A stretch of DNA of 35,829 nucleotides. Origin: an uncultured Enterobacterales bacterium. Lineage in GTDB: Bacteria > Pseudomonadota > Gammaproteobacteria > Enterobacterales > Psychrobiaceae. This document shows, piece after piece, positions 1 to 35,829 of the stretch. Under the pieces are notes generated by a model. The model saw nothing but the letters and a program-made list of their open reading frames with translations. It made no database searches and was not told the origin of the DNA. Made by a program: the position numbers and the translations under genes. Location: the NCBI GenBank assembly GCA_937981905.1, contig CALJMY010000200.1, forward strand, positions 1 through 35,829, given 5' to 3'. Positions within the stretch are counted from its first letter, which is position 1; each line of letters opens with the position of its first letter.

Positions 1-908
1 CCCATCATTTTTACGCCATCAGTGAAGATGTCTTGTGTTTGACTGGGTTTAAATACACCGCCTAATGCGAAGATAACTAAACCAACTATCGAACCCGCGA
101 CTATAGAATTGCTATAACGCTGAACCACGAGCGCTGCAATCATAGCGACAACAGCAGCTATAATATATTGAGGTTTAAATGTCGATGACGTGTCAGTTGT
201 AGAATTGACTTGTGACAATGGCTGTTCACTTTGAATATAAGAACGAGGTTTTCGATAGCTAACAAATAAGGCAAATAATAATCCTAAAAACATGCCGCCA
301 ACGGGAATAGCCATAACAAACGGAATTTGTGATGCCGTAATTTCAAGTCCATTATCTGTGAGGTTTTTAAGCAATAATTCAATTAAGAATACTTGGCCAA
401 ATCCATAAGGTAATAACATGTAGGTAGCTGTTAAACCGAAAGTTAATACACAAGCGACTGCGCGGCGATCAAGCTTAAATTGATTAATAATACCCAGTAA
501 TGCAGGTACTAAAATAGGAATGAACGCGATGTGCACGGGCACGATATTTTGTGAGCTGATAGCTGCTAGCAGTAAGGCACTAAATAGTACTGCTTTAACC
601 ATGATGACCGAACGATTCTTATTTTTTTCATTAGAATTAACATTAATAGCTTGAATGATTTTAACTGCCAAAAGGTCAGTAACACCAGAGCGACTAATCG
701 CGACTGCGAAAGCACCTAACATAGCATAATCTAGTGCTATTGGGGCGCCACCACCTAATCCTGATTTAAATACAGAGATAGTTTCTATTAGTGGCATCCC
801 ACTAATTAAACCGCCAAAAATTGCACTAATAATTAATGCGAAAACTACATTAATTCGACATAAAGATAAAATCAGCATGAGTAATACTGATATGACTACG
901 GCGTTCAT
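1..908 (-). CDS. Na+/H+ antiporter family protein (YuiF/COG2056-like), 3' end outside the window
   Basis: Polytopic inner-membrane protein that probably exchanges Na+ (or carries a related solute) for H+. I translated the minus strand by hand from the ATG at 908 and it stays open for 302 codons to the window edge, so the C-terminus is missing and the ORF track omits it. The N-terminus is strongly hydrophobic (MNAVVISVLLMLILSL). It is followed by an FGGLISGMPLIET stretch, a glycine-rich GLGGGAPIALDYAMLGAFAVAISRSG segment, further membrane segments, and a hydrophilic loop near residues 250-262 (SYIQSEQPLSQVNS). The arrangement fits the NhaC-superfamily group annotated 'Na+/H+ antiporter family' (YuiF in Bacillus, where histidine transport has also been suggested). 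It is divergent from the yccF-like gene. Family is fairly sure, substrate is not. Confidence 0.8.
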   Translation of the reverse strand, partial: MNAVVISVLLMLILSLCRINVVFALIISAIFGGLISGMPLIETISVFKSGLGGGAPIALDYAMLGAFAVAISRSGVTDLLAVKIIQAINVNSNEKNKNRSVIMVKAVLFSALLLAAISSQNIVPVHIAFIPILVPALLGIINQFKLDRRAVACVLTFGLTATYMLLPYGFGQVFLIELLLKNLTDNGLEITASQIPFVMAIPVGGMFLGLLFALFVSYRKPRSYIQSEQPLSQVNSTTDTSSTFKPQYIIAAVVAMIAALVVQRYSNSIVAGSIVGLVIFALGGVFKPSQTQDIFTDGVKMM

Positions 909-1033
909 GTTTATTCCTTTGAGTATTTATTCCAACGTATAAAGCGGATGTAAGTCGAGGACGATAATTGTAAGGGATAATATTTGAAGTAGATAGTGGG
1001 TATTTTAGCGGTCAAAAAAACTAATATTGAGTC

Positions 1034-1042
1034 TGTTATACT
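1034..1042 (+). promoter_or_regulatory. Possible extended -10 promoter for the yccF-like gene
   Basis: TGTTATACT matches an extended -10 element (TGn plus TATACT). It lies about 120 bases before the chosen start of the yccF-like gene, in the divergent gap. No good -35 is visible (AAAAAA-rich at the right distance), which is common with extended -10 promoters. Sequence-only call. Confidence 0.3.
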
Positions 1043-1159
1043 AATTAAATTAAGTGTTTAAATAAATATCATTATTAATCAGATGGTTAAAAGTTGGTTT
1101 GTTGATTGCTATAGGAAAGAAGTAATTAACATTAATTGTATTTTTTAGGGAAGTTTTAT

Positions 1160-1573
1160 ATGAGTGTATTTCGATTTATTTTCAATGTAGCGTGGTTATT
1201 AACTGGCGGTATTGTTATGAGTCTATTGTGGGCGTTGGTCGGTATTGTTGCATGTATATCTATTATAGGTATTCCATTTGCCCGTTCGTGTTTTGTGATT
1301 GCCCAGTTTGCTTTATGGCCTTTTGGCAATGAGATTGAAAATAGAGAATATGTTAATCGAGAGAGCGATATTGGCACTGGCGGATTGGGCCTGCTTGGTA
1401 ATATTGTTTGGTTTGTGTTTGCAGGATTTTGGTTAGCGCTTGGCCATTTAATTCATGCTGTTGCATGTTTTGTTACTATTATTGGTATTCCATTTGGTAT
1501 CGCTCATTTAAAATTAGCGATGCTTAGTCTTGCTCCGATAGGAAAGACCGTTGTTCCTATAAGATCGTATTGA
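1160..1573 (+). CDS. yccF: YccF domain inner-membrane protein
   Basis: Small inner-membrane protein of unknown function with two YccF (DUF307) repeats. Each repeat carries the hallmark IIGIPF motif: 'CISIIGIPFARS' near residue 32 and 'VTIIGIPFGIAHLK' near residue 105, with hydrophobic helices before each. Length (137 residues) is close to E. coli YccF (148). The ORF track starts at a TTG at 1136, but the ATG at 1160 is better: AGGGAAG sits six bases upstream and the N-terminus (MSVFRFIFNVAWLLTGG) lines up with E. coli YccF. It is followed about 90 bases later by fadM on the same strand. Family is sure; role is unknown. Confidence 0.85.
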   Translation: MSVFRFIFNVAWLLTGGIVMSLLWALVGIVACISIIGIPFARSCFVIAQFALWPFGNEIENREYVNRESDIGTGGLGLLGNIVWFVFAGFWLALGHLIHAVACFVTIIGIPFGIAHLKLAMLSLAPIGKTVVPIRSY

Positions 1574-1662
1574 GAATAAAAATCATACGTGTAGTCGATT
1601 AATTACCGTGTTAGGATAATTTAAACACTAGTTTAATCATTAATGTATGAGTAGGGATTGCT

Positions 1663-2073
1663 ATGACTGAAATTATCGTACGAGGTTATCACTTAGATGG
1701 CTATCAACATGTTAATAATGCGCGCTATTTAGAATTTTTAGAAGAAGCGCGATGGGAATGTATGTCTGACGATATGTCGACATTGGTAAAACACAATGCT
1801 GGCTTTGTTGTGGTTAACATTAATATTAACTATCGATCGCCTGGATTGTTGCATCAACATTTAGTTGTAGAATCACAAATTAGTAAGTTGGGTGAAAACA
1901 GTGGTGTGGTTGCGCAAATTATTCGATGTAAAGAAACAGGTAATGTTGTAATTGATGCCCAAACGACTTTTGTATTGTTCGATTTGAAAAAGAATACGGT
2001 TTTACCCATAGCTGGTGATTTAAAAGAATGTTTAGTGTTTTGCCAACAGCGATTATTGGAAAGAGCTAAATAA
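1663..2073 (+). CDS. fadM: Long-chain acyl-CoA thioesterase FadM
   Basis: Hot-dog fold thioesterase that hydrolyses long-chain acyl-CoA to free fatty acid and CoA in the cytoplasm. In E. coli FadM (YbaW/TesC) acts in fatty-acid and unsaturated acyl-CoA turnover. The 136-residue product resembles E. coli FadM (132 residues) closely over the diagnostic N-terminal region: RGYHLDGYQHVNNARYLEF, then LEEARW, and the core strand FVVVNININYRSP. Single 4HBT domain over the whole length. ATG start with a GTAGGGATT ribosome site just upstream. It follows the yccF-like gene and is convergent with rsmF. No FadR site was identified by eye. Confidence 0.9.
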   Translation: MTEIIVRGYHLDGYQHVNNARYLEFLEEARWECMSDDMSTLVKHNAGFVVVNININYRSPGLLHQHLVVESQISKLGENSGVVAQIIRCKETGNVVIDAQTTFVLFDLKKNTVLPIAGDLKECLVFCQQRLLERAK

Positions 2074-2115
2074 AATTGGGATGACTTGAAAGAATGATGT
2101 CGACAGTAAGGCGTT

Positions 2116-2152
2116 ATAAAAAGAACTCGGCACTAGTCCGTTGTGCCGAGTT
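2116..2152 (-). terminator. Rho-independent terminator of rsmF (fadM/rsmF convergent gap)
   Basis: A 10-bp stem (AACTCGGCAC / GTGCCGAGTT) with a 9-base loop. Read on the minus strand it is followed by CTTTTTAT, a usable U-tract, so it fits termination of rsmF. On the plus strand it is followed only by TAAGG, so it may serve fadM less well. Confidence 0.7.
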
Positions 2153-2236
2153 TAAGGAAATCTTCTTTGTATATAAATATAGCTTAGATGATATTTGGAT
2201 AATGGCAAATATTAATAACTAACAAACTTTGCTGAT

Positions 2237-3661
2237 TTAAATATCGACATGATCATTAACAAGATTCCTTGGTAATTTATTTTTAATTTTATTGCCTACC
2301 CATTTTCCTAATCCGATAGGTTGCCCTTGGTAACCAAGCACAATTTCTCCTTTTGCCTTTTCTGTATTTTCGACAGCGATGTCTTTACCCTTTAGGAAGT
2401 CGACACATTGTTGGCGGTCAATCGTAATATTTATTTTTCCCCAAATTGTTAGAGCATCATGCGTGATAATTGATTGTTTAGGCTTTATATCTAGTACTTT
2501 GACGCCGTGACGAGCGAAACGCATGTGTTTAACTAATTCATCACTGTATTCTGGGAAATACCATACTTCATTGTCTCGGGTGTAAAGGTGTTGGCTGAAC
2601 GTATCGCTGAGCGTTAACAATGCTGATAATGTTTCCATGACTGTTACTTGTTGTTTTTTAGCGATAGGTGCAAATGGGAACTTACTTCTAAAGCTAGGGT
2701 TTGACGTGTCATCTGTTGCGGTTGATTTAGTAAATTTAGCAACAAAGAAACCTTCACTGTTGTATATTTGCGGCCAAATATGCAAATAACCTTCGCTCGT
2801 TAATGCTTTTTCACTTCCTGAAAATAAACCAGATAGTGAAACAACTTGAGCATTATTCGGGAATTGCTCTAACAGCCACTGACATACACCTTGGTTTTCA
2901 CTGCCATTTAAAGCACAGGTAGAATAAACCAATTCGCCACCAGGCTTTAATGCCATAAATGCAGAGCGGATTAATGATTTTTGGAGTTCTGAAATTTCTT
3001 CAATGTGTTCAACGCTCCAATTTTTAAATGCGTCAGGGTCTTTACGAACAGTTCCTTCGCCGCTACAGGGCGCATCTAATAAAATAGCATCAAATGTATT
3101 TTCTAAATATTCACCATGAACGCAACCATCAAAATGGCTAATAAGAGTGTTTGATACACCTAAACGTTGCAAGTTACTGTGAAGCGCTTTTACTCGACTT
3201 GAAGATAATTCGTTAGCAACTAATACGCCTTTGTTATTCATTAAGGTTGCAAGTTGGGTGGTTTTTGAACCCGGTGCAGACGCTAAGTCTAATACTTTTT
3301 CTGGAGAAGCAGGGGAATTATAAAATAAAGCCGATGGCGGCATCATTGAACTAGCTTCTTGAATGTAGAATAAACCAGTAACATGTTCTGGTAATTTTCC
3401 TGGGGCAGTTGAGTCACTGGGTAGTTGCACCCAAAACCCATCTTCACACCAAGGAATAGCACTAAATTCCCAGCCTAATGGTGTCATCATGGTCATAAAA
3501 TCGTTGTGGTTAATCTTTAATGTATTAATACGAATGCTAAACCTAAGTGAGGTTTGGCAGGCAACAATTAAATCATCAATTGATAAATGGCTTGGCAGAG
3601 TTGGCGTAATAAAGTCGATAAACGCTTGAGGGATAGCCGATGAAACATTAGTTGAAGACAT
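2237..3661 (-). CDS. rsmF: 16S rRNA m5C1407 methyltransferase RsmF
   Basis: AdoMet-dependent enzyme that makes 5-methylcytosine at 16S rRNA position 1407 on the 30S subunit in E. coli. The 474-residue length matches E. coli RsmF/YebU (479). Visible are the SAM-binding motif LDLASAPGSKTTQ (about 124-136), the catalytic-loop cysteine in DAPCSGEGTVRKDPDA (Cys199) and the second NOL1/NOP2/Sun cysteine in YSTCALN (Cys249). A C-terminal PUA-like region of the RsmF subfamily follows and ends in QPIGLGKWVGNKIKN. N-terminal LRFSIRINTLKI also matches the family. No good Shine-Dalgarno precedes the ATG. It is divergent from msrC; in E. coli letA-letB sit between them, and they are absent here. Confidence 0.95.
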   Translation of the reverse strand: MSSTNVSSAIPQAFIDFITPTLPSHLSIDDLIVACQTSLRFSIRINTLKINHNDFMTMMTPLGWEFSAIPWCEDGFWVQLPSDSTAPGKLPEHVTGLFYIQEASSMMPPSALFYNSPASPEKVLDLASAPGSKTTQLATLMNNKGVLVANELSSSRVKALHSNLQRLGVSNTLISHFDGCVHGEYLENTFDAILLDAPCSGEGTVRKDPDAFKNWSVEHIEEISELQKSLIRSAFMALKPGGELVYSTCALNGSENQGVCQWLLEQFPNNAQVVSLSGLFSGSEKALTSEGYLHIWPQIYNSEGFFVAKFTKSTATDDTSNPSFRSKFPFAPIAKKQQVTVMETLSALLTLSDTFSQHLYTRDNEVWYFPEYSDELVKHMRFARHGVKVLDIKPKQSIITHDALTIWGKINITIDRQQCVDFLKGKDIAVENTEKAKGEIVLGYQGQPIGLGKWVGNKIKNKLPRNLVNDHVDI

Positions 3662-3878
3662 AATAAATAGGATCTGAAATTCAAAAGATTATTATACCTT
3701 ACATCTAACCTTATTAAATGGCGTAGCGAAGATATTATAAATATCAATAACGCTTTTCGTTGGCTAGTTGTGTGATTAGAAGGTGTTTATTACGAATAAA
3801 ACCAAGTGATAGTAAGCGATAAGCCCATTTTTTAACCTTAAGTGTAGAGATATTGAGGCTTTGGTAACGTTTTTAAGC

Positions 3879-3906
3879 TTTTCATTTTATTCAAGTAAGG
3901 TATAGT
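3879..3906 (+). promoter_or_regulatory. Possible sigma-70 promoter for msrC
   Basis: TATAGT at 3901-3906 with TTTTCA at 3879-3884 and a 16-base spacer, about 48 bases before the msrC start. Weak -35; called only from hexamer resemblance and position. Confidence 0.3.
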
Positions 3907-3953
3907 AGCCAGCAATATTTTTAAATTGCTTTATTTTATTTGAGACCGTTTCT

Positions 3954-4415
3954 TTGAATACAGATTATTCGTTATTATCCCGTCAAATTGAATCGGTTAT
4001 TGATGGTGAATTTGATACCATTGCAGTCCTTTCAAATGTATCTGCCATTCTTAATCAATCACTAGAGAATATTAATTGGGTTGGCTTTTATCTATTAAAA
4101 GACAATCAGTTAGTATTAGGTCCTTTTCAAGGTAAAGTTGCTTGTTATCGCATTCCACTAGACAAAGGTGTTTGTGGGAAAGCAGTTTCAAGTAATGAAA
4201 TACAAAGAATTGATAATGTACATGCTTTTCCTGGGCATATAGCCTGTGATAGCGAATCTGAATCTGAATTAGTTATTCCATGTGTTGTTGATGGAAAAAT
4301 AGTAGGCGTTCTAGACATAGATAGCCCTAAATTGGCGCGTTTTACTAGCGACGATCAAGCAGGTTTAGCATTGTGCGTCCAAGTTTTAACCAAACATTTG
4401 TCGTTGTGTCATTAA
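3954..4415 (+). CDS. msrC: Free methionine-(R)-sulfoxide reductase (GAF domain)
   Basis: Cytoplasmic enzyme that reduces free L-methionine-(R)-sulfoxide to methionine, using thioredoxin-type electrons. Single GAF domain of 153 residues. The family's three functional cysteines are present with the E. coli spacing: Cys64 (GKVACYRIP), Cys74 (KGVCGKAV) and Cys98 (GHIACDSESES). The conserved VLGPFQGK and VLDIDSP motifs are also there. The start is TTG at 3954; the N-terminus then aligns with E. coli MsrC (YebR), and no suitable ATG lies nearby. The preceding TGAGACC is a poor ribosome site. First gene of the run msrC, unknown small gene, proQ, prc, as in the E. coli neighbourhood except for the small gene. 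Confidence 0.93.
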   Translation: MNTDYSLLSRQIESVIDGEFDTIAVLSNVSAILNQSLENINWVGFYLLKDNQLVLGPFQGKVACYRIPLDKGVCGKAVSSNEIQRIDNVHAFPGHIACDSESESELVIPCVVDGKIVGVLDIDSPKLARFTSDDQAGLALCVQVLTKHLSLCH

Positions 4416-4452
4416 TAACACTCGCCAATCGTATTGTTTAGGAAAATAAGTG

Positions 4453-4737
4453 ATGATGTACGATATAGTTGATATCCATGAATTCCTGTTTGACGCTAAT
4501 GAAGTAGGTCAATGGGAAGGTGAAGAAGAACTGGCAGCAGACAATATAAATAGAATTTATCATTATCTGTTTCAAACCATTGAACCGACAATAGATCTTG
4601 ATTTGTTTCGTGAAATGATTGACGCAATTTGGCCTTACTGGCAGTATCAGCCAGGCTTATTAGAAGTGGATGATGAATTAATCGCTCACTTTGTGACATT
4701 TTTAACTGAAGAATTTGAAGTAGAACCGGAAGAATAA
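4453..4737 (+). CDS. Small acidic protein of unknown function, upstream of proQ
   Basis: I do not recognise this protein. It is about 94 residues and strongly acidic (ends in EEFEVEPEE), with several tryptophans and tyrosines in the middle (AIWPYWQYQPGL) and no signal peptide or membrane segment, so it is probably a soluble, mostly helical cytoplasmic protein. AGGA at 4440-4443 suits the ATG at 4453; the track's GTG at 4450 and the ATG at 4456 are alternatives. The stop codon directly abuts the proQ ATG (4738), so translational coupling is likely. It begins 37 bases after msrC. E. coli has no gene at this place. Real gene: likely, from coupling and in-operon position; function: unknown. Confidence 0.75.
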   Translation: MMYDIVDIHEFLFDANEVGQWEGEEELAADNINRIYHYLFQTIEPTIDLDLFREMIDAIWPYWQYQPGLLEVDDELIAHFVTFLTEEFEVEPEE

Positions 4738-5376
4738 ATGACTAGTACAGTAAAACTAACAGATAACAAGGCAATTATTGCATTACTTGCAGAGACATTT
4801 CCTGCTTGTTTTAGTATTAAAGGCGATGCAAAACCTTTAAAAATTGGCTTGTTTCAAGAGCTTAGTGAGCGTTTGGCTGAAGACGAACGTGTAAGTAAAA
4901 CTCAGTTGCGTGGTGCAATTCGCCATTATACAACGAGTTGGAGATATTTACGTTCTATCAAGGCTGGCGCAAAACGTGTTGACCTTGATGGTGCTGAAGG
5001 CGATGAATTAGAGCAAGAACATGTTGATCATGCTGCTCAAACTTTAGCGCAATCACAAGAGAAGGCTAAAGCTCGTGAAGCGGCTAAAAAGCCAGCTAAA
5101 AAAGAACAACCAGCTAAGTCTGCTAAAGCAAAACCTGCTGCACGTGCTAAAACTGCTAGTAAAGTTCGTTCAAGCAAACCTGCGGTTAAAGTATTAACCG
5201 GTGATAAAGTTGAAGACATCAATTTATTAAAAATTGACCAGTCAGTACTAGTTAATGTAGCAAAAGCGCCAATGAGCGGAACTATTGTTGATATTAATAA
5301 GTCAGATGTGAAAGTAGCTTTGGCATCAGGAATGATTATCAAAGTTAAAGTAGAGCAAATTTTGACTAAATCATAA
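4738..5376 (+). CDS. proQ: RNA chaperone ProQ
   Basis: FinO-family RNA-binding protein that binds and stabilises many small RNAs and mRNA 3' ends; in E. coli it also affects proline transporter ProP. The 212 residues divide as in E. coli ProQ (232). An N-terminal FinO/ProQ domain covers about 5-110, with LLAETFPACFSIKGDAKPLKIG and RGAIRHYTTSWRYLRSIK visible. A lysine/alanine-rich flexible linker follows (about 110-150; EAAKKPAKKEQPAKSAKAK), then a C-terminal Tudor-like domain (about 153-212). Start abuts the upstream small gene's stop. Followed 37 bases later by prc, as in E. coli. Confidence 0.95.
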   Translation: MTSTVKLTDNKAIIALLAETFPACFSIKGDAKPLKIGLFQELSERLAEDERVSKTQLRGAIRHYTTSWRYLRSIKAGAKRVDLDGAEGDELEQEHVDHAAQTLAQSQEKAKAREAAKKPAKKEQPAKSAKAKPAARAKTASKVRSSKPAVKVLTGDKVEDINLLKIDQSVLVNVAKAPMSGTIVDINKSDVKVALASGMIIKVKVEQILTKS

Positions 5377-5413
5377 TTAAGGCACAAGCCTTAGGTCGAC
5401 AAGGAGATATTTT

Positions 5414-7444
5414 ATGCTAAACCGTATAACCCTAGGATTAATTCCTTTGATGTTATCTGGACAAGCGTTGGCGCTAGAAATGAAGTATACGAAGGACCAA
5501 ATTCCTAATTTGGCTCCTGAACCACAACATAAAGTGTCCACCACTCGATTAACAGGCTTGTTCACCCGAACACATTTTAAAGCAATTGATTTAGATGATA
5601 AGTTTTCAGCTAAAATAGCGAATCGTTATTTTGAAAGCTTAGATTATAATAAATCGTTGTTTACTCAAACGGATATTGATAACTTTAAACGTTATGAAAA
5701 TTCGTTTGATGACATTCTTATTAGCGGTCAGATCAAACCAATATATGACATTTATCAAATGCATATGGAAAAACGATTTGAGCGTTATACGTTTGCACTT
5801 TCGTTGATCGAGAAAGAAATCGACTTTTCAATTGAAGATAATTATCAATTTGATAGAGAAGATGTTTCTTGGGCTACGTCGTCTGTTGAATTAGACGAAT
5901 TTTGGCGTCAGCGCGTTAAATACGATGCGCTTAACCTGAAATTAGCCGGTAAAGATTGGAGCGAAATTCAAGAAGTTCTCTCTAAGCGTTATAACAATGC
6001 ATTAAAACGAATTACTCAAAGTAAAAGTGAAGACGTGTATCAAGTCTTTATGAATTCTTTTTCCAAAGCAATCGATCCACATACTAGTTATTTGTCTCCT
6101 CGTAATGCCGAACGTTTTCAAGTTGAAATGAGCTTGTCGTTAGAAGGTATTGGCGCAATGCTGCAATCTATTGATGATTACACGGTTATCACTAAATTGG
6201 TCCCAGGCGGTCCAGCTGATAAAAGTGAAGAGCTTGTTCCTGATGATAAAATTATTGGTGTTGGTCAGGGTGACGGTAAAATTGTAGATATCGTTGGCTG
6301 GCGATTAGACGATGTAGTTGATTTGATTAAAGGGCCTAAAGGCTCAATCGTAAAACTTGAAATAATTTCTGGTAAAGTTGGGAGTAGTGATACTTCTCGT
6401 ATAATTTCAATTGAGCGTGAAAAAATTAAATTAGAAGACCGTCAAGCTAAAATCGAATTCATTGAATCAAAACTACCAGAATACAAAGGTCAACAATTAG
6501 CCGTTATTAACATTCCAAGTTTTTATGCCAATTTAACAAGAGATGTTAAAAAATTATTAACTGAAGCTAAAGAAAAGAAAGTTAGCGGTGTTGTTATTGA
6601 TTTACGTAATAATGGCGGTGGATCATTACCAGAATCGATGGCATTAAGTGGTCTATTTATTAAAGAAGGCCCAGTTGTTCAAGTTAAAACGGGTCAAAAT
6701 AGAGTTGATGTTAAATACGATCCAGAAGCAACAGTGTTTTACGATGGTAGCGTTTCAGTTATCGTAAATCGCTATAGCGCATCCGCTTCTGAAATTTTTG
6801 CCGCAGCACTTCAAGATTATGGCCGTGCTTTAATTTTAGGTGAGCAAACTTTCGGTAAAGGTACTGTGCAGCAGCATCGTGGTTTGAGTCGAATTTATGA
6901 TTTTTATAAAAACCCAGTAGGGTTTATCACTTATACGATCCAAAAGTTTTATCGTATCAATGGTGGAAGTACCCAAAATAAAGGAGTTACTCCTGATATT
7001 TTATTCCCGACACCTATTGTTGCCGATGAGTTTGGCGAAATTGTTTACGACAATACATTACCATGGGATAGCATTCCAAAAGCGTCTTATAAAGTAGTGA
7101 ATGACGTATCGCCAAGTAGTTTTGGGATGTTAAGTGAGAAACATGAACAACGTATTAGTCAGGAACAAGAATTCCAATTTATAACACAAGATATTGAACG
7201 TTATAAAAAAGATAATGATAAGAAAAGTATTAGTCTTGTTGAAAGTGTTCGTTTGGTTGAACGTAATGAAAATGAAGCTCGCTCTTTAGAACGTGCTAAC
7301 TTACGCCGAACAGCACAAGGTCTTGAAGTGGTTAAGTCGCTAGATGATTTACCAAAGAAAGCACCTGAACTTGACCCATATTTAGATGAAGCAGTTAATG
7401 TAACATTTGATTTTATTGAATTAGGCAAAGTTGCTAAACGATAA
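5414..7444 (+). CDS. prc: Carboxy-terminal (tail-specific) protease Prc/Tsp
   Basis: Periplasmic serine protease of family S41A that degrades proteins with nonpolar C-termini and, in E. coli, processes PBP3 (FtsI) and controls MepS. The 676 residues match E. coli Prc (682). A short signal peptide ends near residue 20 (SGQALA). An N-terminal helical domain is followed by a PDZ domain at about 240-325 (LEGIGAMLQ, VPGGPADKS) and the S41 core. The Ser/Lys dyad is visible as NRYSASASEI (Ser457) and TFGKGTVQQ (Lys482), 25 residues apart as in the family. VVIDLRNNGGGS is also conserved. An excellent AAGGAGAT ribosome site precedes the ATG. A strong terminator follows. Confidence 0.96.
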   Translation: MLNRITLGLIPLMLSGQALALEMKYTKDQIPNLAPEPQHKVSTTRLTGLFTRTHFKAIDLDDKFSAKIANRYFESLDYNKSLFTQTDIDNFKRYENSFDDILISGQIKPIYDIYQMHMEKRFERYTFALSLIEKEIDFSIEDNYQFDREDVSWATSSVELDEFWRQRVKYDALNLKLAGKDWSEIQEVLSKRYNNALKRITQSKSEDVYQVFMNSFSKAIDPHTSYLSPRNAERFQVEMSLSLEGIGAMLQSIDDYTVITKLVPGGPADKSEELVPDDKIIGVGQGDGKIVDIVGWRLDDVVDLIKGPKGSIVKLEIISGKVGSSDTSRIISIEREKIKLEDRQAKIEFIESKLPEYKGQQLAVINIPSFYANLTRDVKKLLTEAKEKKVSGVVIDLRNNGGGSLPESMALSGLFIKEGPVVQVKTGQNRVDVKYDPEATVFYDGSVSVIVNRYSASASEIFAAALQDYGRALILGEQTFGKGTVQQHRGLSRIYDFYKNPVGFITYTIQKFYRINGGSTQNKGVTPDILFPTPIVADEFGEIVYDNTLPWDSIPKASYKVVNDVSPSSFGMLSEKHEQRISQEQEFQFITQDIERYKKDNDKKSISLVESVRLVERNENEARSLERANLRRTAQGLEVVKSLDDLPKKAPELDPYLDEAVNVTFDFIELGKVAKR

Positions 7445-7480
7445 ATTAATATAAAATTACATTTTATGTTGTACATCACA

Positions 7481-7507
7481 CAAAAGACCGCTTTATGCGG
7501 TCTTTTG
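7481..7507 (+). terminator. Rho-independent terminator after prc
   Basis: An 11-bp perfect stem CAAAAGACCGC / GCGGTCTTTTG with a TTTAT loop, 37 bases after the prc stop. The A/T ends of the stem provide U-tract and anti-U-tract, so it could work in both directions. Confidence 0.85.
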
Positions 7508-7585
7508 TTATGGTAAAGTAAATTCCTTAATGCCCATTAGCATATCACTCACTTAATTGTAATCTATAATAATATTTGGATATTT

Positions 7586-9070
7586 ATGAGCCAAAACTTA
7601 AATCAAACTATTAATGAACAGTATAAAAAACCGTCCTTATTGGATGCTTTATCGCCCGTTATCTTTTTAGTTTTCTTGTTAGGTATTGCCGTTTTTTATT
7701 TTGGCGATTCGTCTTCTTCGGGCGCAAATCAAATAGCGTTACTACTTGGCGCTGGACTAGCATCTATTATTGGTGTCAAAAATGGCTTTAAATGGGATGA
7801 AATAGAAGCGGGAATTATTAAAGGCATAAGTCTTTCGATGACCGCCATATTAATTCTATTAGCTGTTGGGTCTTTAATTGGAACATGGCTATTGTCGGGT
7901 ACAGTACCGACAATGATTTATTTCGGTTTACAAATATTATCTCCGGCTTATTTTTATGCTGCCAGTTGTGTTATTTGTGCCATTGTTGCACTGAGTATTG
8001 GTAGTAGTTGGACTGTTGCCGCTACCATTGGTGTTGCTTTAATGGGAGTTGCGGGTGGTTTAGGTGTGTCATTACCAATTACTGCAGGCGCAATTATTAG
8101 TGGAGCATATTTTGGTGATAAAATGTCACCATTATCAGATACGACTAATCTAGCACCAGCCGTTGCTGGCACGGATTTATTTACCCACATTCGTCACATG
8201 GCGTGGACATCACTGCCTAGCTTCTTATTTGCATTATCTGTCTTTATTGTTCTTGGTTTATCTGAAAACACAACCGTTGAAGCTACTCGTATTGTTCAGT
8301 TGAGTGAAGGGTTAACAAATAAATTTACGATTGGATGGTATTTATTAGTGCCATTAGTTATCACATTAACGCTGGCGATAAAAAAGGTACCTGCATTTCC
8401 TGCTGTATTTATTGGTGCTTTAGTTGGTGCATTGTGGGCGATATTGTTTCAGCAAGAATTAATTATGTCCCTTAGTGATGTCAGCCTTGAACAATTTGGC
8501 GCCAACATAACCGTTGTTTGGACTGCTATGTTTGATGGTGTTTCAATTGAAACTGGTGATGCTGCACTAAATGATTTGTTATCTGGTGGCGGCATGTCAT
8601 CAATGCTTAATACAATCTGGTTAATTATTTCAGCCATGGTTTTTGGCGCTGTGATGGAAAAAGTTGGTTTATTAAAACGTGTAGTTGATATCTTAGTTGG
8701 CTTTGCACAATCTGCTTCATCACTAATTATAACGACAATTGTTACAGCGTTTGGCAGTAATTTGCTGACAGCTGATCAATATATATCAGTGGTAATGCCT
8801 GGTCGTATGTTTAAAGATGAATATGAGAAAAGGGGATTAGCACCAGAAAACCTGTCTCGTGCATTGGAAGATGGCGGGACAGTTACCTCTGCGTTAGTAC
8901 CATGGAATACCTGTGGTGCTTATATGCAATCTGTATTATTAGTGAACCCATTAGATTATGCATTGTATTGTGTATTTAACTGGGCCAGTCCAATATTTGG
9001 TATTTTCTTCGCGTTAATTGGTTTCAAAGTAAAAAAATTGGTTAGTAAAGAAACACCTGTTATTGCATAA
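7586..9070 (+). CDS. nhaC: Na+/H+ antiporter NhaC
   Basis: Inner-membrane antiporter expected to exchange cytoplasmic Na+ for external H+ for sodium and pH homeostasis. The 494-residue hydrophobic protein has about 10-12 membrane segments. It shows NhaC-family signatures: a tryptophan-rich IGSSWTVAATIGVALMG stretch (about 137-153), the conserved SGAYFGDKMSPLSDTTNLAP segment (about 171-190), and late in the protein the DGGTVTSALVPWNTCGAYM segment. A TATAAT sits close upstream (7565-7570), and GGA at 7578-7580 is a weak ribosome site. Monocistronic between two terminators. Family is sure; ion preference is inferred. Confidence 0.92.
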   Translation: MSQNLNQTINEQYKKPSLLDALSPVIFLVFLLGIAVFYFGDSSSSGANQIALLLGAGLASIIGVKNGFKWDEIEAGIIKGISLSMTAILILLAVGSLIGTWLLSGTVPTMIYFGLQILSPAYFYAASCVICAIVALSIGSSWTVAATIGVALMGVAGGLGVSLPITAGAIISGAYFGDKMSPLSDTTNLAPAVAGTDLFTHIRHMAWTSLPSFLFALSVFIVLGLSENTTVEATRIVQLSEGLTNKFTIGWYLLVPLVITLTLAIKKVPAFPAVFIGALVGALWAILFQQELIMSLSDVSLEQFGANITVVWTAMFDGVSIETGDAALNDLLSGGGMSSMLNTIWLIISAMVFGAVMEKVGLLKRVVDILVGFAQSASSLIITTIVTAFGSNLLTADQYISVVMPGRMFKDEYEKRGLAPENLSRALEDGGTVTSALVPWNTCGAYMQSVLLVNPLDYALYCVFNWASPIFGIFFALIGFKVKKLVSKETPVIA

Positions 9071-9091
9071 TTTCTGTTATTTTATAAAAAT

Positions 9092-9121
9092 AAAAAGCCT
9101 GAATTGTTCAGGTTTTTTTTT
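9092..9121 (+). terminator. Rho-independent terminator after nhaC
   Basis: CCTGAA-TTG-TTCAGG stem-loop, extended by an A-rich left flank pairing with a nine-base T run, 27 bases after the nhaC stop. Classic terminator shape. Confidence 0.85.
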
Positions 9122-9237
9122 GTTTTAAAATAAGATCATATTTATGTAAAAATTCGATAGTATTCAAAATATAAATTTAATAGAATTGATTAATATATAG
9201 ATTTAAACAATATAAATTCAATGAGTAAGGTCAATAC

Positions 9238-11835
9238 ATGCCTCAAGATACAACACAATATCTAAAAGATTATAAAGCACCAGCTTATACCATTACCGAT
9301 ATCTCATTAGTCTTTGATTTAGACCCGACAGCAACAAAAGTAACAGCTGTATCTAAAGTGATTACAGTTGATGCTAATCAACCATTAATACTTGATGGCG
9401 ATGATATAAAACTGCTTAGTGTGTCGGTAAATAATCAAACATTAACTAGCGATCAATATCAGATTGATAATTCACAACTAGTATTGAACGACTTACCCTC
9501 TGAATTTGAACTTACTGTAGTTACACAATTAAACCCAAGTGAAAACTCAAACCTTGAGGGTTTGTATTTAGCTGATGGCGCTTTTTGCACACAGTGTGAA
9601 GCACAAGGTTTTAGACGCATTACTTACTATTTAGACCGTCCAGATGTGATGGCTGTATTCACGACAAAAATTATTGCTGATAAATCTCAATTCCCATATT
9701 TATTAAGTAATGGTAATAAAACTGATTCTGGTGATTTGGCTGACAATAAGCATTTTGCAATATGGAGTGACCCGTTTAAAAAACCTGCTTATTTATTTGC
9801 TTTAGTTGCTGGTGATTTTGATTTGTTGGCAGGAGAGTTCATTACTAAGTCTAATAAGACTGTTGCTTTAGAGTTTTTTGTTGATAAAGGTAATAAACAT
9901 AAAGCAACCTATGCATTAGAATCGCTACAACGTGCGATGAAATGGGATGAGGAGCGTTTTGGTTTAGAATATGACTTAGATATTTACATGGTCGTTGCCG
10001 TTGATTTCTTCAACATGGGCGCGATGGAAAACAAAGGGTTAAATGTCTTTAATAGTAAATTTGTACTAGCTGATAACGATAGTGCGACCGATAAAGACTT
10101 TCATGGTATAGAAGCAGTTATTGGTCATGAATATTTTCATAACTGGACCGGTAATCGTATTACTTGTCGTGATTGGTTTCAATTAAGCCTTAAAGAAGGT
10201 TTAACCGTATTTCGTGATCAGGAATTTAGTTCTGATTTAGGTTCTCGCGCCGTTAATCGTATTGACGCCGTGAAAATTATTCGCTCACATCAGTTTAGTG
10301 AAGACGCTAGCCCGATGGCACATCCAATTAGACCTCAAGCTGTTATGGAAATGAATAATTTCTATACGGTGACCGTTTATAATAAGGGCTCAGAAGTTAT
10401 TCGTATGATCCATACCTTGCTTGGTGAAGAGAAATTTCAAGCCGGTATGAAGCAATATATTCATGATTATGATGGTATGGCCGTTACTTGTGATGATTTC
10501 ATCGCCGCAATGCAGACTGGTTCAGGGTTTGACTTAACACAGTTTAAATATTGGTATGAACAATCAAGTACACCGATTGTTGCTGTTGATACAACATTCA
10601 ATGAAGCGACTAATCAAATGACATTGTCGTTCACACAAAAACATACCGGTTTAGACGGTGTTAATGCATTACAAATTCCTATGAATATAGAATTCATTGA
10701 TGTTAATGGTGATGTCTATCAAGGTGACAATGCACCTCAAACATTAGTATTAGATGAAGCTAAACAACAGTTTACGTTTGATAATATATCATCAGATGTA
10801 ACACCTGTATTTATGGGCGATTTTTCAGCACCTATTAAACTTGAATTTGCCAATTCAACAGATAAGTTAATCCATACTTTAAAATACAGCAGTAACGATT
10901 ATTCTCGTTGGGACAGCGCACAACAATTATTTACTCAAGTTATTTTAGATAATAGTACGCGTGTTGTTAATGATATGAATGTTGATGACGCATTAATCGA
11001 CGCGGTAGCATTAGTATTAAATAACGAAAACCTAGATCCTGCTTTAATCGCACTTATGTTAGAACTACCTAGCAACATGGCATTGTTTGAATTGGTAGAT
11101 TTGATTGACGTTGATGGATTGTTATCTGCTAAAACGTTGCTTAAACAACAAATCGCGATTCGTTGTGCAGTGCCATTAATGAAACGCCATCAACAATGTA
11201 TTAATCAATTACTTAATAGTGATTCAGCTCAAGCGGTCGGCTTACGCTCATTAAAACAATCACTAGGCTTATATATTTGTGCTGATATGGCGGAGAATAA
11301 AGAGATTAATGACATTATCTCTTCTCAATTTGATAACGCTAATGAAATGACTGATTCAATTAATGCTTTAACCTTAGCAGGTGTTAATCAATTAGCATGT
11401 TTTGATAATCTATCTGAGCAATTTATTAATCGTTGGACCGATAACGGACTAGTGATGGATAAATGGTTTATGGTTATCGGACAATCACCGCAAGATGATG
11501 CCATTGATAGAGTAAACAAAGCTATGAAGCAACCATGCTTTAGCTGGCAAAATCCGAATCGTGTACGTAGTTTAATTGGTGGATTTAGCCAAGGGAATAC
11601 CAAGCAATTTCATGCGATAGATGGTAGTGGTTATGAATTCTTAACCGATCAGTTAGTACGATTAAATAGTATTAATCCGCAAATAGCAGCGCGATTAATT
11701 ACGCCATTATTATCATGGAACAAATATGATGGAGTTCGTGCTCAGTTAATGAAAGAGCAACTAATTCGTTTAACTACAATTAACGACTTATCTAAAGATT
11801 TACATGAAAAATTAACATTAAGTTTAAGCAAATAA
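9238..11835 (+). CDS. pepN: Aminopeptidase N (M1 family)
   Basis: Zinc metallopeptidase that removes N-terminal amino acids from peptides in the cytoplasm during protein turnover. The 865 residues match E. coli PepN (870) and its residue numbers coincide in the active site. The exopeptidase motif GAMEN is at 261-265. Zinc ligands are His297 and His301 in HEYFHNW and Glu320 in LKEGLTVF. Order: N-terminal beta domain (1-190), catalytic domain (190-440), small beta domain (about 445-540) and helical C-terminal domain. AAGG is 7-10 bases before the ATG; an ATG at 9221 is out of frame. Only 15 bases separate it from the DUF2835 gene, so the two probably form an operon. Confidence 0.97.
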   Translation: MPQDTTQYLKDYKAPAYTITDISLVFDLDPTATKVTAVSKVITVDANQPLILDGDDIKLLSVSVNNQTLTSDQYQIDNSQLVLNDLPSEFELTVVTQLNPSENSNLEGLYLADGAFCTQCEAQGFRRITYYLDRPDVMAVFTTKIIADKSQFPYLLSNGNKTDSGDLADNKHFAIWSDPFKKPAYLFALVAGDFDLLAGEFITKSNKTVALEFFVDKGNKHKATYALESLQRAMKWDEERFGLEYDLDIYMVVAVDFFNMGAMENKGLNVFNSKFVLADNDSATDKDFHGIEAVIGHEYFHNWTGNRITCRDWFQLSLKEGLTVFRDQEFSSDLGSRAVNRIDAVKIIRSHQFSEDASPMAHPIRPQAVMEMNNFYTVTVYNKGSEVIRMIHTLLGEEKFQAGMKQYIHDYDGMAVTCDDFIAAMQTGSGFDLTQFKYWYEQSSTPIVAVDTTFNEATNQMTLSFTQKHTGLDGVNALQIPMNIEFIDVNGDVYQGDNAPQTLVLDEAKQQFTFDNISSDVTPVFMGDFSAPIKLEFANSTDKLIHTLKYSSNDYSRWDSAQQLFTQVILDNSTRVVNDMNVDDALIDAVALVLNNENLDPALIALMLELPSNMALFELVDLIDVDGLLSAKTLLKQQIAIRCAVPLMKRHQQCINQLLNSDSAQAVGLRSLKQSLGLYICADMAENKEINDIISSQFDNANEMTDSINALTLAGVNQLACFDNLSEQFINRWTDNGLVMDKWFMVIGQSPQDDAIDRVNKAMKQPCFSWQNPNRVRSLIGGFSQGNTKQFHAIDGSGYEFLTDQLVRLNSINPQIAARLITPLLSWNKYDGVRAQLMKEQLIRLTTINDLSKDLHEKLTLSLSK

Positions 11836-11850
11836 TAACTAATAAATACG

Positions 11851-12072
11851 ATGAATAAATACTATTTTAATATGGCATTGAGCTATGAAAGATTTTTACC
11901 TGTTTATCAAGGCCAGGTTAAAACATTACAAGTAACAGACGACTTTAAACGACGCATTGATATACCAGCCGAGCACTTTAGGCAGTTTCTAACACGTGAT
12001 GGATTATCTGGGCGATTTGAATTAACGGTACAAAATGATGGAAAATTTATATCGTTAAATAGAATTTATTAG
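11851..12072 (+). CDS. DUF2835 family small protein
   Basis: A 73-residue soluble protein of the DUF2835 family, found in marine gammaproteobacteria and of unknown function. Visible are the N-terminal YYFNMALSYERFLPVYQG and the middle segment IDIPAEHFRQFLTRDGLSGRF, which are typical for this family. No signal peptide and no membrane segment. It begins 15 bases after pepN and is probably cotranscribed with it. No clear terminator follows; the next 298 bases are AT-rich. Confidence 0.85.
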   Translation: MNKYYFNMALSYERFLPVYQGQVKTLQVTDDFKRRIDIPAEHFRQFLTRDGLSGRFELTVQNDGKFISLNRIY

Positions 12073-12370
12073 AGTAATTACTTTAAACGCTAGTGTGAAA
12101 ATTAATTTGTTACTACTTAATTTAATTATATTTTTAACCTATAAATAACAATAAGTTAAATTGTTGTTTATACATGAATTTAACAATGTAATAATAAGTT
12201 TAATCACAGGCTAGATTTTTTACTCTATTTTTATAAAATCTTTAGAAACCTCAATGAAAACAACGGTTGCAGGTGTTGTTTAATTGCTGTAAAAATTAAA
12301 TATAGCTGATTACGCGTGCTTAGAATAATGCGTAAATTAAAATAACAATAATCCTAAATGGAGAAGCTAC
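12073..12370 (+). promoter_or_regulatory. AT-rich upstream region of the DUF1302-DUF1329-YCF48-MMPL cluster
   Basis: 298 bases without a gene. It holds a dyad AAACAAC-N10-GTTGTTT at 12258-12281, about 90 bases before the DUF1302 start, and a weak AACAAT/ATTGTT inverted repeat near 12145-12165. A GGAGAAG ribosome site lies at 12361-12367. No convincing -35/-10 pair or terminator stands out by eye. The dyad is a plausible operator; no regulator is encoded next to it. Confidence 0.4.
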
Positions 12371-14446
12371 ATGAATATTCTTAAAAGATCCGTGTTAGCA
12401 GTAGGTATTAGTACAGCACTAAGTGCGCTAAGTGTACCAACTGCACAAGCGGTAAGTTTTAATTGGGGAGAAGTAGAAGGGAGTTTTAATTCTACATTTT
12501 CTTATGGTAGCTCTTGGCGTGTTGAAGACCGAGATCTTAAAAATCAAGTTGGTATCGTTAATAACCCAAATAACGGCCTTGACTGGACTGGATATACTGC
12601 GTTCGGTAACACTATCTATACAAGTTCAGAGCTTTTTCAAAAAGAAGGTTCATATTCAAGTAATGGTGATTTAAGTAATCTTGCATGGTCTAAAGGCGAT
12701 GCTTTTAGTCAGGTTGTTAAAGGATTACATGAATTAGACTTACGTTATGAAAACTTTGGAATATTCATTCGTGGTATGTATTTTCATGATTTTGCTTTAG
12801 ATGGCGAATTAGATTATACACGTGAACTTCAAATTGACGGTAAAGATCAAGGTATCGATTTATGTGAAGATAAAGAAGCTGATGAGCGTTTTTGTTCTGA
12901 CATTCGTTTACTTGATGCGTATGTGACTGCTGATTTTGATTTTGGTGATACACCCGTTTCATTTCGCCTTGGCCAACAAGTTATTAGCTGGGGAGAAAGT
13001 GCGTTAATTTCTCATGGTATTTCATCGACTAATGCTGTTGATATTGGTCGTTTACGCTCACCAGGTGCTGAATTAAAAGAAGCATTTATACCACAAGGTA
13101 TGGCATGGGTTTCTGCCGGTTTAACTGAAAATTTATCAGTAGAAGCTTATTATCAATATGAGTGGCAAGAAACAATTGTTCCTGCCGCGGGTACTTATTT
13201 CTCAGCAAATGATTTTGTAGCTGGCGGTGGCCAACAAAGTTTAATTCAATTAGGTTTTAATGCTAATCCTGATATTAACGGTGATTTTTTACTTTCAGAA
13301 TTAGAAAAATTAGCTGGATTATCTAAATTAGCAGGGCTAGATGATCCTGATCAAGTTGCTTCTGCTCAACTACAGCAGTTAATGTTAGCCTATTCAACTA
13401 AAGTAGCTGTTCGTAATAGTATTGATAAACCTAAAGATGATGGACAATACGGTTTAAAATTAAGTTATCAGTTTGATGATACTGAAGTGTCTTTTTATCA
13501 TCTAAATTATCATAGTCGCCGTCCTTTATTATCAGGAAATGCTTCTGACTTTTCAGCTGATGCAATCCGTGATGACTTAGGTGTATTAGCTGAGTCATTG
13601 GGTAATGTTGATTATGATACTTTAGGTAATTTACAAACATTTGCTAAAGCTAAAGTTGTTTTTCCAGAAGACATTAAATTATACGGTGTAAGTTTTAATA
13701 CAACATTGGGTGAAACATCATTTGCTGGTGAAGTGTCTCATCGTCAAGATGAACCATTACAAATTGATGATGTAGAACTACTGTTTGCAGCATTTCCTCA
13801 ACAATTAGCAAATGCAGGAATACGACCTGAATTAGACGGAATTTCTCAATTTGAAGGAAGTAGTTTTCCTTTTATTGAAGGTGATGAAATTGAAGGTGGT
13901 GATGAAATTACTGGTTTTGTATCTGTAGATACTACGCAGGTTCAATTTAATCTTGCTCACTTATTTGGTCCTACTTTAGGTGCTGATAATTTCACTTTAT
14001 TTGGTGAATTTGGTGCTATTTGGATTCATGATATGCCTGATCAAGATGTATTACGTCTAAATGGACCAGGTACTGCGCGTTCAGGTGGTAATCCTGATTT
14101 AGAATCAATCATTCAACTTACGCATAATGGCCCTGAAACTAATCCTTTCCCTACAGATTTTGCATGGGGTTATAGATTGGTTGCTAAAACTGATCACAAT
14201 AATGTTTTCGATGGTGTTAACGCTTCAGTTAAATTTGTTTTCTCGCATGATGTTGAAGGTATTACACCTGATCCTCTTTTCTTATTTGTTGAAGGCACTA
14301 AATCATTAGGTACTTCAATTGATTTTGATTATCAAAACAGATGGTCTGCAAGTGTTGGTTATAATGTATTCTGGGGCGGAAAAGGCACTATTAATACTTT
14401 GGAAGACAAAGATTTCGTTTCATTTAGCATTAAATATTCAATCTAA
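12371..14446 (+). CDS. DUF1302 outer-membrane beta-barrel protein
   Basis: Predicted outer-membrane protein, first gene of a four-gene trans-envelope cluster. The 691-residue precursor has a clear signal peptide (ALSVPTAQA, cleavage near residue 27). The rest alternates polar and aromatic residues as in beta strands and ends in DFVSFSIKYSI, like a terminal barrel strand. Family signatures include an early NWGEVEGSFNSTFSYGSSWR stretch, RLGQQVISWGESALI and RSPGAELKEAFIPQGMAWV. A helical insertion lies near 310-345 (LSKLAGLDDPDQVASAQLQ). Cys165 and Cys175 could form a disulfide. The substrate is unknown. By context it is likely the outer-membrane port of the system; porin-like uptake of a hydrophobic compound is possible. 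GGAGAAG precedes the ATG. Confidence 0.88.
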   Translation: MNILKRSVLAVGISTALSALSVPTAQAVSFNWGEVEGSFNSTFSYGSSWRVEDRDLKNQVGIVNNPNNGLDWTGYTAFGNTIYTSSELFQKEGSYSSNGDLSNLAWSKGDAFSQVVKGLHELDLRYENFGIFIRGMYFHDFALDGELDYTRELQIDGKDQGIDLCEDKEADERFCSDIRLLDAYVTADFDFGDTPVSFRLGQQVISWGESALISHGISSTNAVDIGRLRSPGAELKEAFIPQGMAWVSAGLTENLSVEAYYQYEWQETIVPAAGTYFSANDFVAGGGQQSLIQLGFNANPDINGDFLLSELEKLAGLSKLAGLDDPDQVASAQLQQLMLAYSTKVAVRNSIDKPKDDGQYGLKLSYQFDDTEVSFYHLNYHSRRPLLSGNASDFSADAIRDDLGVLAESLGNVDYDTLGNLQTFAKAKVVFPEDIKLYGVSFNTTLGETSFAGEVSHRQDEPLQIDDVELLFAAFPQQLANAGIRPELDGISQFEGSSFPFIEGDEIEGGDEITGFVSVDTTQVQFNLAHLFGPTLGADNFTLFGEFGAIWIHDMPDQDVLRLNGPGTARSGGNPDLESIIQLTHNGPETNPFPTDFAWGYRLVAKTDHNNVFDGVNASVKFVFSHDVEGITPDPLFLFVEGTKSLGTSIDFDYQNRWSASVGYNVFWGGKGTINTLEDKDFVSFSIKYSI

Positions 14447-14461
14447 CGGGTGTACAATAAT

Positions 14462-15817
14462 ATGAAAAAATTAACCCTTATATCTGCAATCGCATTGGCT
14501 TTAACTAGTCAAGCCAATGCAGCGGTTACAGCAGAAGATGCTGCAAAACTAAAGACAGAACTTACACCAGTAGGTGCAACACGTGCTGGTAACTCTGATG
14601 GTTCTATTCCTGCTTGGACAGGTGGTATCACTGCTCCTGTTGCTGGTTACGTGAAAGGTCAACATCATCCTGACCCTTTTGCATCAGATAATGTAACATT
14701 TACTATCACGGCTAAAAACCTCGATCAATATAAAGCGCATTTAACTGATGGTCAGGTAAAATTATTTGAAACATATCCTGATACTTTTAAAATGAATGTT
14801 TACCCTACACGTCGTAGTGCTTCTATGCCACAACCTGTTTATGATGCAATTGCAAACAATGCAACTAAAGCAGAATTGATTTTAGGTGGTAACGGCATTA
14901 GTAATGCAGTGTTAGGTATTCCATTTCCAATTCCTACAACTGGCTTAGAAGTTATTTGGAATCACATTACACGTTACCGTGGTGTCGATGTACAACTTAA
15001 AGCATCTCAAGCTGCACCTACGAAAAGTGGTGATTTTACGTTGCTAGAGACTAAAACTAATATCAAGTTTAAATATACTGAACCGGGAATGACGGCAGAA
15101 GAATTAAACAAAGAAAATGTGATATTTAAGTTTAAGCAAGTGACATCGCAACCTGCAAGATTAGCGGGTACAGCATTATTGGTTCATGAAACATTAAATC
15201 AAGACAATGAACCACGTAAAGCATGGACTTATAACACCGGACAACGTCGTGTTCGCCGTGCACCTAATGTAGCATTTGATACACCGGGTACAGCAACAGA
15301 TGGTTTACGTACTACAGATGATTTTGATATGTACAATGGTTCTCCGTCTCGTTATGACTGGAAACTAGTTGGTAAAAAAGAGATTTATATTCCGTATAAT
15401 TCTTATAAGCTTCATGCCAAAGGTGTTTCTTACGATGATTTGATCCAACCTGGTCACATCAATCAAGATTATGTTCGTTATGAAAAGCATCGTGTATGGC
15501 AAGTTGAAGCGACATTAAAAGAAGGGATGCGTCACACTTATAAAAAACGTGTATTTTTCATTGATGAAGATAATTGGCAAGTATCTATAGCGGATATTTA
15601 TGATAACCGTGATGAATTATATCGAGTAGCTATGGCTCATGAGTTAAACTATTATGAGTTACCAGCTTCATGGTCAACGTTAGATGTTTATTATGATTTA
15701 CAAGCACGTCGCTATCTAGCACAAGGTCTAGACAACAATAGCAGTATGTATAAATTTGATGCTAAATTATCAGATAAAAAATATACTTCTTCAGCATTAC
15801 GTCGTGCTGGTAGATAG
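14462..15817 (+). CDS. DUF1329 periplasmic protein (LolA/LolB-like family)
   Basis: Exported protein, 451 residues, with signal peptide MKKLTLISAIALALTSQANA cleaved before AV. The mature start ends in the DUF1329-typical motif GNSDGSIPAWTGG. Other conserved stretches are NVYPTRRSASMP, WNHITRYRG, GQRRVRRAPNVAFD, and KRVFFIDEDNWQ. As far as I recall, DUF1329 belongs to the LolA/LolB-like superfamily of lipoprotein and lipid carriers, so a periplasmic carrier role is inferred, not shown. The track start is a GTG at 14450; the ATG at 14462 begins a normal signal peptide and is preferred. It lies 15 bases after the DUF1302 gene and is followed by a hairpin before the YCF48 gene. Confidence 0.88.
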   Translation: MKKLTLISAIALALTSQANAAVTAEDAAKLKTELTPVGATRAGNSDGSIPAWTGGITAPVAGYVKGQHHPDPFASDNVTFTITAKNLDQYKAHLTDGQVKLFETYPDTFKMNVYPTRRSASMPQPVYDAIANNATKAELILGGNGISNAVLGIPFPIPTTGLEVIWNHITRYRGVDVQLKASQAAPTKSGDFTLLETKTNIKFKYTEPGMTAEELNKENVIFKFKQVTSQPARLAGTALLVHETLNQDNEPRKAWTYNTGQRRVRRAPNVAFDTPGTATDGLRTTDDFDMYNGSPSRYDWKLVGKKEIYIPYNSYKLHAKGVSYDDLIQPGHINQDYVRYEKHRVWQVEATLKEGMRHTYKKRVFFIDEDNWQVSIADIYDNRDELYRVAMAHELNYYELPASWSTLDVYYDLQARRYLAQGLDNNSSMYKFDAKLSDKKYTSSALRRAGR

Positions 15818-15843
15818 TTAATTCTACGTTGTTAAAAAACATT

Positions 15844-15870
15844 AAGCCGGCTCTAAGCCGGCTTTAATTT
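15844..15870 (+). terminator. Intra-cluster hairpin between DUF1329 and YCF48 genes
   Basis: A 9-bp GC-rich stem AAGCCGGCT-CTA-AGCCGGCTT followed by TAATTTTTATT, 26 bases after the DUF1329 stop and only about 20 bases before the next start codon. It looks like a full or partial terminator inside the cluster, or an mRNA-stabilising 3' hairpin for the first two genes. Confidence 0.75.
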
Positions 15871-15888
15871 TTATTGAGGAACTCAAAG

Positions 15889-16935
15889 TTGTTTAAAACA
15901 AAAACTTTATTACTTAACGTACTTCTTACGTCCCTTATCTGCTTGCCTTTACTTGCTCATGCCAATATTTTAGTTAATAAAGGTAAACAGCAGGTTAAAT
16001 CTCAAGCAGCTTTATTAGTTGATAAAGCACCTATTATGGCTTTAACTTCTACTCAACAAGGAATTGTTGCTGTTGGTAGTCATGGGCATTTATTAACGAA
16101 TAACAATAATAAAAATTGGGTACAACATATTGTACCAACTCAAACACTGCTAACAGGTGTTGCTTTTGCAAGTGAGAATGACGGGTGGGCTGTCGGTCAT
16201 GATGCAACAATTATTCATACCAGTGATGGTGGTGAATCATGGACATTACAGCAGTTTTTACCTGGATTAGATCGCCCCTTATTAGATGTCTTGTTTGTAA
16301 ATGAACAACAAGGTTTTTCTGTTGGCGCTTATGGTATGTATTTTTATACTAATGATGGCGGAAAAACATGGAACAAGCAGTTTTTAGAAACTTTGTTGTT
16401 AGAAGAGGATATAGAATATTTAGCCGAAGTACGCAGTGATAGTGAAGAAGATTATCAATTTGAAATTTCTTCAATCCTTCCTCATTTTAATAAAATTATT
16501 CAATTACAAAATAATCGTTTAATGCTTTTAGGCGAATTAGGACTCATTGCTTTTTCTAACGATAATGGCAAAACATGGTTACGTGAACATAATATTTACG
16601 AAGGGTCATTCTTTACTGCTAGGCAAATGCAATCAAAAACTATTTTAGTTGGCGGACTTAGAGGTAATGTATTTAGATCCCTTGATGATGGTAAAACATG
16701 GGTGAATATTCAACTAGGTAATAATAATAACGTTAATGATATTTATCAGTTGAAAAATGGTGATATATACCTATCGCAAAATAATGGTGTTATTTTAAAA
16801 TCGATAGATGACGGTTTGTCTTTTTTCCAAGTTAGTTTGCAAAAAGGACAAGATTTAATGGCTGTTAGAGAACTAGATAATCAGATTTGGGTTGCTGGTA
16901 GCAAAGGTCTCAATCTTTTAAAAGTAAATAAGTAG
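15889..16935 (+). CDS. YCF48/Asp-box beta-propeller protein, exported
   Basis: 348-residue exported protein with a signal peptide ending LLAHA before NILVNKG. It contains five Asp-box (BNR) repeats of the form S/TxDxGxxW/F: TSDGGESW near 109, TNDGGKTW near 153, SNDNGKTW near 222, SLDDGKTW near 262 and SIDDGLSF near 304. This fits a beta-propeller like the photosystem II assembly factor Ycf48. An acidic stretch (EEDIEYLAEVRSDSEED) separates repeats two and three. The track uses a TTG at 15874, but the TTG at 15889 has GAGGA eight bases upstream and starts the signal peptide directly. In clusters of this type it accompanies an MMPL transporter; it may act as periplasmic assembly or docking factor, an inference. 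Six bases from the MMPL gene. Confidence 0.85.
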   Translation: MFKTKTLLLNVLLTSLICLPLLAHANILVNKGKQQVKSQAALLVDKAPIMALTSTQQGIVAVGSHGHLLTNNNNKNWVQHIVPTQTLLTGVAFASENDGWAVGHDATIIHTSDGGESWTLQQFLPGLDRPLLDVLFVNEQQGFSVGAYGMYFYTNDGGKTWNKQFLETLLLEEDIEYLAEVRSDSEEDYQFEISSILPHFNKIIQLQNNRLMLLGELGLIAFSNDNGKTWLREHNIYEGSFFTARQMQSKTILVGGLRGNVFRSLDDGKTWVNIQLGNNNNVNDIYQLKNGDIYLSQNNGVILKSIDDGLSFFQVSLQKGQDLMAVRELDNQIWVAGSKGLNLLKVNK

Positions 16936-16941
16936 GCATTC

Positions 16942-19245
16942 ATGAATAAACTGATTTATTGCGTAGAACGATTTATTTTTCATTATCGAAAAACAGTCGT
17001 CGCATTTTTTACAATAATGACATTATTTTTATTATTTCAAGCATCTCAATTAAAGATGGATGCTGCTTTTACTAAAAATATTCCATTAAATCATGAGTAT
17101 ATGCAAACATATACCAAGCATGCTAAAGACTTTGGTGGTGCAAACAGTATTATGGTGGCGGTTAGAGCTAAGAATGGAGATATTTTTAGCCCTGAATTCT
17201 TTGATGGTCTTAAAAAAGTACATGATCAACTTTATTTTATTCCGGGTATTGACCGTACCACTGTTAAATCACTTTACTCTCCATCAACTCGCTTCACTGA
17301 AGTAGTCGAAGATGGCTTTGCTGGCGGTCCCGTTATTCCTGCTGACTTTGTTTCAGACAGCACTGGATTGACAATTGTCAAAAATAATGTTGAAAAGGCA
17401 GGGGTTGTTGGGCGTTTAGTTGCTAATGATTATTCGTCTGCGATGGTGTCGGCGCGTTTAATGGAATTTAATCCTAATACGGGTGAAAAACTTGATACGT
17501 TGAAGATTGCAGCGCAATTAGAAGATGAATTACGTACCCAATTAGTTAATGAAACAATGGATATTCATATCATCGGTTTCTCTAAAATGGCTGGTGATAT
17601 TGCCCAAGGTGCCAAAGGAGTTGTTCAGTTCTTCCTTATCGCTATTGCGATTACTGCTATTATGGTTTATCTATTTTCCCGTTCAATTATGCTGACATTT
17701 TTTCCATTATTATGTTCATTGATTGCTGTTGTTTGGCAAATGGGATTATTGACACTATTAGGCTTTGGGCTCGATCCAATGTCAATTTTAGTACCTTTTT
17801 TAGTTTTTGCGGTAGGTATTAGTCATAGCGTACAAGTAGTTAATGGTATAAATAAGCAAGCGCAAAAAGGAATAAGTTCAAAAGTAGCAGCGGCAGCAAC
17901 ATGTTGTGCATTATTACTTCCTGGTGGGGTTGCACTATTATCAGACACTATTGGTTTTATTACATTGTTGTCGATTGATATTGGTATTATTCGAGAACTG
18001 GCTATTTCAGCAAGCTTAGGTGTTGCTGTTATTATTTTAACGAATTTATTATTATTACCTGTCTTAATTTCTTTTTTTCATATCAAAGAAAAACCATTCC
18101 AAAATACTGCACTACTTTCAAAAATATGGATAATGCTGTCTCAATTTGCATCACGTAAAGTGGCAATTGTTGTCGTTGTTCTAACGAGTTTGTTATTCAT
18201 TGCAGGTCACTTTCAAGCTCAAAAAATTAAAGTAGGCGATCTAGATACTGGGGCTGCAGCGCTTCACCAGTGGTCACGTTATAATCAAGATACGGCATTA
18301 ATTACTGAACGCTTTTCAATAACTACCGATGTTATGTCCGTTATTGTTGAAGGCCCTTCAGATTCTTGTACTAACTATGACACATTAGAATTGATGGCTA
18401 AATTTCAATGGCGCATGGAGAATGTTGCCGGTGTTCAATCTGCGATTAGTTTGGCCAGTGTTGTTAAAAAAGTTAACGGTGGATTTAACGAGGGTAATCC
18501 TAAATGGCGTGTATTATCGAGAACACAAGCAACATTAGTGCAATCTGTTTCTCAAGTACCTACGACGACTGGACTATTGAATAGCCACTGTAATGTGATG
18601 CCTGTTTATTTGTTCTTAAAAGATCATAAAGCTGAAACTATTGAAAGAGTTATTTCTGCAGTTAAATACCAATCTTCTTTATTGAATACCGACGATGTAA
18701 CATTCAATTTAGCATCAGGTCCTGTTGGCGTTATGGCTGCTACAAATGAAGCTGTTGAAAGTGCGCAAACACCTATGATGTTTTATGTCTATGGTGCGGT
18801 TATTGCGCTTTGTCTAATTAGTTTTCGTTCAATAAGAGCAACGATTTCAGTTGTTATTCCTTTATTCGTTGTATCAACATTAGCACAAGCGTTAATGACG
18901 TTTTTAAATATAGGCCTAACGGTTTCAACATTACCAGTTATCGCACTTGGTGTTGGTATTGGTGTTGATTATGGTATTTATATTTTAGCCACAATGAATC
19001 AAGGTATTAAACAAGGGTTAACTGTTCAAGCTGCTTATTTGAGTGCATTAAGAGAACGCGGTACTGCTGTTATTTTTACCGGTGTAACACTCGCAATCGG
19101 TGTTAGTACTTGGTTCTTTTCTGACCTTAAATTCCAAATGGATATGGGAATATTATTAACCTTTATGTTTTTAGTTAACATGTTGGGCGCTATTATTGTA
19201 TTACCTGCGTTGGCAAATCTATTGTGGTTTAAGCAAGGTAAATAA
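16942..19245 (+). CDS. MMPL/RND-superfamily inner-membrane transporter
   Basis: 767-residue polytopic protein of the RND superfamily (MMPL/SSD type, like HpnN or MmpL). Layout: TM1 near 16-35, large periplasmic loop (about 40-225), TM2-6 (about 226-385), TM7 near 405-425, second periplasmic loop (about 430-605), TM8-12 (about 608-760). The second half has the classic GVGIGVDYGIYIL motif with proton-relay-type Asp676. In the first half the matching helix reads FAVGISHSVQVVNG, with Ser-His-Ser instead of Gly-Val-Asp. Such proteins usually move lipids or hydrophobic compounds across or out of the inner membrane using the proton gradient. Substrate and direction are unknown here. A terminator follows. 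Confidence 0.88.
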   Translation: MNKLIYCVERFIFHYRKTVVAFFTIMTLFLLFQASQLKMDAAFTKNIPLNHEYMQTYTKHAKDFGGANSIMVAVRAKNGDIFSPEFFDGLKKVHDQLYFIPGIDRTTVKSLYSPSTRFTEVVEDGFAGGPVIPADFVSDSTGLTIVKNNVEKAGVVGRLVANDYSSAMVSARLMEFNPNTGEKLDTLKIAAQLEDELRTQLVNETMDIHIIGFSKMAGDIAQGAKGVVQFFLIAIAITAIMVYLFSRSIMLTFFPLLCSLIAVVWQMGLLTLLGFGLDPMSILVPFLVFAVGISHSVQVVNGINKQAQKGISSKVAAAATCCALLLPGGVALLSDTIGFITLLSIDIGIIRELAISASLGVAVIILTNLLLLPVLISFFHIKEKPFQNTALLSKIWIMLSQFASRKVAIVVVVLTSLLFIAGHFQAQKIKVGDLDTGAAALHQWSRYNQDTALITERFSITTDVMSVIVEGPSDSCTNYDTLELMAKFQWRMENVAGVQSAISLASVVKKVNGGFNEGNPKWRVLSRTQATLVQSVSQVPTTTGLLNSHCNVMPVYLFLKDHKAETIERVISAVKYQSSLLNTDDVTFNLASGPVGVMAATNEAVESAQTPMMFYVYGAVIALCLISFRSIRATISVVIPLFVVSTLAQALMTFLNIGLTVSTLPVIALGVGIGVDYGIYILATMNQGIKQGLTVQAAYLSALRERGTAVIFTGVTLAIGVSTWFFSDLKFQMDMGILLTFMFLVNMLGAIIVLPALANLLWFKQGK

Positions 19246-19275
19246 CGTTTTAAAGAGTATTTATCATCCTTTTAT

Positions 19276-19304
19276 AAGAGACCTCTAGTAGGTCTCTTTT
19301 TTTT
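19276..19304 (+). terminator. Rho-independent terminator after the MMPL gene
   Basis: AAGAGACCT-CTAGT-AGGTCTCTT stem-loop (9 bp) followed by an eight-base T run, 30 bases after the MMPL stop. Marks the end of the four-gene cluster. Confidence 0.88.
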
Positions 19305-19522
19305 GGACTGAATAAACATTCACAATTTATGATTGAATAATTATTCCGTGTAACTAACTGGTTTTACAAGTTGTTTTTTATGAAGAAATCGCTCGAATTA
19401 TGTTAGGTTTAATAATAGACTGGTTTTAATAAGATTAAAATTTAGCTATGCCGGGATGCTTAGTCAAATTAAAGATAGGTCAAAAATAATAATACTAACA
19501 GTTAATAAAAGGAATCGAGATT

Positions 19523-22500
19523 ATGGCATTAACAGATGCAAATTCTTCTGTACTATTAGAAAATGTAGCACGTATGATAAATGATCATGTAAGTGAAAGT
19601 ATTGCGCCATTGGTTAAATCATTTTCTGATATTATTTATGGCGATATTTCTGAAGATGATATTGCTGTTAGAAGTGATAGTGATTTGTACGGCGCAGCAT
19701 TAAGTTTGTGGGGATCGTTAAATGAACGTGAACCTGGCGGACAAATCGTTAAGGTATATAATCCAATATTATCCCGCCACGGTTGGCAACCAACTAAAAC
19801 GATTATTGAGATCGTTCAGACTGATATGCCATTTCTTGTCGATTCAATTAATATGGCGCTTAAACGTCTCAATATTAACAGTCATTTATCTCTACATTAT
19901 CCGTTGAGCGTTTCTAGAGATAACGATGGCAATGTTACCTCTGTTGCTAGTCTTAAAAATAAAACATCTCAAACAGAAGACATAACTATTTTCTTATTAG
20001 AAATAGACCGTTTAGATTCTGAAGAAGTATTGGCGCATGTTCATCAAGAATTGGTAGATGTATTAAATGAAGTGAGTCTTTCAGTCCAAGACTGGAAACC
20101 TATGCGTAAAAAACTTAAAGGAATCATTGATGGTTTACCTACAGCACTCTTTCCTGGTGCTAAATGTGAATTATCTGAAACGGTAAACTTTTTACAATGG
20201 ATTTATGAGGGGAACTTTACATTATTAGGTTATCGTTCTTATTCATTGAATGGCGTAGAAGGTGATATTGAACTTGTTTCAGACCCAAGTACAAGTCTTG
20301 GTGCTATGCTTAATTCACAAGAAAGCAAACCTAAATTATTATCAAGTCTAACGTTTGGTGCGCAACGTGAAGCTACTTCTAAAAAATTAATGCTTTTAAC
20401 AAAAAGCAACACAGTTTGCCGCGTTCATCGCCCCACTAAAACTGATTATATTGGTATAAAACGTTTTGATAAATTAGGTCGTGTAATTGGTGAAGATCGC
20501 TTTATTGGTCTATTTAGCTCAAGTATTTATAACAATAGTGTTTTTCAAATCCCTTACTTAGGCGACAAATTAAGACGTATTACAGAGTCGTCTAATTACA
20601 GTAAAGGAAGTCATGATTATAAGGCGATGCAACATTTCTTGGAAACATATCCGCGTGATGAGTTAATCCAAGCAACAGAAGCTGAATTATTAGCGTCTTG
20701 TGTTTCTATTTTAAAGCTAGAAGAACGTGATGCCGTTAAATTAATTGTCCGTGAAGATAGTTTTGGACGCTTTTTCTCTTGTGTTGTTTACGTTACCAGA
20801 GAGCGTTACAACACTGCATTGCGTAAAAAAACCCAAGAAGTACTCGCACGTCACTTTGAGTCAGAAGAGGAAGTTAGTTTCACAACATTCTTCTCAGAGT
20901 CTAATTTAGCGCGTACGCATTATATTGTTCAACTCAAGCCTAACCATAAACCGGAATTTAGTGTGAAAGCCATTGAAAATGATCTAATTGAAAGTGCACG
21001 TTCATGGGAAGATAAACTAGAAAATGCATTAATAGCACATCACGGCGAATCGATCGCCAAGTCACTAAGTAATAAATATAATAAAGCATTCAGTCAAAGC
21101 TATAAGACTGATGTTTCACCGGGTATTGCTGTAGTCGATATTGCGACATTAGAAACACTAAATGATGACCATCATTTAGGAATGATTTTCTATCGTCCAC
21201 AAGAAATGAAGAAAGGTAGTAAACAAGTTCGTTTAAAATTATTTAGTTTAGATGAGCCATTACATTTATCTGATGTATTACCGATGCTAGAAAACTTCGG
21301 TTTAAGAATTGTTGGAGAACGTCCTTATGAGTTAATTCTTGAAGGCGGTCACTCTGCGTGGGTTTTAGATTTCCAAATGCTTCATACTGGCGATAATGAT
21401 TTCGATATTAATAAAGTACAAAATACATTCCAGAATGCATTTGCCCAAGTTTGGGGAAATGAATTAGAAGATGATGGTTTTAATAAATTATTATTAGCTA
21501 CTAATCTAAGCGGTCGAAAAATTACTATTTTACGTGCTTACGCAAAATATATGCGCCAAATCGGCAGTACGTTTAACCAAACTTATATCGAAGAAACGAT
21601 GGGACGCTATCCTGAAATCGCTAATTTGATTATTGATTTGTTTACACAAAAATTTGACCCAACTATTAAGTTTGCACAAAAGAAACTAGATACTATTCAA
21701 AAAGATATTATTGAACGTTTAGACCAAGTAGCAAATTTAGATGATGATCGAATTATTCGTCGTTATTTAGATATGGTGCTGGCTACTATCCGAACTAACT
21801 TCTATCAACCACATGAAGACGGTAGTGATAAATCTTATATGTCTTTTAAAGTGCGCCCAGAGATGATTCCTGAAGTGCCATTACCATTACCAAAATTTGA
21901 AGTGTTTGTGTATTCACCTCGTGTTGAAGGTGTACATTTACGTGGTGGTAAAGTAGCTCGTGGTGGATTGCGTTGGTCTGATCGACGCGAAGATTTCAGA
22001 ACCGAAGTATTAGGTTTAGTGAAAGCACAACAAGTTAAAAATACCGTTATTGTTCCAGTTGGTGCAAAGGGCGGGTTTGTTTGTAAACAAATGCCAACTA
22101 CAGGTGGTCGAGAAGCATTCTTTACAGAAGGCCAAGAATGTTACAAGATTTTCATTCGAGCATTACTAGATATCACAGACAATATTGTTGATGGCGAATT
22201 AGTGCCTCCTAAATCAGTGGTTAGACATGATGATGATGACCCTTATCTAGTAGTAGCAGCTGATAAAGGGACTGCAACATTCTCTGATATCGCTAATGGA
22301 ATCTCTGAAGAATATAACTTTTGGATGGGCGATGCATTTGCCTCAGGCGGCAGTGTTGGTTACGACCATAAGAAAATGGGTATTACTGCTCGTGGTGGTT
22401 GGGAATCTGTGAAACGTCATTTCCGTGAAATGGGCATCGATTGTCAAACGACTGATTTCACCTGTATCGCTGTTGGTGATATGGCTGGTGATGTATTTGG

Positions 22501-24370
22501 TAATGGTATGTTGTTATCTAAACATACGTGTCTACAAGTTGCATTTAATCACATGCACATATTTATTGATCCAACACCCGATGCAGCTAAAAGCTGGGTA
22601 GAGCGTGACAGATTATTTAATCTTCCAAGATCATCATGGGACGATTATGACAGCACGCTTATTTCTAAAGGCGGTGGTATTTTCTCTCGCAGCGCTAAAT
22701 CGATAATGTTAACGCCAGAAATTAAGAAAATGTTAGGCAGTAAAAAATCTAGTATGACTCCCACCGAGTTAATGCAAAGTGTGCTTAAAATGGAAGTGGA
22801 TTTATTCTGGAATGGCGGTATTGGAACTTATCTTAAAGGTTCTAGTGAAAGTCATGCTGATGTTGGCGATCGTGCTAATGATTCTCTACGTGTTAATGGT
22901 AGTGAAATGAACGCTAAAATTGTTGGTGAAGGCGGTAATTTAGGGTGTACACAATTAGGCCGTATTGAATATTGTGCTACAGGCGGTCGTATGAACACCG
23001 ATTTTATTGACAATGTTGGTGGTGTTGATTGTTCAGATAACGAAGTAAACATTAAAATTTTACTTAACAGTTTAGTTGCTAGTGGTGACTTGACCGTCAA
23101 ACAACGTAATGAGTTACTTTATTCAATGACTGATGAGGTTGGTGATATTGTAATCAATAATCATAATCGTCAAACACAGTCATTATCTATTAGTCATCAT
23201 GCTGGTGCTAATATGCTTAAAGAGCAAGTTCGTTTCATGCATGGTTTAGAAAAAGCGGGTAGCTTAGACCGTGGCCTAGAGTTCTTACCAACAGATGAAG
23301 AACTCACTGAACGTCAGTCAGTAGGTAGAGGTTTTACCCGTCCAGAGTTAGCGGTTCTATTAGCGTACGGAAAAATGGTACTAAAAGAGCAACTTGTTAT
23401 TGATGAAATTACCAATAATAGTTTCCATTCTCGATTATTATCAGCAGCTTTTCCTGTTGTTTTACAACAACGTTATGCTAAGGATATGGAAAATCATCCA
23501 CTACGTCGTGAAATTATAGCAACTCAACTAGCTAATAAGTTAGTTGATGACATGGGTTTAAACTTTGTTCATCGTATGACTGATGAAACAGGATCAACCG
23601 TTGATGAAATTGCTCATTGTTATACTATTGCGAGTGAAATATTTGGGCTTCGTCAGATTTTCGAAGATTTAGATGCACTTAATAATATTCTAGATGCTCA
23701 AACGCAAACTGAAATGTTATATGAAACTCGCCGTATTATGCGCCGTGTGACACGTTGGTTCTTACGTAATCGCGATGTATCAATGAGTATTGAAGATACT
23801 ATTAATTTCTATAAGCCTAAATTTGAAACATTAAATAGTAATATTTTTGATTTATTAGCACCTAGTGATACTAAAGATATTAAAGGTGAAATTAACGATT
23901 TAGTTGAAAAGGGTGTGCCTCAACATATTAGCGAAACGATTGGTAAAGCGTCTACTTTATTCTCAGCAATGGATATTGCACAAGTCGCTCAAGAAGTTGA
24001 TATGGATTTATGCTTAGTTGCTTCAATCTACTTTAAACTAGGTAATGAAGTTGAGTTGCATTGGTTCCTTGATCAGATATCAGCTCAGCCGGTATCTAAT
24101 CATTGGCAGGCATTGGCACGAGCTTCATTTAGAGAAGAATTAGATTGGCAACAACGTGTGTTAACAGGCACTGTGCTTAAAGGATTGAGCGGAAAAGATG
24201 TTGGTGATGATACGGTAACCAAATGGATTAAAGATAATGAAAAATTACTTAATCGTTGGGTACATTTATTGGCTGATTTCAAAGCGAGTAAAACCCATGA
24301 GTTTGCAAAGTTCTCAGTTGCACTACGTGAGTTAAATTTATTGAGTCATAATGCTACTTTAGCGTTATAA
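19523..24370 (+). CDS. gdhB: NAD-specific glutamate dehydrogenase, large (GDH-180) type
   Basis: Catabolic enzyme that oxidises glutamate to 2-oxoglutarate and ammonia with NAD+. At 1,615 residues it has the size of the roughly 180-kDa class known from Pseudomonas and Shewanella (about 1,610-1,620). The long N-terminal half has ACT-like regulatory regions. The catalytic core starts near 800 with LRGGKVARGGLRWSDRRED, followed by VPVGAKGGFVCKQ near 846 (substrate lysine region). NAD-binding motifs follow, including GNGMLLSKH and GEGGNLGCTQLGR, then a helical C-terminal region. AAAAGGAA lies eight bases before the ATG. It has its own terminator before pyrD. No accessory regulator is adjacent. 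Confidence 0.95.
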   Translation: MALTDANSSVLLENVARMINDHVSESIAPLVKSFSDIIYGDISEDDIAVRSDSDLYGAALSLWGSLNEREPGGQIVKVYNPILSRHGWQPTKTIIEIVQTDMPFLVDSINMALKRLNINSHLSLHYPLSVSRDNDGNVTSVASLKNKTSQTEDITIFLLEIDRLDSEEVLAHVHQELVDVLNEVSLSVQDWKPMRKKLKGIIDGLPTALFPGAKCELSETVNFLQWIYEGNFTLLGYRSYSLNGVEGDIELVSDPSTSLGAMLNSQESKPKLLSSLTFGAQREATSKKLMLLTKSNTVCRVHRPTKTDYIGIKRFDKLGRVIGEDRFIGLFSSSIYNNSVFQIPYLGDKLRRITESSNYSKGSHDYKAMQHFLETYPRDELIQATEAELLASCVSILKLEERDAVKLIVREDSFGRFFSCVVYVTRERYNTALRKKTQEVLARHFESEEEVSFTTFFSESNLARTHYIVQLKPNHKPEFSVKAIENDLIESARSWEDKLENALIAHHGESIAKSLSNKYNKAFSQSYKTDVSPGIAVVDIATLETLNDDHHLGMIFYRPQEMKKGSKQVRLKLFSLDEPLHLSDVLPMLENFGLRIVGERPYELILEGGHSAWVLDFQMLHTGDNDFDINKVQNTFQNAFAQVWGNELEDDGFNKLLLATNLSGRKITILRAYAKYMRQIGSTFNQTYIEETMGRYPEIANLIIDLFTQKFDPTIKFAQKKLDTIQKDIIERLDQVANLDDDRIIRRYLDMVLATIRTNFYQPHEDGSDKSYMSFKVRPEMIPEVPLPLPKFEVFVYSPRVEGVHLRGGKVARGGLRWSDRREDFRTEVLGLVKAQQVKNTVIVPVGAKGGFVCKQMPTTGGREAFFTEGQECYKIFIRALLDITDNIVDGELVPPKSVVRHDDDDPYLVVAADKGTATFSDIANGISEEYNFWMGDAFASGGSVGYDHKKMGITARGGWESVKRHFREMGIDCQTTDFTCIAVGDMAGDVFGNGMLLSKHTCLQVAFNHMHIFIDPTPDAAKSWVERDRLFNLPRSSWDDYDSTLISKGGGIFSRSAKSIMLTPEIKKMLGSKKSSMTPTELMQSVLKMEVDLFWNGGIGTYLKGSSESHADVGDRANDSLRVNGSEMNAKIVGEGGNLGCTQLGRIEYCATGGRMNTDFIDNVGGVDCSDNEVNIKILLNSLVASGDLTVKQRNELLYSMTDEVGDIVINNHNRQTQSLSISHHAGANMLKEQVRFMHGLEKAGSLDRGLEFLPTDEELTERQSVGRGFTRPELAVLLAYGKMVLKEQLVIDEITNNSFHSRLLSAAFPVVLQQRYAKDMENHPLRREIIATQLANKLVDDMGLNFVHRMTDETGSTVDEIAHCYTIASEIFGLRQIFEDLDALNNILDAQTQTEMLYETRRIMRRVTRWFLRNRDVSMSIEDTINFYKPKFETLNSNIFDLLAPSDTKDIKGEINDLVEKGVPQHISETIGKASTLFSAMDIAQVAQEVDMDLCLVASIYFKLGNEVELHWFLDQISAQPVSNHWQALARASFREELDWQQRVLTGTVLKGLSGKDVGDDTVTKWIKDNEKLLNRWVHLLADFKASKTHEFAKFSVALRELNLLSHNATLAL

Positions 24371-24388
24371 TAGATTCAATAAATCAAG

Positions 24389-24413
24389 AACCCGGTTTTA
24401 ACCGGGTTTTTTT
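24389..24413 (+). terminator. Rho-independent terminator after gdhB
   Basis: AACCCGGT-TTTA-ACCGGGTT stem-loop followed by a seven-base T run, about 20 bases after the gdhB stop. Confidence 0.88.
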
Positions 24414-24490
24414 ATAACAATTTTTTGTAATGACTGTTAGTCATATAATATTTTAGACAACTGACTAATTGTTTACACACCGGAGACCCT

Positions 24491-25501
24491 ATGTTTTTTT
24501 CATTATCCCAAAAGCTAATGTTCCAACTTGACCCTGAACGTGCTCATGAAATGGCTATTTCTTTCTTTAAAAGATCGGCTAATACGCCATTAGCTTGTGC
24601 TTATGCGCAAAGCTTGAGAGATAAACCAGTAAATGTAATGGGTATTGATTTTAAAAATCCTGTTGGTCTTGCCGCCGGGTTAGATAAAAACGGTGAATGT
24701 GTTGATGCTTTTGAAAAAATGGGCTTTGGTTTTGTTGAGGTTGGAACTGTTACACCACGTGCTCAGGGTGGTAATGACAAGCCAAGAATTTTTAGATTAA
24801 AAGAACAACAAGCGATTATCAATCGTATGGGGTTTAATAATCACGGTGTTGATAATCTAATTAATAATGTGACCAATCGTCAATCAAATGGTGTCTTAGG
24901 CATTAATATTGGTAAAAATTTCGATACACCAGTAGAACAAGGTAAAGATGATTACTTGTTGTGTATGGATAAAGTTTATGAACATGCAACTTATATTACT
25001 GTAAATATTTCATCGCCAAATACGCCAGGCTTAAGAAGCTTGCAGTATGGCGATGCACTAGATGATTTATTAAAATCGTTAAAAGAAAAACAAGCTCAAT
25101 TAGCAAGCCTTCACAATAAAACAGTACCGTTATTATTAAAAATAGCCCCTGATTTAAGTCATGAAGAAATTGTTCAAATTGCTGATAGTTTAGTACGACA
25201 TAAAATAGATGGTGTTATTTCAACCAACACTACGTTATCACGTGAAGGTGTTGAAAATTCTACCTATGGCAACGAAATGGGCGGATTAAGCGGTCGTCCT
25301 GTTGCACAAAAGTCGACTGAAGTTGTTAAAATCTTAGGGCAAGAGCTAAATGGTCAATTACCAATTATTGGTGTCGGCGGAATTGATTCAGCTAAAACAG
25401 CTGAAGATAAATTCAATGCTGGGGCTTCATTGATCCAAGTTTATAGTGGATTTATTTATCAAGGCCCTCAATTAATCAAAGACTTGGTTAACGCTCGATA
25501 A
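24491..25501 (+). CDS. pyrD: Dihydroorotate dehydrogenase, quinone-dependent (class 2)
   Basis: FMN enzyme of pyrimidine biosynthesis that oxidises dihydroorotate to orotate and passes electrons to the quinone pool at the inner membrane. The 336 residues equal the E. coli length. The class 2 N-terminal amphipathic helices are present ([22 protein letters not shown]). Other visible motifs are [13 protein letters not shown] (substrate/FMN region), [10 protein letters not shown], and [12 protein letters not shown] with the catalytic base Ser175, as in E. coli. GVGGIDSA is the C-terminal FMN-phosphate motif. A CGGAGA ribosome site lies seven bases before the ATG. Followed by zapC as in E. coli. 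Confidence 0.97.
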
Positions 25502-25517
25502 AACGATCAATCTATTT

Positions 25518-25553
25518 GGATCTTTAATGTTTTCGTGATCCTATTAAAGATCC
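25518..25553 (+). terminator. Hairpin after pyrD
   Basis: An 11-bp perfect inverted repeat GGATCTTTAAT / ATTAAAGATCC with a 14-base loop, 16 bases after the pyrD stop. The following ATCTATTTTAAG is a weak U-tract, so it could be a terminator, a 3' stabilising hairpin or partial read-through control into zapC. Confidence 0.5.
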
Positions 25554-25681
25554 ATCTATTTTAAGTTAAGTTTTTGTTATTAAGTTAGAATATTGGAACA
25601 TAGCATTTGATTTTTTTGATAAAAAAGTCTACTGTACCTATGATGTAAATTTATCCAATGTAGTAACAAATAGGTAACAAC

Positions 25682-26221
25682 GTGCTCATCAAACCGAATA
25701 AAGACTGGAAATGGAATTTCTGTCAAAGACAAAATCGTTTAACCCTTGAAATGGGTGAGGATATGGTTTTTGTTTCTGCTTTTGAAAAACGTCATCTTGT
25801 TAGTGACGCGTTTGTTAGTGAGTCTATTTCTGTAGAGCAAACTGAAGATTTTACATTATTCTATGAAAAGTTAGATCAACAGTTACCTGTACCTTCCGAT
25901 TTTATCTATCAAATAGCACTTAATTGTTTAGTGGCTAAATGTTTCTACAAACCATTAATGCCTAAAAGTTGGTTTTTTAATACTGCGCCTACGTTATCTA
26001 GTGCTTTATTGGCTAAAGTTGTTAAATTAGAAAGTGCTACCGAAGAACGTCATTATGTTGTTGTTGAAAGTAATGCTAATGCATCAACATTGATGTTGAT
26101 TGAAAAGTCTCATGGCTTAAATGATGTAAAAACGCTTAATCAATTTGATTTAATTAAAGTGATGAATGACAGATTAATCCCCGTTAAATTGCAATCTAGC
26201 CAATGTGTGAATGCCGCTTAA
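25682..26221 (+). CDS. zapC: Cell division protein ZapC
   Basis: Cytoplasmic FtsZ-associated protein that promotes bundling of FtsZ filaments at the division ring in E. coli. The 179 residues match E. coli ZapC/YcbW (180), and the N-terminus IKPNKDWKWNF corresponds to E. coli IKPDDNWRWYY. The segment QIALNCLVAKCFYKPLMPKSWFF matches the E. coli core ([20 protein letters not shown]). The start is GTG at 25682, with AGGT six bases upstream. It lies between pyrD and rlmKL as in enterics, but the E. coli ycbX neighbour is absent. Confidence 0.9.
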   Translation: MLIKPNKDWKWNFCQRQNRLTLEMGEDMVFVSAFEKRHLVSDAFVSESISVEQTEDFTLFYEKLDQQLPVPSDFIYQIALNCLVAKCFYKPLMPKSWFFNTAPTLSSALLAKVVKLESATEERHYVVVESNANASTLMLIEKSHGLNDVKTLNQFDLIKVMNDRLIPVKLQSSQCVNAA

Positions 26222-26461
26222 TTTTTTCTAATTTTAAATTCTTTTCGTTATTAACTTAACACCTAAAATATCAATACTTACTTTTTTGTTTGTTCATAAA
26301 GTCTTATTACTAAATAAAATTCCGATATTTAAACGTAATATTATTGATTAGATCTAATCCTTAATTCATAAAGTAAATTGAATACTTAGCTGTGAACCAT
26401 AATAAATGTGAGCTTCACAAAGTTATTTTATGCAATTAATGTATTAGTCAATGAAACCACG

Positions 26462-26467
26462 TATAAT
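26462..26467 (+). promoter_or_regulatory. Candidate -10 element (TATAAT) for rlmKL operon
   Basis: A perfect TATAAT followed by TGCGCGC (a GC-rich discriminator) 33 bases before the rlmKL ATG. The -35 is weak. Likely promoter of the rlmKL, glutaredoxin-like and uup genes. The rest of the 278-base gap after zapC is AT-rich with no clear hairpin. Confidence 0.4.
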
Positions 26468-26499
26468 TGCGCGCTTTATAGAACACCGAGAAAATAATT

Positions 26500-28602
26500 A
26501 TGCTGCCATATTTCGCTGCTTGTCCCAAAGGGCTTGAATACCTACTAGTTAAAGAGATTGAAGACTTAGGCGGGGTTGAAGTTCGAGAGTCACTTGCAGG
26601 GGTTAGGTTTAAAGCTAATTTAGCCGAGGCATACACAATTTGTTTATGGTCACGCTTAGCTAGTCGTATCTTATTATCAATTCATAGTGATGAAGTACAT
26701 AACACTCAAGATATTTATGACGTAGTTTATCGTGTAAATTGGCATTCTTATTTTGACAGCACAGAAACGATTGCTGTTGAATTCTCGGGGACTAATAATT
26801 TTATTAATAACACGCAATTTGGTGCGCTAAAAGCCAAAGATGCCATTGTTGATAAGTTCAGAGATAGTGGCTTTGACCGTCCTAATGTCGATAAAAAAGG
26901 CGCAGGCATTCGTATTGAATGTCGTATGGTAAACAACAAACTTACCTTAGCAATTAACTTCTCTGGTCGTTCATTACAACAACGTGGTTACCGTAGTAAC
27001 GCCGGTGAAGCGCCATTGCGTGAAAACTTAGCAGCTGCGTTATTATTACGAAGTGGTTGGGAAACCGACAAACCATTATTTGACCCATTTTGTGGTAGTG
27101 GAACATTAGTGATTGAAGCGGCATTAATGGCAGCCAATATTGCGCCATCATTAACACGTAACTTCTTTGCTTTTGAAGCGCTTAAAGCCTTTAAAGAAGA
27201 CGTTTGGCTAGAAATTTTAGATAAAGCTCAGGCGCTTGCTGATGAAAGTCGAGATCGTAAGCAGCTATGTATTCGCGGTAGCGATATGGATTCGAGCGTA
27301 CTTAATATTGCACGTGATAATGCTCGTCGTGCTGGTGTTGAACATCTGGTTAGCTTTGAAGTGGGTGATGCATTAAATATTAAACAACCTTTTGGTAATC
27401 AAAAAGGTCATATTGTCACTAATCCACCTTACGGTGAGCGTTTAGGTGAATTATTACCGCTTATCTTCATTTATCATGGTTTTGCTAAAGCGGTTAAAGC
27501 AAAATTCACGGGTTGGGAACTAAGCGTATTTAGTTCGTCCGTTGAACTCTTAACTGCTATTCGGCTTGCACCAGATCATAAATACAAATTATATAATGGT
27601 CAGCTTGAAGCTATTTTAGCTAACTATTCAATTGGTGAAGGTGTTTTAAAGTCGATTTCTAAATCAGTTGAACCTTTTGCCAATCGTTTGAAAAAGAATG
27701 AAAAAGCGTTAAGTAAATGGGCTAAGAGTGAAAACATTGAAGCTTACCGTATTTATGATGCCGATTTACCTGATTACAATTTAGCGATTGACCGCTACGG
27801 TAAACAGTGGATTGTGCAAGAGTACAAAGCGCCTAAATACATGGACCCGAGCAAAACGCTGCGTCGTTTAATTGAAGCATTTATAGTGCTTGATCATATA
27901 TTTGATATTCACAGCGATGACTTAATTTACAAAGTACGCGAAGTGCAAAAGGGCGAAAGCCAGTACGAACGATTAAACGAGAACAAAGGTAAATTTGTTG
28001 TTCAAGAATATAACGCAAAATTCTTAATCAATACGTCTGATTATTTAGATAACGGTTTGTTCTTAGATCATCGTTTAACGCGTCGTAAATTAGGTGAACT
28101 AGCTAACGGGATGGATTTCTTAAATCTATTTTGTTACACGGGTAGTGCATCTGTACATGCAGCATTAGGCGGTGCTAAATCAACGACTAGTGTTGATATG
28201 TCTCGTACATACCTTGATTGGGCAAAAGAAAATTTTAAAATAAATAGCCTTCATGGTAGCGAATATGAATTTATTCAGATGGACTGTTTAACGTGGTTAA
28301 AACATTGTCATAAAGATTTTGATTTAATATTTATTGATCCACCAACGTTCTCTAATTCCAAACGTATGGATCAATCGTTTGATATTAATCGCGACCATGT
28401 TGAATTATTAAAAAGCCTGATGCGTATCTTACGTCCAGACGGATTAATTATTTTCTCTAATAATTCACGTGGTTTTAAAATGAATCATCGTGACATGGAA
28501 CGTTTAGGTTTCAATGTTCAAGAAGTAACAGAGCATACAATACCGCGCGACTTTAAAGGTAATCCTAAGATTCATAACTGTTGGGAAATCAGCCGTAAAT
28601 GA
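26500..28602 (+). CDS. rlmL: Bifunctional 23S rRNA methyltransferase RlmKL
   Basis: Fused enzyme that makes m2G2445 (RlmL half) and m7G2069 (RlmK half) in 23S rRNA of the assembling 50S subunit. The 700 residues match E. coli RlmKL (702). Order: THUMP domain (about 45-155), RlmL methyltransferase with LFDPFCGSGTLVIEAA near 188-203 and catalytic NPPYGER near 308, then the RlmK half with FLNLFCYTGSASVHAALGG and IFIDPPTFSNSKRMD near 609-623. N-terminal PYFAACPKGLEYLLVKE matches the family. Its stop overlaps the start of the glutaredoxin-like gene by four bases (ATGA), so translation is coupled. Confidence 0.96.
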   Translation: MLPYFAACPKGLEYLLVKEIEDLGGVEVRESLAGVRFKANLAEAYTICLWSRLASRILLSIHSDEVHNTQDIYDVVYRVNWHSYFDSTETIAVEFSGTNNFINNTQFGALKAKDAIVDKFRDSGFDRPNVDKKGAGIRIECRMVNNKLTLAINFSGRSLQQRGYRSNAGEAPLRENLAAALLLRSGWETDKPLFDPFCGSGTLVIEAALMAANIAPSLTRNFFAFEALKAFKEDVWLEILDKAQALADESRDRKQLCIRGSDMDSSVLNIARDNARRAGVEHLVSFEVGDALNIKQPFGNQKGHIVTNPPYGERLGELLPLIFIYHGFAKAVKAKFTGWELSVFSSSVELLTAIRLAPDHKYKLYNGQLEAILANYSIGEGVLKSISKSVEPFANRLKKNEKALSKWAKSENIEAYRIYDADLPDYNLAIDRYGKQWIVQEYKAPKYMDPSKTLRRLIEAFIVLDHIFDIHSDDLIYKVREVQKGESQYERLNENKGKFVVQEYNAKFLINTSDYLDNGLFLDHRLTRRKLGELANGMDFLNLFCYTGSASVHAALGGAKSTTSVDMSRTYLDWAKENFKINSLHGSEYEFIQMDCLTWLKHCHKDFDLIFIDPPTFSNSKRMDQSFDINRDHVELLKSLMRILRPDGLIIFSNNSRGFKMNHRDMERLGFNVQEVTEHTIPRDFKGNPKIHNCWEISRK

Positions 28603-28820
28603 GTCAAGTGATACTGTATTCAACAGATGGATGCCATCTGTGTGAACTTGCTCAAGCGCAATTAGACAGTAATAACACACATTATAAAATAGTCGATATT
28701 ATTGATGATGTCGACTTGGTCAATCGCTACGGTACTCGTATTCCGGTTGTATTAAATAAAGACAACAAAGAACTTGGTTGGCCATTTGAGCTAAACGAGC
28801 TTCAACAATTTTTAGGTTAA
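28599..28820 (+). CDS. Glutaredoxin-like protein (DUF836 family)
   Basis: A 73-residue thioredoxin-fold protein of the glutaredoxin-like DUF836 family. It has an N-terminal beta strand (VILYSTDGC), the redox motif CHLC (residues 12-15) and the conserved cis-proline segment TRIPVV near 48. No signal peptide, so cytoplasmic. It overlaps rlmKL by four bases and ends six bases before uup, a strong sign of one operon. The substrate is unknown; the CxxC suggests a thiol-disulfide role. Confidence 0.85.
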   Translation: MSQVILYSTDGCHLCELAQAQLDSNNTHYKIVDIIDDVDLVNRYGTRIPVVLNKDNKELGWPFELNELQQFLG

Positions 28821-28826
28821 TAAAAC

Positions 28827-30737
28827 ATGTTAATTAGATTAAATAACGCGCAATTAGCGTTTGGTACTCACGTCATTCTTGACGGTTTAGATTTTCAAGT
28901 AAATGCTAATGAGCGTGTCTGTTTGGTTGGTAAAAACGGCATGGGTAAATCAACTCTAATGAAAATTGTTGCAAAACAAATGGATTTAGATGGCGGTGAA
29001 TTACTGTATAACAACGAAATTGTTGTCGCACGTTTAGAGCAAGATCCACCAGAAAAAGCACAAATGAGTGTTTTTGAGTTTGTTTCATCTGGTCTAGCTC
29101 ACGTTGGTGAATTAATTGGTAAATACCATCATGTGTTACATGAAATGGAAACTAATTACACTGATGAGTTAATGGATAAATTGTCTTCATTGCAATCGCA
29201 AATGGATGATAATGATGCATGGACATTTGAGTCACGTATTACTACGGTACTTGAGCAATTAGCATTACCTGCTGACAAACAGCTTAGTGAGTTATCAGGC
29301 GGTTGGTTACGTAAAGCAGCGCTAGCAAAAGCACTTGTGCAACAACCAGATGTTTTATTACTGGATGAGCCAACCAATCACCTTGATTTAAACGCTATTG
29401 CGTGGCTTGAGAAAGTCTTATTAGATTTCCGAGGCGCTATCGTATTTATCAGTCATGATAGAGCATTTATTCGCAGCATGGCGACACGTATTATTGATTT
29501 AGATCGCGGAAAATTAAGCTCTTGGCCTGGTGGTTACGAAGAATACCTAGTGGCTAAAGAAGAAGCGCTACGTGTTGAACAAGAACAAAATGCATTATTT
29601 GACAAACGTTTAGCCCAAGAAGAAACGTGGGTAAGACAAGGCGTTAAAGCAAGACGTACCCGTAACGAAGGCCGTGTTCGTGCACTTGAGCAATTAAGAA
29701 GTGAACGTAAAGCTCGTACTGAAGTTGTTGGTAAAGCTAGAATGTCATTAGCGAGTACGTCAAAATCAGGAAAATTAGTCTTTGAAATTGATGATATTAG
29801 TTATGCATTTGAAGCAAAACAAATTGTTAAAAATTTCACAACTCAAATCATTCGTGGTGATCGCATAGCGCTTATTGGGCCTAATGGTTGTGGTAAATCA
29901 ACCTTATTAAAAATGATGCTAGGTCAATTAACTGCTCAAGACGGTGAAATCAAAACGGGTACCATGCTTGACGTTGCTTATTTCGATCAACATCGCGCCG
30001 CATTAGACTTAGATAAAACAGTCCAAGAAAATGTTGGTGATGGTAAAGATGACGTTGAACATAACGGCCGTACACGTCATGTATTAGGTTATTTACAAGA
30101 TTTCTTATTTGCACCAGAGCGTGCAAGAACGCCTGTTCGTGCATTATCAGGTGGTGAGAAAAATCGTCTTTTATTAGCTAAATTATTCTTAAAGCCAAAC
30201 AACTTATTAATCCTCGATGAGCCAACCAATGATTTGGATATCGAAACGCTTGAGCTACTTGAATCATTAGTTCATCAATATGATGGAACATTATTATTAG
30301 TAAGTCATGATCGTGAATTTATTGATAACACAGTAACGTCTAGCTGGTGGTTTGGCGCTAATGGTCACATTAGTGAGTATGTGGGTGGCTTTGAAGATTC
30401 TGTTCATCAAGGCGCTAAGCTGTTTAACCCAGAAGAGCACGAAGCGGAAATTGCTGCACAGCAAAAAGCAGAATCAGCGGCTCCTGTTGTTGCTGCTCCA
30501 GTTACTAAAGCGGCTCCTAAATTAAGTTATAAAGATCAGCGCGAACTTGATTCAATACCTGAGAAAATGGAAAAGCAAGAATCAGATATTGCAGCTATTG
30601 AAGAGACGATGGCAGATCCTGACTTCTTTACAAAACCAACCTCTGAAACACAACCTGTTATCGATAAACTAGCGGCTTTAAATCAAGAGTTAGAACAAAC
30701 GATGGAACGTTGGGAATATTTAGCGAGTTTTGAATAA
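28827..30737 (+). CDS. uup: ABC-F ATPase Uup
   Basis: Cytoplasmic ABC-F ATPase without membrane domains, linked to ribosomes and to suppression of transposon precise excision in E. coli. The 636 residues match E. coli Uup (635). First ATPase domain: Walker A GKNGMGKS (35-42), signature LSGGW (156-160), Walker B LLLDEPTNHLD (177-187). A linker region rich in charged residues follows (WVRQGVKARRTRNEGRVRAL, near 269-288). Second domain: Walker A GPNGCGKS (351-358), LSGGEKNR (440-447), LILDEPTNDLD (461-471). The C-terminal 80 residues are a coiled-coil DNA-binding-type domain after an alanine-rich linker. Last gene of the rlmKL operon. Confidence 0.96.
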   Translation: MLIRLNNAQLAFGTHVILDGLDFQVNANERVCLVGKNGMGKSTLMKIVAKQMDLDGGELLYNNEIVVARLEQDPPEKAQMSVFEFVSSGLAHVGELIGKYHHVLHEMETNYTDELMDKLSSLQSQMDDNDAWTFESRITTVLEQLALPADKQLSELSGGWLRKAALAKALVQQPDVLLLDEPTNHLDLNAIAWLEKVLLDFRGAIVFISHDRAFIRSMATRIIDLDRGKLSSWPGGYEEYLVAKEEALRVEQEQNALFDKRLAQEETWVRQGVKARRTRNEGRVRALEQLRSERKARTEVVGKARMSLASTSKSGKLVFEIDDISYAFEAKQIVKNFTTQIIRGDRIALIGPNGCGKSTLLKMMLGQLTAQDGEIKTGTMLDVAYFDQHRAALDLDKTVQENVGDGKDDVEHNGRTRHVLGYLQDFLFAPERARTPVRALSGGEKNRLLLAKLFLKPNNLLILDEPTNDLDIETLELLESLVHQYDGTLLLVSHDREFIDNTVTSSWWFGANGHISEYVGGFEDSVHQGAKLFNPEEHEAEIAAQQKAESAAPVVAAPVTKAAPKLSYKDQRELDSIPEKMEKQESDIAAIEETMADPDFFTKPTSETQPVIDKLAALNQELEQTMERWEYLASFE

Positions 30738-30877
30738 CTAATTTTGCATAGCTTAGTGAACCTTTTGAATTAGAAATAGTCTTTATTAGAAGATATATTA
30801 TTTGATTGATAATATTAGAAAATTTAATTTAATAGTATTGATTAATTCATTTTAAAATTGCAAGATTCATTACATCA

Positions 30878-30903
30878 AGGCATTATCCTTATCAATAATG
30901 CCT
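30878..30903. repeat. 9-bp inverted repeat downstream of uup
   Basis: AGGCATTAT-N8-ATAATGCCT, perfect 9-bp arms with loop CCTTATCA, about 140 bases after the uup stop. No U-tract on either side, so it is not a standard terminator. Could be an operator or a processed 3' end. Confidence 0.5.
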
Positions 30904-30929
30904 CGCATTAATACATATAAAGCGCGAAT

Positions 30930-30957
30930 ACGTCTAACAATATATATTGTTAGACGT
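30930..30957. repeat. 28-bp perfect palindrome before the DUF3466 gene
   Basis: ACGTCTAACAATAT followed directly by its reverse complement, ending 22 bases before the DUF3466 ATG and followed by TTT (30958-30960). It may be a terminator-like hairpin with four Ts including the last palindrome base, a regulator operator near the promoter, or a 5' leader hairpin. The 242-base gap after uup holds this palindrome and the AGGCATTAT repeat. Confidence 0.65.
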
Positions 30958-30979
30958 TTTGCAGGTAACAGGAATAATA

Positions 30980-32866
30980 ATGAATAAGAAGTTACAACCA
31001 ACATTACTAGCTCTCGCATTAGCTGCAAGTTTTGGCGCCAATGCTGTGGTGTATAAAATTGAAAATATTGATGAATTATATAAAGTTAACGGCACAATAA
31101 GTAATCATCGTTCAGGCTCAGGCGTTACATTAAATGACAATGATGTATTCATTGGTGGTGCATCAGGTAAATATTCACCTTCATTAAGTCAAGATGATTT
31201 AGCAATTATTGATAATAATAGTGTTGATGTTGCTATAACAGCTATTGTGGCAAGTGCTTCTAACAGCAGTACAAATCCAACACGCGCTGTTAAAACTATT
31301 CCTGATGCGAATAATGTTATCTTTGAATTTGATGATGAATTCATGCCCCAAGCAATTTCAGTGTTTGAAGAAACTATTACTAACGATCTTCGTTCAGTAT
31401 CGACAATCAATTCATTTGCATTTGATATATCCAATGAAAACATCATTGTAGGTACAACGAGTTCAGCAGCTTATGAGCTTCCAGATCCTGATCAACGAGA
31501 CACTAATGTCGATAGAGATTTTCCTTTCTATGCTTATGACTATGAACAGCGCGCCATGGTTATTGATAATGGCCGAGTGTTAACATTCATTCCTGAATTT
31601 TCTCAATATGGTGGTCAAAGTGGTTTAACAGCTATCAGTGGAAGTGGTTTTGTTGTTGGTTATGCGGGCACTAGCCTTGAAGAAACTTCAGAAGCTAATA
31701 TTAATGTTAATTGCTTAAGTACTTATGCTGATACGGAAGAACATAGAGAAGCTGATCAAGTAGCTGGAGTGGATACGCTTATTGTTCCATTACAAATATG
31801 TGCTCGAGGTTTTTCTTTTGATGGCGGTTCAAGTACCGCAGCGACTTATAAGTTAGAAGCTTTTAGCTGGCAATATAGTAATGGTCAGCTAAGAAATCCG
31901 ACATCGTTAGGTATTCTAAATTCTGCAGGAGATAGCTTTGCATTTGATGTTAATGACGCTGAAATTGCGGTAGGGCGAAGTGCATCAGATGTGGCTGCTT
32001 TAAATGTTGCTGTAATTTATAGAGATGAACAAGTCATTGATTTGATGGATTACACTGAAACAACATGGCGTAATTCAAATGCGACTTCAATCAATAACAA
32101 CAATTTAGCTGTTGGCTTTATGGAAAAGATTATTGATGGTGTTGTACGTGATAAATTCTTTATTTATGACGTTAACTCAGAAGAAACAATCTTAACTTTT
32201 CCTAACGACTTTACATCATCACCAAGCGATTTGGCTTCAGTTCCTAACCATATTAATGACCATAATATGGTTGTAGGTTCAATAGAAATAGATTCGGAAG
32301 ATACAGTTAGACAAACGCATGCCTTTTTATACGATGCAGATAGTAAAGACTTTCAAGATATTAATGATTTACTGACTTGTGAATCAAAAGGGTTTGTTGC
32401 TGTAGGCAGTCGTTTTGAGAAATTTGAAATTAGAACGGTTGGTGGTGCTGAAGAACTTGTTAGTTTCGATGCAGACATTACCATTGTAAATGCTCATAAA
32501 GTGTCAGATGATGGAACTATTATTGCTACAGCTTTAGTAACTTTACCTGTTATAAAAACTCAGTTTGTTGATGAGGAAGGTATAGTTATTACAACCGCTG
32601 GCCAACTTACCGAAGGTACTGTAGTAGAAGAGATAGTCGTTGATGCCGCTGGTGATCCTGTTTTTGATGTTGATTCTCAGGGCAACGCTATTACTGAACA
32701 GGTTTTACGTTCAGTTGTATTAACAGTAGTTGATGATGCTGAAGCTTGTGATGTTATCACTGAAGACTCTGAAGAGTTTGAAGTTAAACGTCAAGGTTCA
32801 GGTTTTGGACTTTTATCTTTACTTGTATTAATCGGCGGCTTATTTACTAGACGCTTACGTTCTTAA
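30980..32866 (+). CDS. DUF3466 family exported protein with GlyGly-CTERM-like tail
   Basis: Secreted or surface-associated protein of unknown function, 628 residues. The track's TTG start at 30947 lies inside a palindrome; the ATG at 30980, with AACAGGA upstream, begins a normal signal peptide (LLALALAASFGANA). The body has HAF-like repeats of the pattern 'IN/DxNDxxxxVG': AISGSGFVVGYAG, AFDVNDAEIAVGRS, SINNNNLAVGFME, and HINDHNMVVGS. This suggests a repeated beta structure. The C-terminus is QGSGFGLLSLLVLIGGLFTRRLRS: small glycine motif, hydrophobic helix, arginines. That architecture fits a GlyGly-CTERM sorting tag handled by rhombosortase and often linked to type II secretion; neither is encoded in this window. 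Confidence 0.8.
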   Translation: MNKKLQPTLLALALAASFGANAVVYKIENIDELYKVNGTISNHRSGSGVTLNDNDVFIGGASGKYSPSLSQDDLAIIDNNSVDVAITAIVASASNSSTNPTRAVKTIPDANNVIFEFDDEFMPQAISVFEETITNDLRSVSTINSFAFDISNENIIVGTTSSAAYELPDPDQRDTNVDRDFPFYAYDYEQRAMVIDNGRVLTFIPEFSQYGGQSGLTAISGSGFVVGYAGTSLEETSEANINVNCLSTYADTEEHREADQVAGVDTLIVPLQICARGFSFDGGSSTAATYKLEAFSWQYSNGQLRNPTSLGILNSAGDSFAFDVNDAEIAVGRSASDVAALNVAVIYRDEQVIDLMDYTETTWRNSNATSINNNNLAVGFMEKIIDGVVRDKFFIYDVNSEETILTFPNDFTSSPSDLASVPNHINDHNMVVGSIEIDSEDTVRQTHAFLYDADSKDFQDINDLLTCESKGFVAVGSRFEKFEIRTVGGAEELVSFDADITIVNAHKVSDDGTIIATALVTLPVIKTQFVDEEGIVITTAGQLTEGTVVEEIVVDAAGDPVFDVDSQGNAITEQVLRSVVLTVVDDAEACDVITEDSEEFEVKRQGSGFGLLSLLVLIGGLFTRRLRS

Positions 32867-32895
32867 TTAACAAGAATTTTAATTGCTGTAATAAT

Positions 32896-32926
32896 AAAAA
32901 AGCACCTTAACTTAAGGTGCTTTTTT
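32896..32926. terminator. Bidirectional terminator between DUF3466 gene and fghA
   Basis: AAAAAAGCACCTT-N5-AAGGTGCTTTTTT, A- and T-flanked stem-loop between two convergent genes, 30 bases after the DUF3466 stop and 38 bases before the fghA stop. The symmetry gives a U-tract on both strands. Confidence 0.9.
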
Positions 32927-32963
32927 GATTATCATGATAAATAATAGCGGCTTAAAGCAACGT

Positions 32964-33809
32964 TTATTTCAAATGACTTGCATGAAAGTCAATGTGAGAC
33001 TCAATGAAGCTCGCAATAAAGAAATAGCTGTGATTATAACCTTCACGATAATTAATACTCGCTTTATAACCAGCTTCTTTAGCCGCTTCAATCAAGTTAT
33101 CCGTTAATAACTCTTCTTCTAAGAAATCGTCATCAAGGCCTTGGTCAATCAACATTGGTAGTTGATTATTTCCTTCCTTGATTAAATGACAAGCGTCATA
33201 AACTAGCCATGAGTTTAAATGATCACCTAAATAGTTGAAGAATGCTTTTTGCCCCCAAGGTGTTTCAACCGGATTAACAATAGGACTAAATGCAGAAACA
33301 CTTTGATAAGCCTTGCTGTTACGTAGTGCAATCACTAATGCGCCATGCCCGCCCATTGAATGCCCAAATATTGATTTTTTGTCACTAACAGGTAAATTAG
33401 CTTCGATCAATTTAGGTAATTCACTCACTATATAATCATACATATTAAAGTGTGTTTTCCACGGTTTTTGAGTCGCATTAACATAAAAACCAGCACCTTG
33501 ACCAAATGCATAATCATCTTCTAAATCATCTGGAACATCTTCACCACGCGGGCTGGTGTCTGGCATAATAAGCGCAATACCATGTTTAGCTGCCCATTGC
33601 TGTGCGCCAGCTTTTACTGCAAAATTTTCATCGGTACAGGTTAAGCCTGATAAAAAATACAGCACAGGGACTTTATTTTCTGCATTGGCTTGTGGCGGTA
33701 AAAATACTGAAAAAGTCATTAAGCAATTATTAGCAACAGATTCATGTTGGTATTGATTATGCGCACCATCAAATAATTTTTGGCTTGATACTAACTCTAA
33801 TTGAGACAT
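32964..33809 (-). CDS. fghA: S-formylglutathione hydrolase
   Basis: Serine hydrolase of the esterase D family that splits S-formylglutathione into formate and glutathione, second step of glutathione-dependent formaldehyde detoxification. The 281-residue length is near E. coli FrmB (277) and YeiG (278). Nucleophile Ser151 lies in GHSMGGHGALV; the other triad members are probably Asp226 (DQGLDDDF) and His260 (GYNHSYFF). The oxyanion-hole region is YFLSGLTCTDENF. PDTSPRGEDVPDD and AGFYVNATQ are family signatures. GAGAAG lies five bases before the ATG. No frmA/adhC dehydrogenase is next to it; it is convergent with the DUF3466 gene and divergent from hrpA. Confidence 0.95.
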   Translation of the reverse strand: MSQLELVSSQKLFDGAHNQYQHESVANNCLMTFSVFLPPQANAENKVPVLYFLSGLTCTDENFAVKAGAQQWAAKHGIALIMPDTSPRGEDVPDDLEDDYAFGQGAGFYVNATQKPWKTHFNMYDYIVSELPKLIEANLPVSDKKSIFGHSMGGHGALVIALRNSKAYQSVSAFSPIVNPVETPWGQKAFFNYLGDHLNSWLVYDACHLIKEGNNQLPMLIDQGLDDDFLEEELLTDNLIEAAKEAGYKASINYREGYNHSYFFIASFIESHIDFHASHLK

Positions 33810-33967
33810 TGATTCTTCTCGAAATAATAAATTAGCGACATGATATCAAAAACTATAAATTCTGACATTGATTATGTAGTGATTTAAGCGATTAACTATC
33901 GACTAGTCCTTTGCGCGCTAGTCTCTATTTGATAGAATCAGTTTTATTTTTCTATGAATTATTTATC

Positions 33968-35829
33968 TTGTCTGATCACACTCCAGCGGCAATAGACGCA
34001 ATCGAATTATCTAATGATGATTTAATCAAAATTATCCAAAAGCAATCACACCACTGTATGTTACTTGATGGTATAAAATTGCGTGCGCGTTTGCGTTCAC
34101 TTCGAAAAATAAAAAATGAATCGCGCTTAACGAGTACCTTAGAAAAAATTAACAATGATTGTAGTAAAGCGTTAATTCGTTATGAACAACGTGTTAGCAA
34201 TGTACCTAAAGTAAGCTATCCACCGCAATTACCTGTTAGCCAATTGGAAGGGAAAATAGCCAAAGCTATTAAAGAAAACCAAGTAGTTATTTTAGCCGGT
34301 GAAACAGGATCGGGTAAAACAACGCAGTTACCGAAAATCTGTTTGTCGGTTGGTCGTGGAATCAAAGGCATGATAGGGCACACACAGCCAAGGCGACTTG
34401 CGGCGCGAAGTGTGGCAGAGCGTATTGCCGATGAAATGAACACTGAGCTGGGTGACGCTGTCGGTTATCGCGTTCGCTTCTCAGACAAGTTAAGTGACAG
34501 CAGTTACATCAAATTAATGACAGACGGTATTTTGCTGGCTGAAATCGTTAACGATCCTTATTTAAACCGTTATGACACTATCATTATTGATGAAGCACAC
34601 GAGCGTAGCTTAAACATTGATTTCTTGTTTGGTTACCTAAAACGTATTTTGCCGAAACGTCCCGATCTTAAAGTGATTATCACTTCGGCAACCATTGATA
34701 CCGAACGTTTTTCAAAACATTTTAACGAAGCACCTGTGATTGAAGTGAGCGGTCGAACCTATCCGGTAGAAGTGCGTTATCAGGTTGAAGATGAGTCTGA
34801 ACATTTTGATCAGCTACAATCTATTTTTGATGCTGTCGACGAGCTCATGCTTGAAGGTGACGGCGATATTCTTATCTTTATGAATGGTGAACGTGAAATT
34901 CGTGACACCAGTGACGCGCTCTCTAAACGCAAACTCTATAACACGGTTATCTTGCCGCTTTATGCAAGGTTAGGTTATAGCGAACAAGCTAAAATATTTA
35001 AAAGTAGCCCGCAGCGTAAAATTGTTCTGGCGACTAATGTTGCTGAAACATCACTTACCGTACCCGGTATTCGTTATGTGATTGACCCCGGCACAGCCCG
35101 TATTAGTCGCTATAGTTATCGTACAAAAGTACAGCGTTTACCGATTGAGAAAGTATCACAAGCCAGTGCTAATCAGCGAAAAGGGCGTTGTGGCCGTGTC
35201 GCCGATGGTATTTGTATTCGTTTATATAGTGAACAAGATTTCGATGTCCGTTCACCGTTTACCGATCCTGAAATTTTGCGCACGAATTTAGCTTCCGTTA
35301 TTTTACAAATGGTCTCGCTTGGTTTGGGGCATATTGAAGCATTTCCGTTTTTACAAGCGCCTGACAGCCGAAACATCAACGATGGTGTTCGTTTATTAGA
35401 AGAAATTGGCGCACTTAGTACTAACAACGATAATGCCAAACGAAAACATGACTCAACGCAGCTAACACTCTCTAAAATTGGTTTACAGATTAGTAAACTG
35501 CCTATCGATCCGCGCCTTGCGCGCATGGTGATTGAAGCACATAAAAACGGCGCATTGCAGCAATTACTCATCATAACCGCTGGCTTGAGTATTCAAGATC
35601 CTCGCGAGCGACCAATCGAGCATCAACAAAAGTCCGATTTATGCCATCAAAAACACCTTGATAAAACATCTGACTTTATTGGCTTTTTAAATTTATATAA
35701 TCACCTGCAAGAACAACAAGAGAGTTTGTCTAATTCACGGTTTAGAAAATTGTGTCGTGATGAGTTTTTAAATTACAACCGCGTGCGCGAATGGCAAGAT
35801 TTAGTCGTGCAATTAACCCAAGTGCTTAA
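33968..35829 (+). CDS. hrpA: ATP-dependent RNA helicase HrpA, 3' end outside the window
   Basis: DEAH-box RNA helicase; in E. coli linked to rescue of stalled or collided ribosomes and to mRNA processing. I translated 620 codons by hand to the window end with no stop, which is why the ORF track omits it; the full protein should be about 1,290-1,300 residues. Visible are Walker A GETGSGKT (111-118), HTQPRRLAARS, DEAH box in IIDEAHERSLNID (208-211), TSATID, and QRKGRCGRV (motif VI). The start chosen is TTG at 33968 giving MSDHTPAAI; it aligns with E. coli HrpA's N-terminus, but no Shine-Dalgarno is visible. An ATG at 33954 is out of frame and soon stopped. GC content looks higher than in the central genes. 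Confidence 0.94.
   Translation, partial: MSDHTPAAIDAIELSNDDLIKIIQKQSHHCMLLDGIKLRARLRSLRKIKNESRLTSTLEKINNDCSKALIRYEQRVSNVPKVSYPPQLPVSQLEGKIAKAIKENQVVILAGETGSGKTTQLPKICLSVGRGIKGMIGHTQPRRLAARSVAERIADEMNTELGDAVGYRVRFSDKLSDSSYIKLMTDGILLAEIVNDPYLNRYDTIIIDEAHERSLNIDFLFGYLKRILPKRPDLKVIITSATIDTERFSKHFNEAPVIEVSGRTYPVEVRYQVEDESEHFDQLQSIFDAVDELMLEGDGDILIFMNGEREIRDTSDALSKRKLYNTVILPLYARLGYSEQAKIFKSSPQRKIVLATNVAETSLTVPGIRYVIDPGTARISRYSYRTKVQRLPIEKVSQASANQRKGRCGRVADGICIRLYSEQDFDVRSPFTDPEILRTNLASVILQMVSLGLGHIEAFPFLQAPDSRNINDGVRLLEEIGALSTNNDNAKRKHDSTQLTLSKIGLQISKLPIDPRLARMVIEAHKNGALQQLLIITAGLSIQDPRERPIEHQQKSDLCHQKHLDKTSDFIGFLNLYNHLQEQQESLSNSRFRKLCRDEFLNYNRVREWQDLVVQLTQVL

Follow-up and report, generated by a model that had tools for sequence, protein, structure and literature searches.

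The four-gene system AmeABCD of Castellaniella defragrans 65Phen was named and deleted in 2018 (PMC6394551). The deletion mutant grew more poorly on limonene and tolerated limonene less well even with acetate as an extra food source, and de-energised cells contained slightly more Nile Red, although the efflux kinetics were almost those of the wild type; the authors read the system as efflux (PMC6394551). In 2019 the same four families were listed as one set in the AphS/AphR/AphT aromatic regulons of Betaproteobacteria and were proposed to cope with toxic aromatics (PMC6449761). Growth of Pseudomonas putida on Tween 20 requires four genes, PP_0765, PP_0766, PP_2018 and PP_2019 (PMC10866462), and co-folding published in 2024 predicted A-B, B-D and C-D contacts (PMC10866462). 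Moreover, deletion of a DUF1329 gene in Delftia impairs growth on phenanthrene, as cited in PMC13101534. In view of the AmeABCD, P. putida and aromatic-regulon precedents, the system described below is not new as a kind, and the initial annotation of the locus as an uncharacterised system cannot be maintained, having been preceded by the deletion in 2018, the regulon set in 2019 and the co-folding in 2024 (PMC6394551, PMC6449761, PMC10866462). Its remark that no substrate is settled is still fair.

The window analysed here, a whole stretch of 35,829 nucleotides from a marine bacterium, carries such a set as four same-strand open reading frames in a row at 12371-19245, designated A to D. Open reading frames and Pfam matches agree on the four adjacent genes that had been annotated there. 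The features of the locus are as follows.

12082..12099, forward strand: PsrA-type operator-like palindrome TTTAAACGCTAGTGTGAA, one mismatch to TTYAAACNNNNGTTTRAA
12371..14446, forward strand: A, DUF1302 outer-membrane beta-barrel with signal peptide, AmeA-like, 691 aa
14450..15817, forward strand: B, DUF1329 periplasmic LolA-fold protein with signal peptide, AmeB-like, 455 aa
15844..15864, forward strand: terminator-like hairpin between B and C, 9 pairs, 6 of them GC, then a T-rich tail
15889..16935, forward strand: C, YCF48-like beta-propeller with signal peptide, AmeC-like, ORF finder start at 15874
16942..19245, forward strand: D, MMPL/RND-superfamily transporter, probably of HAE3 type, AmeD-like, 767 aa
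19276..19298, forward strand: terminator-like hairpin closing the cassette, after D

An ATG at 14462 is an alternative start for B. The ORF list begins C with the TTG at 15874, but as a ribosome-site-like GAGG stretch at 15875-15878 suits the TTG at 15889, C probably starts at the latter position. Judged by eye, the N-termini of A, B and C are typical Sec signal peptides, in keeping with the three signal peptides annotated at first. The cassette is flanked by pepN (9238-11835) and a DUF2835 gene on one side and by a large NAD-glutamate dehydrogenase gene (19523-24370) on the other; the small DUF2835 gene (73 aa, 11851-12072), located between pepN and the cassette, falls below the 100-aa threshold of the ORF listing. 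Further neighbours in the window are housekeeping genes, namely rsmF, proQ and pyrD, zapC, and genes for a tail-specific protease, a Na+/H+ antiporter, an RlmKL-type methyltransferase and an ABC-F-type protein.

Compared by family and gene order, AmeABCD and the window cassette are alike, both comprising a DUF1302 protein, a DUF1329/LolA-type protein, a COG4447 (YCF48-like) protein and an RND protein, probably of HAE3 type in the window, in the same order. However, AmeABCD is part of a monoterpene island, and monoterpenes induce it, whereas the window copy is located between the housekeeping genes pepN and gdhB, is vertically inherited in its order and has a fatty-acid operator-like site as well as an internal terminator-like hairpin. 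The AphS/AphR/AphT sets likewise form one regulated set of the same four families, with aromatic regulators there and a PsrA-type site at the window. PP_0765/PP_0766 and PP_2018/PP_2019 of P. putida resemble the window set in combining DUF1302, DUF1329, a periplasmic protein and an RND protein, yet AB and CD occupy two loci in P. putida and one block in the window.

DUF1302 is the only Pfam match of A (E 1.5e-156); the FadL family (PF03349) was not matched, and sequence comparison of A with solved structures yielded no direct match. An AlphaFold2 model from 54 sequences (mean pLDDT 89.1, pTM 0.87) predicts a large beta-barrel, for which Foldseek returned OprD-type porins and the alginate channel AlgE as the best PDB matches (E 9e-13 to about 1e-9). 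As the TM-scores are near 0.5, we describe A as a porin-like barrel and not as a member of the OprD-type or AlgE families. This predicted model (pLDDT 89) is consistent with the earlier assignment of the DUF1302 protein as an outer-membrane barrel. A would share its proposed substrate with the FadL channel, but it belongs to a different family, is longer and has a predicted fold closest to OprD-type porins and AlgE. B matches DUF1329 (E 7.5e-156) and in addition LolA_like (1.3e-9) in Pfam, and its AlphaFold2 model (48 sequences, pLDDT 88.6) superimposes on LolA3 of Porphyromonas gingivalis (9tp6) and on the solved DUF1329 protein 4z48 with target-normalised TM-scores of 0.85 and 0.78, respectively. 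Judged by this model, B is a LolA-fold protein, and the membership of DUF1329 in the LolA/LolB-like superfamily, given in the initial annotation, is corroborated by the predicted structure. Besides, weak matches to the DUF1329 model were observed in another protein of the window's genome (L002, G000:C47:21660-21878), which is presumably LolA-like, and at G111:C169, where the match adjoins a different MMPL gene and may represent a separate LolA-like/MMPL pair.

C matches PSII_BNR/YCF48 in Pfam (3e-20) and Ycf48 structures by sequence (2xbg, E 1.2e-18), so that it was aptly named a YCF48-type propeller. With 76 bits against a cut-off of 326 bits, it stays far under the threshold of the true Ycf48 model, which makes it a homologue of Ycf48/HCF136 and not an orthologue. 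D matches Pfam MMPL (E 3.3e-19), above the cut-off in two stretches that represent its two halves. A crude hydropathy scan gave 11 peaks, at least one of them wide enough for two helices; the 12 transmembrane helices annotated for D are thereby plausible, but such a scan does not demonstrate them. Against TIGR00921 (HAE3), D scores 181.7 bits (E 1.7e-53) with a curated cut-off of 351.9, and it aligns over its full length with the D proteins of plasmid-borne cassettes. Among 20 aligned D proteins, Asp-Tyr of the TM10 motif GVDY (D676-Y677) and Ser-His of the TM4 motif (S294-H295) are invariant, from which we infer that the proton relay of D is probably retained but altered. D resembles MmpL3, MmpL4, MmpL5 and HpnN of the same superfamily, from which it differs by the Ser-His at the TM4 motif position. 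The likeness to HpnN and the MmpL lipid exporters, the LolA fold of B and the wide presence of the cassette as a single-copy chromosomal locus would all suit a system that delivers an endogenous lipid or a hydrophobic surface product to the outer membrane, similar to hopanoid export by HpnN and tuned to fatty-acid supply. HpnN itself works without AmeA/B/C-type partners (PMC6394551). A membrane-fusion protein or TolC-type channel, as in HAE1 systems of the AcrAB-TolC type, was found neither among the cassette genes nor among the scanned neighbours.

The four genes were then traced in a sample of 119 genomes of the order. Any of the four is present in 50 genomes, 48 of which carry all four; the incomplete sets, lacking A (G038) or C (G111), come from draft assemblies in hundreds of contigs. 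Pairwise co-occurrence of A, B, C and D gave Fisher p values of 1e-31 to 1e-34, uncorrected for kinship, and the four genes are all-or-none in the order beyond chance. The block pepN-A-B-C-D-gdhB recurs in most families of the order, as a vertically inherited, chromosomal, single-copy locus. The order A-B-C-D is also found far beyond close relatives, in Desulfobacterota, Nitrospirota, Verrucomicrobiota (Opitutaceae), Acidobacteriota, some Alphaproteobacteria and Pseudomonas. This all-or-none co-occurrence and the collinearity across several phyla argue for the single dedicated system spanning inner and outer membranes that had been proposed at the outset, and we consider it almost certain that A to D form one joint envelope system.

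AB and CD are at separate loci in several Pseudomonas and a few other genomes. D was present in 16/16 genomes searched, including those with AB-only loci, where it is encoded elsewhere, and the CD pair still follows pepN in several Pseudomonas. The neighbour families of the Pseudomonas-type loci are mainly pepN, rhomboid and DUF2797, not lipid genes. A sister relation between the pepN-linked D proteins of Pseudomonas and the clade of the window was expected, but the D tree places them apart: the 22 rows of the window's order form one clade (support 90; root unknown) that adjoins Desulfobacterota and other phyla, while the Pseudomonas-type D, 44-48% identical to the window D, form a clade of their own. 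Without such a relation, the shared pepN neighbourhood in Pseudomonas is a matter of synteny only. On plasmids, the four genes lie together inside catabolic clusters with dioxygenases, acyl-CoA ligases and dehydrogenases, and thiolases, also in the rearranged orders B-A-D-C, B-A-C-D and C-D-IS-A-B. The vertical inheritance of pepN-A-B-C-D-gdhB could in principle mean that four unrelated genes without a joint function are held together by shared ancestry of the pepN-gdhB region. We regard this as extremely improbable, and in effect already refuted, given that the same four genes occur in other orders on plasmids and in several phyla, and that both halves are kept where the cassette is split into AB and CD. 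A second, divergent copy was observed within one genome (L043, G090:C1:3801001-3821000), with A and B on one strand and C and D divergently on the other.

The hairpin after D (19276-19298) agrees with the strong terminator annotated as closing the cassette, but an equally strong hairpin inside the cassette had been overlooked. As the B-C hairpin (RNA fold z = -3.5) matches the terminal one in strength, the cassette is not simply one transcript with one closing terminator. A strong hairpin with a T-rich tail occupies the B-C gap in 32 of the 56 loci of the order, compared with 0.4 expected from dinucleotide shuffles, while two control regions, the C/D junction and the inside of B, gave 0 in both cases. 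Outside the order, it was detected at 9/31 loci (0.2 expected). The stems differ in sequence between genera, indicating that the position of the hairpin is conserved and not its sequence. Partial termination at this point may lead to unequal expression, with A and B made in excess of C and D, an excess that would suit a small number of pumps served by a port and a shuttle. DUF1329, YCF48 and MMPL proteins are all expressed in a benzene-degrading consortium, and DUF1329 leads by far, with 158 versus 65 and 60 in the printed table (PMC13101534); these counts agree in direction with an A/B excess, bearing in mind that data of this kind underestimate membrane proteins.

In Shewanella and many other gammaproteobacteria, the regulator of fatty-acid degradation is PsrA (PMC3223726, PMC5343134), and its footprint at the P. 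putida rpoS promoter is TTCAAACN4GTTTGAA (PMC13104628). Upstream of A, the palindrome TTYAAAC-N4-GTTTRAA is perfect at 4/56 loci of the order and has one mismatch at a further 12/56, so that 16/56 loci carry it with at most one mismatch, versus 0.5 expected from shuffles; about 1% of shuffled upstreams would be expected to contain a match of this quality within 400 bases. The window copy departs from the palindrome at one position. At the corresponding place two sister genomes show two mismatches, and in two other sister genomes no operator-like site within two mismatches was observed upstream of A. Perfect copies were listed in six genomes of the order and the genes beside the non-cassette copies were scanned. 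Such copies are rare (0-6 per genome), and one lies at the cassette in G006 and in G072. Half of the non-cassette perfect sites (9/18) adjoin FadB, acyl-CoA dehydrogenase, ETF-QO or psrA-fadE genes, another adjoins a FadH/OYE-type flavoenzyme that no NCBIfam model names, and the TetR gene beside one perfect site passes the NCBIfam cut-off for PsrA. The window's genome itself encodes a PsrA that exceeds the curated cut-off, and a site with two mismatches lies immediately ahead of this psrA. In Pseudomonas-type loci, PsrA-like sites were found upstream of A in 5/18 cases, two of them exact CAAAC-N4-GTTTG. FadR-like half sites and another generic palindrome showed no excess upstream of A. Taken together, the sites suggest that the cassette may be controlled by PsrA itself.

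The only other site with at most one mismatch in the window, TTTAAACACTAGTTTAAT at 1620-1637, precedes a 4HBT thioesterase-family gene (1663-2073) by 26 bases, and this gene, going by the site, is likely a further member of the fatty-acid regulon. Two of the 18 non-cassette perfect palindromes precede the gene for the large subunit of glutamate synthase, in two members of the window's genus (L202 in G041; L205 in G000, the window's genome), and perhaps represent an extension of the regulon. Apart from this, a second motif, ATGATGTAAT(C/T)AT, precedes the DUF1302 gene in L039-L042, L092-L118 and others, and is present with at most one mismatch at 20/56 loci of the order (0 expected from shuffles); it was not found in the window or its sister genomes.

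FadE is encoded in 50/50 cassette genomes, and the cassette occurs in 0/38 genomes without FadE (uncorrected for kinship). Genome size alone does not explain this pattern, since family f8, with genomes of only 2.3-2.5 Mb, has both the cassette and FadE, and several FadE-less genomes of more than 3 Mb have neither. Among genomes with FadE, FadL is missing from 14/50 with the cassette and from 2/31 without it (p 0.02, uncorrected for kinship); absence was called at E 0.01, as the too strict threshold of E 1e-15 would add four genomes to the FadL-less list. Family f8 alone accounts for 6 of the 14 FadL-less cassette genomes. Several families that degrade fatty acids without FadL thus carry the cassette, and most cassette genomes also have FadL. 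The absence of a FadL match in the window's genome means little, because this assembly has a completeness of 82.7% and FadL is encoded in every sister genome sampled. One cassette genome contains a FadL-family match in two pieces, one of them with an internal stop codon (G072:C1:3004538-3005593), apparently a fadL gene in decay.

Same-strand genes for a FadD-like acyl-CoA ligase, a FadB-like protein and a thiolase-like protein come directly after the cassette in three Desulfuromonadales-type loci (L115-L117). A thiolase/enoyl-CoA hydratase signal across all phyla was considered as well and set aside, as it came mostly from these three loci. A recurrent lipid-synthesis gene was not found beside the cassette, the recurrent partners being catabolic. 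This speaks against the export of an endogenous lipid, as do the association of the cassette with fatty-acid degradation and the Tween 20 growth phenotype given for P. putida in PMC10866462, and we consider lipid export unlikely.

The window cassette thus appears to be a chromosomal, vertically inherited AmeABCD-type four-part envelope transporter under the fatty-acid-degradation regulon. The suggestion that such systems be tested on long-chain lipids was a good lead, and the new evidence points to fatty acids in this lineage, where acyl compounds are probably the main substrate. We surmise that long-chain fatty acids or ester-derived acyl chains would lift a PsrA-type repressor off the operator upstream of A. 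A would pass the acyl compound through the outer membrane and B, with the presumed hydrophobic cavity of its LolA fold, would ferry it across the periplasm; the propeller C, itself attached to D, would dock B onto D. D, as a putatively proton-coupled RND protein with the D676/Y677 relay, would then handle the acyl compound at the inner membrane, from where it would proceed to FadD and beta-oxidation. The substrate, the inward direction and the role of C are those that we infer for this lineage, and we would give the full account, proton-driven uptake of long-chain acyl compounds included, an even chance of being correct. The fatty-acid regulon, the degraders that lack FadL, the adjoining fad genes and the Tween 20 phenotype speak for uptake.

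Efflux is a serious rival to this uptake reading. Toxic hydrophobic compounds such as free fatty acids, terpenes or aromatics would be removed from the inner membrane or periplasm and leave through A, and the cassette would be placed in catabolic regulons since the food itself is toxic. All RND/MMPL relatives of D with a known direction (HpnN, MmpL3, MmpL4 and MmpL5) export, and the AmeABCD tolerance data, i.e. the poor growth on limonene, the lower tolerance with acetate and the slightly higher Nile Red content of de-energised cells (PMC6394551), favour the same direction, as does the role in coping with toxic aromatics proposed for the four families (PMC6449761). The Nile Red efflux kinetics, on the other hand, hardly differed between mutant and wild type (PMC6394551), a LolA-fold carrier takes the place of the usual membrane-fusion protein and TolC-type channel, and FadL-less fatty-acid degraders carrying the cassette are easier to explain by uptake. 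We therefore hold efflux to be a substantial possibility, though not the probable one. Since many members belong to aromatic or other catabolic clusters, specificity for fatty acids does not hold for the entire family.

New in this study are the all-or-none pattern in the order, the PsrA-type operator-like sites, the FadE/FadL pattern, the fad genes after the cassette and the conserved B-C hairpin. The cassette is widespread, being present in 50/119 sampled genomes of the order, in several phyla and on many catabolic plasmids, yet DUF1302 and DUF1329 remain the only names for two of its four families. The tie to the fatty-acid regulon and the FadL-less degraders turn an unspecified hydrophobic substrate into one that is directly testable by growth and uptake. 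If uptake is true, fatty acids would have an envelope route besides FadL, and import would involve an RND protein, which would be surprising. We tentatively raise the further idea, which we think rather doubtful, that many marine gammaproteobacteria and bacteria beyond them may possess a second uptake route for long-chain fatty acids that spans the entire envelope, is independent of FadL and relies on an RND protein for import or as an aid to it, and that in the FadL-less degrader families this may be the only outer-membrane route. The regulatory, phylogenetic and transcript-structure findings bear on what DUF1302/DUF1329/MMPL systems move and in which direction.
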